From positions 248,001 to 312,000 of the forward strand of contig NZ_JSWF01000014.1 in NCBI RefSeq assembly GCF_000797445.1: a stretch of DNA of 64,000 bases, in the 5' to 3' direction. Under the pieces are notes generated by a model. The model saw only the letters and a program-made list of their open reading frames with translations. It ran no database searches and was not told the DNA's origin. Numbering within the stretch: the first letter of the stretch is position 1; each line of letters begins with the position of its first letter. A program made the translations under genes and the position numbers. Shown in pieces: positions 1-64,000 of the stretch. Source of the DNA: Lacinutrix jangbogonensis. Lineage in GTDB: Bacteria; Bacteroidota; Bacteroidia; Flavobacteriales; Flavobacteriaceae.

Positions 1-347
1 CTTATTTTAAAATTGTTGCTTCTAGTGTTTACAAAATGACAATAATTAATATGAGCTCTTTTTTTCAAAATATTTATAATGAATTGAAATTCTTAAAAAT
101 AAAATTTCAAATTAAAGATACGCTTAATAAAACGAGCAAAAGATGATGTTAAGGTCGAGACTTTAACACCCGTAGTTGAAAATTTAAACAAAATGACACA
201 TAATTAATGCTATTTATTTCAGAATTAATTAAGATTGAAAATAACATTTCTAGAAATGGCTTTTAACTATTCGAGAAAACAGTGCAACATAGAATGCTTT
301 TAAAAAAAGGCATATAACATTATTTATTACTAGAAATCAATTCTGAA
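1..347. other. Leading non-coding stretch
   Basis: There is no convincing open reading frame on either strand in this AT-rich segment. A weak inverted pair is visible (ATTTCAGAATT near 217 and AATTCTGAAAT near 337), the second copy ending next to the ATG of the first glycosyltransferase. It could be a leader of that gene or the tail of something outside the window. I see no tRNA-like or terminator-like structure. Confidence 0.5.
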
Positions 348-1415
348 ATGATAACCATAATCTTAACATACAGAAACAGAAAACTAAACACTGTAAAAAA
401 CTGTTTAGAGTCTCTAGCGAATCAACTCAATAGTGAATTTGAAGTAGTTTTAGTAGATTATGGCAGTGCTTCTAAATATGAAAGTGAATTAATAAATGTG
501 CTAAACTACTATAGTTTTGTAACACTAATGCGATGCGAAACAGGATTGCAATTATGGTGTAAGTCTAGAGCTATTAATATCGCTTTAAAAAGAATTAAAA
601 CACCGTATTGTTTTGTTGGAGATATCGATATGTTATACCATCCGGAGTTTATTACTATTTTACATAAAGAAGCAAACCATAAGACTACAACCTATTTTCA
701 AGTCGGCTTTCTAAGTGAAACAGAAACTAAAACAAACAAGGCGTTTTTAGATTACGAGATTGCTTTTAAATCTCAAAAAGAAGCTACGGGTATGACCTTA
801 TATAACACTTCTCTATTAAAATCTATTAATGGTTACGATGAATTTTTTAATGGTTGGGGAAGTGAAGATACAGATGTGCATATACGTTTGCAAAACGCTG
901 GACATCACGTTGAATTTTATACCGAACGCGTCTTAATGTTGCACCAATGGCACCCTAAAAATTACAGAACTAAAAATGATGTTACTCCGTTTCATAGTAG
1001 TTTAGAGCAAATTAATGCAGCATATTTAGACTTAGTCATTTCAACAAAAAAAGTAATAGCAAATACAGAATATAATTGGGGCGTTTATAATCAAGACGAC
1101 TACCAAAAGCTAAACACAATTGAAAGAAATTATACGCTCACCAACAAAACAGGGCAATTATCAGCATTTATTAATTGTGTTTTGTTAGTAGAAAAAGATA
1201 AAGTTGTTACACTTTCTATAGCTACACATAACGCGTATAAATCCACCAAACAGAAAGCAAAAGCACTCTTAGGTAAAAAAAGCATGACTTTTGATAGCAT
1301 GCAAGTGCTAAATGATACCATTTTAGAATGTATTATTAGTAAGTTTAGAAACCAAGCGTATCGATATCAGTTTAATAGAGATACAAACACTATCGCTTTA
1401 ACCATTAAATTATAA
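348..1415 (+). CDS. Family 2 glycosyltransferase with GT7-type C-terminal region
   Basis: This 355-residue protein is predicted to be a cytoplasmic, nucleotide-sugar-dependent glycosyltransferase. The N-terminus MITIILTYRNR is a GT-A nucleotide-binding start. A DxD metal/sugar-nucleotide motif (GDIDM) lies at residues 91-95, and NGYDEFFNGWGSEDTDV at about 161-177 resembles the galactosyltransferase-like C-terminal (Glyco_transf_7C) signature with its ED acidic pair. The last 130 residues match nothing I recognise. It is the first gene of a + strand polysaccharide locus, only 3 bp from the next gene, so the two are probably cotranscribed. Donor and acceptor sugars cannot be read from the sequence. 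Confidence 0.85.
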   Translation: MITIILTYRNRKLNTVKNCLESLANQLNSEFEVVLVDYGSASKYESELINVLNYYSFVTLMRCETGLQLWCKSRAINIALKRIKTPYCFVGDIDMLYHPEFITILHKEANHKTTTYFQVGFLSETETKTNKAFLDYEIAFKSQKEATGMTLYNTSLLKSINGYDEFFNGWGSEDTDVHIRLQNAGHHVEFYTERVLMLHQWHPKNYRTKNDVTPFHSSLEQINAAYLDLVISTKKVIANTEYNWGVYNQDDYQKLNTIERNYTLTNKTGQLSAFINCVLLVEKDKVVTLSIATHNAYKSTKQKAKALLGKKSMTFDSMQVLNDTILECIISKFRNQAYRYQFNRDTNTIALTIKL

Positions 1416-1418
1416 GCA

Positions 1419-2567
1419 ATGCGAATATTAATGGTTTCTATGAACTCTATTCATTTTCAACGCTGGACCAATCAGTTAATAGATGGTGAACATGAGGTTT
1501 TTTGGTTCGATATTAAAGATGGAGCGCAAGTGCCAAGTTTATCTTGGGTGAAAGCGTTTCAAGGTTGGAAACAAAAATTCCCTAATCTAAAAGGAAGACA
1601 CTTTTTAAAGAATAAACTTCCTAAAGTTTATAAAGCCTTAGAAAATGATACCGCAAAAGCATTCGAAAGCGTACTGTTGGATGTGCAACCGGATGTAGTA
1701 CATAGTTTTGTACTCTATATTTCTTGTACGCCAATTTTAAATGTTATGAAAAAGTATCATGCTTTAAAATGGGTTTATTCTTCTTGGGGAAGTGATTTGT
1801 ATCACTTTAAAGAGTTGCCAGAATATAGAAAAGATATTGAAATGGTGCTGCCAAGACTAAATTACTTGTTTACAGATTGTAAACGAGATGTGCAATTAGC
1901 AAAAGACTTAGGGTTTAAAGGTGAAGTTTTAGGAACGTTTCCTGGAGGAGGAGGTTATGATTTTTCAGTTTCAGATAAATATATACAAACACCAGTTTTA
2001 GAGCGTAAGATTATTTTGGTTAAGGGTTACCAAGGAAGATCTGGAAGGGCAATAGAAGTGTTACAGGCTTTAGAATATATAACCGTGGAACTCTCTCATT
2101 ATAAAATTGTTGTTTTTGGAGCAGATGTAGAGGTTCAAAGTTATATTGCGAGCAGTAAAAAACTTCAAGAATTACATTTATCTGTGTATTCAAAATCTAA
2201 GTTCCTTAGTCATGAAGTTATTTTAGAACTCATGGGAAAAGCTCTAATTTATATAGGTAATAGTAATTCTGATGGTATGCCAAATACCTTATTAGAAGCC
2301 ATTTCTATGGGGGCTTTTCCAATACAATCTAATCCAGGTGGCGCAACAGCAGAAGTAATTACGCATAACAAAAATGGATTGCTAATTCAAGATTGCGAAA
2401 ATATCGAAGAAATTAAGATACACATTTTAAGAGTTTTAGCTCAGACAGATGTAATAGAAGAAGCTTTTAAAATAAATCAAAACCACGTGAAAGGTGTTTT
2501 TGAAAGAGAAACAGTGAAACAAAATGTGTTATTAGCATATAATTTAGTATTAAAACAAAACAAATGA
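1419..2567 (+). CDS. Family 4 glycosyltransferase (GT-B)
   Basis: The 382-residue protein has the two-domain GT-B layout. The N-terminal Rossmann start is MRILMVSMNSIHFQRW. The C-terminal donor-binding half has GKALIYIGNSNSDGMPNTLLEAISMG followed by a PGGATAEV loop near residue 300, which corresponds to the E-x7-E region of group 1 (GT4) transferases. The stop codon overlaps the start of the following sulfotransferase gene by 4 bp (ATGA), so translation is likely coupled. Its role is transfer of one sugar during repeat-unit assembly; specificity is unknown. Confidence 0.85.
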   Translation: MRILMVSMNSIHFQRWTNQLIDGEHEVFWFDIKDGAQVPSLSWVKAFQGWKQKFPNLKGRHFLKNKLPKVYKALENDTAKAFESVLLDVQPDVVHSFVLYISCTPILNVMKKYHALKWVYSSWGSDLYHFKELPEYRKDIEMVLPRLNYLFTDCKRDVQLAKDLGFKGEVLGTFPGGGGYDFSVSDKYIQTPVLERKIILVKGYQGRSGRAIEVLQALEYITVELSHYKIVVFGADVEVQSYIASSKKLQELHLSVYSKSKFLSHEVILELMGKALIYIGNSNSDGMPNTLLEAISMGAFPIQSNPGGATAEVITHNKNGLLIQDCENIEEIKIHILRVLAQTDVIEEAFKINQNHVKGVFERETVKQNVLLAYNLVLKQNK

Positions 2568-3259
2568 TAAGTCATAAGCATAAATGCATTTTTATTCATA
2601 TTCCTAAATGTGCTGGTACTACAATTAAATATTTATTATTTCCCGATGAAGTAATTAGTTGGAAAGATGTAGATTATGATAAACTACATGGTTGGTGTCC
2701 GGAGCGAAATTTTTTTATGCAACACGCTACTGCGCATCAATTATTGGAAACAGGTTTGGTAAGTGAGGAGGTCTGGAATAGTTATTGTAAATTTACTTTT
2801 GTTAGGAATCCATGGGATAGAGCAGTTTCAGATTACTTTTGGATGATGAATGACAGAAAAGTAAAAGATAGCTTTAAAAATTATTTATTAAAACAAGGGC
2901 GATTTAAAGCTATATTAAACGATAAAAGTAAGTTGTATTATCGAGGTGATCACACAATACCCCAAACAGATTTTTTTGATACTGAAGGTCATTTGAAAAT
3001 GGACTTTATAGGTCGTTTTGAAAATTTTAATGAAGATTTAGCTCTTATTTGTAAAAGAATAGGTTTAATGAATACAACCAATTTACATATTAATAAATCC
3101 AAAAAAAAGAAAGTGCATTACTCTAATTATTATACAAAGGAATTAATGACCGTATTTAATCAATTTTATAAAAATGATATCGAACAATTTGATTATCAAT
3201 TTGAGGACAATAAAGAACGTTTTTTTAATTTAAAAAAAAGCTTGGGTTTTTATGCTTGA
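2564..3259 (+). CDS. Sulfotransferase family protein (Sulfotransfer_2 type)
   Basis: This 231-residue protein carries both PAPS-binding signatures of carbohydrate sulfotransferases. The 5'-phosphosulfate loop is IHIPKCAGTT at residues 11-20 and the 3'-phosphate site is FVRNPWDRAVSDYFW starting near residue 79, with Arg81 and Ser89 in the expected places. It would transfer sulfate from PAPS to a sugar of the surface glycan. It overlaps its upstream neighbour by 4 bp and the downstream broken GT2 gene by 8 bp, so it belongs to the same operon. Family assignment is firm; the acceptor is not known. Confidence 0.88.
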   Translation: MISHKHKCIFIHIPKCAGTTIKYLLFPDEVISWKDVDYDKLHGWCPERNFFMQHATAHQLLETGLVSEEVWNSYCKFTFVRNPWDRAVSDYFWMMNDRKVKDSFKNYLLKQGRFKAILNDKSKLYYRGDHTIPQTDFFDTEGHLKMDFIGRFENFNEDLALICKRIGLMNTTNLHINKSKKKKVHYSNYYTKELMTVFNQFYKNDIEQFDYQFEDNKERFFNLKKSLGFYA

Positions 3260-4166
3260 TGCACCCAAAAATATGGTAAGCGTATTTGTTTTGGCTTATA
3301 ACCAGGAGGCTTACATTGGGCAAACTATAAATTCCATACTAAATCAAAAAACATCATTTCCAATTAATATTGTTATAGGTGAAGACTCTAGTACAGATAA
3401 TACTTTAGGTGTTATTAAAAGTTTTCAAAAGGGAAATACTGAGAAAATAAAAATAATTACTTAAGAAAATAATATTGGATTAATAAGAAATTTTGTAAGA
3501 ACAATAAAAGAATGTGATGGCAAGTATATTGCTATTTGTGATGGAGACGATTTTTGGGTTGATGAAAATAAATTACAAAATCAAGTTGATTTTTTAGAGG
3601 CTAATAATGATTTCTCAATAGTATTTACGAATAAAAACGATTTATATGAAAACAATGTAATTGTACCTCCCAAAGTTGATAAATTAGACGTTTCAGAATT
3701 TAAGGATTTAGTGAAAGGTAATTATATAGCTTCTGTAACGACTCTTTTTAAAAATAATTTTAATCAAAAAGAAATACCAAAATGGATAGAGAAATATCCT
3801 TATGGCGACTGGCCAATTTATTTGTTAACGGTAAATGACGGCTCTAAAATTAAGTTTTTAAATCAGATTACTGCTAATTATAGAAAGGATATAGGTATTT
3901 CATCTAACATGAGAAAAAATGCGATAATGGTTAGTATAACCAATCTTAGTATTTTAAAAGACATGTATCACGACAAAACTTTTTTTAATAATAAAAGAGT
4001 AATAAAAGAAAGTATAGTAAATCATGAGATACAAGTAATGAGTGCTTTTATTAATAGTAAACAATTTATAAAAGCAACTGTATTATTTATAAAACTTTTG
4101 CCTAATACTAATTTTTCGGATCTATCAAAACGGTTTTTAATGACTTTATACAGAAGTCTTTATTAA
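3252..4166 (+). pseudogene. Family 2 glycosyltransferase interrupted by an in-frame TAA
   Basis: The frame starting at 3252 (or at an internal ATG at 3273, giving MVSVFVLAYNQEAYIGQ) encodes a typical GT2 N-terminus, with LNQKTSFPINIVIGEDSSTD. It stops at a TAA at 3462-3464. The same frame then continues without interruption to 4166 and contains the expected DxD region (CDGDDFWVDENKLQNQVDFLE) and a GT2-like tail (WIEKYPYGDWPIYLL). Restoring one sense codon gives a normal protein of about 304 residues. The reading frame is otherwise intact, so the lesion is recent or is a base-call error. If real, only a 70-residue fragment is made unless translation restarts at 3711. Confidence 0.85.
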
Positions 4167-4254
4167 TAAGTTACCTTTATCTTATTTTTTTATAGTTTCA
4201 TGCCTAAAAAATGTATTTTAGCACATTGTAAAAAAAAGCAACACTGTTAAACCA

Positions 4255-5409
4255 ATGAAAAAAATAGGATTCATTCCACTGCGAAAAGGTTCAAAAGGCA
4301 TTCGCAATAAAAACAAGCGTAAAATGGTTGGAAGACCTTTGTTTACTTGGGTTTTAGGTGAGGCTATTTTTTCGGAATTGGATGAAATTATTGTTTTTAC
4401 AGACGATCAAGATATTATAGATTTTATTGGTAAAGAATACCCATGGACCACTAAAGTAAAAGCACACTTAAGAAGTAACGAAAGTGCAAGCGATACAGCA
4501 TCTACAGAAATGGCAATGCTTGAATATTGTGAGTCTATACATTACAATTTCGAGGTCTTTTGCTTATTGCAGGCGACTTCTCCTTTTACAAAGAGAGAAA
4601 ATATAAATGATTGTTTAAAGGCTCTTGATGGGGATTCTGACTCTGCTTTAACCGTCGTAAATACACATCGTTTTCTTTGGAATACTAAAGGTGAAGCGCT
4701 AAATTATAATCCGCAAAAACGGCCTAGACGTCAAGATTTTGATGGGTTATTAATAGAGAATGGTGCTGTATATACAACCACAAAAGCGGCGCTAAAAGCA
4801 CATAAGAATAGAATAGGAGAGAAAACAGCTCTTGTGAAAATGCCTGAAGATTCGCTATTAGAAATAGATACAGAAACAGATTGGATTGCAGTAGAGCAAT
4901 TACTAATTGAACGACAGAAAAGAGAAAAACAAGCCGCACAAATCACACATGTTGTTTTAGATGTAGACGGTGTCTTTACAGATGGAACAATAACCTATAC
5001 TAAAGATGGAGAGCATACCAAAAGTTTTGATATGCGTGATGGTATGGGATTAGAAATCCTTAGACAATTTAATGTTAAAGTGCTGGTTATGACTTCGGAA
5101 AACTCTGAATTGGTAGCCAAACGGATGCGGAAATTAAATATTGAACACGTGTATTTAGGCGTAAAAGACAAGTACAGTTTACTGCAGAATATATTGAAAG
5201 AAGACCACTTATCGATTAAAAATTTCGCGTACATTGGAGACGATGTTAACGATTTGACGAATATATGTAGTGTTGGCTGGGCTCTAGCGCCAAATAATGC
5301 CACAGATACTGTAAAGCAACATGCCGATGTCGTGTTGTCTAAACCATCAGGAGCTGGTGCAATTAGAGAAGCTTGCCAGTTTATTTTGAACTATAATAAA
5401 AGATTTTAA
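4255..5409 (+). CDS. neuA: Acylneuraminate cytidylyltransferase fused to a KdsC-like HAD phosphatase
   Basis: The 384-residue protein has two enzymes in one chain. Residues 1 to about 220 are a CMP-sialate/CMP-nonulosonate synthetase, with the nucleotide loop PLRKGSKGIRNKNKRKM at 8-24 and the segment CLLQATSPFTKRENI. Residues from about 230 are a HAD phosphatase of the KdsC/YrbI type: LDVDGVFTDG (nucleophile and acid aspartates), MRDGMGLEIL, VMTSEN, and GDDVNDL. Together they would activate a nonulosonic acid with CTP and probably remove the 9-phosphate left by the NeuB step. It lies 5 bp upstream of the NeuB-like gene, as expected for such a pair. An 88-bp AT-rich gap before it may hold a promoter. 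Confidence 0.92.
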   Translation: MKKIGFIPLRKGSKGIRNKNKRKMVGRPLFTWVLGEAIFSELDEIIVFTDDQDIIDFIGKEYPWTTKVKAHLRSNESASDTASTEMAMLEYCESIHYNFEVFCLLQATSPFTKRENINDCLKALDGDSDSALTVVNTHRFLWNTKGEALNYNPQKRPRRQDFDGLLIENGAVYTTTKAALKAHKNRIGEKTALVKMPEDSLLEIDTETDWIAVEQLLIERQKREKQAAQITHVVLDVDGVFTDGTITYTKDGEHTKSFDMRDGMGLEILRQFNVKVLVMTSENSELVAKRMRKLNIEHVYLGVKDKYSLLQNILKEDHLSIKNFAYIGDDVNDLTNICSVGWALAPNNATDTVKQHADVVLSKPSGAGAIREACQFILNYNKRF

Positions 5410-5414
5410 AAAAT

Positions 5415-6290
5415 ATGAATACCTATAAAAAACCATACATTATTGCTGAGATTGGTTGTAACCACAAAGGCGAAATGGAACTTGCTAAAGAACTAATTAA
5501 AGTCGCTAAAATCTTCTGTAATGTAGATGCTGTGAAATTTCAAAAACGTAATAACAAAGAGTTATTAACTAAAGAACAATATAATGACCCACATCCAAAT
5601 CCTTTAAATTCTTATGGTGATACTTATGGAGCGCATAGGGAATATTTAGAATTCGATGTCAAGGAACATCAAGAATTAAAAGACTATTGTGAAGACATAG
5701 GCGTTACCTATTCTACTTCAGTATGGGATGTGACATCTGCAAAGGAAATAGCAGCATTGCATCCAGAATTTATAAAAATACCGTCGGCTTGTAATAATAA
5801 TACTGCCATGTTAGATTGGTTGTGCAAAAACTATAAAGGAGAACTTCATATTTCAACAGGCATGACAACCAAAGAGGAGATTGACGCTTTGGTTAACCTG
5901 TTTAAAAAGCACAATAGAAATAAAGATTTAGTGCTTTATAATTGCACATCTGGTTATCCAGTGCCATTTAATGATGTCTGTTTATTAGATATAAACCTCT
6001 TGTTAGATAAATATAAAGATGACGTAAAACATATTGGCTTTTCTGGACACCATTTAGGAATTGCAGTAGATGTTGCCGCCTATACTTTGGGTGCAAATAT
6101 TATAGAAAGACATTATACAATAGATAGAACGTGGAAAGGGACAGACCATTCAGCGTCTTTAGAACCTATGGGTTTACGTAAGCTATCTAGAGACTTAAGA
6201 GCCGTTCACGATGCTTTAGCTTTTAAAAGCCAAGACATCTTACCCATTGAGCAAGTGCAACGCGATAAATTAAAAAACCAAAAAGGATAA
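5415..6290 (+). CDS. neuB: N-acetylneuraminate synthase family protein (NeuB-like), without the SAF domain
   Basis: The 291-residue protein matches the TIM-barrel half of NeuB enzymes, which condense PEP with a ManNAc-type sugar. Visible motifs are AEIGCNHKGEMELAKELI near the N-terminus, VKFQKR, IKIPSACNNN, ISTGMTTKEE, NCTSGYPVP, and GANIIERHYTIDRTWKGTDH followed by SLEP. The usual SDH of the late loop reads SGHHLG here. Canonical NeuB proteins run to about 340-350 residues and end in an antifreeze-like SAF domain that contacts substrate across the dimer; this one stops soon after the barrel. It is tightly linked to the NeuA fusion upstream and to the pyruvyl transferase 1 bp downstream. Confidence 0.9.
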   Translation: MNTYKKPYIIAEIGCNHKGEMELAKELIKVAKIFCNVDAVKFQKRNNKELLTKEQYNDPHPNPLNSYGDTYGAHREYLEFDVKEHQELKDYCEDIGVTYSTSVWDVTSAKEIAALHPEFIKIPSACNNNTAMLDWLCKNYKGELHISTGMTTKEEIDALVNLFKKHNRNKDLVLYNCTSGYPVPFNDVCLLDINLLLDKYKDDVKHIGFSGHHLGIAVDVAAYTLGANIIERHYTIDRTWKGTDHSASLEPMGLRKLSRDLRAVHDALAFKSQDILPIEQVQRDKLKNQKG

Positions 6291-6291
6291 T

Positions 6292-7128
6292 ATGTTTTCA
6301 AGCCAAACCATGAGGTTATTTTGGTGGAATGAAAAAAAACTTCAAGGTAAAACCAAAGAGAATTATGGTGACCTTTTGGGTTTGTATTTAGTTGAAAAAA
6401 TCTCTGATAAAAAGGTGGTTTGGGCTAATCCTTCAAAATTTTCAATTGCCAATTTTTTTAATCCTATTTATGTTACTATCGGAAGTATATTAACGCAAGT
6501 AACCACGAATTGTATTGTTTGGGGTTCTGGTATTATTTCTAAAGACTATAAAATAAAGGAGGCTAAATTTTTAGCCGTTCGTGGTCCACAAACGAGAGCG
6601 CATCTTTTAAGTCAAGGATTTAATGTGCCGGAAATTTATGGCGATCCTGCATTATTATTGCCTAGGTTTTATAAACCTGAAATTAAAAAAAAATATGCTT
6701 TAGGCATTGTTCCACATTATAAAGATTTTAGTTTCATTTCCGAAAAGTTTGGGAATGATGATGGTGTTTTAATTATCGATTTATTGACTAACGATATTGA
6801 AGAAACAACAAATCAGTTTTTACAATGCGAAGCCATTGTATCGTCTTCTTTACATGGTATTATTGTAGCCCATGCTTATGGTATTCCTGCTGTTTGGCAG
6901 AAGTTTTCAAACGATGTTTTTGGAGATGATATTAAATATCAAGATTACTTTGAGTCTATAGATTTAAAACCTTATAGTTCTTCTGTTTTAAATAAAAAGA
7001 GTACTATTGAAGATTTAAAAGCACTGCTAAGCGAAAAACCTAGTGTGCCAAAACCAGAAATAATAGATGCATTGTGCGATGGGTTAATGCGTATCTGTCC
7101 ATTTAAAAATGAAATTGAAAATGGCTAA
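6292..7128 (+). CDS. Polysaccharide pyruvyl transferase family protein
   Basis: The 278-residue protein fits the CsaB/ExoV-like pyruvyl transferase family, which places pyruvate ketals from PEP on sugars of surface polymers. Features in order are an N-terminal NYGDLLGLYLVEKIS segment, VWGSGIIS, AVRGPQTRAHLL, YGDPALLLPRFY, a GIVPHYKDF strand and, near the C-terminus, SSSLHGIIVAHAYGIPAVW, the hallmark SxHG motif. It is cotranscribed with the NeuB-like gene (1 bp apart). A pyruvate group would add negative charge to the glycan. A related glycosyl- or phosphotransferase role cannot be excluded. Confidence 0.85.
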   Translation: MFSSQTMRLFWWNEKKLQGKTKENYGDLLGLYLVEKISDKKVVWANPSKFSIANFFNPIYVTIGSILTQVTTNCIVWGSGIISKDYKIKEAKFLAVRGPQTRAHLLSQGFNVPEIYGDPALLLPRFYKPEIKKKYALGIVPHYKDFSFISEKFGNDDGVLIIDLLTNDIEETTNQFLQCEAIVSSSLHGIIVAHAYGIPAVWQKFSNDVFGDDIKYQDYFESIDLKPYSSSVLNKKSTIEDLKALLSEKPSVPKPEIIDALCDGLMRICPFKNEIENG

Positions 7129-8515
7129 AAAAGTATTCGTTTTTTTTCCAGATGGTGTAGGTTTAAGAAACTTCGCGTTTACCAATTTTAAATCTATTGG
7201 TGAGCAAATGGGTTTTGATATTACCTATTGGAATAATACTATTTTTTCATTAAAAGATAATCTGGGATTTAAAGAAGTTAAGATTGAAGATCACACGGCT
7301 CACAAATTATTACCAATGTATACAAGAGCAAGAAAACGTGCAGAATTAAATGTGTCTCGAGATAAGTTTAAGGACGACGTGTACCCTACATATAAGTTTC
7401 CTTTTAGTTATAAAGGCCTAAAAAACACTTTTAAAACACTGTATACAAAGTGGCTTATTGGTTTTTATTCTTCAGAAAAAGGAATAGTTAAGCTTCGTAA
7501 TAAAATAAATGCTTTAGAGCGTTCTACTTCAAAATATAAATACTGTAAAGCACAATTAGAAGAACATAAACCAGACCTCGTTTTTTGCACTACACAACGT
7601 GCGACACAATCTATAAGTGCAATGCTTGCTGCTAAAGATTTAGGGATTCCTACTGTTGCTTTTGTCTATTCTTGGGACAATGTACCTAAAGCCATGCAAG
7701 TCGTCGAAACCGATTACTATTTTGTGTGGAGTAATTTAATGAAGGCCGAAGTTTTAAAATATTATCCTTTTGTAAAAGAGAATCAAGTTATAGTTACCGG
7801 AACACCACAGTTTGAACCACATTTTGATGATGCTTTAAAACAGTCTCGTGAAGCCTTTTTTAGAGACTATAACTTAGACATTAATAAAAGATACATTTGT
7901 TATTCTGGAGACGATGAAACCACATCACCATTAGACCAATACTATCTTGAAGATTTATCAAATGTAGTGCGAAGTTTAAATGCTAAAGGCGAAAATCTTG
8001 CAATTATATACCGTAAGTGTCCAGTCGATTTTACAAACAGATACAAGGCTGTAATTGAAGCAAATATAGATATTATTGAAGTTATAGATCCAATATGGAA
8101 ACCTGTTGGAGGGCAATGGAATCATGTATTGCCAGCAAAGGAAGATTTTAAATTATTGTATAATGTTTGCGAGCATAGCGCCTTTGTAACCAATGTGTGT
8201 TCTTCAACCGTATTCGATTTTGTAGCACATAAAAAATCCTGTATTTATTATAATTACGAGCAACCACAACTTAAAAAAGGCATTAGAGATATAGGACAGA
8301 ATTATGAGTACGTGCATTTTAGATCTATGCCAAGCAAAGAAGCAGCTGTATTCTGTGAAGATAAAAAAGATTTAGAAGGTCTTGTGAAGTCTATTTTAGA
8401 TGGGAAAACATCTAATGTCTCTCCAGGTTTACAATGGTTCGAAACTATTGCAGGAAAAGAACCAAATAAAGCTTCTGAATATATTTGGGAAAGCATAAAA
8501 TCTATTTTAAAATGA
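7121..8515 (+). CDS. Putative GT-B glycosyltransferase of the CDP-glycerol/capsule-transferase type
   Basis: I place the start at the ATG at 7121 (MAKKVFVFFPDGVG), giving 464 residues; an ATG at 7109 would add four residues and a longer overlap with the upstream gene. The protein has no membrane segment. The C-terminal half contains AFVYSWDNVPKAM, FVWSNLMKAEVLKYYP, VTGTPQFEPH and a late VFDFVAHKKSCIYYNYEQP, a pattern shared with GT-B enzymes that act on teichoic-acid or polysialic-acid type polymers. I cannot assign a donor. The position beside neuA/neuB homologues makes it one candidate for a nonulosonate transferase; that is inference only. It ends in an ATGA overlap with the next gene. Confidence 0.6.
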   Translation: MAKKVFVFFPDGVGLRNFAFTNFKSIGEQMGFDITYWNNTIFSLKDNLGFKEVKIEDHTAHKLLPMYTRARKRAELNVSRDKFKDDVYPTYKFPFSYKGLKNTFKTLYTKWLIGFYSSEKGIVKLRNKINALERSTSKYKYCKAQLEEHKPDLVFCTTQRATQSISAMLAAKDLGIPTVAFVYSWDNVPKAMQVVETDYYFVWSNLMKAEVLKYYPFVKENQVIVTGTPQFEPHFDDALKQSREAFFRDYNLDINKRYICYSGDDETTSPLDQYYLEDLSNVVRSLNAKGENLAIIYRKCPVDFTNRYKAVIEANIDIIEVIDPIWKPVGGQWNHVLPAKEDFKLLYNVCEHSAFVTNVCSSTVFDFVAHKKSCIYYNYEQPQLKKGIRDIGQNYEYVHFRSMPSKEAAVFCEDKKDLEGLVKSILDGKTSNVSPGLQWFETIAGKEPNKASEYIWESIKSILK

Positions 8516-9309
8516 GTCAAAAACAAACAATAATTTTTTCCAATTCTTATAGTCCAAGAACGGGGCATAATTTTGCTTCTGAAGCATTAAAGGTATTCAC
8601 TGATCATGAGGTTTTGGCACATGCTAGAAGCGAGACTAGGTTGTCGAACTTTTTAAAAGGATATAAAGAGTTGTACAATTCCATTCATTTTAAATCTGAC
8701 AGAGATTTTTTTGATACCATAATACTTAATGACATAAGATCAAATATTATAAAACATTCAGAAAGTAACTATATATTGATAAAAAACACGTCTTTTGAAG
8801 GTGTTAAACATATACCAGAAGTTTTTCCTGATGACATTCATATTTTGCTTTTAAGAGACCCCATAGATACTTTTAACTCCCTTTTTAAGGCAATGAATCT
8901 TAATAAAATGGGACATAAGTACTGGATAAAGAAAATAGGGAAAGTGTTAGGGGTTTATCCATATTATTTCTGTCGAAAAGTCAGCATGCAAATTATAAAA
9001 GATTTACCCGATTTCAGTAAGTTTTATGTTGTTAAATATGAGGATCTCGTAAAACAAAATATAACGGTTTTAGAAGCTTTAAAAAAGAAATTTAATACTC
9101 CAAAAAGTATAGAACAAATTATAGAAGAACTAAGCAGTATTAAAGTCATTAACTCTTCTTTTTTTGAAGAAACTGGAGCAAAAGGCATATGGGAATCAAA
9201 AGAAATAACGAAAGGTTTTAACCCAATTAATAGAAAGAAAAATTCATTTTTAATAAGAACGGGAATTGCATTAGGAGCTAAAGAATTAAAAAGCAAATTG
9301 GGTTATTAG
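8512..9309 (+). CDS. Sulfotransferase-like protein
   Basis: The start at 8512 overlaps the previous stop as ATGA, which is more plausible than the in-frame ATG 27 bp upstream, and gives 265 residues. An N-terminal SNSYSPRTGHNF segment occupies the place of the 5'-phosphosulfate loop, and LLLRDPIDTFNSLFKAM near residue 115 matches the 3'-phosphate-binding RDP...S motif. A later VVKYEDLV is also typical of sulfotransferases. It would be a second sulfate-adding enzyme of the locus, diverged from the one at 2564. Family assignment is probable, the acceptor unknown. Confidence 0.7.
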   Translation: MSQKQTIIFSNSYSPRTGHNFASEALKVFTDHEVLAHARSETRLSNFLKGYKELYNSIHFKSDRDFFDTIILNDIRSNIIKHSESNYILIKNTSFEGVKHIPEVFPDDIHILLLRDPIDTFNSLFKAMNLNKMGHKYWIKKIGKVLGVYPYYFCRKVSMQIIKDLPDFSKFYVVKYEDLVKQNITVLEALKKKFNTPKSIEQIIEELSSIKVINSSFFEETGAKGIWESKEITKGFNPINRKKNSFLIRTGIALGAKELKSKLGY

Positions 9310-9379
9310 GGTTTGTAACTATAGTAAATAAAAGAAAGACCTCATTTTAATGTAAGGGTTTAGATAGTAACTAAATAAA

Positions 9380-9859
9380 AGAATCTACAATCGATTATTA
9401 CCAGATATTGAATAGTGATTCTCTAATTGTAGACGTTGAGGTCTTTAGATATGGAAGTTTAGATAATAGTAGCTATTATTTGATACTTGAAAATCTAAAA
9501 AAAAAATTATTATTGTTGCACTGTTTAGTTTTGGCATTTATTTATACATAGATTTTTGGTATGTTGCGTTCCGTTTTAATCCTAATCTTAAAATATTATT
9601 GGTAAATACAAAAATGTCAGATTCTGCAACTAGTAATAAAGAGTAATCTGTTTTTGATTTTTATATATTGAAAATTTGAGTTAGTAGGTATGAGCTTTAA
9701 TAAAAAATATTGAATAATAAAGAGGCTTTCTCGGCTATGATTTTCGAGTGTCATGATTTAGAAAGAAAATACGAATTGGTTTACGATTTTATCAAACAGT
9801 GTAGGACTACTTTTAAAGTGGTATACTTGAATATAAATTTTTGTAAACGGACGGGATAA
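9380..9859 (+). pseudogene. Remnant of a methyltransferase-like gene in a 590-bp gap
   Basis: No intact gene fills 9310-9900, but three stretches look like decayed coding sequence in different + frames. One reads VDVEVFRYGSLDNSSYYLI near 9430, recalling the RYGxxxDGGYxL motif of some FkbM-like methyltransferases. One reads VALFSFGIYLYIDFWYV near 9510. One reads AFSAMIFECHDLERKYELV near 9725 and is open to a TAA at 9857-9859. They are separated by stops and by an A10 run near 9497-9506. I infer a dead gene of roughly 160-200 codons. It is too degraded for a firm family call. Confidence 0.4.
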
Positions 9860-9900
9860 TAGTTTGGAAACTAGTCTTTAAACACATTAAAATATAGGTA

Positions 9901-11061
9901 ATGCACATAGGTTTAATAACATCAGAATATCCACACCCTAAAGTTGTACATGCTGCAGGTATTGCAACGAGTATAAAAAACTTAGCAATTGCATTAGTTG
10001 AAAAAGGAGTTAGAGTAACAGTATTTGTATACCATCAAGATGAAACTACTATTTTTGTTGACCAAGGCGTAACCGTTCATTTAATACAGAAGAAATCATA
10101 TCGGTTTTTGGGTTGGTATTTGTATAGAAAACATCTTCAGAACGATATAAATGCAGTCGTAGAAAATCAGGATATAGCTATTTTAGAAGCTCCAGATTGG
10201 ACTGGAATTACTGCATTTATGAAATTTAAAGTGCCTTTAGTCATTAGGTTTCATGGTAGTGATGCTTATTTTTGTAAACTAGATAATAGAAAACAAAAAT
10301 TTAAGAATTTTATGTTTGAGAAAAAAGCATTAAAAAGCGCTTCAGCATTTATAGCACCGACAACTTTTGCTGGTTTGGAAACACAGAAAATTTTTTGTCT
10401 AGATCATAAAAAAATAAAAACTATTCATTATGGATTACAATTAGATCATTTTGTAAACAAAGCACCAGACCAATTTGAAGCAAACACGATTCTTTATATT
10501 GGTACCATTATAAGAAAAAAAGGCGTTTTAGAATTAGCGGCCATTTTTAATAAAGTAATAGACACAAATCCAGAAGCAAAATTGGTTTTAATAGGAGGAG
10601 ATGCACCGGATATTAAATCAGGAAGTCTCTCTACTTATAAACTAATGGAAGGGGTGTTTTCTAAAAGTGCAAAGTCTAATGTAAGCTATTTAGGAAAAAT
10701 ACCTTATACTGAGGTGAAAACACAAATAGAAAAAGCACATGTTTGCGCATTTCCATCCTTTGCAGAAACTTTAGGTATGGTAACTATAGAGTCTATGGCA
10801 TTACAAAAACCTGTGGTTAATACTTGTATTGGCTGGGCGCAAGAATTAATTGATGATGGTGAAAATGGTTTTTTAGTACATCCAACAAATATCAATTTAT
10901 ATGCTGAAAAAATTGGTATGCTTTTAAACAATACAACTTTGTGTGCAACAATTGGAGAAGCTGCAAGAGTAAAAGTAGAACGTACTTTCAATATAGAAAA
11001 GCAAGCCAATAAAAATATAGATTTTTATAAAAAAATTATAGATGCTCATACTTTTTCATAA
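9901..11061 (+). CDS. Family 4 glycosyltransferase
   Basis: This 386-residue GT-B protein has the standard GT4 layout. The N-terminus MHIGLITSEYPHPKVVHAAGI carries a glycine-rich acceptor loop. RFHGSDAYFCKLDNRK sits in the middle, the linker strand ILYIGTIIRKKGVLELA opens the donor domain, and AFPSFAETLGMVTIESMALQKPVV holds the E-x7-E motif near residues 285-310. It is the first intact gene after the decayed gap and overlaps the following GT2 gene by 20 bp. Sugar specificity cannot be read from sequence. Confidence 0.9.
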   Translation: MHIGLITSEYPHPKVVHAAGIATSIKNLAIALVEKGVRVTVFVYHQDETTIFVDQGVTVHLIQKKSYRFLGWYLYRKHLQNDINAVVENQDIAILEAPDWTGITAFMKFKVPLVIRFHGSDAYFCKLDNRKQKFKNFMFEKKALKSASAFIAPTTFAGLETQKIFCLDHKKIKTIHYGLQLDHFVNKAPDQFEANTILYIGTIIRKKGVLELAAIFNKVIDTNPEAKLVLIGGDAPDIKSGSLSTYKLMEGVFSKSAKSNVSYLGKIPYTEVKTQIEKAHVCAFPSFAETLGMVTIESMALQKPVVNTCIGWAQELIDDGENGFLVHPTNINLYAEKIGMLLNNTTLCATIGEAARVKVERTFNIEKQANKNIDFYKKIIDAHTFS

Positions 11062-12574
11062 AAACAATAGAGTTGTAGAGGTCGTCGACAGTGTTACTAA
11101 TACTTTGATAACGTTTTTGGACCAAGAACCAACAAAGGTGTTGTTTTCTCTAGCATCAAAATTCCCTAATCGTATTATTGTATGGAGCCACCTGGCGTAT
11201 AAAGGTTGCATTGATACTATGGTTGTAAAGTCCCATTTTAATTCAAATAACAGTATGATTTCCAATAGTAATTCTACTTATTTTGGAGATGCTATTGGCT
11301 ATGTTGAAGATACTCCTTTTATTAATATCAACAAAAAAGTTAAGTTTCCTACTTGGTTAATGCACAGCGATTGTGGAGCAATTTATGGTGAGGTATTGCT
11401 AGTGTTTCGAGAGCAAATAAACTTTAAAAACAGTTTTAATTATACTTTAAATAGCATAGCTAAATTAGGAATAACTAATGGGTTATTTTGTTACTTTTCT
11501 CCCGATATTGTAATTGGTAATAACACTAACGCTATAGGAAATAAGGCGTCTACATCAGAATTGTTTCAATTTGTTAAAGAACATTTTAAGGCAAAATGGG
11601 TGCTTTTGTTATTTATTAATTTATTAATTTTCGAAAAGAAAGTTGCACTTCTTTCATTAGTAAAAAGCTTGTTTTATAACCAAAAAAGGTTAGCAAATAA
11701 TATATCGTATAATACAAATAAACCGAGTCTTAATGCTGATGTTACATTGTCTGTGCTTATTCCAACGCTTGGAAGAGCAAAGTACTTGCAGGATGTCTTG
11801 AAAGACTTAGCCAACCAAACGTTAAAGCCTAAAGAGGTCATTATTATCGAACAAGATGATAGTGAGAGTATAAAAACGGAATTAGAGTATCTAAATACAA
11901 AAGACTGGCCATTTAAAATAGTACATAAATTGATTCCTCAAACAGGAGCTTGTAATGCAAGAAACATAGGTTTAAATTTGGTGACTTCAGATTATGTTTT
12001 TCTAGCAGACGATGATATTAGGTTTGATGAAAACACAATAAAATCTTCTTTAAAGTTTATAAAAGAATATTCGCATAAAGCCATCACACTTAGTTGTCTT
12101 CGTGAAAACGATATTGAAAAAGTTAAAGTGCCTATCCAATGGCTCTCTTTTGGCTCTGGTTGTAGTATTGTAGAAGTGAAGGCTATAAAAAACGTGAATT
12201 TCGACATGGCTTTTGAGCATGGATTTGGCGAAGATAGTGATTTTGGAATGCAATTGAGAAACAAGGGAATAGATGTTATTTACGCACCTTTGATACGGTT
12301 AAAACATTTGAAAGCGCCAATAGGAGGTTTTAGAAAACCTTATATTAGACAATGGGAAAAACAAGTTCAAAAACCAAAACCGTCTCCTACGGTAATGTTT
12401 TTTAAGTTAAAGCATCAAACAGTACAGCAGCTAAGAAGCTATAAAATCACTTTGTTTTTTAAATATTATAAAAATCAAGCGATTAAGAATCCTTATAAAT
12501 ACTATAGACAATTTAAAAAGAATTGGAAACTCAGTATCTACTGGGCTGAACAATTAAAAAGTTTAAATAATTAA
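11042..12574 (+). CDS. Two-part glycosyltransferase with C-terminal GT2 domain
   Basis: The 510-residue protein has an N-terminal section of about 230 residues that resembles a degenerate GT-A-like module (MLILFHKNNRVVEVVDSV, then HSDCGAIYGEVLLVF), but I do not recognise a family. From about residue 236 there is a clear GT2 domain: LSVLIPTLGRAKYLQDVLK, LANQTLKPKEVIIIEQDDSE, ACNARNIGLN, and the DxD-type ADDDIRFDENT. A C-terminal FGEDSDFGMQLRN corresponds to the acidic catalytic region. It is followed 1 bp later by another GT2 gene. Predicted to be cytoplasmic and to act in repeat-unit assembly. Confidence 0.82.
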   Translation: MLILFHKNNRVVEVVDSVTNTLITFLDQEPTKVLFSLASKFPNRIIVWSHLAYKGCIDTMVVKSHFNSNNSMISNSNSTYFGDAIGYVEDTPFININKKVKFPTWLMHSDCGAIYGEVLLVFREQINFKNSFNYTLNSIAKLGITNGLFCYFSPDIVIGNNTNAIGNKASTSELFQFVKEHFKAKWVLLLFINLLIFEKKVALLSLVKSLFYNQKRLANNISYNTNKPSLNADVTLSVLIPTLGRAKYLQDVLKDLANQTLKPKEVIIIEQDDSESIKTELEYLNTKDWPFKIVHKLIPQTGACNARNIGLNLVTSDYVFLADDDIRFDENTIKSSLKFIKEYSHKAITLSCLRENDIEKVKVPIQWLSFGSGCSIVEVKAIKNVNFDMAFEHGFGEDSDFGMQLRNKGIDVIYAPLIRLKHLKAPIGGFRKPYIRQWEKQVQKPKPSPTVMFFKLKHQTVQQLRSYKITLFFKYYKNQAIKNPYKYYRQFKKNWKLSIYWAEQLKSLNN

Positions 12575-12575
12575 A

Positions 12576-14330
12576 ATGAATTTCTCTCTAATTATTTGTA
12601 CCTACATGCGTTCTCAGCCATTGTTAACACTGCTAAACTCTGTGAATAAGCAGGCCTTATATCCAAATGAAATTTTAATTATAGATGGCTCCACAGATAC
12701 TAAAACTGAAAGTGTTTTAATTAAAAACAGCTTTAATAACTTAAAATATTTTAAAGTGGATGACGTTCATCGCGGTCTAACAAAACAACGTAATTTTGGA
12801 ATAAGTAAAGCGAATATAGCTTCTGATATTATTTGTTTTTTAGATGATGATACTGTTTTAGATTCAAAATACTTCGCAACTTTAATGGCAACCTATGTGA
12901 CTTATCCAGAAGCCTTGGCAGTTGGTGGTTATATAACAAATGAAGTACAATGGGAAACTGCTAAAGAAGAGAACTTGATTTCAAAATTTTATTTTGATGG
13001 TTGGCAACGTAAAGAGCCTTCTCGTTTTAGAATGCGTAAAAAGTTTTGTTTAGAACCAGATACTGCTCCTGGATTTTTGCCTACTTTTTCGCATGGACGC
13101 TCCATAGGCTTTTTGCCACCTTCAGGTAAGATTTATGAAGTTGAACAGCTTATGGGAGGTGTTTCATCATATAAAGCATCAATCTTTAAAACTCTAAGTT
13201 TTTCGTCTTATTTTGAGGGTTATGGTTTGTACGAGGATGCCGATTTTTCCATCCGTTTAGCAAAAACAGGAAAACTTTATATAAATACTAGTGCACAGTT
13301 ATGTCATTATCATGATGGTTCCGGTAGACCAAACCAGTATAACTATGGTAAAATGGTGATAAGAAATGGGTGGTATGTTTGGAGAGTTAAGTATCCAAAT
13401 CCCACTTTAAAATCACAATTTAAATGGCATGCCACTGCTCTTTTATTAACGAGTGTTCGCTTTATAAATGTGATAACTAGTAATAAAAGAAAAGAAGCGT
13501 TATCCGAAAGTTTGGGTAGAGTTGTAGGATGGTTATCTTTACTATTAAATAAGCCTCAAAAAAAAAATAAAATGAATTATACACAAATATTAAATTTACC
13601 ACATAAAGTAGTCCTACATTTTAAAACTTTAGGTTTTCAGGGTGGTATGTTGCTATTTAAGAGATATATCAGAAAAAACAATAGCTTTAAAATTTTACTT
13701 CCTAAATATAAGGCACCAATATTTCTCAGAAATAACACTTCAGATATTGGTGTGTTTTATCAAATGTTTTTGTCAAAAAGTTATAATATTGGCATAGACA
13801 ATTCGCCTAAAGTAATTATAGACTGTGGAGCAAATATTGGGCTTTCAACGGTGTTTTTTAAAAACAAGTTTCCAGATGCGCAAATTATAGCTATTGAACC
13901 TGAAAAATCAAATTTTGATATGTTAAAAAAAAACACAAAATTTTACACGAATATTCATTGTCTTCATAACGGGATCTGGAATAAATCCACAAACTTGAGT
14001 ATAGAAGATGATAATCTTGGGCATTGGGGCTTTACCGTTACCGAAGTAGACTTTGAAAATGAAAATACAATTTCCGCAATTTCTATAAATGATATTATGA
14101 TTGAATTTAATATTAAACAGATAGACATTTTAAAGATAGATATTGAGGGCTCTGAGAAAGAATTGTTTGAAAAAGATTTTGAAAATTGGCTAAGTATAAC
14201 AAAAGTTTTAATAATAGAATTACATGATGGACTTAAAAAAGGTGCTTCTAAATCCTTTTTTAAAGCAATAACAAAATATGATTTTAGGATGATCAGAAAA
14301 GATGAAAATCTAATATTTTATATGAACTAA
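12576..14330 (+). CDS. GT2 glycosyltransferase fused to an FkbM-family methyltransferase through an A10 tract
   Basis: The open frame encodes 584 residues. Residues 1 to about 325 are GT2 (FSLIICTYMRSQPLL, QRNFGISKA, CFLDDDTVLDS, YEDADFSIRLAKTG). Residues from about 333 are an FkbM-type SAM-dependent methyltransferase, with VIIDCGANIGLSTVFFKNKF, AIEPEKSNFDMLKKN, and LKIDIEGSEKELFE. The junction reads ...LLNKPQKKNKMNY over an A10 run at 13558-13567. With nine A residues the GT2 frame would end in TGA overlapping ATG (ATGA) at the methyltransferase start, the same coupling used by neighbouring genes. The natural state may therefore be two genes, with the fusion made by a +1 slip. FkbM enzymes O-methylate sugars or antibiotics. 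Confidence 0.85.
   Translation: MNFSLIICTYMRSQPLLTLLNSVNKQALYPNEILIIDGSTDTKTESVLIKNSFNNLKYFKVDDVHRGLTKQRNFGISKANIASDIICFLDDDTVLDSKYFATLMATYVTYPEALAVGGYITNEVQWETAKEENLISKFYFDGWQRKEPSRFRMRKKFCLEPDTAPGFLPTFSHGRSIGFLPPSGKIYEVEQLMGGVSSYKASIFKTLSFSSYFEGYGLYEDADFSIRLAKTGKLYINTSAQLCHYHDGSGRPNQYNYGKMVIRNGWYVWRVKYPNPTLKSQFKWHATALLLTSVRFINVITSNKRKEALSESLGRVVGWLSLLLNKPQKKNKMNYTQILNLPHKVVLHFKTLGFQGGMLLFKRYIRKNNSFKILLPKYKAPIFLRNNTSDIGVFYQMFLSKSYNIGIDNSPKVIIDCGANIGLSTVFFKNKFPDAQIIAIEPEKSNFDMLKKNTKFYTNIHCLHNGIWNKSTNLSIEDDNLGHWGFTVTEVDFENENTISAISINDIMIEFNIKQIDILKIDIEGSEKELFEKDFENWLSITKVLIIELHDGLKKGASKSFFKAITKYDFRMIRKDENLIFYMN
13558..13567. repeat. A10 homopolymer at the GT2/FkbM junction
   Basis: Ten consecutive A bases sit exactly where the glycosyltransferase frame passes into the methyltransferase frame, 4 bp before the likely methyltransferase ATG at 13572. 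A one-base loss separates the two into coupled genes; the present length fuses them. Such a tract is prone to slipped-strand mutation, to transcriptional slippage, and to sequencing error. Confidence 0.75.
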
Positions 14331-14348
14331 TAAAGGAATGAATTTTTT

Positions 14349-15359
14349 ATGAAATTAGAAATATCGACTTGGACCCATCATTTAAATCAGTTGTTATACT
14401 CCTATTTTTACTATTGTAAAAGTACAAAAACAGCCTTTAATCTTGTTTTTAATAAAAATGTGAGACACAATGGAGCAGTGTTGTTTATAGAGAATAAATC
14501 AGCATTTTTTGATTATTCAGATGATGTTTTGTTTTTGGACTCAACAAATAGTTACGATTATTATTTTAAAAGATCTTTAAAAGAAGAAGATGTTAAAGCG
14601 AACGTACATACTTTAAATTTTAATCTTTTAATTAGTTATAAGAGTCATTCTTTTTTGCTTAATTTAAATCGTGATTTCTTTAGATTTAAGCCTAATAGAA
14701 TGGAAATATTTAGAGCTTTAGATAAATACGCACTATTAACAAATTCTGCTCATGGGATTATAGATTCGCGAAAACTACCATTAGAAGTGAATGACCATGG
14801 TGGTAATATAATATTTCATACAAGATTGTGGAATGCAGAGAACCATCCAAATGAAGAAGAAAAGTATAGAAGAAGATTACAGAATGATTTTAGAATAAAT
14901 GCTTGTAGAATTTTAAAAAATAATTTTGAGAATGTTTCTGTTGGGTTATTTTCAGATAAATTATCTCAAGAACTAGCACCAGATATTTTATTAGATAATA
15001 CCCATTCCAAAAAAAAGAATTATTTAAAAAATTTGAAAGGATTTAATATTGGAGTTGCTGACGATGGACTAAAGGATACACCAGGTTGGAAAATAGGTGA
15101 GTACCTTCTTTTTGGTAAAGCTGTAATTACAACACCTATTAATGTAACATTAGATCATTTTATTGAAGGAGTGAATTATGAAAAACTATCTTCTCGATCA
15201 GCATATGAGGATATTCCTGAAAGAGTAGAAAATTTATTAAAGAATAAGAAGTATTTAGAAGTTGGAAAAAATAATTTAGATTGGAGTAATAAATATTTAC
15301 ACCCAAAAAATTATTTTGAAAGAATAATAACGATTATAAATTCGGATACTGTTAAATGA
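14349..15359 (+). CDS. Putative glycosyltransferase, family not recognised
   Basis: The 336-residue protein has no signal peptide or membrane segment. The C-terminal third (FNIGVADDGLKDTPGWKIGEYLLFGKAVI, then a variable region ending in a short helix) resembles the donor-binding half of GT-B transferases, and an internal IIFHTRLWNAENHP recalls capsule-type transferases. The N-terminal half has no motif I recognise. Its position between the GT2-FkbM gene and a GT4 gene (7 bp downstream) supports a role in glycan assembly. I would call it a likely glycosyltransferase of unassigned family. Confidence 0.6.
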   Translation: MKLEISTWTHHLNQLLYSYFYYCKSTKTAFNLVFNKNVRHNGAVLFIENKSAFFDYSDDVLFLDSTNSYDYYFKRSLKEEDVKANVHTLNFNLLISYKSHSFLLNLNRDFFRFKPNRMEIFRALDKYALLTNSAHGIIDSRKLPLEVNDHGGNIIFHTRLWNAENHPNEEEKYRRRLQNDFRINACRILKNNFENVSVGLFSDKLSQELAPDILLDNTHSKKKNYLKNLKGFNIGVADDGLKDTPGWKIGEYLLFGKAVITTPINVTLDHFIEGVNYEKLSSRSAYEDIPERVENLLKNKKYLEVGKNNLDWSNKYLHPKNYFERIITIINSDTVK

Positions 15360-15366
15360 TACAATT

Positions 15367-16485
15367 ATGCGTTTTCTTATAATATCTCACGCGGCACACA
15401 AATTAGAACAATCGAATTTGTTTTCTTACGCACCTTACGTTCGTGAAATGAATCTGTGGTTAAAGCACGTAGATGAAGTAGAGGTGATTGCTCCTGAAGT
15501 TGCAGGAAAACCCAATTCAATTGAAATCGCTTATAAGCATGAAAATGTTGAGTATAGTGTCGTTACGGCTATTCAGTTTACTTCCGTTTTACATCTTTTA
15601 AAATCAATAATAAAACTTCCTCTAATCATCTTTAAACTTTTTAGGTCTTGTGCAAAAGCAGATCATATTCATTTGCGTTGTCCTGGAAACATGGGTTTAT
15701 TAGGTTGCTTTATACAGGTTTTTTTTCCGAACAAAATTAAAACAGCAAAATATGCAGGTAATTGGGATCCAAAAGCGAGACAACCCTTAAGTTATCGTCT
15801 TCAAAAATGGATATTGAGTAATACTCTATTAACTAAAAACATGCAAGTTCTGGTATATGGCGATTGGGAGAACCAATCGAAGAATATTAAACCGTTTTTT
15901 ACTGCCACCTATAGAAATTCGGAAATTGAAACTATTGAAAAACGTGATTATAACACACTTTTGAAATTTGTTTTTGTAGGTAGCCTAGTTGTTGGTAAAC
16001 GCCCATTATTAGCTATTCAAATTATTGAAGCTCTGAAGCAAAAAGGTTTTGATGTGAGTTTAGAGGTGTTTGGAGATGGTGTTTTAAGAGATGAATTAAT
16101 CCAGTATATCTCTAAAAAAAATCTAGAAAGAATAATAAATATTAACGGAAATCAAACCAAGGAAGTTGTGAAAGAAGCTTTAAAAACGGCGCATTTTTCA
16201 ATATTACCTTCTAAATCTGAAGGCTGGCCAAAAGCCATTGCAGAAGCTATGTTTTTTGGTTGTATACCTGTAGTCACTGAAATTTCATGTGTGCCTTATA
16301 TGCTAGATTATGGTAAAAGGGGCATTCTAATGACTCCTAATTTAGAAGATGCAATAATAGAATTAATGAAAGGTTTGGGGAACAATGAACATTTGCGGTC
16401 TAAATCTGAAGCTGCTTTGAAATGGTCTCAACAGTATACTTTGGATTTATTCGAAAATGAAATTATTAAACTATTAAATAGATAA
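15367..16485 (+). CDS. Family 4 glycosyltransferase
   Basis: A 372-residue GT-B protein. N-terminal MRFLIISHAAHKLEQSN, then an acceptor-domain HLRCPGNMGLLGCF and AKYAGNWDPKARQPLSYRLQ. The donor domain opens at LKFVFVGSLVVGKRPLLAIQI and carries ILPSKSEGWPKAIAEAMFFGCIPV, the E-x7-E region, near residue 280. It abuts the next GT4 gene with no spacer (stop at 16485, ATG at 16486). Function is transfer of one sugar in the repeat unit. Confidence 0.9.
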   Translation: MRFLIISHAAHKLEQSNLFSYAPYVREMNLWLKHVDEVEVIAPEVAGKPNSIEIAYKHENVEYSVVTAIQFTSVLHLLKSIIKLPLIIFKLFRSCAKADHIHLRCPGNMGLLGCFIQVFFPNKIKTAKYAGNWDPKARQPLSYRLQKWILSNTLLTKNMQVLVYGDWENQSKNIKPFFTATYRNSEIETIEKRDYNTLLKFVFVGSLVVGKRPLLAIQIIEALKQKGFDVSLEVFGDGVLRDELIQYISKKNLERIININGNQTKEVVKEALKTAHFSILPSKSEGWPKAIAEAMFFGCIPVVTEISCVPYMLDYGKRGILMTPNLEDAIIELMKGLGNNEHLRSKSEAALKWSQQYTLDLFENEIIKLLNR

Positions 16486-17561
16486 ATGAGAGTTTTACAA
16501 TTAATAGATTCTTTACAAACCGGAGGAGCAGAGCGCGTAGCTGTAAACATAGCAAATGCTTTAGTATCTAAAGTAGAAATATCTTATTTATGTGTAACAC
16601 GTGAGGAAGGTTTATTAAAAGATAGTATAAACACTCAAGTTAATTATCTGTTTTTAAATAAAAAGAAAACCATAGATATTAAGGCCATTAAAAAATTAAA
16701 TAAATTTGTTAAGAACAATAGAATTGATGTTATTCATGCGCATTCTACTTCTTTTTTTATTGCAACAATTATTAAAATGTTAAATGGAACCGTCAAAATT
16801 GTCTGGCATGATCATTATGGTGATAGTGAGTTTTTAGAGAAACGGCCGTATAAAATGTTAAAGGTATGTTCACCATGTTTTTCTAAAATTTATAGTGTAA
16901 ATCAAGAGTTAAAGGATTGGTCTAATCTAAAATTAAAGAGTAAAGTTGTTAGTTATTTGCCGAATTTTGCTGTAGTAAACGAAAACAAAGCTAAAACAAT
17001 ATTAAAAGGAATGCATAATAAACGCATTATTCATTTGGCAAATTTACGTGAGCAAAAAGATCATTTCACTTTGCTTAAGGCTTTTTCTGAAGTTATAAAA
17101 CAGTTTCCTGAGTGGAGCTTGCATTCTGTTGGTAAAGACTTTAAAGATGAGTATTCTGAGGCTATTCAACAATATTTAAAAAAACTGAAGTTGCAAAAAC
17201 ATGTTTTTTTTATGGAAGTAAACCAGATATTACAAACATATTAAATCAAAGTAATATTGCTGTGCTTTCTTCAAAATCAGAAGGGTTACCTATTGCTTTG
17301 CTAGAATATGGGTTGGCTAGCTTGCCAACAATAGCAACAGATGTCGGTAATTGTAATGTAGTCATTGCTAATGAAACTTTAGGGCAATTAATTCCTTCAG
17401 AAAGCACAATGGCTTTATCTCAAGCTTTAATAAATTATATTAGCGCTAAAGAAAAAGCTAAAACCAAAGGTGTAAATTTGAAATCTCATGTTTTAACTAA
17501 TTTTTCAGGTGAAGCCATATCCAAAATACTAGTTCAAGATTATAAACGTATTCTAAGCTAA
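16486..17561 (+). pseudogene. Family 4 glycosyltransferase frameshifted in a T8 tract
   Basis: The first 243 codons give a good GT4 N-terminus (MRVLQLIDSLQTGGAERVAVNIAN, VWHDHYGDSEF, IIHLANLREQKDHFTLLKAF) and reach ...LQKHVFF. The frame then changes. The correct continuation in the +1 frame is YGSKPDITNILNQSNIAVL, then SSKSEGLPIALLEYGLASLP with the catalytic E-x7-E region, to a stop at 17559-17561. The break lies in a run of eight T at 17204-17211; nine T would restore one frame of about 358 residues. As sequenced, the first product loses the donor-binding site. This could be a phase-variable off state, a true null or a homopolymer read error. Confidence 0.85.
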
Positions 17562-18899
17562 ATGACAAAAACCGATTATTTAAATGAGCGTATAGGGTTA
17601 TTATTTAAGCCTTTGTATGTGAAAGTTGCTTTGTTTTTAATGGTTATGTCTTATTTCTACAATTTGCCAGTAATTAAGTATAGTGTACAGGGAAATAATG
17701 AACTTCGATTATTCGATATCACTGGTTTATTAATCCTTTACATTGTTTATGCTAATAAGCCTGTAGTTTTGTTTTTTATACGCTCCAAATCATATTTAAA
17801 TACAATGAACAGTTTTGTAATGTGGTGCGCACTAACCTTAGCTTTTACAGCGCTTTTTAGTTTTTTTATGGGTAAGCCATTCTGGTTTATAAAAACACTC
17901 TTATATTACTATCATATGCTTGTTTTCTTTTATACGGGTGTTTTAATGGCTATGTATTTAAGAGATAAAAGCCGTTATAGATTAGTTGCTCATCTTGTTT
18001 TGATATTATCAATGGCTGAAGCTATTTTAATATTTTTACAGCATGCTGGTGTTGTTCCTTTTCTTTGGAATGATGTTTATAAAGAAACTTATGCAGGATT
18101 TATTTCTGGGGCATTAGGGCCCAATAAAATATGCTTAGGCATGACCATGTTTATGTCCTTTGTGTATGCTGTTGGTTTATTTATGCAAAGTCAATTAAAG
18201 GTAAACAAGATCCTCGTTATTGGATGTATGCTATCCAGCTTAGCAGTCATTGGAATATCGGGTTCGAGAACAACTTATTTAGCATTAATTATTTTTCTCT
18301 GCTATATTTTTGTAATGAAAACTAGAAAATTTATAGCTTTGTCCTTAGTCTTATCACTTGCTTTAATTGTTGGGTTTTTTTTAAATTTGGAGATTATAGA
18401 GACGATAACGACTACTTTTGAAAATCGAGTACTTAATAAAATAAGTAATCCAGATGCTTTTAATCCAGCGAGTTTAAATGTAGATGTAGAGGAGCTTTAT
18501 GATGATTTAGGTGCTGGTAGAAATAGAATAGTACTTTTGTATTTAGATTATATTGCGAGTAATCCTTACGTCATTCCTTTTGGAATAGGTGTAAATAATA
18601 GACTTCTGATTGGTTTTTCTGCTCACAACATTTATTTAAGTTTAATAAATGAAGTGGGTTTATTAGGTTTATACTTATATTTAAAATGGTTGTTTTCTTT
18701 TTTCTATCTTAAATTTGGAAACGCAAGTTCTCTAAAATTAGTGCTTAATGGTCTCGTAATTGCGATGCTCGTTACGCTTTATTTTGGAGAGCATTTGTAT
18801 CTTTACCGTTCTGTATTTACTATATTGGGCTATTTTATACTAGTTACTGTTTTACTCATTGTTCCTCGATATTATTTTATTAATGAAAAACGAAAATAA
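17562..18899 (+). CDS. O-antigen polymerase/ligase-like membrane protein (Wzy/WaaL type)
   Basis: The 445-residue protein is almost entirely hydrophobic, with roughly eleven predicted membrane segments. It contains GALGPNKICLGMTMFMSF, the ISGSRTTYLALIIF segment, and a large periplasmic loop ending in GIGVNNRLLIGFSAHNIYLSLINEVG, the HNxYL...GxxG pattern of the Wzy_C/O-antigen ligase family. It would polymerise or ligate undecaprenyl-linked glycan units on the periplasmic face of the inner membrane. No other Wzy-like gene is in the window. Polymerase and ligase cannot be told apart by sequence alone. Confidence 0.82.
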   Translation: MTKTDYLNERIGLLFKPLYVKVALFLMVMSYFYNLPVIKYSVQGNNELRLFDITGLLILYIVYANKPVVLFFIRSKSYLNTMNSFVMWCALTLAFTALFSFFMGKPFWFIKTLLYYYHMLVFFYTGVLMAMYLRDKSRYRLVAHLVLILSMAEAILIFLQHAGVVPFLWNDVYKETYAGFISGALGPNKICLGMTMFMSFVYAVGLFMQSQLKVNKILVIGCMLSSLAVIGISGSRTTYLALIIFLCYIFVMKTRKFIALSLVLSLALIVGFFLNLEIIETITTTFENRVLNKISNPDAFNPASLNVDVEELYDDLGAGRNRIVLLYLDYIASNPYVIPFGIGVNNRLLIGFSAHNIYLSLINEVGLLGLYLYLKWLFSFFYLKFGNASSLKLVLNGLVIAMLVTLYFGEHLYLYRSVFTILGYFILVTVLLIVPRYYFINEKRK

Positions 18900-19821
18900 A
18901 ATAGCAGTTGTAATACCTTACTACAACGCTGCTAAGCACATTGTAAACGTTTTAAAGAAGTTACCAGATTTGGTGACAATAGTTTACATTATTGATGATT
19001 GCAGTCCAGAAGTGCTTCCAGAAGAAGCTGTGTCTGCATTCTCTAATGTAGTGTGTCTAAAGCATGGAAAAAACCTTGGTGTTGGTGGCGCAACAAAAAC
19101 AGGCTTTGCAAAAGCCATAGAGGATAAAATGGATATTGTGATAAAGGTAGATGCAGACGACCAAATGGACACTGCATATATAGAAGAACTTATTACACCT
19201 TTGTTAAATGGTAAGGCTAGCTATGCAAAAGGAAATAGATTTAGAGATCTTAAAGCACTAAAAAAAATGCCCTTCGTTAGAAAAATTGGTAATCTAGGAT
19301 TGTCTTTTCTTACTAAAGCCGCTACTGGATATTGGAATAATTTTGATCCAACTAATGGTTTTTTTGCTGTTAAAATTGAAACACTTAAACGCTTAGATTT
19401 TAATGAAATTTCTAATCGCTACTATTTTGAAACCTCATTGATTTCTCAATTATATTTCCAAGATGCTGTAATAAAAGATGTACCAATGCCTGCCATTTAT
19501 GGTGATGAAAAATCGAGTATGAGTGTTTGGAAAATGCCATTTGTGTTTTTTCCAAGACTGATAAAAACTTTCATAAATAGACTGTTTAGAACGTATTTTG
19601 TATATGATTTTAATATCTCTTCCATTTATATCTTGTTAGGAACGCCTTTGTTTTTATTTGGTTTAATTTATGGCATTTACAACTGGTGGTTTTATTCTAG
19701 CCGTGCAATGTTTGCGCCTACTGGAACTATTATGTTGGTTACTTTAACGATTATTATTGGTTTTCAATTACTATTACAAGCGGTACATTACGATATTACT
19801 AAAGCACCAAAAGCCGAATAA
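18883..19821 (+). CDS. Membrane-anchored GT2 (dolichyl-phosphate-mannose-synthase-like)
   Basis: I choose the ATG at 18883 (MKNENKIAVVIPYYNAAKHI) over the ATG 24 bp upstream, giving 312 residues. A GT2 domain occupies about residues 8-225: IDDCSPEVLPEEA, NLGVGGATKTGF, KVDADDQMD (DxD), and ATGYWNNFDPTNGFFAVK. Two hydrophobic segments at the C-terminus (SIYILLGTPLFLFGLIYGIY and MLVTLTIIIGFQLLLQAV) anchor it in the membrane. DPM1/GtrB-like proteins make polyprenyl-phosphate-linked sugars as donors for membrane GT-C enzymes. The next gene is a large polytopic membrane protein that could be such a partner (inference). Confidence 0.85.
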   Translation: MKNENKIAVVIPYYNAAKHIVNVLKKLPDLVTIVYIIDDCSPEVLPEEAVSAFSNVVCLKHGKNLGVGGATKTGFAKAIEDKMDIVIKVDADDQMDTAYIEELITPLLNGKASYAKGNRFRDLKALKKMPFVRKIGNLGLSFLTKAATGYWNNFDPTNGFFAVKIETLKRLDFNEISNRYYFETSLISQLYFQDAVIKDVPMPAIYGDEKSSMSVWKMPFVFFPRLIKTFINRLFRTYFVYDFNISSIYILLGTPLFLFGLIYGIYNWWFYSSRAMFAPTGTIMLVTLTIIIGFQLLLQAVHYDITKAPKAE

Positions 19822-21408
19822 ATGTTAGCATCTAAAACCAACCGTTTTTTTATCATTTTTGGAATACATCTTTGTATTGCTTTAGGATTCTATTTTGGGA
19901 ATTTAAAAGCAAATTATAGTAGTTTGTCTGGCGATCTTCAAAATATTATTCCTGTTGCTCAAAAATTTGATAATCCCGAATTGTTTAAAAACGATTTATA
20001 TCTTGACGATATTAATAACGTAAAATATTACACGCCATTTTTTGTGCAATCGTTGCGGTTTGTAGCTAAATTTACGAATGCAGATTATGTGCAAGCATTA
20101 AACGTAATAAGTGCTTTTTGCCACCTCTTATTTGGTATTTTGTGGTTTTATTTAATATATAGGTTTGTCCCCGATTTTTGGATCGCCGTATTGGTTTCTT
20201 TTTTAATTAGAGGTATTGTTTGGTTGCCTGGATTAGAAATTTGGGGCATTGCAGAGCTTTGGTCCATAATGCCAAGAACCGTTTATATTGTCTTTTTTCC
20301 TATTCCCTTTTTAGTGTTAAATAAAAGTTGGAAAGGCCTGCTGTTCTCTGCTTTTTTAATCGGGTTAATATTTAATTTCCATCCCATTACTGGATTAGGC
20401 GGTATTCTGTTGTATTTAGTTTTCTTAGTGTTACTGGTTTTTATTTTTAAAATGAAAAACCGTGCAACTGCTAGAAACATACTGTTCCTGTTTTGTGCTT
20501 TAGCCTTAGGAATGCTGCCGTTTATAGTAACGTATTTTGGGAAAACGTCTAGCACTGTAACTTATGATATGAGTGCTTTTACAGAAGCTTTTAATGCTAG
20601 GATTCCTGCATTTTTTACTGAACCACTATTATATCTACAAGATTGGTTGCATTTTAAAACCCTTTTTTATGCCGTGCCAATTTTAGTCTATTTAATAATT
20701 TCAAGAGACAGTAAACTTCATTTTAAGTGTGCCAAAACTATTATTATCCTAACGGCCATATTAATATTTTTACCCTCTATAAGTGTTTATGTAGAGCATT
20801 TTGTTAATACAGTTTTAGGTTTAAATTTAAGAATAGCATTTCAACTTATTCGTGCACAAAAAGTAGCTATCATTCCTTCGTTTTTTGCTATGGCCTATAG
20901 TCTTCAGTATGTCAATACTAAAATTAAAGGCAATTATTTTTTACCTACATTATTTTCAATATATTTTATAATGCTATTGGTTTGTAAATTACCTACATTC
21001 AATGCTATTCCTTTTGCGGGAGACGATATTGCGAGATCTGTGTTACCAAATAATTTAAGTTTTGGAAGCATAAATCCAGTAAAAGAATTGAGTGTAGATA
21101 GAATGGGGCAATACATATTGGAAAATACAAACCAAGATGCTGTTATTTATGGCGGACATTATTATAGAGGAGCCTCTAAACGTTCTGTAATATTAGATTC
21201 TAAAGGTGCATCAATGATTATTGAAGGTAATCCTTCGCAATTTATTCAATGGAAAAAAGACCAATCAAGACTAAGTCATGCGCCTTCAATAGAGGAGAAA
21301 ACTGCTGTATTAAGAAGTTTTGGCGTTAATTATATCGTTTCAAAAAAACAGTTCCAACTAGAGGTTATCCATGTTGAAGGTAATTTTAAATTGTATTTGC
21401 TACAATGA
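19822..21408 (+). CDS. Large polytopic membrane protein, possibly a GT-C-type glycosyltransferase
   Basis: The 528-residue protein has about ten membrane segments followed by a C-terminal soluble part of about 140 residues. The loop after the first segment is rich in acidic and aromatic residues (SGDLQNIIPVAQKFDNPELF, then NDLYLDDINNVKYYTPFF), as in GT-C enzymes with a catalytic Asp in the first periplasmic loop. I do not recognise a named family. Directly following a DPM1-like gene, and overlapping the next GT4 gene by 4 bp (ATGA), it may use a polyprenyl-phosphate sugar made by its neighbour. A hypothetical membrane protein is the safe call. Confidence 0.55.
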   Translation: MLASKTNRFFIIFGIHLCIALGFYFGNLKANYSSLSGDLQNIIPVAQKFDNPELFKNDLYLDDINNVKYYTPFFVQSLRFVAKFTNADYVQALNVISAFCHLLFGILWFYLIYRFVPDFWIAVLVSFLIRGIVWLPGLEIWGIAELWSIMPRTVYIVFFPIPFLVLNKSWKGLLFSAFLIGLIFNFHPITGLGGILLYLVFLVLLVFIFKMKNRATARNILFLFCALALGMLPFIVTYFGKTSSTVTYDMSAFTEAFNARIPAFFTEPLLYLQDWLHFKTLFYAVPILVYLIISRDSKLHFKCAKTIIILTAILIFLPSISVYVEHFVNTVLGLNLRIAFQLIRAQKVAIIPSFFAMAYSLQYVNTKIKGNYFLPTLFSIYFIMLLVCKLPTFNAIPFAGDDIARSVLPNNLSFGSINPVKELSVDRMGQYILENTNQDAVIYGGHYYRGASKRSVILDSKGASMIIEGNPSQFIQWKKDQSRLSHAPSIEEKTAVLRSFGVNYIVSKKQFQLEVIHVEGNFKLYLLQ

Positions 21409-22415
21409 GAAACCTGCTCTACATAGGGAATAAGTTGTCATCTAAGGGAAAAACAGCAACGACAATAGATACGTTAAGTAAAGCGTTAACAGCTGAAGGT
21501 TACACTGTAAAAGCAGTATCCAACAAAAAAAATAAGCTTCTGCGATTGTTTGATATGTTGCTGTCTATAGTTAAAAACAAAAATTGGGCAGACTATGTTT
21601 TAATTGATACGTATAGTACACAAAATTTTTATTATGCTTACCTGTGTAGCCAATTATGTCGTTTTCTTAAGCTTAAGTTTATTCCCATTTTGCATGGAGG
21701 AGATTTGCCAAACCGACTTAAAAAGAATCCAAAATTATGTAAGTCTATTTTTAATAATGCACTCGTTAATGTAGCACCTTCAGAGTATATACAATCAAAT
21801 TTTATTAGTTTAGGTTATAAAAATATTACTATTATTCCTAACGCAATAGATTTAGATAATTATAGCTTTAAACAGCGAACTATTGAAGATGTAAAGTTAC
21901 TATGGGTACGTTCGTTTTCGAAATTATACAATCCAAGATTAGCGGTTGCTATTTTAAAGGCAATTCAAAATAGGGGAATCAAAGCTAGCTTAACTATGGT
22001 TGGCCCAGATAATGATGGGAGCCTAGAGGATACAAAGGCCTATGCAGAGTCTTTAAATATAGTTGTTAATTTTACAGGTAAATTATCAAAAAAAGAATGG
22101 ATTAAGCGATCTTTTGATCATAATATTTTTATAAATACCACTAATTTCGATAATATGCCAGTAAGTGTTATTGAAGCTATGGCTTTAGGTTTGCCAGTAA
22201 TATCTACAAATGTTGGTGGGCTGCCTTTTTTAATAGAAAATGAAATAGATGGCGTACTAGTAGCTCCTAATAGTGTGGATGCATTTGTTTCAGAAATTGT
22301 TGCTTTTATGGCTAATCACCAAAAAGTAGAAAAGTTAACAATTGAAGCTAGAAAAAAAGTAGAACAGTACAGTTGGCAGGTGGTTAAGGTAAAATGGAAG
22401 CTAATTTTAACATAA
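21405..22415 (+). CDS. Family 4 glycosyltransferase
   Basis: A 336-residue GT-B enzyme. The N-terminus MRNLLYIGNKLSSKGKTATT is followed by FIPILHGGDLPNRLKKNP and APSEYIQSNFISLGYKNI (typical of the GT4 domain junction). The donor half has KLLWVRSFSKLYNPRLAVAI and FINTTNFDNMPVSVIEAMALG near residue 250, including the catalytic glutamates. The ATG overlaps the upstream stop (ATGA). It is the last glycosyltransferase gene before the gap that precedes the initiating phosphotransferase. Confidence 0.9.
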   Translation: MRNLLYIGNKLSSKGKTATTIDTLSKALTAEGYTVKAVSNKKNKLLRLFDMLLSIVKNKNWADYVLIDTYSTQNFYYAYLCSQLCRFLKLKFIPILHGGDLPNRLKKNPKLCKSIFNNALVNVAPSEYIQSNFISLGYKNITIIPNAIDLDNYSFKQRTIEDVKLLWVRSFSKLYNPRLAVAILKAIQNRGIKASLTMVGPDNDGSLEDTKAYAESLNIVVNFTGKLSKKEWIKRSFDHNIFINTTNFDNMPVSVIEAMALGLPVISTNVGGLPFLIENEIDGVLVAPNSVDAFVSEIVAFMANHQKVEKLTIEARKKVEQYSWQVVKVKWKLILT

Positions 22416-22418
22416 GTC

Positions 22419-22448
22419 TTGGAATCCTCCTTTTACTTTTTATCTTTA
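22419..22448 (+). promoter_or_regulatory. Bacteroidota-type promoter before the glycosylphosphotransferase gene
   Basis: TTG at 22419-22421 is followed after 19 bp by TATCTTTA at 22441-22448, close to the TTG-N19-TAnnTTTG consensus of the flavobacterial housekeeping sigma factor. It lies about 20 bp before the ATG at 22470, so this gene may be transcribed apart from the upstream operon. Confidence 0.6.
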
Positions 22449-22469
22449 CAGCAAACCATAAAATAATTA

Positions 22470-23864
22470 ATGGCAAAGCAATCTAGTATTCATTTTGAAT
22501 TATCAGAAAGAAAGATCTTATTAAGATTCTTCGATCTCTTAGTTGTTGGTCTTGCCTTATGCGGGTTGAGTCATTTTTCAGAATTCGATTATTTTATAAT
22601 AGATGAGACAAATTGGAGTTGGTTAGTTGTTTTAGCTATATATATTATGGGTTTTGGCACCGTTTTTGAACTCTACGATCTAAAAAAATCTAGTAAAATA
22701 GAGTTGGTTTCAAGTGCTATTGTCCTTACCACTTCTGTAACCGTTTTGGTGTTTCTTTTAACTCCATTTTACACACCGATATTACCAGAAAATCGAATTC
22801 AAATTCTTTACTTCTATTTAGCGGTGTTAATGCCATTATTAATTTGGAGACTAGCTTATGTTACTTTTATAGATTCGCCAAGGTTTTATAAAAAGGCGTT
22901 ATTAGTAGGGGAGATTTCAAGTATTGAAGCTATTGTTAAAGCTTTTAAAGCAGCAGATCCTAATTATGAAATAATTGGTTTTGTTAATTGTGAAACTGAA
23001 AGAGAAGACGCTATAAAATATAAGGGCATAAAAGAATATAGTGCAGATCAAATTTATGAGATTATAGTTAAAGAGAATATTTCTGAAATTTTGGTCGCTA
23101 GTTATAATTCTGAAACTATTTCACCTAGTATTTATGTGGATTTAATACGGCTTTTAGAAAGAGGATACCCAATAAGAGAGTATACTCAAGTTTATGAAGA
23201 AATGTCTTATAAAGTACCTGTTCAGTTTATTGGAAAAGATTTTTATAAGTATTTTCCATTTAGTCGAAACAATAAAAATAAACTCTATCTAGCATACAGA
23301 CGTATTTTTGATGTGTTGTTATCTCTACTAGGAATTATATGTTCGCTGTTAGTTTTACCATTTATTGTGATAGGAAATGCCATTGGTAATAGAGGCCCTT
23401 TATTATATTCTCAAGAACGTGTTGGAGAAAATGGAAAGCCTTTCAAAATTTACAAATTTAGAAGTATGGTTACAAATGCCGAAGCTGGTGGTGCAGTTTG
23501 GGCGAAAAAGAATGATACTAGAGTAACAACTTTTGGACGTTTTTTAAGAACCACAAGGTTAGATGAGTTGCCTCAGTTACTAAACATACTTAAAGGAGAA
23601 ATGAGTATTATTGGGCCAAGACCAGAACGCCCAATATTTGTAAACGAATTAGCTCAAATTATTCCGTTCTATCATACCAGGCATATTATAAAACCGGGTT
23701 TAACTGGTTGGGCTCAAGTTAATGCACGTTACGGCTCAAGTGTAAATGATAGCTTAGAGAAGTTGCAATACGATTTATTCTACATTAAGCACCGTAGTTT
23801 TTTACTTGATTTTAATATTATTGTAAAGACCTTGAGTACTGTTATTTTCTTTAGAGGACAGTAG
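22470..23864 (+). CDS. Exopolysaccharide biosynthesis polyprenyl glycosylphosphotransferase
   Basis: The 464-residue protein has the full-length WcaJ/WbaP-like layout: four hydrophobic segments in the first 130 residues, a Rossmann-like CoA-binding-type middle domain (KKALLVGEISSIEAIVKAF), a membrane re-entrant helix at RRIFDVLLSLLGIICSLLVL, and the C-terminal catalytic domain. That domain contains GPLLYSQERVG, FKIYKFRSMV, LRTTRLDELPQLLNILKGEM and GPRPERP. It transfers a sugar-1-phosphate to undecaprenyl phosphate and so starts repeat-unit synthesis at the inner membrane. It closes the polysaccharide locus and appears to have its own promoter. Confidence 0.95.
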   Translation: MAKQSSIHFELSERKILLRFFDLLVVGLALCGLSHFSEFDYFIIDETNWSWLVVLAIYIMGFGTVFELYDLKKSSKIELVSSAIVLTTSVTVLVFLLTPFYTPILPENRIQILYFYLAVLMPLLIWRLAYVTFIDSPRFYKKALLVGEISSIEAIVKAFKAADPNYEIIGFVNCETEREDAIKYKGIKEYSADQIYEIIVKENISEILVASYNSETISPSIYVDLIRLLERGYPIREYTQVYEEMSYKVPVQFIGKDFYKYFPFSRNNKNKLYLAYRRIFDVLLSLLGIICSLLVLPFIVIGNAIGNRGPLLYSQERVGENGKPFKIYKFRSMVTNAEAGGAVWAKKNDTRVTTFGRFLRTTRLDELPQLLNILKGEMSIIGPRPERPIFVNELAQIIPFYHTRHIIKPGLTGWAQVNARYGSSVNDSLEKLQYDLFYIKHRSFLLDFNIIVKTLSTVIFFRGQ

Positions 23865-24002
23865 TTTTTAGTTGTTCTAAAACGAAAGAATATACAGTGT
23901 TAAAAGCCACGAGTTATCACAAAACAATTTCTTTTCTTATATGAGAGTTAGAATTTATTTTTTGAGTAATCAGTTCTAGCTAAAAGTAGGTTACCAATTA
24001 TT

Positions 24003-25166
24003 TTATTTTCGAGTAAAAAAGGTAATCAAATATAAATAGCGTACTACCAAGGCAAGGAGCAAGGGAATAAGTCCATAAGCATACACCTGAACGCCAATTA
24101 CCCAATGCAAAGTCATAAGACACATCATAATAACAAGTAGCTTTAAGTAACCAATAAACCAACGTTTAGGAGTGTTTTTAGTAACTTGAAACAAGGCAAT
24201 AATGCTAATTGGGCAAGCCCAAAGTAAATTGTAATTATGTGCTGTTGCAGTATGGTCTGTAGCAAACCAAAGTAATAGTAAGAATATGCCAATAATGCCT
24301 GTTATCGCAAAAAGTATAACATCTAACCACTTCGTGCGTTTACTATTTTTATGATCTTTATAAGTAATGAATAAAATACATAAGCTTAAAATTGACAGTA
24401 TAAAAATAGGGCTTGTAAAAAAAGAGCCTCTACTAAACTGCCCTTCTTGAGTGTAAATTACTTTTGTTTCTTTTACCAATGATTTTTTTGAATCTTTAAA
24501 GGAAGCCGCTTCAAAAAAATAAAATATATTTTCTGGTAGAAACATATATTCTCTTGGACTTGCAGTTCTATCGATTACAGAACCTAAAGCTATATCAATA
24601 CCAAAACTACCCCAAGAATTCCAATATAAATTATTTTGAATAAGGTCTCTAAACGATTCTTCTTTATAAATTTCAGGTGTTTTATATTCAATATTACTTT
24701 TTAAAACAGTCTCTGTAACATCACGCATTTTAGTTGCACAGTTATCGAAGAAAAAATCATAAAGATAGGGTCTGTTTTCTGGTTTGTAATTATTGGCTAA
24801 GTAATTTAAAAGTGCTTCTTTTTGGTCTTGGTTTAAATTAAGAACCTGCTCTTTAATTGTTCTGTTTTGCTCCTTGTATAAGGCAACTACAGTACTAGTA
24901 TTAGCAGCTCCCATTAAATACTTTAATTTACCTTTAGCAAAATTGGTATAGAAATTAGGATCATTATAAGGGTATCTTCCATAGTCGTAAATAGCATCAA
25001 TAGACTCGTTTTTGACTCTAAATCCATTATGCCCAAAACTATCGTTCAATAAGTTTCCTGGTCCTATTGTAATAATACTGATCTCTGTATCTTCAGTGAG
25101 CTGAGGCACTTGAGAAAATGAAATAAAGAATGAAAAGAGGAGAACAGTAAATAGAATTTGTTTCAT
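24003..25166 (-). CDS. DUF4105 membrane protein (Lnb-like N-terminal domain)
   Basis: The start at 25166 gives MKQILFTVLLFSFFISFSQ, a clean Sec signal peptide; the upstream in-frame ATG would bury it. The 387-residue protein has an N-terminal periplasmic domain with GPGNLLNDSFGHNGFRV, IYDYGRYPY and FFFDNCATKMRDV (Cys in the conserved DNC motif), typical of DUF4105. About four or five C-terminal membrane segments follow. Related domains occur in the Lnb lacto-N-biosidase N-terminus and are suspected of cysteine-protease-like activity, which I cannot confirm. It lies 13 bp after the PorV-like gene on the same strand. Confidence 0.85.
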   Translation of the reverse strand: MKQILFTVLLFSFFISFSQVPQLTEDTEISIITIGPGNLLNDSFGHNGFRVKNESIDAIYDYGRYPYNDPNFYTNFAKGKLKYLMGAANTSTVVALYKEQNRTIKEQVLNLNQDQKEALLNYLANNYKPENRPYLYDFFFDNCATKMRDVTETVLKSNIEYKTPEIYKEESFRDLIQNNLYWNSWGSFGIDIALGSVIDRTASPREYMFLPENIFYFFEAASFKDSKKSLVKETKVIYTQEGQFSRGSFFTSPIFILSILSLCILFITYKDHKNSKRTKWLDVILFAITGIIGIFLLLLWFATDHTATAHNYNLLWACPISIIALFQVTKNTPKRWFIGYLKLLVIMMCLMTLHWVIGVQVYAYGLIPLLLALVVRYLYLITFFTRK

Positions 25167-25179
25167 ATAAAACGCGATG

Positions 25180-26244
25180 TTATCTAAAAGCACTAAAGTC
25201 TAATTTTAAAGAAAAAACATTAGAATATAAGGCGGCACTTTGGTCTCCAATATCTGTGAATGCATAATCTACCTGAATACCTTTGTATTTAAATCCAATA
25301 CCAAAACTAGGCTGAAAACTTAAGCTTTCAGAATTATCGATCTGTAATTCATTTTGAAAATTACCAACACCAGTTCTCAGATAAATCATATTAATATAAC
25401 CAAACTCAAAGCCTAAAGCTGGATTTACACTCGCAAAAGAAGTTGAAATAACATCGTTATTCTGCTCGAAACGTACATTTAAATCAAATTCAGCTTTTAA
25501 ACTATAATCATAATGAAAAACGTAACTTTTAGATATACCTATTTGTAATTTTGGGATTGTAATTTCCGAAGCTTCAGGCAATTCTTGATTCTGTCCTTCT
25601 ATTGCGCCTTGTACTCTTGCAAAGGCATCTTCATCATAACTCCAAGAATTAAAAGTCGTTGTAATATCACGAGCCATTATTCCAAATTTCCAATTGTTTT
25701 GGCTTTCAAATTGTATTCCAGCATCTAATCCAAAGCCCCAAGAATTTGCGAAATCACCAATAACGCGTCGAATAATTTTTGCGTTTATACCATAGTTTAA
25801 GCCTTGAACAGGTAATCTCCTGGCGTAAGAAAAAGTAAAGCCATAATCTGCGGTCGAGAATAGGCTAATACGATCGTAATTAACGTTTCCTTGATCGTCT
25901 ATAAGTTGTGTAGTGTCTAAAATATCGTCAACGGCAAAACGTATTAATGAAATTCCAATAGCACTTCTATCATCTAATGGCATTGCAAATGCAGCATAAT
26001 CATAATTAGCAATGTTCGCAAAATAACTAGAATGCATAAGCGCAAGCTGTTTATCTTCAACATTAACCAGTCCTGCAGGATTCCAATAACCTGAATTAAC
26101 ATCGCTACTAGTTGCAGATACAGCATTACTCATTCCTAGAGCGGCAGCATCTACACCAATGTTCATGAATTCGTTAGAATATTTTGTCTGACCAAATAGT
26201 GATAATGACACTATAGTTAGCGCAAGTGTTAATTTTAGTCTCAA
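25180..26244 (-). CDS. PorV/PorQ-family outer-membrane beta-barrel protein
   Basis: The 354-residue protein starts with the signal peptide MRLKLTLALTIVSLSLFGQ and continues with FMNIGVDAAALGMSNAVSA and SGYWNPAGLVNVEDKQLALM, the N-terminal signature of PorV/PorQ (FadL-like fold) proteins of type IX secretion. The rest alternates amphipathic strands and ends in an aromatic residue near the C-terminus, as barrel proteins do. PorV shuttles T9SS cargo; some paralogues are orphan. No other T9SS gene is visible here, so this is probably the PorV2-like paralogue (inference). Confidence 0.85.
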   Translation of the reverse strand: MRLKLTLALTIVSLSLFGQTKYSNEFMNIGVDAAALGMSNAVSATSSDVNSGYWNPAGLVNVEDKQLALMHSSYFANIANYDYAAFAMPLDDRSAIGISLIRFAVDDILDTTQLIDDQGNVNYDRISLFSTADYGFTFSYARRLPVQGLNYGINAKIIRRVIGDFANSWGFGLDAGIQFESQNNWKFGIMARDITTTFNSWSYDEDAFARVQGAIEGQNQELPEASEITIPKLQIGISKSYVFHYDYSLKAEFDLNVRFEQNNDVISTSFASVNPALGFEFGYINMIYLRTGVGNFQNELQIDNSESLSFQPSFGIGFKYKGIQVDYAFTDIGDQSAALYSNVFSLKLDFSAFR

Positions 26245-26392
26245 GAGCGATTTTTTTTTACAAAGATGGTAATAATTTTTCTTTTTATATTAAACTTCAA
26301 ATGAATTAGTATATTGTGTTCAGTCCTTTTTTTAATTTTAATGTTATCGTTTAAATGAAATACTTTATTATTTTTACATAAAAAATTAACCA

Positions 26393-27145
26393 ATGCAAAT
26401 TAAAAAATTCATACCAAATTTTGTTACACTGCTTAATCTATTAAGTGGGAGTATTGCTGTGCTATTCGCAGTTAATAATCAGTTTGTTACTGCTGCGTTT
26501 TTTGTTTTTTTAGGTATATTTTTCGATTTTTTCGATGGCCTTTTAGCGCGAAAATTAAACGTACAAAGTGAATTAGGTTTGCAATTAGATTCTCTCGCAG
26601 ATATGGTTACTAGTGGTTTAGTACCAGGAATTGTACTTTATAGATTAATTGCAATTGCCGTAGATGCTCCTCCAATGGTAGCCTCTAACGAATGGACTGA
26701 AACCATGCATTGGTCGGGATTTACATTGACTCTAGCACCAATTATTGGATTGTTTGTTACTTTGGCTTCAGCTTATAGATTAGCCACGTTTAATTTAGAT
26801 GAAGACCAACAATCCTATTTTAAAGGTTTGCCAACACCTGCAAATACCTTGCTTATTATGTCGCTGCCATTAATTATGGAATTTCAGCACAATGATGCTA
26901 TTAATGCTATTATTTTAAACAAATGGTTTTTAATTGGTCTAAGCCTTTTAAGTTGCTATTTATTGAATTCAAGAATAAGATTATTCGCATTAAAATTTAA
27001 AGACTATAGTTTTAAAAATAATGCAATGCGTTATATTTTTATCCTTCTAAGTTTGGTCTTGTTGATTGTGCTCCATTTTGCAGCCATTCCGGTAATTATA
27101 TTACTTTATATTATCCTGTCTATAATTCAAAATAACCAAAACTAA
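26393..27145 (+). CDS. pssA: CDP-diacylglycerol--serine O-phosphatidyltransferase
   Basis: The 250-residue membrane protein carries the CDP-alcohol phosphatidyltransferase motif, with DGLLARKLNVQSELG followed by LQLDSLADMV at about residues 47-70, matching DGxxAR-x8-G-x3-D-x3-D. About seven membrane segments are predicted. It makes phosphatidylserine from CDP-diacylglycerol, the precursor of phosphatidylethanolamine, in the inner membrane. An A/T-rich TATTTTTA at 26369-26376 may be its -7 element. The last base of its stop overlaps the next ATG. Confidence 0.93.
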   Translation: MQIKKFIPNFVTLLNLLSGSIAVLFAVNNQFVTAAFFVFLGIFFDFFDGLLARKLNVQSELGLQLDSLADMVTSGLVPGIVLYRLIAIAVDAPPMVASNEWTETMHWSGFTLTLAPIIGLFVTLASAYRLATFNLDEDQQSYFKGLPTPANTLLIMSLPLIMEFQHNDAINAIILNKWFLIGLSLLSCYLLNSRIRLFALKFKDYSFKNNAMRYIFILLSLVLLIVLHFAAIPVIILLYIILSIIQNNQN

Positions 27146-27951
27146 TGTTAGAAATTATTTTCACACTATTAATGCTAGTTGCTTTACAGGCAGTTTTAGG
27201 TTTCGATAACTTGTTATACATTTCTTTAGAATCTAAAAAAGCACCGGTAGCTGCACAGAAAGGTGTACGTAAAAAGGGTATTTTAATAGCCATAGTATTA
27301 AGAATCGTTTTGCTGTTTGTTTTAGTAAGCATTATTGATTTTTTTCAAGAACCTTTTTCTTGGCTTACGGGAGGCATAGAAAACGTTGTAAAGTTCGCTT
27401 TTAATGGACATAGTATTATAGTATTAATTGGAGGTGCTTTTATTATTTATACTGCTATTAAAGAAATATGGCACATGATAGGACAAGATAATTTAAACCA
27501 TGATATTGAAGGTAATGGTAAACGAACAAAGTCTGAAAATGCAGTAATTACAAGTATTGTGATTATGAATTTGGTGTTTTCTTTCGATTCTATTTTAGCA
27601 GCCATTGGTTTAACCAGTGAAATTGAAAATTCTACAACGGCCTTTATTGTTATGGCAATTGCTATTGTCGCTAGTGGATTATTAATGCTATTAATGGCAG
27701 ATAAAATTTCAGTCTTTCTTGCTAAAAACAGAATGTACGAAGTTCTAGGACTGTTTATTCTATTTATTGTTGGCATTATGTTGGTCACTGAAGGCGGACA
27801 TTTAGCTCATATAAAACTCTTTGGAGAAGAAATTGTACCAATGAGTAAAACAACGTTCTATTTTGTAATCGCTATTCTTGTGGTTGTTGATGTTGTGCAA
27901 GGGCGCTACCAAAAGAAGCTATTTAGAGAAAATAGTAGTAAAACTGAATAG
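27145..27951 (+). CDS. TerC-family integral membrane protein
   Basis: The 268-residue protein has about seven to eight membrane helices. It contains the family's paired acidic motifs: LQAVLGFDNLLYISLESKK near residue 15, and VIMNLVFSFDSILAAIGLT near residue 140. TerC proteins were named from tellurite resistance, but many are thought to move metal ions such as manganese for secreted enzymes. It is translationally coupled (1-bp overlap) to the PssA gene. Specificity is unknown. Confidence 0.9.
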   Translation: MLEIIFTLLMLVALQAVLGFDNLLYISLESKKAPVAAQKGVRKKGILIAIVLRIVLLFVLVSIIDFFQEPFSWLTGGIENVVKFAFNGHSIIVLIGGAFIIYTAIKEIWHMIGQDNLNHDIEGNGKRTKSENAVITSIVIMNLVFSFDSILAAIGLTSEIENSTTAFIVMAIAIVASGLLMLLMADKISVFLAKNRMYEVLGLFILFIVGIMLVTEGGHLAHIKLFGEEIVPMSKTTFYFVIAILVVVDVVQGRYQKKLFRENSSKTE

Positions 27952-28063
27952 TTTTAAGTTGAAATTGAAGCTTAAAATGTAGTTGTTTTTAAATATCTAA
28001 AAACAATAATAATCATACAACACTATCTTTTCCTCAGAAAAAGAATTATATATAAGTAATACT

Positions 28064-28660
28064 ATGAAAGATTTAAAATTCCCATTGCATTTTAGTTTTA
28101 ATATTGGCACATTTTCTAATGACTTTACTGCTAAAAATACTAATGGAATTACAGTTGCTTACGTTAAACAAAAAATGTTTAAGCTTAAAGAGGCTATAAC
28201 GATTTATAGTGACGAGAATAAAACTAAAATAGATTATACCATTGCAGCAAACCAATGGTTAGATTTTTCTGCGGCATATGCCTTTAAAGATGCGCAAGGA
28301 AAAAATATAGGTAAAATAGTAAGAAAAGGATGGGCTTCAATATGGAAAGCCAATTATCAAATTATAGACCAACACGAGAAATTACAATACCATATCAAAG
28401 AAAATAATCCTTGGGTAAAAGTTTTCGATTCATTGCTTGGCGAAATTCCAATTCTTGGTTTTTTCACAGGTTACTTGCTTCATCCTACTTATAATGTCAC
28501 AAACGTAAGAGATGAGATTATTGTAAAGTTGAAAAAAGAGCCTTCTTTCTTCGGAAAAGAATTCACAGTAGAACTTGTTAAGCCAATAGATAATGACGAC
28601 GACGATCGCATTATGCTAAGTTTAATGATGATGGTTTTATTGGAGAGAAGAAGAGGTTAA
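28064..28660 (+). CDS. LURP-one-related/scramblase-like protein
   Basis: The 198-residue soluble protein is made of repeated short strands (NIGTFSNDFTAKNTNGITVAYV, QKMFKLKEAITIYSD, AFKDAQGKNIGKIVRKGWASIWKANYQI), a pattern of the tubby-like LURP-one/scramblase fold. A hydrophobic stretch near residues 125-145 (SLLGEIPILGFFTGYLLHP) may touch membrane. Its precise role is unknown; homologues are common in Bacteroidota. It stands alone, with a 112-bp gap upstream and a hairpin-containing gap downstream. Confidence 0.65.
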   Translation: MKDLKFPLHFSFNIGTFSNDFTAKNTNGITVAYVKQKMFKLKEAITIYSDENKTKIDYTIAANQWLDFSAAYAFKDAQGKNIGKIVRKGWASIWKANYQIIDQHEKLQYHIKENNPWVKVFDSLLGEIPILGFFTGYLLHPTYNVTNVRDEIIVKLKKEPSFFGKEFTVELVKPIDNDDDDRIMLSLMMMVLLERRRG

Positions 28661-28871
28661 TAACTTGAACTTCAATTAGAATATAATGTAGTGAAGCAAA
28701 CTAATAAGTGTTATTCGCTATTTTATGGAACTCCCACCAAGTAAGTCTTTACATAAGAATTAGTTTGAATTTGTGTAATTGGTGACAAAAAAAGGAGTAA
28801 ACTTCAAAGATATGCAACGCTCCAAAAGTAAATCCAACAGAATAAAAACAACCAAAAAGAAAACGCCAAAC

Positions 28872-28884
28872 GTCGCTTAGCGAC
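28872..28884. terminator. Short GC-rich hairpin between convergent genes
   Basis: GTCGCTTAGCGAC is a near-perfect palindrome lying just past the lptB stop on the minus strand and past the LURP-like gene on the plus strand. It is followed on the minus strand by a T-rich but interrupted tract. It may be a weak bidirectional terminator. Confidence 0.4.
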
Positions 28885-28892
28885 CTTAGTTT

Positions 28893-29633
28893 TTAAAAAT
28901 CAATCTTTGTTTTACGCAATTCGAAGTTCTGACCTAAATACACTTTACGAACCATTTCATCTGCAGCAAGTTCTTCAGGTTCACCGGCTTTAAGTATGCC
29001 ACCTTCAAACATAAGGTACGTTCTATCTGTAATTGCTAATGTTTCTTGTACGTTGTGGTCTGTAATAAGAATTCCAATATCTTTTTTTGCTAATCGTGCA
29101 ATAATACGCTGAATATCTTCTACAGCAACAGGATCTACACCAGCAAAAGGTTCGTCTAGAAGAATAAAACTAGGATCGGTAGCTAAAGCCCTTGCAATTT
29201 CTGTTCTTCTACGTTCTCCACCAGACAATAAATCGCCACGGCTTTTTCTAATATGACCTAAACTAAATTCTTCAATAAGCGATTCCATTTTATGTAATTG
29301 CTCTTTTTTACTCAGTTTTGTTAATTGTAAAACACTTAAAATATTGTCTTCAATACTTAATTTTCTAAAAACAGAAGCTTCCTGTGCCAAGTATCCAATA
29401 CCATTTTGAGCACGCTTGTACATTGGGTATTTAGTAATGTTAGTACCTTCTAGAAATATGTTTCCGCCATTAGGTTTTATTAAACCAACAATCATATAAA
29501 AAGAGGTTGTTTTTCCTGCACCATTTGGTCCAAGTAATCCAACAATTTCTCCTGTGTTTACTTCTAGAGAAACATCTTTTACAACTTTTCGTCCGCTGTA
29601 GGACTTCATTAAATGTTCGGCTTTTAATTTCAT
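28893..29633 (-). CDS. lptB: LPS export ABC transporter ATP-binding protein LptB
   Basis: The 246-residue ATPase has Walker [18 protein letters not shown] near residue 33, the Q-loop [13 protein letters not shown], signature [17 protein letters not shown], Walker [15 protein letters not shown] and switch ITDHNV. The GERRR and [13 protein letters not shown] variants are characteristic of LptB. It powers extraction of LPS from the inner membrane with LptF/LptG, which are not in the window. It lies downstream of the Tat/AhpD-like genes on the same strand but is separated from them by about 150 bp. Confidence 0.95.
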
Positions 29634-29787
29634 GTGCTTATATTTCTAATTTCTTTAAGTTCACATGCTGTTCGCTATTAATCATGCTCTTAGGTAGAGA
29701 GATTTTAACATGCTCTTTTAATAGACAAATAATATAGTTTATAAAAATACTAAACTTACTATAATCTGAATTCGGTTTAGCTAAATT

Positions 29788-30135
29788 TTAACTTTGATTT
29801 TCCAATTCATCCCAATATTCATATGCTTTTCTTAAATGTGGAATGACAATAGTACCACCAACTAAAGTTGCAATACTAAGTGTTTCGATTACTTTTTCTT
29901 TAGAGACACCTGCTTTATAACACGATTCTAAATGATACTTTACGCAATCGTCACAACGTAAAACTGTTGAAGCAACTAAACCCAAGAGTTCTTTAGTAGC
30001 AACATCTAATGCGCCTTCTGCAAATGCATTAGTATCTAAATTAAAGATGCGTTTTATTACTTTATTATTATCTGCTAATATTTTATCATTCATTTTCGAA
30101 CGATAATCGTTGAATTCTTTAACTAACTTTGACAT
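29788..30135 (-). CDS. Carboxymuconolactone decarboxylase-like (AhpD-fold) protein
   Basis: The 115-residue protein has the AhpD-fold core: STVLRCDDCVKYHLESCYKAGVS, with the redox CxxC pair and the following His at residues 79-86, then EVIETLSIATLVGG-type helices. Such proteins act as thiol-dependent peroxidases or as decarboxylases; the CxxC...H pattern favours the redox type. It overlaps the start-side neighbour tatC by 17 bp on the same strand, which implies cotranscription. Confidence 0.85.
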   Translation of the reverse strand: MSKLVKEFNDYRSKMNDKILADNNKVIKRIFNLDTNAFAEGALDVATKELLGLVASTVLRCDDCVKYHLESCYKAGVSKEKVIETLSIATLVGGTIVIPHLRKAYEYWDELENQS

Positions 30136-30952
30136 CTTTTTTTTGTTTCTTTTTCTGATTTTTAACTACCATTTTAGATATAAAAATACTAACCTGATAT
30201 AATATAAGTATTGGTATTGCAACAATAATCTGACTTGCAATATCTGGAGGTGTTATAATTGCTGAAAAAACAAGCACAATTACAAGGGCAAATTTCCTGT
30301 ATTTCTTTAGGAATTCAGGTGTTACTAATCCAACCTTTGTTAAGAAGTATATAATTATTGGAAGCTCAAAGATAATACCACTAGCAATAACGGAAGCTCT
30401 TATTAGTCCCACATAATTATCTAAATCAAACTGATTATCTACTTGATCGCTTACTTGGTACGTTCCTAAAAAGTTAATTGATAAAGGGCTAATGATATAA
30501 TATCCAAAAAGAACGCCTATGAAAAATAATATTGAAGATATAATAATAAAGCCTCTAGAATGTTTTCTTTCATTTGTTTTCATTCCGGGACTAATAAATT
30601 TCCACAGCTGATATAATACATAGGGGAAAGAAATAATAAAGCCCGCGTAAAATGAGGTCCAAATATGTGCAGAAAACTGACTTGCGAATTTTCGACTTTG
30701 TATAATAAAAGGGAACTCATCAGAACAAAAAGTAGAATCGTTAAATCCGAAAAACTGTGACACCTGACACAATGTTTTATAGGTGGGGAAACCCATTTTT
30801 GTTGGTGCAAAAATAATATGAAAAATAAAATCCTTAAATAAGAAAGCGACAAAACCACAGATTACTATTGCAGTAAATATCCTAATTAAATGCCATCTTA
30901 AATCTTCAAGATGATCTAAAAAAGACATCTCATTTACATTATTTTTCGCCAT
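30119..30952 (-). CDS. tatC: Sec-independent protein translocase subunit TatC
   Basis: The 277-residue membrane protein begins with MSFLDHLEDLRWHLIRIF, the conserved TatC N-terminal cytoplasmic helix with its Glu. Six membrane helices follow, including FIISFPYVLYQLWKFISPGM near residue 105-125 and the C-terminal IITPPDIASQIIVAIPIL. TatC recognises twin-arginine signal peptides. The TatA/B partner is not here. A basic, lysine-rich tail (KNQKKKQKKDVKV) ends the protein. The start overlaps the kdsD stop by 1 bp. Confidence 0.95.
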   Translation of the reverse strand: MAKNNVNEMSFLDHLEDLRWHLIRIFTAIVICGFVAFLFKDFIFHIIFAPTKMGFPTYKTLCQVSQFFGFNDSTFCSDEFPFIIQSRKFASQFSAHIWTSFYAGFIISFPYVLYQLWKFISPGMKTNERKHSRGFIIISSILFFIGVLFGYYIISPLSINFLGTYQVSDQVDNQFDLDNYVGLIRASVIASGIIFELPIIIYFLTKVGLVTPEFLKKYRKFALVIVLVFSAIITPPDIASQIIVAIPILILYQVSIFISKMVVKNQKKKQKKDVKVS

Positions 30953-31917
30953 TATATAATACCTTCTTTTATTAAATCGTGAATATGTACAACACCTGCA
31001 TAATCACCATTTTTTTCTACTAATAATTGAGAAATACCGTGGTTTTCCATAAGTTCCATGGCATCTACAGCCATTGCATCCTCATTAATTGTTTTAGGTT
31101 TGCTGCTCATAATATCTTTAGCAGTTAAACCAGAGAAATTGTCTACTTTAGTAAGCATACGTCTTAAATCACCATCGGTAATAATACCAATAACTTTATT
31201 GTTTTCTACAACAGCAGTAACACCAAGCAAGCTTTCCGAAATTTCTATAATTACTTTCTTTACATCAGTATCAGTTTGTACTTGAGGTTTATTATTAACC
31301 GAAGATAAATCTTGAACACGTAAATATAATTTTTTGCCCAAAGCGCCACCTGGATGGTATTTTGCAAAATCTGTACTCGAAAATCCGCGAATTTTTAATA
31401 AACAAACAGCGAGTGCATCACCAATAACCAATTGAGCAGTTGTACTTGTTGTTGGTGCTAAATTATTTGGACACGCTTCTTTTGCTACAAACGCATTTAA
31501 AACATAATCTGCTTGCGTTCCTAAAAATGAATCTTTATTGCCAGTTATAGCAATCATTTTATTTTTTGCATTTTTTATTAACGGGACTAATACTTTTATT
31601 TCTGGTGTATTTCCGCTTTTAGAAATACAGATTACAACATCATTTTCTAACATTAATCCTAAATCACCATGAATAGCATCTGCAGCATGCATAAAAACAG
31701 CAGGAGTTCCTGTAGAATTCATTGTAGCCACAATTTTAGAACAAATTATAGCACTTTTACCTATGCCAGTGATAATAACTCTGCCTTTAGATTTGTATAT
31801 AAGTTGCACAGCTTCAGCAAAGTCTGAATCAATTAAAGTCGCTAAATTACTTATAGAAGCACTCTCCAATGCTATCGTTTCTTTGGCGATTTTTAGTATA
31901 GAATCCTTAGTGTTCAA
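30952..31917 (-). CDS. kdsD: KpsF/GutQ-family arabinose-5-phosphate isomerase
   Basis: The 321-residue protein has an N-terminal SIS domain with GRVIITGIGKSAIICSKI, MNSTGTPAVFMHAADAIHGD and CISKSGNTPEIKVL. Two CBS domains from about residue 205 follow (VIGIITDGDLRRML and VHIHDL). It interconverts ribulose-5-phosphate and arabinose-5-phosphate, the first step of Kdo synthesis for LPS. It is the first gene of the kdsD-tatC-ahpD-like run and is divergent from recQ. The shared 214-bp upstream region contains TATCTTTA at 31961-31968 on the + strand, a possible promoter element. Confidence 0.93.
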   Translation of the reverse strand: MNTKDSILKIAKETIALESASISNLATLIDSDFAEAVQLIYKSKGRVIITGIGKSAIICSKIVATMNSTGTPAVFMHAADAIHGDLGLMLENDVVICISKSGNTPEIKVLVPLIKNAKNKMIAITGNKDSFLGTQADYVLNAFVAKEACPNNLAPTTSTTAQLVIGDALAVCLLKIRGFSSTDFAKYHPGGALGKKLYLRVQDLSSVNNKPQVQTDTDVKKVIIEISESLLGVTAVVENNKVIGIITDGDLRRMLTKVDNFSGLTAKDIMSSKPKTINEDAMAVDAMELMENHGISQLLVEKNGDYAGVVHIHDLIKEGII

Positions 31918-32131
31918 AATTTATCATTTTAAGATTAGGTAGCAATTGAAAAGATTTTGTTATCTTTAAAAGTTGCGTAAAAAAACTACGTTTACGTGAT
32001 TGTTAATAATCTTGACAAATTTAGCGAAAAATTAAAAGTAAATCTTTAATTCTTCATACTAATAGTGTTGATTTTAGAAGTTGTTTTACCCTAACTATGT
32101 TGTATAAATAATTAATTGCTTAATATAAACA

Positions 32132-34324
32132 GTGAAAAGTCAAATACGTGCTGCCCTAAAAAAGTATTTCGGTTTCAGTGAATTCAAAGGATTACAAGAA
32201 ACCGTTATCGAAAGTATTCTATCTCAAAATAACACATTCGTTATTATGCCTACAGGAGGCGGGAAATCTTTATGCTATCAACTTCCTGCGCTTATGCAAG
32301 AAGGAACAGCTATTGTCGTGTCTCCTCTAATTGCATTAATGAAAAATCAAGTCGATGCCATTCGTGGTATTTCAGATGAACATGGTGTTGCTCATGTTTT
32401 AAATTCGTCTTTAAATAAAACGGAGATAAAGCAAGTAAAGGAAGATATCACAAATGGTATAACTAAGCTGCTATATGTAGCGCCTGAATCGCTAACAAAA
32501 GAAGAAAATGTAGAGTTTTTACGTACTGTAAAAATATCTTTTATGGCTGTAGATGAGGCGCATTGTATTAGTGAATGGGGACACGACTTTAGACCGGAAT
32601 ACAGAAATTTACGAACTATAATTCAGCGTATTGGTGATAATATTCCAATTATTGGACTTACCGCAACTGCTACACCAAAGGTTCAAGAAGATATTCTTAA
32701 AAATTTAGGAATGCCTGATGCTACAACTTTTAAAGCATCGTTTAATAGACCAAACTTATACTACGAAATTCGTCCAAAGACAAAAACCGTAGATGCCGAT
32801 ATTATTCGTTTTGTAAAACAAAACGAAGGCAAAACAGGAATTATTTACTGTTTAAGTAGAAAACGGGTTACAGAATTAGCACAGGTTTTACAAGTAAATG
32901 GTATTAAAGCTGTGCCTTATCATGCAGGATTAGATGCTAAAACTAGAGCACGACATCAAGATATGTTCTTAATGGAAGATATAGATGTTGTTGTTGCTAC
33001 CATAGCTTTTGGTATGGGAATAGATAAACCAGATGTGCGCTTTGTAATCCATCATGATATTCCTAAAAGTATAGAAAGTTACTATCAAGAAACAGGACGT
33101 GCTGGAAGAGATGGAGGAGAAGGACATTGCTTAGCTTATTACGCGTACAAAGACATTGAAAAACTTGAAAAGTTTATGTCTGGAAAGCCAGTAGCAGAAC
33201 AAGAAATTGGTCATGCCTTATTACAGGAAGTCGTTGCTTATTGTGAAACATCGATATCTAGGCGGAAATTTATTCTACATTATTTTGGTGAAGCATTCGA
33301 TAATGAAACTGGAGATGGAGGAGATATGGATGATAATATGCGTTATCCTAAAAAGCAAAATGAAGCAAAAGAAGATGCTATTATTTTGTTAGGAATAGTG
33401 CAAGCCACAAATGAAACCTATAAATCTAAAGACTTGGTAAGTGTAATTACGGGTACTTCTAATGCCATGATTAGTTCCCATAAGACTGATAGTCAGCCGT
33501 ATTTTGGTAATGGTAGTCATAGAGATAAAAAGTACTGGATGGCATTGCTTCGTCAAATATTAGTTACTGGTTATCTTAAAAAAGATATAGAAACGTATGG
33601 AGTTGTTAAGTTAACAGACTTAGGGAAAGCCTTTATTCTAAAGCCTTCTTCTTTTATGATGACTGAAGACCATACTTTCGACGGTTCTCATAACGATCAT
33701 ATTATTACGGCATCTAAAGGTAATGGAGCAGTAGCAGATGAAGTTCTAATGAAAATACTTAAAGAATTACGAAAGACAAATGCAAAAAAACTTGGTGTTC
33801 CTCCTTTTGTGATTTTTCAAGATCCTTCTTTAGAGGATATGGCCTTGAAATATCCTATTACTGTAGCCGAATTATCTAATGTCCATGGTGTTGGAGAAGG
33901 TAAAGCTAAAAAATATGGAAAGGATTTTGTCGCTTTAATCGATAAGTATGTTACCGAAAACGATATTATGAGACCAGACGATTTTATCGTTAAATCTACT
34001 GGAACTAATTCTGGATTAAAATTATATATTATTCAGAATGTGGATAGAAAATTACCTTTAACAGATATCTCTTCTGCAAAAGGAATGCAAATGGTCGATC
34101 TTATTAAAGAAATGGAAGCCATTGTCTTTTCTGGAACCAAGCTTAATATTAATTATTGGATTGACGATTTATTAGATGAAGACCAACAAGAAGAGATTCA
34201 TGATTACTTTATGGAATCTGAAACGGATAAAATAGATGACGCAATAGACGAGTTTGATGGTGATTATGATGATGAAGAACTACGTTTGTATCGCATTAAG
34301 TTTATTAGTGAAGTAGCGAATTAA
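32132..34324 (+). CDS. recQ: ATP-dependent DNA helicase RecQ
   Basis: The 730-residue protein starts at GTG. Helicase motifs are clear: GFSEFKGLQETVIESIL (motif 0), MPTGGGKSLCYQLPAL (Walker A), AVDEAHCISEWGHDFR (DEAH and the RecQ loop), GLTATATPKV (III), GIIYCLSRKRVTELA (IV), and YQETGRAGRDG (VI). A zinc-binding/RQC-type segment follows, and the C-terminus has an HRDC domain (LKYPITVAELSNVHGVGEGKAKKY). It unwinds DNA during recombination and repair. The last 100 residues are acidic and longer than E. coli RecQ, which is usual in Bacteroidota. Confidence 0.95.
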   Translation: MKSQIRAALKKYFGFSEFKGLQETVIESILSQNNTFVIMPTGGGKSLCYQLPALMQEGTAIVVSPLIALMKNQVDAIRGISDEHGVAHVLNSSLNKTEIKQVKEDITNGITKLLYVAPESLTKEENVEFLRTVKISFMAVDEAHCISEWGHDFRPEYRNLRTIIQRIGDNIPIIGLTATATPKVQEDILKNLGMPDATTFKASFNRPNLYYEIRPKTKTVDADIIRFVKQNEGKTGIIYCLSRKRVTELAQVLQVNGIKAVPYHAGLDAKTRARHQDMFLMEDIDVVVATIAFGMGIDKPDVRFVIHHDIPKSIESYYQETGRAGRDGGEGHCLAYYAYKDIEKLEKFMSGKPVAEQEIGHALLQEVVAYCETSISRRKFILHYFGEAFDNETGDGGDMDDNMRYPKKQNEAKEDAIILLGIVQATNETYKSKDLVSVITGTSNAMISSHKTDSQPYFGNGSHRDKKYWMALLRQILVTGYLKKDIETYGVVKLTDLGKAFILKPSSFMMTEDHTFDGSHNDHIITASKGNGAVADEVLMKILKELRKTNAKKLGVPPFVIFQDPSLEDMALKYPITVAELSNVHGVGEGKAKKYGKDFVALIDKYVTENDIMRPDDFIVKSTGTNSGLKLYIIQNVDRKLPLTDISSAKGMQMVDLIKEMEAIVFSGTKLNINYWIDDLLDEDQQEEIHDYFMESETDKIDDAIDEFDGDYDDEELRLYRIKFISEVAN

Positions 34325-34622
34325 AAGAGCAGGCAGTATTCAGTAGGCAGTCTCAGTATGTAGTTTTAAAATAATTTAATAGGGTAAACCTAATAGTAAG
34401 ATGCAATAGTAATCAAACAACAGTTTCTTTTTCTTTGGAAAAGAAACTGTTAAAAAGTTATAGGTTGTCATTAATAATAAAGCGAACAGTCTCTGAAAAG
34501 TTATAACGGAGACCCTTCATGCTTTGGGTAGGTCTATATTTTTAAATAGAATACTGTTTTAATTTCATTAGCCATTCTAAATCACAAAAGCAACAGTATT
34601 CGGTAACAAAACGAAAACTCCT
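34325..34622. other. Intergenic region with a long AT-rich hairpin
   Basis: No coding potential is seen. AACAGTTTCTTTT at 34419-34431 pairs with AAAAGAAACTGTT at 34439-34451, a 13-bp stem that probably helps end recQ transcription, though no T-tract follows it directly. Short related pieces (CAGTATTC, CAGTAGGCAGT) recur near 34330-34350, like degenerate dispersed repeats. Confidence 0.45.
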
Positions 34623-35057
34623 TTACTCCTTAATATATACACTAAAAACAACCTCCTTTTTCTTTATTGAAAGCGTAATCTGTTTTATGGTAGATTTTTT
34701 AAGTTTTTCAACTGCAGTTTTTTCAATTTCAAAATCAATTTTGGTAACATAACCCTTTAGAGGATGTGCTGGATCAGATTCTAGTTCGGGCATATCAGAG
34801 TTTAGCTCTAAAGTATAATTATCACCTTCAATTACTAGTTTTGCACCTTCTTTGGTTTTCGTTTTTAAACTTCCAATAATAAAAGTTTGTAAATAATAAT
34901 AACCACCAAGTTCGTTATACCCAGCATACATAACGTTACTGCTGGAAACTCCTAAAGGTTCGTCGTCACTAGATTCAATTATAGTTTCAATATATTTATC
35001 GTCCTCTAGTTTATCTTCATTTTGTTTATTTCCAAATAGCTTACCAAAAACTCCCAT
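34623..35057 (-). CDS. Conserved hypothetical protein
   Basis: The 144-residue protein starts MGVFGKLFGNKQNEDKLED, with an acidic linker in the first 40 residues. A beta-rich domain follows (NELGGYYYLQTFIIGSLKTKTKEG, LVIEGDNYTLELNSD, KQITLSIKKKEVVFSVYIKE). No signal peptide or membrane segment is visible. I do not recognise a family. It stands alone, convergent with recQ, and is likely expressed from its own promoter to the right. Confidence 0.7.
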   Translation of the reverse strand: MGVFGKLFGNKQNEDKLEDDKYIETIIESSDDEPLGVSSSNVMYAGYNELGGYYYLQTFIIGSLKTKTKEGAKLVIEGDNYTLELNSDMPELESDPAHPLKGYVTKIDFEIEKTAVEKLKKSTIKQITLSIKKKEVVFSVYIKE

Positions 35058-35516
35058 AGTGTTATATTAATTTGATTTCAAAGCTAATAAAATTTACACG
35101 AATTTGTTAAAGGAGCTTCACTTTTTCGTTAAACCGTCCAATTTAACTAAGGCAAAACCTTGGGCCTTCAGTTTTAGGAAAGAGCTACTATTTTCGTGTT
35201 TTTAATAATTAAACAAGAGTTATCATTTTAGTGCATCTTTTGTGAATTCTGCGAATCTCTGTGAAATAGTATTTTATAATTTTAAGTAATCATATAATAT
35301 ACAAGCCATAAACATTTGCGAAATCCGAGTCAAGAATAATAATAATAATAATAAATATATTCATGAGATTGCCACAGTCATTCCTCCTTTGCAATGACAG
35401 TATTAATTTAACATCATTGGAATTATCAGATTAAGTAAGTCCTTCAAAAATCGTTATTCATCATTCGTAAATCTCAAATCATTCCCTATCTTTGCACCTC
35501 ATTAAAAAACAAGACA
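35058..35516. other. 459-bp intergenic region with dispersed-repeat remnants
   Basis: No gene is seen. It contains an AAT microsatellite of six copies at 35335-35352, a GTGAATTCTGCGAATCTCTGTG-like fragment near 35240-35265 that recalls non-coding repeats seen in flavobacterial genomes, and a REP-like element at 35365-35398 (listed separately). A -7 element TATCTTTG at 35487-35494 probably starts the PPIase transcript. Confidence 0.55.
35365..35398. repeat. REP-like dispersed repeat
   Basis: GAGATTGCCACAGTC followed by ATTCCTCCTTTGCAATGAC reads, on the minus strand, as GTCATTGC...GGAGGAATGAC...GCAATCTC. This matches the widely dispersed GTCATTGCGAGGA..GCAATC type of palindromic repeat that I know from several bacterial genomes. 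Only one copy is in the window. Confidence 0.5.
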
Positions 35517-36449
35517 ATGCAAGACGGTTTATACGCAAAATTTAACACGAATAAAGGTACTATTTTAGTTAATCTAGAATTTAAAAAAGCTCCTGGAACA
35601 GTAGGTAATTTTGTTGCTTTAGCAGAAGGGAACATGGAAAACTCTGCTAAGCCTCAAGGAACTCCTTATTATGATGGTTTAAAATTCCATAGAGTAATTG
35701 CAGATTTTATGGTTCAAGGTGGTTGTCCACAAGGCGCAGGAACTGGAAATCCAGGCTATAAGTTTGACGATGAGTTTCATCCAGATTTAAAACATAGCGG
35801 ACCTGGAATATTGTCTATGGCAAATTCTGGACCAGGAACTAACGGAAGTCAGTTTTTTATAACGCACATTGCTACAGATTGGTTAGATGGAAATCATACT
35901 GTTTTTGGTAATGTAATAGAAGGTCAAGATATTGTAAACGCTATTGCTCAAGATGATAAAATTGAAACTTTAGAAATTGTTAGAGTTGGAGGTTCAGCAG
36001 AAAAATACAATGCTATTGAAGCGTTTAGAACATTTGAAGGTTCTCGCGAAAAAAGAATAGCAGCAGAAAGAGCGGCAAAAGCAGCAGAATTAGATAAGTA
36101 TTCTTCAGGTTTCGAACAAACAGAAAGCGGATTACGTTACCAGATTCTTCAAAAAGGAACGGGAACTCAAGCAGAAAAAGGTAAAACTGTTTCGGTGCAT
36201 TATAAAGGTACTTTAACAGATGGTACAGTTTTCGATTCTTCTTACAAACGTAACGAACCAATTGATTTTGCTCTAGGAATGGGACAAGTAATTGCAGGTT
36301 GGGATGAAGGTGTTAGCTTACTTAAAGTAGGAGATAAGGCACGTTTTGTAATTCCAAGCGATTTAGGATATGGATCGAGAGGAGCAGGAGGCGCTATTCC
36401 ACCAGATGCAACTTTAATTTTCGATGTAGAATTGATGAATGTGAAATAA
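35517..36449 (+). CDS. Dual-domain peptidyl-prolyl isomerase (cyclophilin-FKBP fusion)
   Basis: The 310-residue cytoplasmic protein joins two unrelated PPIase folds. Residues 1 to about 160 are a cyclophilin, with [38 protein letters not shown], and [13 protein letters not shown] charged helical linker of about 45 residues follows ([19 protein letters not shown]). Residues from about 205 are an FKBP domain: [37 protein letters not shown], and [10 protein letters not shown]. Both active sites look intact. No signal peptide is seen. The -7 element TATCTTTG lies 20 bp upstream and a strong terminator follows, so it is monocistronic. Confidence 0.93.
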
Positions 36450-36560
36450 CCCAAGCTTCATTTTTATAAAGAATTAGTGAATGGCTTATACTCACGATAG
36501 TAAAGGCTTTCATAATATTAAAATATAAGTTTACTAAAATTAGTAACAAATATAAATTTA

Positions 36561-36592
36561 AAACGTCTCATATACATATGAGGCGTTTTTTT
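36561..36592 (+). terminator. Rho-independent terminator
   Basis: An inverted repeat AACGTCTCATAT / ATATGAGGCGTT with one mismatch and a 2-base loop is followed by a run of T. It lies 110 bp downstream of the dual PPIase gene and before the next lipoprotein gene. Confidence 0.8.
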
Positions 36593-36650
36593 ATGCTTAA
36601 CATTTAGTACATTTATATTATATAAAGTCAATCAATCAAAATAATTAGAA

Positions 36651-37349
36651 ATGAAAACCAAACTCTTTTTTTACACCCTTCTATTTACACTAATGCTAGC
36701 TTGTGGTAAGTCTGCTGATTATTCACCAGAATTTATTAAAGACACCACAGGTCGCTATTTGTTTAATGCAAATGAAGTAATAGAAGTCTATTTTGAAAAT
36801 AACGAACTCTTTCTGAAATGGCGCGGAGCCGAAAAAATTGAACCTTTATATTTAGATAAAAACACCTATTTTATAAAGGAAATGAATAAGAAAGTTCAAT
36901 TTTTAAAACCAGTTGGATCACAAGTATATGTTATTTCTGAAGTTCTAGAAGATGATGCATTAGAAGCAAAACAAATCAGTTATAAAAAATTACCAGATGT
37001 TGTACAAGTACCAAGTACATATTTAAAAAATAAAGAATACGAAAAAGCGCTTAAAGGTTTTTTAAAAATACAAAAAGATGACTCTACAAGTGCGTTTGTA
37101 AGAGAAAATGGATTTAATAGATTAGGCTACAATAAACTAAATGAAAAAAAGTATGATGAAGCTATTGCAGTTTTTAAAATAAATGTTGCACTCTATCCAA
37201 AAAGTGATAATGTTTATGACAGTTTAGCTGATGCTTACCTTATAAATGGAGACAGTTTAGAAGCTTATAATAATTATAAAAAAGCACTACAATACAATAA
37301 TGGCAACAGACGTGCAAAACGTTTTGTAACTGCTTATGATAAGAAATAG
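36651..37349 (+). CDS. TPR-containing lipoprotein
   Basis: The 232-residue protein starts with a lipoprotein signal peptide (MKTKLFFYTLLFTLMLACG, lipobox LMLAC). A beta-rich middle (LFNANEVIEVYFENNELFLKW) is followed by two or three TPR-like helical pairs from about residue 125 (YLKNKEYEKALKGFLKIQKD, NEKKYDEAIAVFKINVALYP, DSLEAYNNYKKALQYN). Its partners are unknown. It is probably anchored in the inner or outer membrane facing the periplasm. Confidence 0.8.
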   Translation: MKTKLFFYTLLFTLMLACGKSADYSPEFIKDTTGRYLFNANEVIEVYFENNELFLKWRGAEKIEPLYLDKNTYFIKEMNKKVQFLKPVGSQVYVISEVLEDDALEAKQISYKKLPDVVQVPSTYLKNKEYEKALKGFLKIQKDDSTSAFVRENGFNRLGYNKLNEKKYDEAIAVFKINVALYPKSDNVYDSLADAYLINGDSLEAYNNYKKALQYNNGNRRAKRFVTAYDKK

Positions 37350-37448
37350 TGTCATTATGAAAATGCAATGTCATTATGTGGAGCTTTTTATCGACGTGGT
37401 AATCTCATTCTAATAGATAAGGAATACTATCTTTAAAACATTATACTA

Positions 37449-37986
37449 ATGATAAACCAAGAATTAGAATCTCTAAAATACCCAATAGGAAAATTCGAGT
37501 ATCTAGCACAAATAAGTGAAGCTCATATTCAAGAATGGATTTCTGTTTTAGAAGCATTTCCTAACCGTTTAGAAACGCTTGTTAAAAATATTAATAACCA
37601 AGCTCGATACACCTTACAGACCAGAAGGTTGGCCTATAAGACAAGTTGTACACCATATTAGCGATAGCCACTATAATAGTTATACGCGCTTTAAATGGGC
37701 AATGACAGAAGATAATCCTGTAATAAAAGTTTATAATGAAAATGCCTGGTCTCAACAGCACGATTATAATGCGCCCATTGAAAACTCGCTGCTACACATA
37801 AAAGTAATACATGCAAAATTGGTACATTTTGTAAAAGGCTTAACTTTTGAAGATTTAAAGCGTACATTTATTCACCCAGATGGTAATGAAACCGTTGCTT
37901 TAAACGAAAATTCGGGTATTTATGCTTGGCATTCGAATCATCATTTTGCACATATTGAGCGGTTATTGAAGAAGAATGAATGGTAG
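37449..37986 (+). pseudogene. DinB/YfiT-type bacillithiol-transferase-like gene with a frameshift
   Basis: The first 50 codons (MINQELESLKYPIGKFEY...NRLETLVKNINNQ) match the start of the YfiT/BstA subgroup of the DinB superfamily. The expected continuation, LDTPYRPEGWPIRQVVHHI then SDSHYNSYTRFKWAM, is in the next frame and runs to 37986, ending in HSNHHFAHIERLLKK. The metal-binding histidines are present. The junction near 37598-37604 fits loss of two bases from an ACAACAG-like sequence (NNQQLDTPY to NNQ|LDTPY). Restored length is about 179 residues. Either a genuine null or an assembly error. Confidence 0.82.
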
Positions 37987-38132
37987 TTATGAAATTGGTT
38001 GAAAATTAGTTTTTAAAATTGGAATTTTAATGTTCTATATTTTATTACGTTTTTTCATGGTTTGTTGCGCCTTTTAAGTGCTAAATTTCGTAAAGAAAAC
38101 CAGTAATTAATTTTATACGGTGTTGTACCACG

Positions 38133-39308
38133 TTATTCTTTCAGTCGATTGTATTTTTTCAACGTTTCAATAAGTAAATCGTGTGGTAGAGCATAGGCCT
38201 TATTACCATTGATTCCTTCCATAGTTTCAGCAGCTACCATTGCATTAATAATCGCTTCCTCTACGGCCTGAACAGTGGCCTCAAAAACTGGCATCAGTTT
38301 GTCATTTGGCATTGATTCTACTGTTGTTGTTTCATCACGGTTAAATGCTTGTTCATTAGCAGTTGAGAAGGCTAAAAAAATATCTCCAGAGCCATTGCTT
38401 CCTCGTCCGCCTACAATACCAATTCCTAATGGAATTCTTTGAGCAATTCTTTTTAATTGATGCGGTAAAAGAGGTGCATCTGTTGCTAGAATAACTATTA
38501 TTGAACCATCTCCTTCTTGTCTCTTTGATTTTGGTGGTGCATTAAATTTATAATTTAAGGTATCTTTTAATTCAATTCCAATAGGAACACCTGCAATTGA
38601 TAAGTTTCTTTTGGCTCCAAAATTTGATTGAACGATTACTCCAACAGTATAAGTTGAATCCTTGACTTTAAAAACTCTCGAAGAAGTTCCTGTTCCACCT
38701 TTATAACCCAAACACATCATTCCAGTTCCACCTCCAACATTTCCTTCAGCAATCTTTCCGCTTGATGTATTTTCAATAGCTTCCAAAACATGTTTTTCTT
38801 TCACGTGAAATCCATATATGTCATTAAGGAATCCATCATAAGTTTCCGCAACTACTGGGTAAGTGTACCACCAATCTTCTCCGCTATACCAATCCGTATC
38901 TACATACCATTTCAATACTGCGTCTCTAACAACTCCAACACTATTTGTGTTAGTAATCATAATTGGTGTTTCTAAAAAACCTGATTCAGTAACCCAAGTT
39001 GTACCTGTCATTTCTCCATTACCATTAAGACTGTACCAGTTGGCATAAACTGGGCTAAATTTTTTGGCTTTTCCTCTCGGAAATATTGCAGTAACTCCAG
39101 TTCTTATAGGTCCTTTGCCTACAATGTTTTCTCCTTCTCCAGAAATAATAGTGCTATATCCAACTTCAACTCCTTTAACATCTGTAATAGCATTAAACGC
39201 TCCTGTTTTACCAACAAAAGGGACTCCTAACTCTCTTGCTCTTGGTTTTTGTCCGTAAGATTGGAAACAAATGAGTGTTACTATAAAAGTTATAAATATT
39301 TTTTTCAT
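38133..39308 (-). CDS. P1 family (DmpA-type) self-processing peptidase, secreted
   Basis: The 391-residue protein has a signal peptide (MKKIFITFIVTLICFQSYGQ), then the S58 family core: GAFNAITDVKGVEVGYSTII, GNVGGGTGMMCLGYKGG, and, near residue 265, GDGSIIVILATDAPLLP. The Gly-Ser bond in that last motif is the autocleavage site of DmpA, and the freed Ser is the N-terminal nucleophile. It would be an aminopeptidase acting on D-Ala, beta-peptides or short peptides in the periplasm. It stands alone on the minus strand. Confidence 0.88.
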   Translation of the reverse strand: MKKIFITFIVTLICFQSYGQKPRARELGVPFVGKTGAFNAITDVKGVEVGYSTIISGEGENIVGKGPIRTGVTAIFPRGKAKKFSPVYANWYSLNGNGEMTGTTWVTESGFLETPIMITNTNSVGVVRDAVLKWYVDTDWYSGEDWWYTYPVVAETYDGFLNDIYGFHVKEKHVLEAIENTSSGKIAEGNVGGGTGMMCLGYKGGTGTSSRVFKVKDSTYTVGVIVQSNFGAKRNLSIAGVPIGIELKDTLNYKFNAPPKSKRQEGDGSIIVILATDAPLLPHQLKRIAQRIPLGIGIVGGRGSNGSGDIFLAFSTANEQAFNRDETTTVESMPNDKLMPVFEATVQAVEEAIINAMVAAETMEGINGNKAYALPHDLLIETLKKYNRLKE

Positions 39309-39491
39309 ATTGATTGTTTTTAATGTGCTACAACGTTCATGATGATATGAAATCGTTTAAATATTGAAACAAATTCAGCACAAGTATTTTATATCATCAG
39401 TTATTATAATTTCGAAGTTAGTAGATTTTTTTGACAAAGTCAAGTCAACTGTTTTTAGGGAATACTCTGTATTTATTAGAAGAGTTTATCT

Positions 39492-40295
39492 CTATTTTTT
39501 CCTCCCAATAAATTCCTCCATAGTATCATAAATACCTAGAAAACTACCTGTAAACCAATCGAAAAAATTAATAGACATAATCGCTTGTCCTATTCTTGCA
39601 AGCCTATACATGTATCCTGGAATAGTTACCATTCGCTTCTTCTTTTCAATAGCTTTAACAATAGTAAGAGCAGCAGTTTCGGGATCAAGAATTGGTAATT
39701 TAGACTTAACACCATCAAACATACCTGTGTTTATGTAGTACGGCATAATGGTGGTGACGTAAATGTTTTTCTTCATCTTTTTCATTTCTAGCCTCAAACT
39801 ATCAGACCAACCAATTAAAGACCATTTACTTGCTGCGTAAACAGACATTTTAGGATTAGAAATTAAGCCGCCAGAAGAAGCGATATGACAAATATGGCCA
39901 GAATTCTTAGCTATCATGTCTTCTAGAAATTCATTTGTAATTAACATTGGAGCATTTGCATTAATCTCCATAGTTTTTATAATGTCTTTTGTGGTATGCT
40001 CATGAAAATACTTGCCTATAATAATACCTGCATTATTAATTAGGTAATCTATACTATTATATTCTTGTTTTACTTTTTTAGCAGTATTTTGGATTTGTTC
40101 GCTATTCGAAATATCCACTGTATAACCAATAATATTTCCAATGGAAGATAGTTTAGTTATTGTCTCATTTAAGTTTACTTCGTTTATATCCCAAATAATA
40201 ACTGTTGCTTGTCTTTCAAGAAATAAACGTGCTAGAATTTTACCGATTCCAGATGCTCCACCTGTAATTAAAACTGTTTTGTTTTGTAGTTGCAT
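39492..40295 (-). CDS. Short-chain dehydrogenase/reductase
   Basis: The 267-residue protein is a classical SDR: cofactor loop TGGASGIGKIL near residue 12, NNAG (YLINNAGIIIG), catalytic Ser region HIASSGGLISNPKMS, and YAASKWSLIG with the YxxxK pair near 154-158. Asp after beta-2 (IWDINEVNLNE) favours NAD(H). A hydrophobic C-terminal tail (AIMSINFFDWFTGSFLGIY) resembles lipid- or sterol-linked SDRs of the DHRS type. Substrate unknown. It is 6 bp from a broken lipoprotein gene on the same strand. Confidence 0.88.
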   Translation of the reverse strand: MQLQNKTVLITGGASGIGKILARLFLERQATVIIWDINEVNLNETITKLSSIGNIIGYTVDISNSEQIQNTAKKVKQEYNSIDYLINNAGIIIGKYFHEHTTKDIIKTMEINANAPMLITNEFLEDMIAKNSGHICHIASSGGLISNPKMSVYAASKWSLIGWSDSLRLEMKKMKKNIYVTTIMPYYINTGMFDGVKSKLPILDPETAALTIVKAIEKKKRMVTIPGYMYRLARIGQAIMSINFFDWFTGSFLGIYDTMEEFIGRKK

Positions 40296-40301
40296 TTTGC
40301 T

Positions 40302-41183
40302 TTAATTTATTTCCAAATTTGTTGTAATATTAATTTCCTTTGATGAATTCTCGTCTGATAAATTTACTATTAATCTACAAGGATTATTTACTTTTCCTTT
40401 TGGGAAATTGATACTTACTACTAGCTGATTTTTTAAATCTTTAGGATTCATTCCTATGTCTTCTACATTAGACATCATATTCGGATTCATAAGTATTATA
40501 TCTTCATCATTATCAATAAGTTCAATTGATAATGATGGAAAAACCTTTTTATTAATTATTTCTAAGCCTTCTATATCGTTAAGTATTAACAAAAACAAGT
40601 TTTCAGAATTTACATCTTTTTTCAAAAACAGTTTGTTTTAGTGTTTTATTCCATAAATATATGTTTGAATATTCAATTCCGGTGTTTTCTATATTTAGGA
40701 ATTCATTTTCTTTTATTGTGAAAGGTAATTCATAAGTGAATTTCCCATCTCCTTTTGTGTCCCATATGCTTACATGAATTTTATATTTCTCATTGTTTTT
40801 ATATGGTAAACCCGTTTTGAAGTTTGCTTGTAATTGAAGCGGATAAAGGTCAGTTCCGTTTTTTAAATTTTTTAATAAATTTGACTCTGAAAGGACTGTG
40901 TCTTTTTCATTTTTCACAAGGTACATTGATAACCCTGGATACGTTTTATGTTCTAATTTTGTCAATCCACTAATGTTATTAAAAACTAGGTTTATATTTT
41001 CACCATAAACAAATTCATTTCTATTGTTTACTTTTTTATTTCTATAGTTACATCTTCACAGCCAAGTCCATCTCCTCTTGAATATGCTCCAGTATTTAAA
41101 TCAGTATTCACTGATTGATTAAATTGACAGGAACTACATGTAATAATAATAATAATTAAACTTAATGTTTTGATTTTTAGCAT
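40302..41183 (-). pseudogene. Putative lipoprotein with two single-base frameshifts
   Basis: Three overlapping minus-strand frames read as one protein of about 290 residues. The first (start 41183) gives a lipoprotein signal MLKIKTLSLIIIIITCSSC and then GCEDVTIEIKK. The second runs from KVNNRNEFVYGENINLVF through PGLSMYLVKNEKDTV to WNKTLKQTVF. The third runs from KKDVNSENLFLLILND to TTNLEIN at 40302. The switches lie in short homopolymers: six T (plus strand) at 41032-41037, and six T/five A at 40617-40628. One added base at each restores continuity. The mature part is beta-rich and of no recognised family. Confidence 0.75.
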
Positions 41184-41280
41184 TTGATTTTTTATTATTG
41201 CATTTAACCTTTTATCTAACCAAATATACAATTTCACGCCCAAATTTGTTGGAGCAATTCAACTTTCATATCTTTAACTT

Positions 41281-41616
41281 ATGAGTAAAACCATCCAATT
41301 CGACGATTTCACCAAAGTAGATATTCGTGTAGGCACAATAACAGAAGTTAACGATTTTCCAGAGGCCAGGACTCCAGCATATCAATTAACTATCGATTTT
41401 GGGGATTTGGGAGTGAAAAAAACTTCCGCACAAATAACAACACGCTATAAAAAAGAAGATTTGCTAAACAAGCAAATTCTTGCAATAGTAAATTTTCCTA
41501 AAAAGCAAATTGGTAAATTTATGAGCGAGTGTTTAGTTCTTGGCGCGGCAGATGGAGGAGATGTAACCTTATTAAACCCAGAAATTCCAGTTAAAAACGG
41601 AAGCACTGTTTCTTAA
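41281..41616 (+). CDS. csaA: CsaA-like tRNA-binding protein
   Basis: The 111-residue protein is a single OB-fold tRNA-binding domain: FDDFTKVDIRVGTITEVNDF, KKTSAQITTRY, IVNFPKKQIGKFMSECLVLG. Its length and sequence match CsaA, a dimeric tRNA-binding protein also reported as an export-related chaperone in Bacillus. It is located 2 bp upstream of the transporter gene, so cotranscription is likely. Which role applies here is not known. Confidence 0.9.
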   Translation: MSKTIQFDDFTKVDIRVGTITEVNDFPEARTPAYQLTIDFGDLGVKKTSAQITTRYKKEDLLNKQILAIVNFPKKQIGKFMSECLVLGAADGGDVTLLNPEIPVKNGSTVS

Positions 41617-41618
41617 AT

Positions 41619-42515
41619 ATGGAAGAATTAGATGCTGTTGTTATAAATTTTGATGCAAACGGTCTTTGGATTTTAAACATAGCCTTGGCAATAGTTATGT
41701 TTGGTGTGGCTTTAGGCATTACATTAACGGACTTTAAACTACTATTAAAAGAACCAAAATTGTTAATAGCAGGTGTTTTATCGCAATTTATACTTTTGCC
41801 ATTAGTAACTTTTCTTTTTGTTTTAGTAATAAAACCAGAACCGAGTATTGCTCTTGGTATGTTTATGGTTGCTGCATGTCCTGGTGGAAATATTTCTAAT
41901 TTCATGACGCATTTAGCCAATGGTAATACAGCATTATCGATAAGTTTAACTGCTTTTGCTACTGTTTTAGCTGTTGTGTTAACACCTCTTAATTTTGAAC
42001 TATATGGTAACTTGTATAGACCAACAGCAAGCTTATTGCAAGCCGTAAATATTAGTTTTTTAGAATTATTAAAATTGGTAACATTGATATTGGGTATTCC
42101 TTTAGTCTTGGGGATGTTGTTGAGGTATCGCTATGAAACTTTAGCAATCAAGCTTTCAAAAATATTAAAACCGCTATCCATTATTGTGTTTATAGCTATT
42201 GTTTGCATCGCATTTTATATAAACATTGATGTATTTACAGGTTACGTAAAATATGTAGTTGGCATTGGGATATTTCATAATGTATTGGCTTTGCTTTTAG
42301 GCTTTGTAGTTGCAAGATTATTTGGACTATCTCTTAAAAACCAGAAAACGATTATGATAGAAACTGGAATTCAAAATTCTGGTTTAGGTCTTTTATTAAT
42401 CTTTACATTTTTCGATGGATTAGGAGGTATGGCAATAATTGCAGCTTTCTGGGGAATCTGGCATATTATTTCAGGTTTAGTTTTATCCTTATATTGGTCT
42501 CGAAAAACGAATTAA
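41619..42515 (+). CDS. Bile acid:sodium symporter family (BASS) transporter
   Basis: The 298-residue membrane protein has nine to ten helices and the family motifs MFGVALGITLTDFKLLLKEP, MVAACPGGNISNFMTHLANG (core sodium-site loop), and ETGIQNSGLGLLLI (second crossover). BASS proteins carry sodium-coupled organic anions such as bile acids, pyruvate or sulfo-compounds. The substrate here cannot be inferred. It overlaps nothing and is followed by a PlsC-type gene 10 bp later. Confidence 0.88.
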   Translation: MEELDAVVINFDANGLWILNIALAIVMFGVALGITLTDFKLLLKEPKLLIAGVLSQFILLPLVTFLFVLVIKPEPSIALGMFMVAACPGGNISNFMTHLANGNTALSISLTAFATVLAVVLTPLNFELYGNLYRPTASLLQAVNISFLELLKLVTLILGIPLVLGMLLRYRYETLAIKLSKILKPLSIIVFIAIVCIAFYINIDVFTGYVKYVVGIGIFHNVLALLLGFVVARLFGLSLKNQKTIMIETGIQNSGLGLLLIFTFFDGLGGMAIIAAFWGIWHIISGLVLSLYWSRKTN

Positions 42516-42525
42516 AAACAAACCT

Positions 42526-43557
42526 TTGAAATCACTTTTAATATTTTGTGTTAAAACCTATATTGGTATTGGGTTGTTTTTCTATTTCAAAAAAATTGAA
42601 ATTAAAAAACATGCTCCTATTCCTAAGGGTAAACCCATTTTGTTTTTGGGTAACCACCAGAATGCATTATTAGATCCATTAATAATGGCAGTTACTTCTG
42701 GTCGTTATGCACATTTTCTAACACGCGCCCAAGTATTTAAAAAACCATTAGTTGGGAAAATACTTAAAGCGTTGCAGCTTATTCCTGTGTATCGTGTTCG
42801 CGATGGTTGGCAGAATATTAAGGAGAATAATGCTATTTTTAGTCAGTGTATTTCATTATTAAATAATAATGATGCCATTACTATTTTTCCTGAGGGCAGC
42901 CATAATTTAAAAAGAACAGTGAGGCCATTAAGTAAAGGATTTACACGTATCGTTTTAGGTGTTTTAGAAGAAAACCCAACAAGCGAATTACTACTTATTC
43001 CTGTTGGCTTAAATTATAAAGCTGCTGCTGCTTGTCCAGACCAAGCCATGGTTTTTTTTGGTAAGCCTATTTCTGCATCAAAATATATAAATGACACTAA
43101 AAATGAAGCAATAATTAATCTAAAAACCGATGTGCATTGCGTATTAACAGAACTAACAACACATATAGAAACCGATAGTTATAACAATACACTGTCTAAA
43201 TTAGAAAGTTTAAACGTTAATTTCTTGGAACCTCAAAAAGTAAACGCTTGCATTAAATCTAATTTTGAAAACTGCGAAACGCAACCTAAAACGAGAAGTA
43301 ATCACTTAAAATCATTTTTTAAAATGCTTTTAATTGTAATTTGTTTTGTTCCTTATTTAGTTTGGAAAAAAATTGCTCAACCTAAAATTAAGGAAATTGA
43401 ATTCACATCCACATTTAGGTTTGCTTTAGCTATTACTTTGGTGCCTTTTTGGCTGCTATTAATTGCGTTGATAGTGTCTCTTGTTTTTTCTGGAAGTAGT
43501 GCTGTCTATTTTATGGTTTCAGCTTTAATTATCGCATTGTTAGCCGTAAAATTATAG
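42526..43557 (+). CDS. PlsC-like acyltransferase
   Basis: The 343-residue protein starts at TTG (MKSLLIFCVKTYIGIGLFFY). It carries the glycerolipid acyltransferase motifs NHQNALLDPL (block I, Hx4D-like with Asp near residue 50), VYRVRDG, and IFPEGSHN (block III). C-terminal hydrophobic segments (LLIVICFVPYLVWKKI, ITLVPFWLLLIALIVSLVF and ALIIALLAVKL) anchor it. It probably acylates lysophosphatidate or a related lipid at the inner membrane. A bidirectional terminator follows. Confidence 0.85.
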   Translation: MKSLLIFCVKTYIGIGLFFYFKKIEIKKHAPIPKGKPILFLGNHQNALLDPLIMAVTSGRYAHFLTRAQVFKKPLVGKILKALQLIPVYRVRDGWQNIKENNAIFSQCISLLNNNDAITIFPEGSHNLKRTVRPLSKGFTRIVLGVLEENPTSELLLIPVGLNYKAAAACPDQAMVFFGKPISASKYINDTKNEAIINLKTDVHCVLTELTTHIETDSYNNTLSKLESLNVNFLEPQKVNACIKSNFENCETQPKTRSNHLKSFFKMLLIVICFVPYLVWKKIAQPKIKEIEFTSTFRFALAITLVPFWLLLIALIVSLVFSGSSAVYFMVSALIIALLAVKL

Positions 43558-43563
43558 CAAAAA

Positions 43564-43590
43564 AAATACCGTTTCAAAGAAACAGTATTT
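43564..43590. terminator. Bidirectional hairpin terminator
   Basis: AAATAC-C-GTTTC pairs with GAAAC-A-GTATTT around a 3-base loop, with A-rich sequence before it and T-rich sequence after it. It separates the PlsC-like gene from the convergent DUF3276 gene. Confidence 0.75.
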
Positions 43591-43628
43591 TAGTCTAACG
43601 TTTAGATTATAATATCTAGTGTCTTAAT

Positions 43629-44039
43629 TTATATATCATCAAAATCAATATCTGTAAATCTACTTTCGGCAGGAGTGCCATCTTGCGCAGGTTCTGTAGT
43701 TTCAGAAGTAGTTTCATTTGGAGCAGGCGTATCATACTCTTTTTTGAAATCTTTTTGATGACGATCACTAATGACTTCATTTCCTTTTTCAGTAATAACG
43801 TAATCTGTCATTTCCTTTAAAATGGTATTAAACTCATTAAAATCTTCTTTGTATAAATAGATTTTATGCTTCTTGTAATGAAACGAGCCATCATCATTTG
43901 TGAATTTTTTACTTTCTGTTATCGTTAAGTAGTAATCTCCAGCTTTGGTAGCGCGAACATCAAAAAAATAAGTGCGTCTTCCGGCTCTTAAAACTTTAGA
44001 GTAAATCTCTTCTTTCTCCATCATCTCGTTATTGTACAT
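43629..44039 (-). CDS. DUF3276 (PUR-alpha-like) nucleic-acid-binding protein
   Basis: The 136-residue protein has the PUR-alpha-like core VLRAGRRTYFFDVRATKAGDYYLTITESKKF followed by KHKIYLYKEDFNEFNTILKEM. The tail is disordered and acidic (SETTEPAQDG, then FTDIDFDDI). The start may be the internal MEKEEIYSKVL. Members are near-universal in Bacteroidota and bind single-stranded nucleic acid in related PUR proteins; the cellular role is unclear. It lies upstream-divergent from nothing and downstream of the ABC exporter gene. Confidence 0.85.
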   Translation of the reverse strand: MYNNEMMEKEEIYSKVLRAGRRTYFFDVRATKAGDYYLTITESKKFTNDDGSFHYKKHKIYLYKEDFNEFNTILKEMTDYVITEKGNEVISDRHQKDFKKEYDTPAPNETTSETTEPAQDGTPAESRFTDIDFDDI

Positions 44040-44129
44040 AATTGTAGTTTGTTGTTATTGTTTTTCAAAAATATAAAAAAAATAAAACCATGCAACATTT
44101 TACGGTTTTTCTTTTAGCATATTTATTAG

Positions 44130-45887
44130 CTATGAAGTAGTATTTTCACTCAATTGTTTTAAATAGAGTTCTTTATAGTAACCTTGGCTGTCAATAAGTT
44201 CGTTGTGAGTTCCTTTTTGTACAATCTTACCACCGTCTAAAACTATAATATGATCTGCGTTTTTGGCTGATGAAATCCTATGACTCACAATAATACTTGT
44301 TTTTCCAGCTGATACTTTTTTAAGATTGTTTAATATTTTTTCTTCTGTTTCTGTATCAACAGCAGAAAGGCAGTCGTCGAACAATAATATTTTTGGATCT
44401 TTTATAATGGCTCTAGCGATAGAAACACGTTGTTTTTGTCCGCCAGATAATGTAATACCACGCTCGCCCAAAATAGTCTCGTAACCATTGGTGAATTTAA
44501 CAATGTTTTTATGGACTTGTGCATTTTTAGCTGCAGCAATAACTTCGTCGTTAGAAGCATTCTCTTTACCAAATTTTATGTTGTTGTTTATGGTGTCGCT
44601 AAACAAAAAAGCATCTTGTGGTACATAACCAATGGCATCTCTAATGCTAGTAAGGTTAAGTTTGTCGATGGCGTTATTATCGATTAGTAATTGGCCTTTT
44701 TCAATATCGTATAGTCTACCAATTAAGTCTAATATGGTAGATTTCCCCGAACCTGTTTTACCTATAATAGCAAGAGTTTCACCAGAATTCACTTTAAAAC
44801 TAACACCTTGTAACGCTTTAATATTGGTGTCATCATAAGTAAAATGAACCTCTTTAAATTCAATATTCCCTGTAATTGTAGAAAGTTCAGTGGTGTTGTT
44901 TTTTATTTCAGGTTCAAGTTTTAAAAATTCGTTTATACGTTTTTGCGATGCTTCAGCGCGTTGAATTATAGAAGTTACCCAACCAACAGTAGCCACAGGC
45001 CACGTTAGCATGTTTACATATATTATAAATTCTATTATATTTCCTAGGGAAATTTCGCCATTAATATATTGTTTACCTCCAATGTAGATTACTATAATAT
45101 TACTAATTCCAATAAGTAATAACATCATTGGGAAAAAGAAGGCCTGAATACGAGCCAAACTTAGTTGTTTCTCTTTACTGGTTTTTGCAAGTGTTTTAAA
45201 ATCGGCTTGTGTTTGTGGCTCAATACCATAAGCTTTAATAACCGAAATGCCACTAAATGCTTCTTGAGTAAACGTTGATAGTTTTGATAAGTATTCTTGA
45301 ACAACTGTACTACGTTTGTGTATTTCTTTACTAATTAAATATATTAATATCGATAAAATTGGTAATGGAATAATAGTGTAAAGCGTAAGTTTTGGTGCTT
45401 CCTTAAACATAAATGCTAAAGCCACAACAAAAAGAGTAATGGTATTTATACTGTACATAATTGCCGGTCCAGCATACATTCTTACCTGTCCAACATCTTC
45501 ACTTATTCTATTCATTAAATCTCCAGTTCTATTTTTCTTATAAAAATTTAAAGAGAGTTTTTGGTATTGCTGGTAGATTTCATTTTTTAAATCGAATTCA
45601 ATATAACGCGAAACATTAATAATGTATTGACGCATAAAAAAAGTAAGAACTCCTGCAACTATAGCAGTTCCAATAATTAATAAAATATTATGCAGTAATG
45701 CGCTTTTAAAATCAGCAATAGAGTTTTCAGGATGTTGTAATTGAGTATTTACAATGTCTATAATAGCGCCAATTAGTTTTGGCACATATACCTTAAATAG
45801 AATGGAAATAATGGTAATAGCAATCCCTATTAATAATTGTGTTTTATATTTTAAGAAATATTTATTAAGATGCTGTAATTCTTTCAT
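44130..45887 (-). CDS. MsbA/LmrA-type ABC exporter
   Basis: The 585-residue half-transporter has six membrane helices in an N-terminal ABC1 domain (first 310 residues). A C-terminal nucleotide-binding domain follows: Walker A IIGKTGSGKSTILDLIG, Q-loop YVPQDAFLFS, signature GITLSGGQKQRVSIARA, Walker B ILLFDDCLSAVDTETE, and switch SHRISS. It likely works as a homodimer exporting a lipid, peptide or drug. It is not part of the polysaccharide locus and has no adaptor nearby. Confidence 0.92.
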   Translation of the reverse strand: MKELQHLNKYFLKYKTQLLIGIAITIISILFKVYVPKLIGAIIDIVNTQLQHPENSIADFKSALLHNILLIIGTAIVAGVLTFFMRQYIINVSRYIEFDLKNEIYQQYQKLSLNFYKKNRTGDLMNRISEDVGQVRMYAGPAIMYSINTITLFVVALAFMFKEAPKLTLYTIIPLPILSILIYLISKEIHKRSTVVQEYLSKLSTFTQEAFSGISVIKAYGIEPQTQADFKTLAKTSKEKQLSLARIQAFFFPMMLLLIGISNIIVIYIGGKQYINGEISLGNIIEFIIYVNMLTWPVATVGWVTSIIQRAEASQKRINEFLKLEPEIKNNTTELSTITGNIEFKEVHFTYDDTNIKALQGVSFKVNSGETLAIIGKTGSGKSTILDLIGRLYDIEKGQLLIDNNAIDKLNLTSIRDAIGYVPQDAFLFSDTINNNIKFGKENASNDEVIAAAKNAQVHKNIVKFTNGYETILGERGITLSGGQKQRVSIARAIIKDPKILLFDDCLSAVDTETEEKILNNLKKVSAGKTSIIVSHRISSAKNADHIIVLDGGKIVQKGTHNELIDSQGYYKELYLKQLSENTTS

Positions 45888-45945
45888 TTACAGTTTTGAT
45901 GGTTTTAAGTTTAGTTGTGAAATATTCAATTTAATGACTATTTTT

Positions 45946-45975
45946 TTGCAATAACATCAATATTTGTTATTTTTG
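45946..45975 (+). promoter_or_regulatory. Bacteroidota-type promoter before the amino-acid dehydrogenase gene
   Basis: TTG at 45946-45948 and TATTTTTG at 45968-45975 are separated by 19 bp, a full match to the TTG-N19-TAnnTTTG consensus. The ATG follows about 57 bp downstream. Confidence 0.7.
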
Positions 45976-46032
45976 AACGTCCTTTTTAGGGAATCTGTAA
46001 AATATTATCCAAATTAATTAAACAAATAATCA

Positions 46033-47145
46033 ATGATTTCAGAAGTTTTAAACGCAAACGAATTACATAAAATAGATCCAGTATTTGGACAGTTATCATT
46101 CGATAATCATGAACAAATAGTTTTTTGTAACGACAAAGATAGTGGATTAAAAGCAATAATAGGCATTCATAATACGGTATTAGGTCCAGCTTTAGGAGGT
46201 ACTAGAATGTGGCAATATAATAATGAATGGGAAGCGCTAAACGATGCCTTACGTCTCTCTCGTGGTATGAGTTATAAAGCGGCTATTACAGGATTAAACC
46301 TTGGAGGCGGTAAAGCTGTGATTATAGGAGATTCAAAAACTCAAAAAACACCAGAATTAATGAAACGCTTTGGTGAGTTCGTACACTCGCTAAGTGGTAA
46401 ATATATTACTGCCGAAGATGTAGGAATGGAAACTAGCGATATGGATTTAGTACGTGAGGTTACACCTTATGTTACAGGTATTTCAGAAGCTAAAGGAGGA
46501 GCAGGGAATCCTTCACCAATTACAGCTTACGGTGTTTTTATGGGAATGAAAGCTGCAGCAGAATTTAAATTTGGTACGGCAGTTTTAGAAGGTAAAAGTG
46601 TTCTCGTTCAAGGTATTGGTCATGTTGGAGAGTCTTTAGTAGAACATTTAACAGACGAAGGTGCTAACGTCATTATTACAGATATAAATGAAGAGCGCCT
46701 TAACGCAGTCAGTACTAAATATGGTGTAAAAATTTATAGGGGAGACGATATCTATTCTGAAACTGTAGATATATATGCACCTTGCGCATTAGGAGCTACA
46801 ATTAATGACGATACCATTAAAAGAATACAAGCTAAAGTTATTGCTGGAGCTGCAAATAACCAATTAGCAAACGAAAATATTCATGGACAAATGCTCCAAG
46901 ATAAGGGCATAGTTTACGCTCCGGATTTTTTAATTAATGCAGGTGGCATTATTAATGTGTATGCAGAACTAGAGAATTATGGTAAAACCGAAATTATTCG
47001 TAAAACCGAAAATATTTACAATACAACATTACAAATATTAAATAATGCTGAGGCAAATAACCTTTCAACGCATCAAGCGGCTTTAAATATAGCACAAGGA
47101 AGAATAGATGCCAGAAAAAAAGAAAATTCTATTAATTATTATTAA
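46033..47145 (+). CDS. Glu/Leu/Phe/Val-family amino-acid dehydrogenase
   Basis: The 370-residue protein has the family's catalytic segment LGGGKAVI (Lys) after ALGGTRMWQY, and TAEDVGMETSDMDLV (catalytic Asp region). The NAD-binding domain has VLVQGIGHVGESLVEHL and ITDINEERLNA. Length fits leucine or phenylalanine dehydrogenase (about 360 residues) better than glutamate dehydrogenase (about 450). It deaminates a branched-chain or aromatic amino acid with NAD+. Own consensus promoter upstream, hairpin downstream. Confidence 0.9.
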   Translation: MISEVLNANELHKIDPVFGQLSFDNHEQIVFCNDKDSGLKAIIGIHNTVLGPALGGTRMWQYNNEWEALNDALRLSRGMSYKAAITGLNLGGGKAVIIGDSKTQKTPELMKRFGEFVHSLSGKYITAEDVGMETSDMDLVREVTPYVTGISEAKGGAGNPSPITAYGVFMGMKAAAEFKFGTAVLEGKSVLVQGIGHVGESLVEHLTDEGANVIITDINEERLNAVSTKYGVKIYRGDDIYSETVDIYAPCALGATINDDTIKRIQAKVIAGAANNQLANENIHGQMLQDKGIVYAPDFLINAGGIINVYAELENYGKTEIIRKTENIYNTTLQILNNAEANNLSTHQAALNIAQGRIDARKKENSINYY

Positions 47146-47152
47146 TTAATAA

Positions 47153-47186
47153 TTGGTATTAGTATTCATAAAATATACTATTTTTG
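47153..47186 (+). promoter_or_regulatory. Candidate promoter before nusB
   Basis: TTG at 47153-47155 and TATTTTTG at 47179-47186 are 23 bp apart, within the looser spacing of Bacteroidota promoters. The predicted start would be at about 47192, inside the first strand of a perfect hairpin. Confidence 0.5.
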
Positions 47187-47187
47187 C

Positions 47188-47225
47188 AGAGCGAAAGTGA
47201 CCATCACTTTCGCTCTAATTTTTTT
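47188..47225 (+). terminator. Perfect intrinsic terminator in front of nusB
   Basis: AGAGCGAAAGTGA (47188-47200) pairs without mismatch to TCACTTTCGCTCT (47204-47216) around a CCA loop. It is followed by AA and seven T. It lies 43 bp after the dehydrogenase stop and 16 bp before the nusB ATG. It can end the upstream transcript; if the promoter at 47179 is real, it also sits in the nusB leader. Confidence 0.8.
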
Positions 47226-47240
47226 AAGTTCTTTGTAAAA

Positions 47241-48185
47241 ATGCTAAGTAGAAGACACATTAGAATAAAAGTAATGCAAGTGCTTTATGCCTTTAGAGGT
47301 CATGAAAGCGATGATTTCTCTAAAGATCAAAGATTCTTATTAAATAGTATAGATAATATGTACAATCTATATTTACTATTAATCTCTTTAATGATTGAAG
47401 TGCAAAAGCGTGCCGAAAATCATTTAGAAAAAAGTAGTAAAAAATATCTACCTACAGAAGAAGAAAAAAATCCTAACCGTAAATTTGTAGACAACCAAGT
47501 GTTAGCAATGCTTAAAAATAATGAGCAATTGCAAGCTAAATTTGAAGCTCACCATATTAATAATTGGGAGTTAGATACTGAATATGTAGAGATTATTTTT
47601 AAGGAAATCTTAGCTAGTGATATTTATAAAGAATATTTGGAAACAACAACGACGGACTTTAATGCCGATCGTAATTTTATTGTAGACGTATTTAAAGAAA
47701 TAATTGCTCCAAACGATAAACTTTACGATTACTTAGAAGACAAGCATTTAACTTGGTTAGACGATTTGCCAACGGTGAACACTTCTATACTTAAACTATT
47801 ACGTAAAGTTAAAGCTGATTCTACGTCGTTTCATTTTTTACCAAAATTGTATAAAGATATCGAGGACAAACAGTTTGCTATTAAATTGTTTCAAAAGACG
47901 TTGTTAAATCAAAATATTTTAACCGAAGAGATTTCTAAAAAAACAACCAATTGGGATAGCGATCGTATTGCAAGTATAGATTTTATGTTGCTTAAAATGG
48001 GTATTTGTGAATTTCAAAAATTCCCATCAATACCAACAAAAGTAACCATTAACGAGTATTTAGAAATTTCTAAAGAATATTCTACACCAAAAAGTAGTGT
48101 CTTTATAAATGGGATTCTAGATAAGCTTGTAAAAGAGTATCAAACTGAAGGAAAACTAAATAAAATAGGTCGAGGCTTGATGTAG
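47241..48185 (+). CDS. nusB: Transcription antitermination factor NusB (long Bacteroidota form)
   Basis: The start at 47241 (MLSRRHIRIKVMQVLYAF) is the typical NusB N-terminus; a frame extending upstream would run through the terminator hairpin. The 314-residue protein has an N-terminal extension of about 170 residues rich in helices. The canonical NusB helical domain sits at the C-terminus (DRIASIDFMLLKMGICEFQ, KVTINEYLEISKEYSTPKS, FINGILDKLV). NusB with NusE promotes antitermination on rRNA operons. It precedes the DUF1573 and yajC genes, which have their own promoter. Confidence 0.92.
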   Translation: MLSRRHIRIKVMQVLYAFRGHESDDFSKDQRFLLNSIDNMYNLYLLLISLMIEVQKRAENHLEKSSKKYLPTEEEKNPNRKFVDNQVLAMLKNNEQLQAKFEAHHINNWELDTEYVEIIFKEILASDIYKEYLETTTTDFNADRNFIVDVFKEIIAPNDKLYDYLEDKHLTWLDDLPTVNTSILKLLRKVKADSTSFHFLPKLYKDIEDKQFAIKLFQKTLLNQNILTEEISKKTTNWDSDRIASIDFMLLKMGICEFQKFPSIPTKVTINEYLEISKEYSTPKSSVFINGILDKLVKEYQTEGKLNKIGRGLM

Positions 48186-48207
48186 TTCAAAAATATTGTT
48201 ATTTTTG
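48177..48207 (+). promoter_or_regulatory. Bacteroidota-type promoter before the DUF1573 gene
   Basis: TTG at 48177-48179 and TATTTTTG at 48200-48207 are 20 bp apart. The -33 element overlaps the last codons of nusB. The ATG follows at 48240. Confidence 0.6.
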
Positions 48208-48239
48208 TTCCAAATTACCAAAATATTAAAAATTAAATT

Positions 48240-48731
48240 ATGAAAAAAGTAGTAGTATTATTTAGTGCGTTATGCATGATAGCATTAACGTCTTGTAAAG
48301 AAGATGCAACAAGTAAGGTTGATGACACAAAGGTTGCAGCAGCAGCTGTTAGAGATCAAGCAGCATCTAAATTCCCAGTAATTGAGTTCGATAGAGCAGA
48401 GCATGATTTTGGTGAAATTATTAATGGTACTCCAGTAGAAACAGTATTTAGTTACAAAAACACAGGAGATGCACCTTTAGTAATTACAGATGTAAAAAGT
48501 TCTTGTGGTTGTACAATCCCTAAAGATTGGTCTAGAGAGCCTTTAGCACCAGGAGCAGAAGGAAAGTTTACAGTTAAATTTAACGGTAAAGGAAACAATA
48601 AAGTTTCTAAATCTGTTACAGTAACTGCAAATACAGAAAAAGGTAGAGAAGTAGTTAAAATTACTGCTTTTGTAAAGCCAGATCCTAATGCACCAGTAAA
48701 AGCGACACCTTTATCTCCAGTTATTAAGTAA
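48240..48731 (+). CDS. DUF1573 lipoprotein
   Basis: The 163-residue protein begins with the lipoprotein signal MKKVVVLFSALCMIALTSC. A short Ala/Asp-rich linker leads to an Ig-like DUF1573 domain: FDRAEHDFGEIINGTPVET, then FSYKNTGDAPLVITDVKSSCGCTIP, and KFTVKFNGKGNNKVSKSVTV. The CGC motif is typical. Members are abundant surface or periplasmic proteins in Bacteroidota with no known activity. The stop overlaps the yajC ATG by 1 bp (TAATG), implying coupling. Confidence 0.9.
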   Translation: MKKVVVLFSALCMIALTSCKEDATSKVDDTKVAAAAVRDQAASKFPVIEFDRAEHDFGEIINGTPVETVFSYKNTGDAPLVITDVKSSCGCTIPKDWSREPLAPGAEGKFTVKFNGKGNNKVSKSVTVTANTEKGREVVKITAFVKPDPNAPVKATPLSPVIK

Positions 48732-49024
48732 TGGGAGATCTTACAAGTATGCTACCAATTGTAGCAATGTTTGCTGTAGTGTATTTCTTTATGATTGCAC
48801 CACAGATGAAACGTGCTAAAAATGAAAAAAAGTTCGCTGCAGAGTTAAAGCGTGGCGATAAAATAGTTACTAAAAGCGGTATGCATGGTAAAATTGTAGA
48901 GCTTAATGAGAAAGATAGTAGTTGCGTTATAGAAACTATGTCTGGAAAATTAAAGTTCGATCGTGCTGCGATTTCTATGGAAAGCAGCAGAGTATTAAAT
49001 GCGCCAGCAGTAGTAAAAAAGTAG
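48731..49024 (+). CDS. yajC: Preprotein translocase subunit YajC
   Basis: The 97-residue protein has one N-terminal membrane helix (SMLPIVAMFAVVYFFMIAPQM), then a basic QMKRAKNEKKFAAELKRGDKIVTKSGMHGKIVE segment, typical of YajC, which associates with SecDF/SecYEG. It follows the DUF1573 gene, an arrangement common in this phylum, and ends in a strong terminator. Confidence 0.93.
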   Translation: MGDLTSMLPIVAMFAVVYFFMIAPQMKRAKNEKKFAAELKRGDKIVTKSGMHGKIVELNEKDSSCVIETMSGKLKFDRAAISMESSRVLNAPAVVKK

Positions 49025-49044
49025 ATTATTTAAATATCATATTA

Positions 49045-49074
49045 AAACCTCAAGTTAACGCTTGAGGTTTTTTT
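49045..49074 (+). terminator. Rho-independent terminator after yajC
   Basis: AAACCTCAAG and CTTGAGGTTT form a 10-bp stem with a 6-base loop, followed by four more T. It lies 21 bp past the yajC stop. Confidence 0.88.
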
Positions 49075-49108
49075 GTGCCTATAAATTAGAGAACGATAAT
49101 CATTTATT

Positions 49109-49137
49109 TTGTTTTAATCTACAACCAACTATCTTTA
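49109..49137 (+). promoter_or_regulatory. Bacteroidota-type promoter before the SMP-30 pseudogene
   Basis: TTG at 49109-49111 and TATCTTTA at 49130-49137 are 18 bp apart, 26 bp before the ATG of the broken SMP-30 gene. The promoter looks intact although the gene does not. Confidence 0.5.
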
Positions 49138-49163
49138 CCAAATAAATATTTACCTAGAGAACT

Positions 49164-50173
49164 ATGTTATTAAAACCAACTAATCATTTTTATAGGCTAA
49201 TATTACTATTGCTCTGTATTTCATTATCGAACCTGAATAGCAAGGTTAGAGAAGAAGTCACTGGAAAAAATGAAAGTATTAAAATAGTAAAGAATAATCC
49301 ACTTATAGTTGAATTAGAATATAAAGCCGAAGCAATACTAGGAGAAGGTGCACTTTGGAATTATAAAACACAAGTGTTTTATTGGATAGATATTATGGGC
49401 AATGCCTTTCATATTTATAACCCAAAAACTAAAATGAACAAAACGTATAAAACACCTTCACAAATTGGTACTGTTGTCCCTTTTACTAAAGAGGAAGTGG
49501 TTTTAGCATTAGTAGATGGTGTCTATATTTTAAACTTAAAGACAAGCTAATTTACAATACTATCTGATGTAGAATCTAAACTAAAAGGAAATAGATTTAA
49601 CGATGGTAAATGTGACCCATTAGGAAATCTTTGGGTTGGTTCTATGAGTTTCAATCAAAAAAATGGATCAGGCGTTTATATAAAATAAATATAAATGGAA
49701 ACGCTAAAAAAATATTAGATAGTGTTACCATTTCTAACGGAATTACTTGGACTAAAGATGCGTCTACAATGTATTATATAGATACATCAACAGGGAAAAT
49801 TAAAGCTTTTGATTTCGATAAAACAAATGCAACAATTAGTAATGAGCGTGTTGCAGTAGAGATTCCAAAAAGTATGGGATTTGGTGATGGTTTTACAATA
49901 GACGATGAAGGTATGCTTTGGGTTGGATTATGGAATGGAAATAGTGTCGCTAGATTTAATCCTAAAACAGGTAAATTATTATCTAAAATTGAAGTGCCAG
50001 CACATAATGTAACAGCATGCGCCTTTGGAGGAAAAATTTTAGATATTCTTTATATAACAACGGCAAAAGTCGATATGACGGACGAAGAGTTAAAACAAAA
50101 ACCATTTTCGAGTTCTATTTTTAAAGTTAAACCGGGAGTAAAAGGAGTTAAAGCTTCTTTCTCCGGGAAATAA
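49164..50173 (+). pseudogene. SMP-30/gluconolactonase-family gene with nonsense codon and frameshift
   Basis: Codons 1-128 encode a possible signal segment and an SMP-30 start (YKAEAILGEGALWNYKTQVFYWIDIMGNAFH...). A TAA at 49548-49550 interrupts, and the same frame continues FTILSDVESKLKGNRFNDGK, then DPLGNLWVGSM to 49677. There, loss of one T (GTTTA instead of GTTTTA) shifts the rest (LYKININGNAKKILDSV, GLWNGNSVARFNPKTG) into another frame, open to 50173. The family includes lactonases of sugar catabolism. Two lesions make a real pseudogene more likely than elsewhere in the window. A LacI regulator follows. Confidence 0.85.
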
Positions 50174-50246
50174 TAATAAGTAATTAAACATTCTATTGTA
50201 CTTTAATAAGTTTATTCTTTATCTTGTTATACAATATCGATTTTAT

Positions 50247-51254
50247 ATGATTACACTTAAAGAACTAGCCGAAAAGTTGAATGTTTCTATATCAACAGTT
50301 TCTAAAGCCTTAAATGGTAGTAGCGAGATTGGAGAAGCAACAGTTGCCCGTGTAAAAGAGGTTGCTAAAGCGTATAATTATAAACCTAATCGTGTGGCAT
50401 TAAGTCTTAAAAATAGTAAGACAAAAACCATAGGTGTTATTATTCCAGATATATTAAATCATTTCTTTGCTAAAGTATTATATGGTATAGAAAAAGAATC
50501 AGCAAAACAAGGTTATAATATTATTACGTGCTTGTCTAATGAGGTGTTTGAAAAAGAAGCTAATAGCTTAGAATTATTAGCAAACGGAAGTGTTGACGGC
50601 TTTATAATGTCTATCGCTCAAGAAACCCAAATCAATAAACATACCGAACATTTTAAGGATATTCTAGATCAAAAAATCCCGATTTTAATGTTCGATCGTG
50701 TGGCAGATGCAATAGCATGTGATAAAGTTATTATTAACGATTTTAAAGCGGCATACAATGCAACGACACATTTAATAAAAGAGGGTAGAAAAAATATTAT
50801 TCTAATAAATAATATAGATGAATTAAGTGTTGGTAAGTTACGAGCAAAAGGCTGTTTTAAAGCGATAGAAGATGCAAAATACACTAAAAGTAATTTAACT
50901 GAAATAAAGATTGGTAAAACTACAGACTTAGAAACTGAAATTGAAACACTCTTTAATAAAAATAAAACAATTGATGGTATCATTGCAATCGATAATATTT
51001 CTGGTGTTATTGCACTAAATAGTGCTAATAAAAGAGGTTGTAATATTCCAAAAGACATCTCTATAATTGGTTTTAGCGATGATAATGTATTGCCATTTAC
51101 TAGCCCAAAACTTTCTACTGTAACACAACATAGTGATGCTATTGGTGAGGCTTCTGTAAAAATATTAGTGAAACGTTTAGAGTCTAAAGAACCAATAGAG
51201 ATTGTTACAAAAACGATAGATTTTAGTTTGAATTTACGTGAAACTACGCTCTAG
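50247..51254 (+). CDS. LacI-family transcriptional regulator
   Basis: The start at 50247 (MITLKELAEKLNVSISTVSKALNGS) places the helix-turn-helix and hinge at the N-terminus, as in LacI; an ATG 51 bp upstream would add an odd hydrophobic head. The hinge ends at KPNRVALSLKN. From residue 62 there is a periplasmic-binding-protein-like sensor (IGVIIPDILNHFFAKVLYGI, DGFIMSIAQE, FDRVADAIACDKVI, DGIIAIDNIS). It probably controlled the adjacent sugar lactonase gene, now broken. Length (335 residues) is normal. Confidence 0.92.
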   Translation: MITLKELAEKLNVSISTVSKALNGSSEIGEATVARVKEVAKAYNYKPNRVALSLKNSKTKTIGVIIPDILNHFFAKVLYGIEKESAKQGYNIITCLSNEVFEKEANSLELLANGSVDGFIMSIAQETQINKHTEHFKDILDQKIPILMFDRVADAIACDKVIINDFKAAYNATTHLIKEGRKNIILINNIDELSVGKLRAKGCFKAIEDAKYTKSNLTEIKIGKTTDLETEIETLFNKNKTIDGIIAIDNISGVIALNSANKRGCNIPKDISIIGFSDDNVLPFTSPKLSTVTQHSDAIGEASVKILVKRLESKEPIEIVTKTIDFSLNLRETTL

Positions 51255-51416
51255 ATTTTAAACTTAAATTAAAGTTATAGTGTAGTACTCTGCTTTTTTT
51301 TTAACCGAGAAATGATTTTTAATTTCTATTAAATAGAATCTGAAGAAAAGGAGTTCAAAATAGAATGTTTAAAATGTTGTTAATTAAAAATCACCTTTGC
51401 CTTTTACAAATACGAA

Positions 51417-52026
51417 TCAACAATTTTTATACTTATCGTGTAAACCACTTCCTTTTAAAATATTGGGTTTAATTTTTTCAAGTCTAGACAGTTCTGTAGC
51501 CTCCTTTTTGGCTTCAATAATGTAATTGTAATATTCGTAGTTGACAAGATAGTGTAAGTGCTCTAAAAGTTGCACTAAAAGCAGAGTTAGCTTTTGTTTC
51601 TTTAGTTATTAATTCTGGAATTACAAGATCTTTTTTAGTGGTACGCACTGACTTTAGTTCTTTGCCTAGTTTTTGGTTTTCAATAGCTTCCTTTGTATAT
51701 GCTATTACTAGTGGTTTGTTTATCTCTTCTATAGATTCAAAACGCATTTGTCTTAAGGTTTTTGTTTTTTCTTGTGCTTTTTCTAAAACATTTTGTTCAT
51801 CTTTTAAAAAGACACCATTAAAAAACCAAATACAAAAATGCTTTTTAAAAGCACCAATACTTAAAATATTCTTACCATGTATGCTATAAGTAGGAGCAGA
51901 CCATTTTATGGACTACTCAAGGTTATCTGTTGATAATATTAGTTCTCGAAGTATTTCTAAAGCATCTTTAAAATGAACGTTTGCTTCTATGTATTCTTCG
52001 ACGGAAGAGGCTTTTTTAATATTTAT
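51417..52026 (-). pseudogene. Decayed DUF1801/YdeI-type gene
   Basis: The minus strand reads as one damaged gene. It begins INIKKASSVEEYIEANVHFK with ATA at 52026-52024 where an ATG is expected. It has an in-frame TAG after ILRELILSTDNLE near 51911, then continues SIKWSAPTYSIHGKNILSIG and AFKKHFCIWFFNGVFL (DUF1801 core) and YTKEAIENQKLGKELK. It shifts frame near 51545 to YYNYIIEAKKEATELSRLEK and ends at a TGA at 51417-51419. YdeI/DUF1801 proteins are linked to bacteriocin or stress protection in other species. With start, nonsense and frameshift lesions this one is dead. Confidence 0.75.
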
Positions 52027-52433
52027 AGCAGGTTAATATCGTTTTTAAAACGTTCTTCTGTTGGCCTTAATAGTATTAAATAAATAACAATTAAAATTCC
52101 AAAAAGTATAAATTTAGGTTTTAAAAAGAGAATAATAAATGCAGAACCTTCCAAAATTGACCAACGTGCAATTGAAGCAAATTGAAATACATGAAAATTA
52201 AAATCTTCAGCAGCATTTTTGTTTCCGGTTTTGAGTATGAGCTTATATATTGTATTGCTTATTACAAAAGCTATAACTGGAATTGCGATATAGAAATAAT
52301 CTTCACTAGAAATTTCTGAGAAATTAAAAATATCCAATATTGGATTAATATTATGTATTATAACGTAAGCAATAATAACACCAGCGCATAATGCTAAATG
52401 AATGATTTGCAGTAATTTTATTTTTTGCTTCAT
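52023..52433 (-). CDS. Small membrane protein, hypothetical
   Basis: The 136-residue protein has four hydrophobic segments: LLQIIHLALCAGVIIAYVII, YFYIAIPVIAFVISNTIYKL, the pair around FASIARWSILEGSAFIILFL, and PKFILFGILIVIYLILL. It starts MKQKIKLLQ and ends in a basic-acidic RPTEERFKNDINLL. I recognise the type (common short flavobacterial membrane proteins) but no named family. It touches the decayed DUF1801 gene at its 3' end. Confidence 0.7.
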   Translation of the reverse strand: MKQKIKLLQIIHLALCAGVIIAYVIIHNINPILDIFNFSEISSEDYFYIAIPVIAFVISNTIYKLILKTGNKNAAEDFNFHVFQFASIARWSILEGSAFIILFLKPKFILFGILIVIYLILLRPTEERFKNDINLL

Positions 52434-52465
52434 GTTATAATTTTAAAGTGCTGTGAGCTAATTCA

Positions 52466-52789
52466 TTATCCTCTTAATATATTCTCCATCTTTCGTCCTT
52501 TGGCTAATTCGTCTACTAATTTATCTAAATATCTTGTTTGTTTGGTTAAAGGTGTTTCAATATCTTCTATTCTATAACCGCAAATGACTCCAGTAATAAG
52601 TTTCGCATTTGGGTTTAATTTGGCACGCTTAAAGAAGGTTTCGAATGTAATTTTTTCAGCAATTAAAGCGTTTAGTTTAATCTCATCGAAACCTGTAAGC
52701 CATTCTATAACAGTATGTAATTCTTTTATTGTTCGGTCTTTCTTTTCAACTTTATCAATATAATGTGGATAATCAGAAGCGAATGTCAT
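52466..52789 (-). CDS. DUF2200 family protein, start codon uncertain
   Basis: The 107-residue product starting at 52789 (MTFASDYPHYIDKVEKKDR) is DUF2200, with EWLTGFDEIKLNALIAEKITFETFF. Relatives begin about 12-14 residues earlier with ...HDERIAKMTFASVYPHY. Here that extension (STTTPKHDERIAK) is present and in frame but preceded by ATA at 52831-52829 instead of ATG. The true start may therefore be a non-standard codon, a mutated start, or the internal ATG. Function unknown. Confidence 0.8.
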   Translation of the reverse strand: MTFASDYPHYIDKVEKKDRTIKELHTVIEWLTGFDEIKLNALIAEKITFETFFKRAKLNPNAKLITGVICGYRIEDIETPLTKQTRYLDKLVDELAKGRKMENILRG

Positions 52790-52831
52790 TTTTGCTATTC
52801 TTTCGTCATGTTTTGGTGTTGTTGTGCTTAT

Positions 52832-53142
52832 AATGTATTTTATTGGACTCTAAATTAAGAAAATTTATTGAATAGGTTTTAAACTAAAGTAATGTCTATA
52901 TGTGTTCTTTCTAATAGTCTTTTCTAGCATAGTTAATTTCTAAACTTTACTTTCTCGTTGCTTTATGCTTCAATCTGTTTTGAGGTTCTTCTTAAAGGTC
53001 AAAAAACAGATACAGCCATCAAATCAAGAACTATTATAGACTGCAGATGAAAGAAAAAAAGTATTTATTTAGGATTGAAAAATGTTACATTTGGTTACCT
53101 ATAATTAAGCTTCGCTAGTTTGTAAAGGTTAATAGTATTTTA
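52832..53142. other. Intergenic region without recognised features
   Basis: The stretch of about 310 bp between the DUF2200 gene and the methyltransferase gene shows no open frame longer than a few dozen codons and no clear promoter, hairpin or repeat. Both flanking genes point away from it, so promoters for both should lie here. Confidence 0.5.
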
Positions 53143-53820
53143 ATGAAGAATAAGGAAAACGGAACCAAAAGAGTTAAGAAGCCTTGGCCAACTAAGGCTG
53201 CTATGGAACAGGTTTATAAAATGAATCTTTGGGGAGGCAATACCGCTACTTTCTATTCAGGAGAAGGTTCGCGTAATCCTATTATTGTCAATCCTTATTT
53301 AGAAGAAGTATCCTCTTTTTTAAAATCTTTTAAGAGCCCTCTTGTTGTTTGTGATTTGGGTTGTGGAGATTTTTATATTGGTAAAGAATTAGTGAAGTAC
53401 ACGAACAAATATATTGCGATAGATATTGTTAACGATCTTATTGAGCACAATAAAGAAAAATTTATAGAAGAGAATTTAGAATTTTATTGTTTGGATATAG
53501 CTGTAGATAATTTGCCTTTTGGAGATTGTGTAATACTGAGACAAGTATTACAGCACTTATCAAATACAGAGGTACAAAGTGTATTGGGTAAGTTGAACGG
53601 TTTTAAGTATCTTATTTTAACTGAACATCTGCCTAATGGAAATTTTATACCCAATAAAGATATTATTTCTGGACAAGGTATTAGACTAAAAAAGAAAAGT
53701 GGTTTAAAACTTTTACATTCACCGTTTAATTTTAAAGTAAAAGAAGAAAAACAGTTATTATCTATCGTTTTAGATGATGGTAAAGGTCTATTAGTAACAA
53801 CGCTTTATACTATTTTTTAA
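53143..53820 (+). CDS. Class I SAM-dependent methyltransferase
   Basis: The 225-residue protein has a basic N-terminus (KRVKKPWPTKAAMEQVYKMNLWGG) and then the class I core: VVCDLGCGDFYIGKELVKYTN (motif I, near residue 67), YIAIDIVNDLIEHNKEKF (motif II), ILRQVLQHLSNTEVQSVLGKL (post-II and IV region), and ILTEHLPNG. The substrate cannot be inferred. It is convergent with a SET-domain gene, only 19 bp apart at the 3' ends. Confidence 0.85.
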   Translation: MKNKENGTKRVKKPWPTKAAMEQVYKMNLWGGNTATFYSGEGSRNPIIVNPYLEEVSSFLKSFKSPLVVCDLGCGDFYIGKELVKYTNKYIAIDIVNDLIEHNKEKFIEENLEFYCLDIAVDNLPFGDCVILRQVLQHLSNTEVQSVLGKLNGFKYLILTEHLPNGNFIPNKDIISGQGIRLKKKSGLKLLHSPFNFKVKEEKQLLSIVLDDGKGLLVTTLYTIF

Positions 53821-53839
53821 ATGAATGTTTTGTTTAATA

Positions 53840-54289
53840 TTACTTGTGTTTGTTCCAATACCGTTTGCCATAGCCACAAAATATTTCTTCACCAGATTTA
53901 ATTTTTTTAGTGGCCTTTAAACAAACATTGTTATCATCGTCTAAAGTGATTTTTGCATTATTATCAAAATTGCTATTAATAGAATCATTCGCGTATTTCG
54001 CAAAGCACTCAGTATGCATACTATCCATAATACTGCCATCTAATAGGTTAATAAAATAGCGATCATTCTTCTTTTGGGCTCTTTCTTGAGCTTCTTTTTC
54101 GGTAAGAATTTCTCCTGTAAAAAGAGATATTATTTCATTTTTATAGAGGTTTATGGCCGTATATAATCCATTACCAGAATTATTTATTTGAGAACCCTTG
54201 ATATATAAATAGTCTTCTTCGGCTGCTTCGATGCTATTTGTTGGTATGTAAAACACTTGAGGATTATATTTTGTCAATTTTTTCATCAA
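53840..54289 (-). CDS. SET-domain protein
   Basis: The 149-residue protein is a compact SET domain: INNSGNGLYTAINLYKNEIISLFTGEI (SET-N), YFINLLDGSIMD, YANDSINSNFDNNAKI (the N-H-type SAM-binding core, here NDSINSN), and KSGEEIFCGYGKRYW (EExxxxYG motif). Bacterial SET proteins methylate lysine on proteins. The start is MMKKLTKYNPQ; either Met is possible. The gene lies next to the histidine kinase gene on the same strand but 44 bp away. Confidence 0.82.
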   Translation of the reverse strand: MMKKLTKYNPQVFYIPTNSIEAAEEDYLYIKGSQINNSGNGLYTAINLYKNEIISLFTGEILTEKEAQERAQKKNDRYFINLLDGSIMDSMHTECFAKYANDSINSNFDNNAKITLDDDNNVCLKATKKIKSGEEIFCGYGKRYWNKHK

Positions 54290-54333
54290 TTTTTTTACTT
54301 TAAAATTTGAAATGAGTACAATTTCAAAGAACG

Positions 54334-55710
54334 TTATTGTTTAAACACAAGTGAAAATGAAGTATAAACACCAACTTCAGAATTAACTAATAAATTCCCT
54401 CCATGTTTTTTCATGATATTTTTAGACAAACTTAATCCTATTCCGGAGCCGTTTTTCTTTGTCGTATAAAATGGAATAAAAATTTGATTCTTAATTTGAT
54501 CTTCTATCCCTTTTCCATTATCATGAATACTAATCACAGTTTTATCTGCTTCAATAACGCAATTAATTTTTAGCAATGGATTTTCGATGCCATGAAGAGC
54601 ATGAATACTGTTATTTATTAAATTAATTAATACTTGTTCAATCAATTTTGTGTCTGCCATAATAGTGGCATTTGCAGGAATATGTGATAACTCCATCGCA
54701 ATATTAGCTTTTTGAATTGATGGTTTCATCAATAATTCAATGGATAATAAAAATGTTTTAATATTCGTTTTATTCAATGTAGGAATGGGAACATTAGATA
54801 TCGTTCTATAGTCCTTAACAAAATCTAATAAGCCGTCAGATCTTCTCTTAATGGTTTTTACGGCCATATTAATATCCTGAATATCTTCGTCATCTAAAGC
54901 TTCAGCTTTTAGTACGTTGCCTTCACTGTCTTCAGTTGTCGATTTTACCGTAGATGCCAAAGAGCTCACAGGTGTAAAAGAATTCAACATTTCATGCGCT
55001 AAAATTTTAATCACATTATGCCAAGCTTCAATCTCTTTTTGTTCAATTTCTGAACGAATATCCTGAAAAGTAATAATAAGATACGTTTTACCTAAGAGTT
55101 GTAATTCAATGGTTTCAAGCGATAACTGTTTCTTTTCTGTTTCTTTCCCAAAGTCCACTAAGGTTTTACCACCTTCAGCAGTTTTTTTTATTTCATTTAC
55201 TAACCAAGGTACACTCTTGGCTAATCTATGCCAGTATTTATGTTTTGGTTGCTGTAATATATCGCAAGCTGCTTTGTTTAAAAACAATATTTCTTCATGA
55301 GATTCATTGGTGTATAAATCATCTTTTTTTATTGATATAATTCCTAAATTAACATGCTCAAGTATATATTTGAAGTATTTGTATTGGGCTTCTTTTTCAA
55401 TTTTATTACGTTTAAAAATTTTAATAATTAAATTAAAATCATCAAATACCTTTGCGAAGGAATCTCCCTTTTTTGAAGGTGAAAAGTAAACGGAATAGTC
55501 TTCATTCTTTAAAGCATCTAGAAATTTTACTAAGGAGTAATTCGTATTATTTACATAGCGAATTAAGAATATTACTTGAATAATTATTAGAAGTCCAACA
55601 CCCATCATGCTAAACCATAAATAGTTCAATAAAAAATAAGAAAAAAGTACACAAGTGACCAGTATGAGTATAATACGAATAGCGACTTGTAAGGTGAATC
55701 TTTTAATCAA
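54334..55710 (-). CDS. Sensor histidine kinase, partner of the sigma-54 activator
   Basis: The 458-residue membrane kinase has two adjacent membrane helices in residues 9-51 with almost no periplasmic loop, a HAMP/linker, and a PAS-like region (about 110-220). The dimerisation H-box is ILAHEMLNSFTPVSSLAST with His239. The HATPase domain has QVLINLINNSIHALHG (N-box), ISIHDNGKGIEDQ (G1) and NGSGIGLSLSKNIMKKHGG (G2). The lack of a sensor loop suggests it detects a membrane or cytoplasmic cue, perhaps the state of the linked exporter. It lies 11 bp downstream of the response-regulator gene on the same strand. Confidence 0.93.
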   Translation of the reverse strand: MIKRFTLQVAIRIILILVTCVLFSYFLLNYLWFSMMGVGLLIIIQVIFLIRYVNNTNYSLVKFLDALKNEDYSVYFSPSKKGDSFAKVFDDFNLIIKIFKRNKIEKEAQYKYFKYILEHVNLGIISIKKDDLYTNESHEEILFLNKAACDILQQPKHKYWHRLAKSVPWLVNEIKKTAEGGKTLVDFGKETEKKQLSLETIELQLLGKTYLIITFQDIRSEIEQKEIEAWHNVIKILAHEMLNSFTPVSSLASTVKSTTEDSEGNVLKAEALDDEDIQDINMAVKTIKRRSDGLLDFVKDYRTISNVPIPTLNKTNIKTFLLSIELLMKPSIQKANIAMELSHIPANATIMADTKLIEQVLINLINNSIHALHGIENPLLKINCVIEADKTVISIHDNGKGIEDQIKNQIFIPFYTTKKNGSGIGLSLSKNIMKKHGGNLLVNSEVGVYTSFSLVFKQ

Positions 55711-55721
55711 AATAATGAATG

Positions 55722-57104
55722 TTATAAATTAAATTTTTCTAATCGACGATAAAGGGCAGCTCTGGTTAAACCTAATTCTTTAGCAGCCTTAGAGATGTTA
55801 CCATCATATTTGTCGATTGCTTTTTGAACTAATAGTTTTTCAATGTCTTGTAGGTTTAAATTATCAAATTCATTGCTGAGCACTTCATTTCCTTTAGGGA
55901 TAATAGTTAGATTAAAATCTGTAGGCAATATTTCATTATTATCAGCCATAATTACACCACGTTCTATAGTATGCTGAATCTCTCTAACATTTCCTGGCCA
56001 TTTATGATCTTGAAGTACTTTCATGGCCTCTTTAGTTATTTTTAAATGAGACTTTTGGTATTTTTCGCTATAGATATTTAAATAATGATTTATAAAATCA
56101 GTAATATCTTTTGGCCTAGCTCTAAGCGGTGGAATTGTGATTTCTACTGTGTTAATTCTAAATAATAAATCTTGTCTAAATTTACCTTGGGCAACCCATT
56201 CGTGAATGGGAACATTTGTAGCAAACAAAAGTCTCGCATTAAAAGGTCTTTCAATACCTTCTCCTAGTCTTGAAGTTTTTTTGTCTTGTAGTACTGTTAA
56301 TAATTTTGATTGTAAATTTAATGGCAAGTTTCCTATTTCATCTAAGAATAACGTGCCATCTTCAGCCATTTCAAAGCGACCTGGCTTGTCTTCTAAAGCA
56401 TCTGTAAAGGCCCCTTTTTTGTGCCCAAAAAGTTCACTTTCAAAAAGGCTTTCAGATAAAGAACCTAAATCTACATGAATAAAAGGCCCATTGTTTTGTG
56501 ACGATTTTTTATGTATTTCTCTAGCTAAATGCTGTTTACCTGTTCCGTTTTCACCTAGTACAATAATGTTTGCATCGGTTATACTTACCTTATCGATAAT
56601 ATTCATGACTTCTTGCATTTCATCAGAGTTGCCAATAACAGGACCGAATTGTTGATCACTACTTTTTAACAAAGTGTCATTAGTATGCTTAAGAATCGAG
56701 ATTTTATGATTTGATCTGCTCAGTGTAAGTCCTGCATGAACAGTAGCTAATAATTTTTCGTTAGTCCAAGGTTTTAGTATAAAGTCGAAAGCACCTAACT
56801 TAATGGCATTAACAGCCAATTCTACTTCTCCATAAGCTGTCATTAAAATTACAACCATCTTTGGATTAATTTTTAGTATATGCTTAAGCCAATACAAGCC
56901 TTCTTTTCCATCGTTAAAACCAATACGGTAGTTCATGTCCAAAACAATAACATCGATTTGCTCTTTTGAAAGTATTTGATTTATTTCTTTTGGATTGTTT
57001 CGTGTAATAACATTATCATAGTGCTTTTTTAATACCAATTTTGCCGATAACAAAATGTCTTCATCATCATCAATAATTAAAATTGAGGCCTTGGTTTTTG
57101 TCAT
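55722..57104 (-). CDS. NtrC-family sigma-54-dependent response regulator
   Basis: The start at 57104 (MTKTKASILIIDDDEDIL) gives 460 residues with the receiver domain at the N-terminus. The in-frame start 75 bp upstream would put the two regulatory palindromes inside the gene. Receiver: DDDED at 12-16 and phospho-acceptor Asp56 (VIVLDMN). AAA+ domain: Walker A GENGTGKQ at 184-191, sigma-54 contact loop GAFTDA at 231-236, Walker B TLFLDE. The C-terminal Fis-type helix-turn-helix reads KAAKELGLTRAALYRRLEK. It should bind upstream sites and drive sigma-54 promoters, evidently the divergent one at 57243. Confidence 0.95.
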   Translation of the reverse strand: MTKTKASILIIDDDEDILLSAKLVLKKHYDNVITRNNPKEINQILSKEQIDVIVLDMNYRIGFNDGKEGLYWLKHILKINPKMVVILMTAYGEVELAVNAIKLGAFDFILKPWTNEKLLATVHAGLTLSRSNHKISILKHTNDTLLKSSDQQFGPVIGNSDEMQEVMNIIDKVSITDANIIVLGENGTGKQHLAREIHKKSSQNNGPFIHVDLGSLSESLFESELFGHKKGAFTDALEDKPGRFEMAEDGTLFLDEIGNLPLNLQSKLLTVLQDKKTSRLGEGIERPFNARLLFATNVPIHEWVAQGKFRQDLLFRINTVEITIPPLRARPKDITDFINHYLNIYSEKYQKSHLKITKEAMKVLQDHKWPGNVREIQHTIERGVIMADNNEILPTDFNLTIIPKGNEVLSNEFDNLNLQDIEKLLVQKAIDKYDGNISKAAKELGLTRAALYRRLEKFNL

Positions 57105-57140
57105 TTTATAAGATCTAGTTATTTTGACTAATGTACAAAA

Positions 57141-57178
57141 TGTTCGATAACGAACAATAAAATGTTCGAAAATGAACA
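57141..57178. promoter_or_regulatory. Paired palindromes: probable enhancer (UAS) for the sigma-54 activator
   Basis: TGTTCGATAACGAACA (57141-57156) is a perfect inverted repeat with a 4-base centre. TGTTCGAAAATGAACA (57163-57178) is the same site with one mismatch. Their centres are 22 bp apart, two helical turns, so two activator dimers could bind on one face. They lie 65-100 bp upstream of the sigma-54 promoter and 37 bp upstream of the activator's own ATG, which fits both activation of the operon and autoregulation. Confidence 0.85.
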
Positions 57179-57242
57179 CTTTTTAATAATCTTAAAAAAC
57201 ATAAATAACTAATAGTAAGCATTTTATGTATTTTATTTTTTA

Positions 57243-57258
57243 TGGCACATCGATTGCT
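57243..57258 (+). promoter_or_regulatory. Sigma-54 (-24/-12) promoter of the peptide-export operon
   Basis: TGGCACATCGATTGCT matches the sigma-54 consensus TGGCAC-N5-TTGCW at every defined base, with GG at -24 (57244-57245) and GC at -12 (57256-57257). The predicted transcription start is about 57268-57270, some 20 bp before the first peptide ATG. It is the only such match I noticed in a non-coding region of the window. Confidence 0.9.
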
Positions 57259-57288
57259 CTTAGCTAGTCAAAATAAAAACATACCATT

Positions 57289-57375
57289 ATGAGAACATTA
57301 AATAACAATCAATTATCAGCAACTCTTACACAAACAAAAAGCCACGCTTGGAATAGTAAGAGACGTTACAGATAA
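57289..57375 (+). CDS. Small cationic peptide gene, copy 1
   Basis: A 28-codon gene directly downstream of the sigma-54 promoter. The peptide starts MRTLNNNQL, has SATLTQTKSHA in the middle and ends WNSKRRYR. It has no signal peptide, no double-glycine leader and no cysteine. The N-terminal half is neutral (Asn/Gln/Thr), the C-terminal half strongly basic with one Trp and one Tyr. No Shine-Dalgarno site is seen, which is normal for the phylum. It is the founder-like first of three tandem copies, with an exporter downstream, so it is a candidate exported signal, toxin or antimicrobial peptide. No known family comes to mind. Confidence 0.75.
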   Translation: MRTLNNNQLSATLTQTKSHAWNSKRRYR

Positions 57376-57426
57376 GTAACTAATTTATAAAATAACATTA
57401 TCATCAATCTATAAAAACAAACTATT

Positions 57427-57513
57427 ATGAGAACATTAAACAACAATCAATTAACAGGAACGCTTACACAAACAAAAAGTCATGCTTGGAATAGTAAGAG
57501 ACGTTACAGATAA
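57427..57513 (+). CDS. Small cationic peptide gene, copy 2
   Basis: This 28-codon gene sits exactly 138 bp after copy 1. It differs at six codons, four of them silent (codons 5, 12, 18, 19) and two conservative (Ser10 to Thr, Ala11 to Gly). The C-terminal WNSKRRYR is identical in protein and DNA. The silent bias is small in number but points to selection on a translated product. The 51-bp spacer is also similar to that after copy 1. Confidence 0.75.
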   Translation: MRTLNNNQLTGTLTQTKSHAWNSKRRYR

Positions 57514-57564
57514 GTAACTGATTTTTAAAATAGCATCATCAATCTATAAAAAAAACATACCATT

Positions 57565-57651
57565 ATGAGAACATTAATCAACAATCAATTAACAGGAACG
57601 CTTACACAAACAAAAAGCCATGTTTGGAATAGTAAGAGACGTTACAGATAA
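57565..57651 (+). CDS. Small cationic peptide gene, copy 3
   Basis: The third 28-codon copy, again exactly 138 bp from the previous one. It has Ile at position 5 in place of Asn and Val at position 20 in place of Ala; the rest equals copy 2 at protein level. Two variants in one copy and full conservation of the basic tail suggest that the tail is the functional part. The spacer behind it contains the expanded TCAA repeat. Confidence 0.75.
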   Translation: MRTLINNQLTGTLTQTKSHVWNSKRRYR

Positions 57652-57675
57652 GTAACCAATGTGTAAAATCGCATC

Positions 57676-57722
<47 letters not shown>

Positions 57723-57730
57723 CAAACAGT

Positions 57731-57850
57731 ATGAAAAAAGCAATAATAATTGAAACCGGACGTGAGCAAAAGCAAAATGACATATTGCTTTTCTTGAGTA
57801 GTAAAAAAATCCATTTATCAGAATTTAATCGACAGTTCTATAACATTTAA
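57731..57850 (+). CDS. Small ORF 4 of the operon, 39 residues
   Basis: ATG at 57731, ten bases after the microsatellite, opens a 39-codon frame starting MKKAIIIETGREQKQND and ending in LSEFNRQFYNI. It is not related to the tandem peptides. An upstream in-frame ATG at 57659 would add 24 residues made mostly of SINQ repeats encoded by the TCAA array; I judge this unlikely, because changes in repeat number would shift it. Position in the operon supports expression. Role unknown; possibly a second peptide or an accessory factor. Confidence 0.45.
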   Translation: MKKAIIIETGREQKQNDILLFLSSKKIHLSEFNRQFYNI

Positions 57851-57861
57851 TCCAAAAAACA

Positions 57862-57927
57862 ATGATTTCAGTATTAATTAAAATCGCAAATTTTATAGTA
57901 GATGTCGTGGTGCTCTGCGTATTCTAA
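57862..57927 (+). CDS. Small ORF 5, 21-residue hydrophobic peptide
   Basis: A 21-codon frame starts MISVLIKIANFIVDVV and ends LCVF, a single potential membrane helix. It begins 11 bp after ORF 4 and ends 33 bp before the adaptor gene. Short hydrophobic peptides next to transporters can be regulators or immunity helpers, but the frame is short enough to occur by chance. Confidence 0.3.
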   Translation: MISVLIKIANFIVDVVVLCVF

Positions 57928-57960
57928 ATACATAGTATTAGAAAAAAAATAAATATCATA

Positions 57961-59223
57961 ATGAAACAAGTAGGAATGGATAAACGGATAGAGAAGAAAA
58001 AATGGAGTCAGACAAAAACACTATACCTTATTGGCTTTATAGCCTTTGTAGTGCTTTCTGGTTTTGGTATCAATGTAATAAATAAAAAAACGTATAAAGT
58101 AGATGGTTCTAGAATTACAGTAAAAACGGTTACAGAAGGTGATTTTCAAGATGTAATTTTAATTGATGGAGACGTACAACCTATAAATCTTGTTTTAGTA
58201 AATACAATGGAAGGCGGAACAGTTGATGAAATTTTTGTTGAAGATGGCATTTTAGTAGAAAAAGGAACACCATTAGTGAAATTAAATAACTCAGCAGCCA
58301 CTTTGAGTTATATGAATCAAGAAACTGCTATTATAGAGCAAATAAATAATTTAAGAAGCTTAAAGTTATCATTAGAAAAAGATCAAAGAGATTTATCAGA
58401 ATCTTTAATCGACAGTGAAAATAGTTTAGCTGATGTTGCACGTGCTTATAAAATAGATTCTGTTTTATATTCAAAAGACATCGTGGCTAAAAATGATTTT
58501 ACAAACTCTAAAGAATCTTATAAATACCAACAAAAGAAGCGTGACTTTACGGATAAAAATGTTAAAAATAGTAAGCGCAATAACTTAACTCAAATTCAGC
58601 AAATTAATAGATCAATTTCGTTAATGCAGAGAAACTTAGAGTTTATTCATGCCAGCATAGATAAAATGTTAGTTCGTGCTCCTGTTTCTGGAATGCTGTC
58701 TTCATTCGATCCTGTAATTGGAGAATCTTACTCTAGAAATCAATCAGTTGCTAAAATAGATGTTCAGTCTGGTTTTAAAATTAGAGGACAAGTAGATGAG
58801 TATTATTTAAGTATGGTAAAGCCAGGACAATTAGCGCGTTTCTCTTTCGATGGTGTGCTTATAGATCTAAAAGTAAAAAAGGTACTTTCAGAAGTTGTGA
58901 ACCGACGTTTTGAAATCGAGTTAATATTTGTAAATGATCCTCCAAAGTCAATTACTAATGGACAATCATTACAAGTGCGTTTAGAACTTTCAAAAGCCCA
59001 AAAGTCAATATTAATTCCACGAGGCAGTTATTTTCAGTCTTCGGGAGGTCAATATGTATTTGTTCTTACCGCAGAAGATGAAGCTTATAAACGCTTTATA
59101 AAACTTGGAAATCAAAATCCTAGCTATTATCAAGTATTAGAAGGTTTAGAAAAAGGAGAAAAAATTATCACTTCATCTTATGATGAATTTAAAAATTACG
59201 AATCAATCAAAATAAACAAATAA
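57961..59223 (+). CDS. HlyD/MacA-type periplasmic adaptor protein
   Basis: The 420-residue protein has one N-terminal membrane helix (about 16-37, LYLIGFIAFVVLSGFGINVI). A split lipoyl domain follows (GGTVDEIFVEDGILVEKGTPLVKL and, after a coiled coil, MLVRAPVSGMLSS). The coiled coil spans about residues 115-235 (EKDQRDLSESLIDSENSLAD). A beta-barrel and C-terminal domain end in ILIPRGSYFQSSGGQYVFVL. It links an inner-membrane ABC permease to an outer-membrane channel. No TolC gene is in this operon, so a shared TolC is implied. The ATPase gene starts 3 bp later. Confidence 0.93.
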   Translation: MKQVGMDKRIEKKKWSQTKTLYLIGFIAFVVLSGFGINVINKKTYKVDGSRITVKTVTEGDFQDVILIDGDVQPINLVLVNTMEGGTVDEIFVEDGILVEKGTPLVKLNNSAATLSYMNQETAIIEQINNLRSLKLSLEKDQRDLSESLIDSENSLADVARAYKIDSVLYSKDIVAKNDFTNSKESYKYQQKKRDFTDKNVKNSKRNNLTQIQQINRSISLMQRNLEFIHASIDKMLVRAPVSGMLSSFDPVIGESYSRNQSVAKIDVQSGFKIRGQVDEYYLSMVKPGQLARFSFDGVLIDLKVKKVLSEVVNRRFEIELIFVNDPPKSITNGQSLQVRLELSKAQKSILIPRGSYFQSSGGQYVFVLTAEDEAYKRFIKLGNQNPSYYQVLEGLEKGEKIITSSYDEFKNYESIKINK

Positions 59224-59226
59224 ATC

Positions 59227-59922
59227 ATGATCAAATTAAACGAACTAACAAAAGTATATCGCACAGATGAAATAGAGTCAACAGCCTTAAATGCTGTTTC
59301 TTTTGAAATTAAACAAGGAGAATTTGTGTCAATAATGGGACCTTCAGGATGTGGGAAATCGACATTATTAAACATTTTAGGGATGCTAGATAAACCAGAA
59401 AGTGGAAGCTATGAGTTTCTAGGTAATGAGGTAGCGCATCTTAATGAAAAAGGAAGATCAGATGTTCGTAAAAAAAACATAGGCTTTATATTTCAAAACT
59501 TTAACCTTATCGATGAGCTTACTGTATTTGAAAACATAGAACTGCCTTTACTTTACAATAAAGTGCCATCAGCAGAAAGAAAACAACGTGTAAATGAACT
59601 AATGGAAAAAATTGGGATTGCACATAGAGCATCTCATTTTCCGCAACAACTATCTGGTGGGCAACAACAACGTGTTGCTGTAGCCAGAGCTTTAATAACA
59701 AAACCACCATTAATTTTAGCTGATGAGCCAACAGGTAACTTGGACAGTTCTCATGGTAATGAAGTTATGGAATTAATGTGCGAATTACACGAAGCGGGAA
59801 CGACTATAGTAATGGTAACGCACTCCTCTCACGATGCTAGTTATTCTGGACGTATTATTAATTTATTAGATGGCGAAGTTGTATCTGAAAAGAAAAACAA
59901 AATAGCGCAATCTGCCATATAA
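59227..59922 (+). CDS. MacB-type ABC transporter ATP-binding protein
   Basis: The 231-residue ATPase has Walker [19 protein letters not shown] (38-46 core), Q-loop [19 protein letters not shown], signature [18 protein letters not shown], Walker [15 protein letters not shown], and switch [10 protein letters not shown]-like MVTHSS. The sequence is of the MacB/LolD/FtsE class, which pairs with FtsX-fold permeases. It is separated from the permease gene by 19 bp. It would drive mechanotransmission rather than transport through the membrane helices. Confidence 0.95.
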
Positions 59923-59941
59923 TTTTTAAAAATTAGAAACT

Positions 59942-62347
59942 ATGTTTAAGAATTATATAAAAGTGGCTTTTAGAAGCCTCAATAAAAACAGAGTATATGC
60001 GGTCATTAATATTTTAGGACTTGCCTTAGGATTAGCCGTAACAATTCTAGTCTTTCTATTTATTAAAGATGAAACCAGTTACGAGAAACATTGGAGTGGG
60101 TACGAACGTATTTATAGAACCGGAATAAAGGCAGATATGATGGGTCAGAAAATGGATGCTCCTGCATCTCCAAGTCCAATGGCTAATGCCTTTAGAACTG
60201 AATTTACTGATGTAGAATCTGCAACACGAATTAATACTGTACACCAAGAAATATTAGTAAGTCACGAACAAACAAAAGTTTATATTCAAAAAGGAGTTTC
60301 TGTCGATAGTACATTTTTTAATGTATTTGATTACGAATTTGTTCTTGGAGATCCAAAAACAGCATTAAAAGAACCTAATGGGATAGTTTTAACCGAAGCA
60401 ACTGCTTTTAAGCTATTTGGTGACAAAAATGCTCTAGGTGAAGTAATTAAATACGATAACCGTCGCGATTATATTGTAAAGGGAATTGTAAAGGAACCTA
60501 AAGGGCATGCACACTTCCAGTTTAATATGTTTATGGCAGATCACAGTATCACCACAATGTGGATGAACAACAGCTGGATTACTTATGTTAAGCTAAAAGA
60601 AAATGTAGATTATAAAAGTTTTGAAGCAGAAATGCGACGTAATTTTATGAAAAAAATTGAACCAGATGTGGAACGATTTATGCAGGTTACTGTGGAGGAA
60701 TTTATAAAACAAGGTAATGCGTTCGAGTATCAATTAATGCCAGTTAAAGATATCCATTTGTATTCAAATAAAGATTTTGAAGTGCAACAAAATGGAAATA
60801 TTATGTACATTTATGTATTTATGGGAATTGCGTTTTTAGTGATCATAATTGCGGGAATTAATTTCATGAACTTATCGACTGCCAGAGCTGGCAAACGTGC
60901 TAAAGAAGTAGGTGTTAGAAAAGTATCAGGTGCTTCACGTAAAATGCTTATTACTCAATTTTTAATTGAATCTGTCATTCAAAGTTTTATAGCACTCTTT
61001 ATAGCATACATTTTAGTAGAATTATTTTTACCAGGTTTTAATAATATTATGGAGACTAATATTAATCTCTTTAATGAATATTTAGGGAAAACCATATTGT
61101 TTTCAGTACTTGTAACTTTATTCTATGGTCTTTTTGCAGGTAGTTATCCAGCATTCTTTATCTCTGCATTTAAACCTATTTCAGTATTAAAAGGTGATTT
61201 AACAAAAACTAAAGGTGGAGCGCTTTTAAGAAAAGGACTTGTAATTACGCAGTTTACGGCTTCAACAGTCTTGATTATTGGTATGATAATTATCTTTAAA
61301 CAAATTTCGTTTTTGCATAATAAAGATATTGGATTTAAGGGTGATCAAGTTATTGTTGTGCCTTTGCAAACCGATGATATGACAGAGAATTTTAGAAACT
61401 ACAAAAATGTATTTCTAAAAAATAGTAATGTACAAAGTATAACAAGAGCATCATATTACCCTGGAGATATTCCGAATCAAAACATGTTTTCTTTAGAAGG
61501 AAGTGAAGAAAAATTACCACTATGGAATATGGAGGTCGATTATGATTTTTTCAAGACTTTAAGTATTGAAATGTTTGAAGGACGTAAATTTAATGTAGAA
61601 AAAGATTCAGACTCTTTTCCAAGTTATATTTTAAACGAAGCAGCTGTTAACAATTTGAATATAGAAAATGCAGTAGGTAAACGTTTAGGAAGGTTTCGTG
61701 GTCCAGAAGGCAACTTACAATACGGAAATGTTATTGGTATTGTAAAAGATTTTCATATTGAAGGCTTTAATCAAGAAATAAGACCAATGGTATTAACCGT
61801 AAGTAATCAAGTTTGGTTTGCATCTTTTAAGATAGCAAATACAGATAGGAACAAAACGATAGCATTTATTGAAGGCGAATGGAATAAGCTAGAACCATCT
61901 CACCCATTTCGTTATACGTTTTTAGATCAAAAATTTGGAGCTTTATTGAAGCAACAAGAAAATTTTGGAACTATGTTTTTGTTTTTAACTATTCTTGCTA
62001 TTATTATTTCAGCAATGGGATTATATGGTCTTGCTTCTTACACAGCGGCTCAACGTACTAAGGAAATTGGTATTAGAAAAGTTTTAGGAGCCTCTGTTCC
62101 TAATGTTATGAAAATGCTAACCAAGGATTTTATTAAATTAGTACTGATTGCAAATTTCTTTGCTTGGCCTATTACTTATTTACTTGCCAAAAATTGGCTT
62201 ACAAACTTTTCATATCAAATAGATATGCCAATTATGCCATTTATATTTGCGACAGTATTAGCGTTAGTTATAGCATTAATTACAGTAAGCTTTCAAGCTT
62301 ATCAAGCGGCTACATCAGACCCTGTTCACGCCTTAAAATATGAATAA
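59942..62347 (+). CDS. MacB/FtsX-family ABC permease, 801 residues
   Basis: The protein has the duplicated layout usual in Bacteroidota: a first helix (YAVINILGLALGLAVTILVFLFI, about 20-42), a MacB periplasmic core, and an FtsX three-helix block (about 285-430, MYIYVFMGIAFLVIIIAGIN then STARAGKRAKEVGVRK). A second periplasmic core and a second FtsX block at the C-terminus follow (FLFLTILAIIISAMGLYGLA, RTKEIGIRKVLGASV). Both GKRAKEVGVRK and RTKEIGIRK coupling motifs are present. With the adaptor and ATPase it forms a MacAB-type pump. The cargo could be the small peptides encoded upstream (inference). Confidence 0.93.
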   Translation: MFKNYIKVAFRSLNKNRVYAVINILGLALGLAVTILVFLFIKDETSYEKHWSGYERIYRTGIKADMMGQKMDAPASPSPMANAFRTEFTDVESATRINTVHQEILVSHEQTKVYIQKGVSVDSTFFNVFDYEFVLGDPKTALKEPNGIVLTEATAFKLFGDKNALGEVIKYDNRRDYIVKGIVKEPKGHAHFQFNMFMADHSITTMWMNNSWITYVKLKENVDYKSFEAEMRRNFMKKIEPDVERFMQVTVEEFIKQGNAFEYQLMPVKDIHLYSNKDFEVQQNGNIMYIYVFMGIAFLVIIIAGINFMNLSTARAGKRAKEVGVRKVSGASRKMLITQFLIESVIQSFIALFIAYILVELFLPGFNNIMETNINLFNEYLGKTILFSVLVTLFYGLFAGSYPAFFISAFKPISVLKGDLTKTKGGALLRKGLVITQFTASTVLIIGMIIIFKQISFLHNKDIGFKGDQVIVVPLQTDDMTENFRNYKNVFLKNSNVQSITRASYYPGDIPNQNMFSLEGSEEKLPLWNMEVDYDFFKTLSIEMFEGRKFNVEKDSDSFPSYILNEAAVNNLNIENAVGKRLGRFRGPEGNLQYGNVIGIVKDFHIEGFNQEIRPMVLTVSNQVWFASFKIANTDRNKTIAFIEGEWNKLEPSHPFRYTFLDQKFGALLKQQENFGTMFLFLTILAIIISAMGLYGLASYTAAQRTKEIGIRKVLGASVPNVMKMLTKDFIKLVLIANFFAWPITYLLAKNWLTNFSYQIDMPIMPFIFATVLALVIALITVSFQAYQAATSDPVHALKYE

Positions 62348-62472
62348 CTAATTTGTGTTATATTAAATAATCAACTCCTAAAAAGCATTGGAGTAAGAAG
62401 TAACTTCTATTGAATATGAATTAAAGGAATTTTCTTTAAACGATAGGCAAGAAGAAGATGTATATTTTAGAG

Positions 62473-62508
62473 AGCGAGAAACTAATGATTATTAGTTTCT
62501 CGCTTTTT
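62473..62508 (+). terminator. Strong terminator of the peptide-export operon
   Basis: AGCGAGAAACTAAT (62473-62486) and ATTAGTTTCTCGCT (62491-62504) form a perfect 14-bp stem with a GATT loop, followed by a T-run to 62508. It lies about 125 bp past the permease stop; no gene is seen between. Confidence 0.9.
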
Positions 62509-62618
62509 AATTAGAGATTTTTTGTAAAAAAATGCTCGAATGATTTATAAGATATAATAAAACGAACCGTCTCATGTTTCTAAAATGATATACATGATGA
62601 AGCACTTAAGTATTTTGT

Positions 62619-63353
62619 TTAATAGTAGATCGTAGTTTCAGATTTAGGAAAAGTTAATTTATTACTTCCAGGAGAAAAGCCGTCCATAGAGGGTAAAGTT
62701 TCTAATTTCCTAATCATTTCTTTTTTCTCAGTTTTAGCACTTTCGTTTTCACAGTCTTCTGTTTCTTTTTCGTAACTAATTTTACCATTAGATAAATTAT
62801 AATCAAAAGTTTCGAAGTAATCACAAGGCGCTCCAGAATTAACTGTAGCACCTATTAATTGAAAATCGCCACTTTGATATCTATAGCGATGAGTATAATT
62901 CCATTTTTGACGACTCCCACCAAAATGGTTAATTACAAGACAATTTCGGTCAATAGAGATACCTTCAAATGGGTCTCCCATCACACCTCCTTGTTCACTA
63001 GTTAATATCGCGCTAGCTGATTTTTTCCACAACTCCCATTTGATATTGTTCTTTTTGTAAATGTATATTTGCCTTTCTGTTCCAAAATCAGTTTCTTTTT
63101 CAGTATCATAAACAATAATTTTTTCAGAAACACCATCTTTATCTAAATCTCCTTCTATTTCATTGAGGATTTTAAAAGTTTCTGGAGTTCTAATGAGTTC
63201 GGTTTTTTTAACTAATTTCACTTCTAATTCATCAATAGTTTTAGACGTTTTTTGTGTTTTAGTGAGTTCAGGTTTTTTAGTTTCTTAATTTTTACAAGAT
63301 ATAATTGAAAAAAGAAGTAACACTAAAACGTATTTAGATATGTGTTTTTTCAT
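62619..63353 (-). pseudogene. Lipoprotein with a stop codon just after its lipobox
   Basis: The frame from ATG at 63353 gives MKKHISKYVLVLLLFSIISC, a clean lipoprotein signal, followed by KN and a TAA at 63287-63285. The same frame is then open to 62619, with a linker ETKKPELTKTQKTSKTIDEL and a domain holding EGDLDKDGVSEKIIVYD (VCBS/calcium-like DxDxDG loop). A GTG at 63221 could start a 200-residue cytoplasmic form, but without the signal it would be mislocalised. One base change removes the stop. The mature domain is otherwise unrecognised. Confidence 0.8.
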
Positions 63354-63495
63354 TTTGAAGTAATGGGTTTGCATCTGGTTATTAGTTGGCTAGCTCTAAA
63401 TTAGGAAAAGAAAACGAACCAGAGTTAAACCTGCAGTGTTTCCCAGGTGAGCAAAAAAATAGCGTAATAAACTATATTATGTCTTAAGTAGTATT

Positions 63496-63999
63496 TTAAT
63501 TATGTGTTAATTTTGATATTATGTCTTCTTTATCTGGAAACAAAGACACAAGTTCTTTTCTAGTTTTAAGCTCAAAATCTTCAAAACTAAACCCTGGAGA
63601 TACTGTGCAACCCACTAAAGAATAGTCGTTTTTATTTATAACTTCAGCGGCGAACCAATAGCCGCCAGGAACAATAAACTGAGGCGTTTCTCCTTTACTA
63701 AAATCACGTCCAATAACATGTTTTGAGTGCACCCCTAATTCCGAAATCATATGTAAGAGTATTGGAGAACCATCGTAAAAATGCCAGATTTCGTCTTGTT
63801 TAATTCTATGTAAGGCCGAAAAGTTACCTGATGTTAAAAGAAAATAAATACAGGTAGAGTAATTTCTTTTACCCTCATAACGCGCTTCTAAATTCTCTTT
63901 ATTTATTTCTCCATGACTTCTATAGGTCTCCTTAAAATAACCGCCTTCGGGATGTGGTTCTAATTTTAATTCGTTTATTATGTTTTCAATCGAATTCAT
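63496..63999 (-). CDS. DUF985/cupin_5 family protein
   Basis: The 167-residue protein is a cupin: LKLEPHPEGGYFKETYRS near the N-terminus, STCIYFLLTSGNFSALHRIKQDEIWHFYDGSP (metal-binding motif 1 with His residues), PGGYWFAAEV, and SLVGCTVSPGFSFEDFEL (motif 2). It is complete, starting at the ATG at 63999 at the window edge. Family members bind a metal but lack an assigned reaction. Confidence 0.9.
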   Translation of the reverse strand: MNSIENIINELKLEPHPEGGYFKETYRSHGEINKENLEARYEGKRNYSTCIYFLLTSGNFSALHRIKQDEIWHFYDGSPILLHMISELGVHSKHVIGRDFSKGETPQFIVPGGYWFAAEVINKNDYSLVGCTVSPGFSFEDFELKTRKELVSLFPDKEDIISKLTHN

Positions 64000-64000
64000 T

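What the first reader, a model, noticed from the sequence alone, without database searches (positions are those of the whole stretch)
57141..57258. Complete sigma-54 control region with two phased palindromes
TGGCAC-N5-TTGCT fits the consensus fully, and the TGTTCG-N4-CGAACA sites have centres 22 bp apart on the same helix face, about 90 bp upstream. They also sit just upstream of the activator's own start, which supports the shorter start at 57104 and suggests autoregulation. This gives a concrete binding motif for predicting the regulon elsewhere in the genome.
Basis: partly seen in the sequence, partly recalled or inferred. Interest (0 to 1): 0.65.

Follow-up and report, generated by a model that had tools for sequence, protein, structure and literature searches.

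The report
Dedicated sigma-54 switch for an exporter
A flavobacterium carries a conserved, single-purpose genetic switch that turns on a membrane pump together with several tiny proteins that match no family model in the two libraries searched; the switch is now described precisely enough to test, and the role of the tiny proteins is open.

Summary
In detail: palindromes at 57141-57156 (perfect) and 57163-57178 (one mismatch), 22 bp apart, and a perfect -24/-12 element at 57243-57258. In 299 family genomes the tandem operator (up to 2 mismatches) occurs in 20, once each, always 12-42 bp from the orthologous activator's start, with no control hits. In 22 orthologous regions the second site ends 62-64 bp before -24. 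But no second operator was found in the genome, so there is no regulon to predict. Missed were a third conserved element, degenerate here, and what the promoter drives: three tandem 28-aa micro-ORFs, one of 39 aa and an amphipathic one of 21 aa, then a MacA/MacB/Dar-like exporter. Related copies show coding selection; none reached a Pfam or NCBIfam family. The 28-aa family occurs in 104 of 299 family genomes. Most likely: a one-target envelope or peptide-export module with co-induced microproteins of unknown action.

The parts
57141..57156 (.). Operator site 1, TGTTCGATAACGAACA; lies in the spacer of the activator's own predicted promoter
57163..57178 (.). Operator site 2, TGTTCGAAAATGAACA, 22 bp from site 1
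57209..57219 (.). Third conserved element, degenerate here (CTAATAGTAAG, 3 mismatches to CTGATWATCAG); role inferred (bending protein or second factor)
57243..57258 (+). sigma-54 -24/-12 element TGGCACATCGATTGCT, 64 bp after site 2
   Evidence: rpoN
57128..57157 (-). Predicted housekeeping promoter of the activator-kinase operon: TTG (57155-57157), N19, TACATTAG (57128-57135)
   Evidence: TTG 20 of 22, TAnnTT 21 of 22, both 20 of 22
55722..57104 (-). NtrC-type response regulator, 460 aa, start at 57104; sigma-54 contact loop GAFTDA
54334..55710 (-). Sensor histidine kinase; hydropathy suggests two adjoining N-terminal membrane helices; H239
57275..57688 (+). Three tandem 138-bp repeats, each with one micro-ORF of family (a)
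57289..57375 (+). micro-ORF (a)1, 28 aa
57427..57513 (+). micro-ORF (a)2, 28 aa
57565..57651 (+). micro-ORF (a)3, 28 aa
57731..57850 (+). micro-ORF (b), 39 aa; b-type ORFs in 12 of 22 orthologous regions (classified by eye)
57862..57927 (+). micro-ORF (c), 21 aa, hydrophobic and amphipathic
57961..59223 (+). HlyD/MacA-type periplasmic adaptor
59227..59922 (+). ABC ATPase
59942..62347 (+). MacB/FtsX-type permease

Best explanation
This is the dedicated control region of a two-component, sigma-54-dependent exporter module. Shown by sequence: a kinase-activator pair and a divergent micro-ORF/exporter operon share one intergenic region with two operators and a -24/-12 element in rigid spacing, conserved with the activator. 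Inferred: the kinase senses an envelope or peptide signal and phosphorylates the activator; activator dimers on the two same-face sites assemble the AAA+ ring, reach RNA polymerase-sigma-54 at 57243 by looping and switch on one operon that makes microproteins (a)x3, (b), (c) and the adaptor-ATPase-permease exporter. Binding at site 1, inside the spacer of the activator's own housekeeping-type promoter, would limit its own synthesis. No second target is apparent in the genome. The micro-ORFs are very probably translated products; my best guess for (c) is a small membrane or amphipathic peptide that works with the exporter or the kinase.
For: Operator pair once per genome and beside the activator in 20 of 299 genomes, reversed control 0 (places); no second pair in the own genome. 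Site 2 to -24 is 62-64 bp in 21 of 22 regions by script; the 22nd (L074, TGGTAT variant) has its element at the same place. Among L013-L035, 22 of 23 have two sites at 22 bp, and the six loci with a different recognition helix (L036-L038, L040-L042) have none. Kinase, activator, adaptor, ATPase and permease found together in 19 of 19 loci compared, one being the own-genome paralogue. rpoN. TTG-N19-TAnnTT over site 1 in 20 of 22. Micro-ORFs: pN<pS in 404 of 406 pairs of 29 (a) genes (pairs not independent); (c) 6 synonymous, 0 nonsynonymous changes L082/L083; (b) 8 and 2 in L082/L055; (c)-like ORF in 16 of 17 regions with at least 100 bp of room, 0.03 expected.
Against: No binding, transcript or phenotype data. 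Two of the three TTG bases are part of the operator. The perfect consensus is not the conserved state: -24 is TGGCAC in 13 of 22 (TGGCAT 7, CGGCAT 1, TGGTAT 1) and -12 is TTGA in 18 of 22, TTGC in 3. The loop is GAFTDA in 18 of 23, GAFTNA in 2, not matched in 3, never GAFTGA. The third element was read off the alignment on which it was then counted, and is degenerate here. Signal and substrate are unknown.
Confidence: 0.85

Rival explanations
1. The micro-ORFs are leader peptides: ribosome stalling near their stop codons controls the exporter, and the peptides have no function of their own.
For: They lie between promoter and first large gene. (a), (b)-type and home-locus peptides often carry a W followed a few residues later by [KR]R[YF] close to the stop (by eye). 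(a) copies also stand before an ABC ATPase and a kinase elsewhere (genes named by reading).
Against: In 74 of 93 (a) clusters an upstream motif of the home type is present (no shuffle control), and in the own C19 array a strong terminator follows the last micro-ORF (the only home array scanned), leaving nothing downstream to regulate. RNA 57269-57960 folds no better than shuffles (z 0.36) and no terminator-like site lies on the + strand of 57100-58000. (c) is conserved as an amphipathic pattern along its length.
Confidence: 0.2
2. (c) is a secreted or membrane-active amphipathic peptide (like phenol-soluble modulins or type I toxin peptides, both recalled), and the exporter is its export or immunity pump.
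For: 20-21 aa, no leader, polar residues at 3, 7, 14, 17; hydrophobic moment above shuffles at p<0.08 in 13 of 14 peptides, p<0.05 in 9 of 14; encoded before a Dar/MacB-like exporter.
Against: Few charges; equally a single membrane helix. Four of 22 regions have only 24-61 bp after the promoter and no (c) (L069, L070, L078, L080), so the exporter exists without it; in L067 no (c) ORF is open.
Confidence: 0.25
3. (c) is a small membrane subunit that tunes the permease or the kinase (as AcrZ or MgrB do; recalled).
For: Size, hydrophobicity, polar stripe; one match only in the own genome, in this operon (short query); kinase with little room for an external sensor (hydropathy).
Against: No interaction evidence; missing from four of 22 regions.
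Confidence: 0.4
4. Another regulator binds the palindromes and the activator binds elsewhere.
For: No binding experiment exists; the third element could be the activator's site.
Against: Pair and activator together in 20 of 20 genomes; pair absent where the recognition helix differs (six loci); 33 of 62 distant activator loci keep a pair at 21-23 bp, 0.02 expected, though 29 of 62 do not.
Confidence: 0.04

Closest known systems
NtrC-family sigma-54 activators with paired upstream sites
   Same: receiver, AAA+ and Fis-type HTH; paired palindromes about 100 bp upstream; -24/-12 element; adjacent kinase
   Different: GAFTDA loop; one target apparent; site 1 inside the divergent promoter; third conserved element
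In silico sigma-54 control of ABC-type antimicrobial-peptide permeases, COG0577, in Bacteroidia (PMC12316311; passages read)
   Same: same class of permease and of promoter; the authors call it the first evidence for this link
   Different: the passages seen give no operator, activator pairing or microproteins
Flavobacterium psychrophilum sigma-54 regulon, motif SM4 (PMC9723704; abstract, passages, section 15 part 1 of 2 and section 20 read)
   Same: mapped -24/-12 promoters with chaperone and envelope genes; sigma-A box TAnnTTTG
   Different: no exporter of this type in the selection of SM4 promoters in Table 2
DarBCD darobactin exporter (NCBIfam)
   Same: best family for adaptor (DarC) and ATPase (DarD); second for the permease (DarB, after ADOP)
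   Different: all three below curated cut-offs
BceRS-BceAB peptide-sensing modules (recalled)
   Same: kinase with little external domain beside an ABC exporter
   Different: NtrC-type regulator, adaptor plus MacB-type permease

Membership tests
sigma-54 promoter with NtrC-type activator | -24 GG / -12 element | tested here: met
sigma-54 promoter with NtrC-type activator | rpoN in the genome | tested here: met
   PF00309 over cut-off
sigma-54 promoter with NtrC-type activator | receiver, sigma-54 AAA+ domain, Fis-type HTH | tested here: met
sigma-54 promoter with NtrC-type activator | GAFTGA sigma-54 contact loop | tested here: inconclusive
   GAFTDA here; whether this variant works as well was not tested
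sigma-54 promoter with NtrC-type activator | upstream sites conserved with the activator | tested here: met
sigma-54 promoter with NtrC-type activator | activator- and ATP-dependent open complex | not testable with these tools
   needs in vitro transcription
DarBCD darobactin exporter | curated NCBIfam cut-offs | tested here: not met
   DarC 182 of 450 bits, DarD 280 of 375, DarB 120 of 700
BceRS-BceAB | intramembrane-sensing kinase with very short loop | tested here: inconclusive
   hydropathy only
BceRS-BceAB | OmpR-type regulator, no adaptor (features recalled) | tested here: not met
   NtrC-type regulator and HlyD-type adaptor
Modulin-like peptides | 20-25 aa, leaderless, amphipathic (features recalled) | tested here: met
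Modulin-like peptides | secretion and membrane activity | not testable with these tools
   no expression data
Attenuator leader peptide | terminator or alternative structure before the regulated gene | tested here: not met

The most novel reading that the evidence does not exclude
A sigma-54 switch in flavobacteria controls a leaderless amphipathic peptide (c) together with its own Dar/MacB-like exporter and further microproteins: a Gram-negative peptide-secretion module with modulin-like peptides. The 28-aa family (a) would be a general flavobacterial microprotein, normally made from its own locus and recruited into operons such as this one.
Probability: 0.25. Interest if true: 0.8.

Novelty: new variant of a known kind. 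Interest (0 to 1): 0.6.

Why it matters
It gives a sigma-54 activator of Bacteroidota a base-precise operator, one apparent target and a predicted autoregulatory layout, all testable. It also brings out micro-ORF families under coding selection that reach no Pfam or NCBIfam model, one of them in 104 of 299 family genomes, beside an exporter whose substrate is unknown.

Tried and rejected
Regulon prediction: operator pair sought in the own genome in two forms, and the single site once; nothing outside this locus. Rfam on 56500-58500 with max E 5: six matches, all far below gathering scores. Attenuation: no terminator-like site on the + strand, no unusual fold. Darobactin-like product: the (a) peptides share W-N with the darobactin core (recalled); none of the six proteins run through Pfam is a radical SAM enzyme, the other ORFs were not run; set aside. 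SET-domain protein as a modifier of the peptides: no relative at E 1e-8 in the 19 loci; set aside. Own paralogous module (L047): no TGTTCG pair in its gap (by eye). Literature: ten searches; in the listings I recognised no paper on this operator or these micro-ORFs. Passages of PMC11237479 were read and not used. The library lacks most subscription papers. PHROGs and PADLOC were not searched.

Rows dropped or faulty: one search used loci in mixed orientation and was redone. In one search the (b) row L082/L083 is off frame and not used. In one search L055 was dropped (anchor failed; 21 rows) and re-anchored (22 rows). In one search one of 63 distant loci had too little sequence (62 used), and five of 22 regions with under 100 bp after the promoter were left out of the (c) test; one of these, L081 (same contig as L058), does hold a (c)-like ORF. 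L235 gave no peptide (93 clusters left). The list was truncated, and three clusters chosen from it (G194, G210, G107) were not fetched, so 93 is a sample.

Full report
1. What is there. The sequence is as described: a perfect TGTTCG-N4-CGAACA, a second site with one mismatch, starts 22 bp apart, and TGGCAC-N5-TTGCT beginning 64 bp after site 2. The activator (receiver, sigma-54 AAA+ domain, Fis-type HTH) reads leftward from 57104, the kinase follows, and the rpoN domain is found once in the genome. Start 57104 fits: 21 of the 22 orthologues L014-L035 align from residue 1, while the longer frame from 57179 would run through the operator.

2. More than chance? Not the single motifs: palindrome with up to two mismatches 2 in the window, 1.23 expected; single palindrome in the genome 3 strand hits against 1 control; exact -24/-12 2 against 1 control. 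The pair is: one place in 4.0 Mb at up to three mismatches or with relaxed half-sites and gap, controls 0. In 299 family genomes it is in 20, once each, reversed control 0 throughout, and by coordinates the near edge lies 12-42 bp from the start of the orthologous activator in all 20. Of the 23 best orthologues (L013-L035), three (G288, G109, G259) fall below that threshold; with each site allowed three mismatches, 22 of 23 have two sites at 22 bp, L022 being the exception. L039 has two at 20 bp. Six loci with a different recognition helix (L036-L038, L040-L042) have none. In named records 16 of 17 near loci and 33 of 62 distant ones keep a pair, at 22 and 21-23 bp, against 0.00 and 0.02 expected; 29 distant loci do not. 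The named and unnamed sets share genomes.

3. Architecture. In 22 orthologous regions anchored on site 1, site 2 to -24 measures 62-64 bp in 21 by script, and the 22nd (L074, TGGTAT variant) has its element at the same place. -24 is TGGCAC in 13 of 22, -12 is TTGA in 18 of 22, so the full consensus seen here is not the common state. On the other strand TTG (20 of 22), 19 bp and TAnnTT (21 of 22) form a likely promoter for the activator-kinase operon; TAnnTTTG is the sigma-A box reported for F. psychrophilum (PMC9723704), the TTG at -33 is recalled. Site 1 lies in that spacer. Two of the three TTG bases belong to the operator, so TAnnTT is the independent part. Autorepression is the simplest reading, untested. 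A third element, CTGATWATCAG, read off the same alignment, has its best match 29-30 bp after site 2 in 17 of 21 regions, 12 of them with at most two mismatches; L067, L068, L076 and L082 do not show it there, and in this window it has three mismatches.

4. What the promoter drives. Before the adaptor gene at 57961 lie three 138-bp repeats, each with a 28-codon ORF (a), then ORFs (b) of 39 and (c) of 21 codons. No terminator-like site lies on that strand in 57100-58000. By eye, (a) is in 3 of 22 orthologous regions (window, L048, L068) and (b)-type ORFs in 12. A (c)-like ORF (19-22 aa, mean hydropathy at least 1.5) is in 16 of the 17 regions with 100 bp or more of room, 0.03 expected, and in L081 (as L058); L067 lacks it; four regions (L069, L070, L078, L080) have 24-61 bp and none. 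Coding selection: (a) pN<pS in 404 of 406 pairs from 29 loci; (b) 8 synonymous and 2 nonsynonymous changes L082/L055; (c) 6 and 0 L082/L083, 4 and 0 L082/L055; more diverged pairs also have pN below pS. (c) has polar residues at 3, 7, 14, 17 and a hydrophobic moment above shuffles at p<0.08 in 13 of 14 peptides (p<0.05 in 9; L073 p 0.49). Peptides tested reached no NCBIfam family; in Pfam the one hit is sub-threshold, E 0.073, for a home-locus b peptide.

5. Family (a) elsewhere. Twelve copies in this genome, at least one in 104 of 299 family genomes at E 0.001, and among 198 genomes drawn from the class only in the own one; at least five of the others are of this family. Of 93 clusters sampled, 74 have a motif of the GTACTGTA/CATAGTACTGT kind within 220 bp upstream, mostly at 60-100 bp (no shuffle control). 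In the own genome CATAGTACTGTA is found exactly twice, both in the C19 array; with one mismatch it is no commoner than the control (13 against 17). The C19 array ends in a strong terminator after its (b)-type ORF. An ExbD-like ORF is near in 16 of 29 loci and 22 of 59. Clusters without the motif include this one and those before an ABC ATPase (C33, L185, L222) or a kinase (C29, L211), genes named by reading. So (a) peptides look like products in their own right, here placed behind a sigma-54 promoter.

6. The exporter. Adaptor and ATPase score best against DarC and DarD, the permease against ADOP, then DarB and MacB, all below curated cut-offs; the adaptor passes only the general RND_mfp subfamily (109 of 94.9 bits). 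Hydropathy of the kinase shows two adjoining helices in residues 1-56, as in kinases that sense through a membrane partner (recalled). PMC12316311 (passages) reports enrichment of predicted sigma-54 promoters before antimicrobial-peptide ABC permeases in Bacteroidia; this locus would be a concrete case with activator and operator.

7. Verdict. The control region is real, conserved and, as far as the searches go, dedicated to one operon. As a sigma-54 system it is of a known kind. New here are the one-operator-one-operon pairing across 299 genomes, its overlap with the activator's promoter, the third element and the micro-ORF cassette. What the microproteins do is open: tuning the pump or kinase, cargo, and leader are ranked in that order.

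Noticed in passing
L007 (own contig C19) 1381-2600: Five (a) micro-ORFs in two sub-arrays, each behind a CATAGTACTGTA motif, then a 44-aa (b)-type ORF and a strong terminator.
   Followed up: yes
L012 (own C33) 1501-1733; L046 (own C29) near 3465; L011 (own C30) near 1501: Further (a) copies before an ABC ATPase, before a histidine kinase, and before a carboxymuconolactone-decarboxylase-like gene (genes named by reading, no family search).
   Followed up: partly
53840-54289 (-): Small SET-domain protein behind the kinase; no relative in the 19 loci.
   Followed up: partly
57676-57720: Run of ATCA tetranucleotide repeats between (a)3 and (b), possibly length-variable.
   Followed up: no
57119-57130 and 57265-57276: Perfect 12-bp inverted repeat; its right arm overlaps the inferred sigma-54 start of transcription. 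By eye it is not conserved in the orthologues printed.
   Followed up: partly
L047 3808-11001 (own C12): Second activator/exporter module of the same layout in this genome, without the TGTTCG pair.
   Followed up: partly
L067, between promoter and adaptor: No open (c) frame in this MAG, although a (b)-type ORF is intact.
   Followed up: no
L062-L065: Distant modules with two or three permease genes in a row (two in L063, L064, L065; three in L062).
   Followed up: no
Pedobacter loci among L089-L144: Operator pairs mostly at 21 bp spacing, with GGC rather than TTGC at the -12 position.
   Followed up: no
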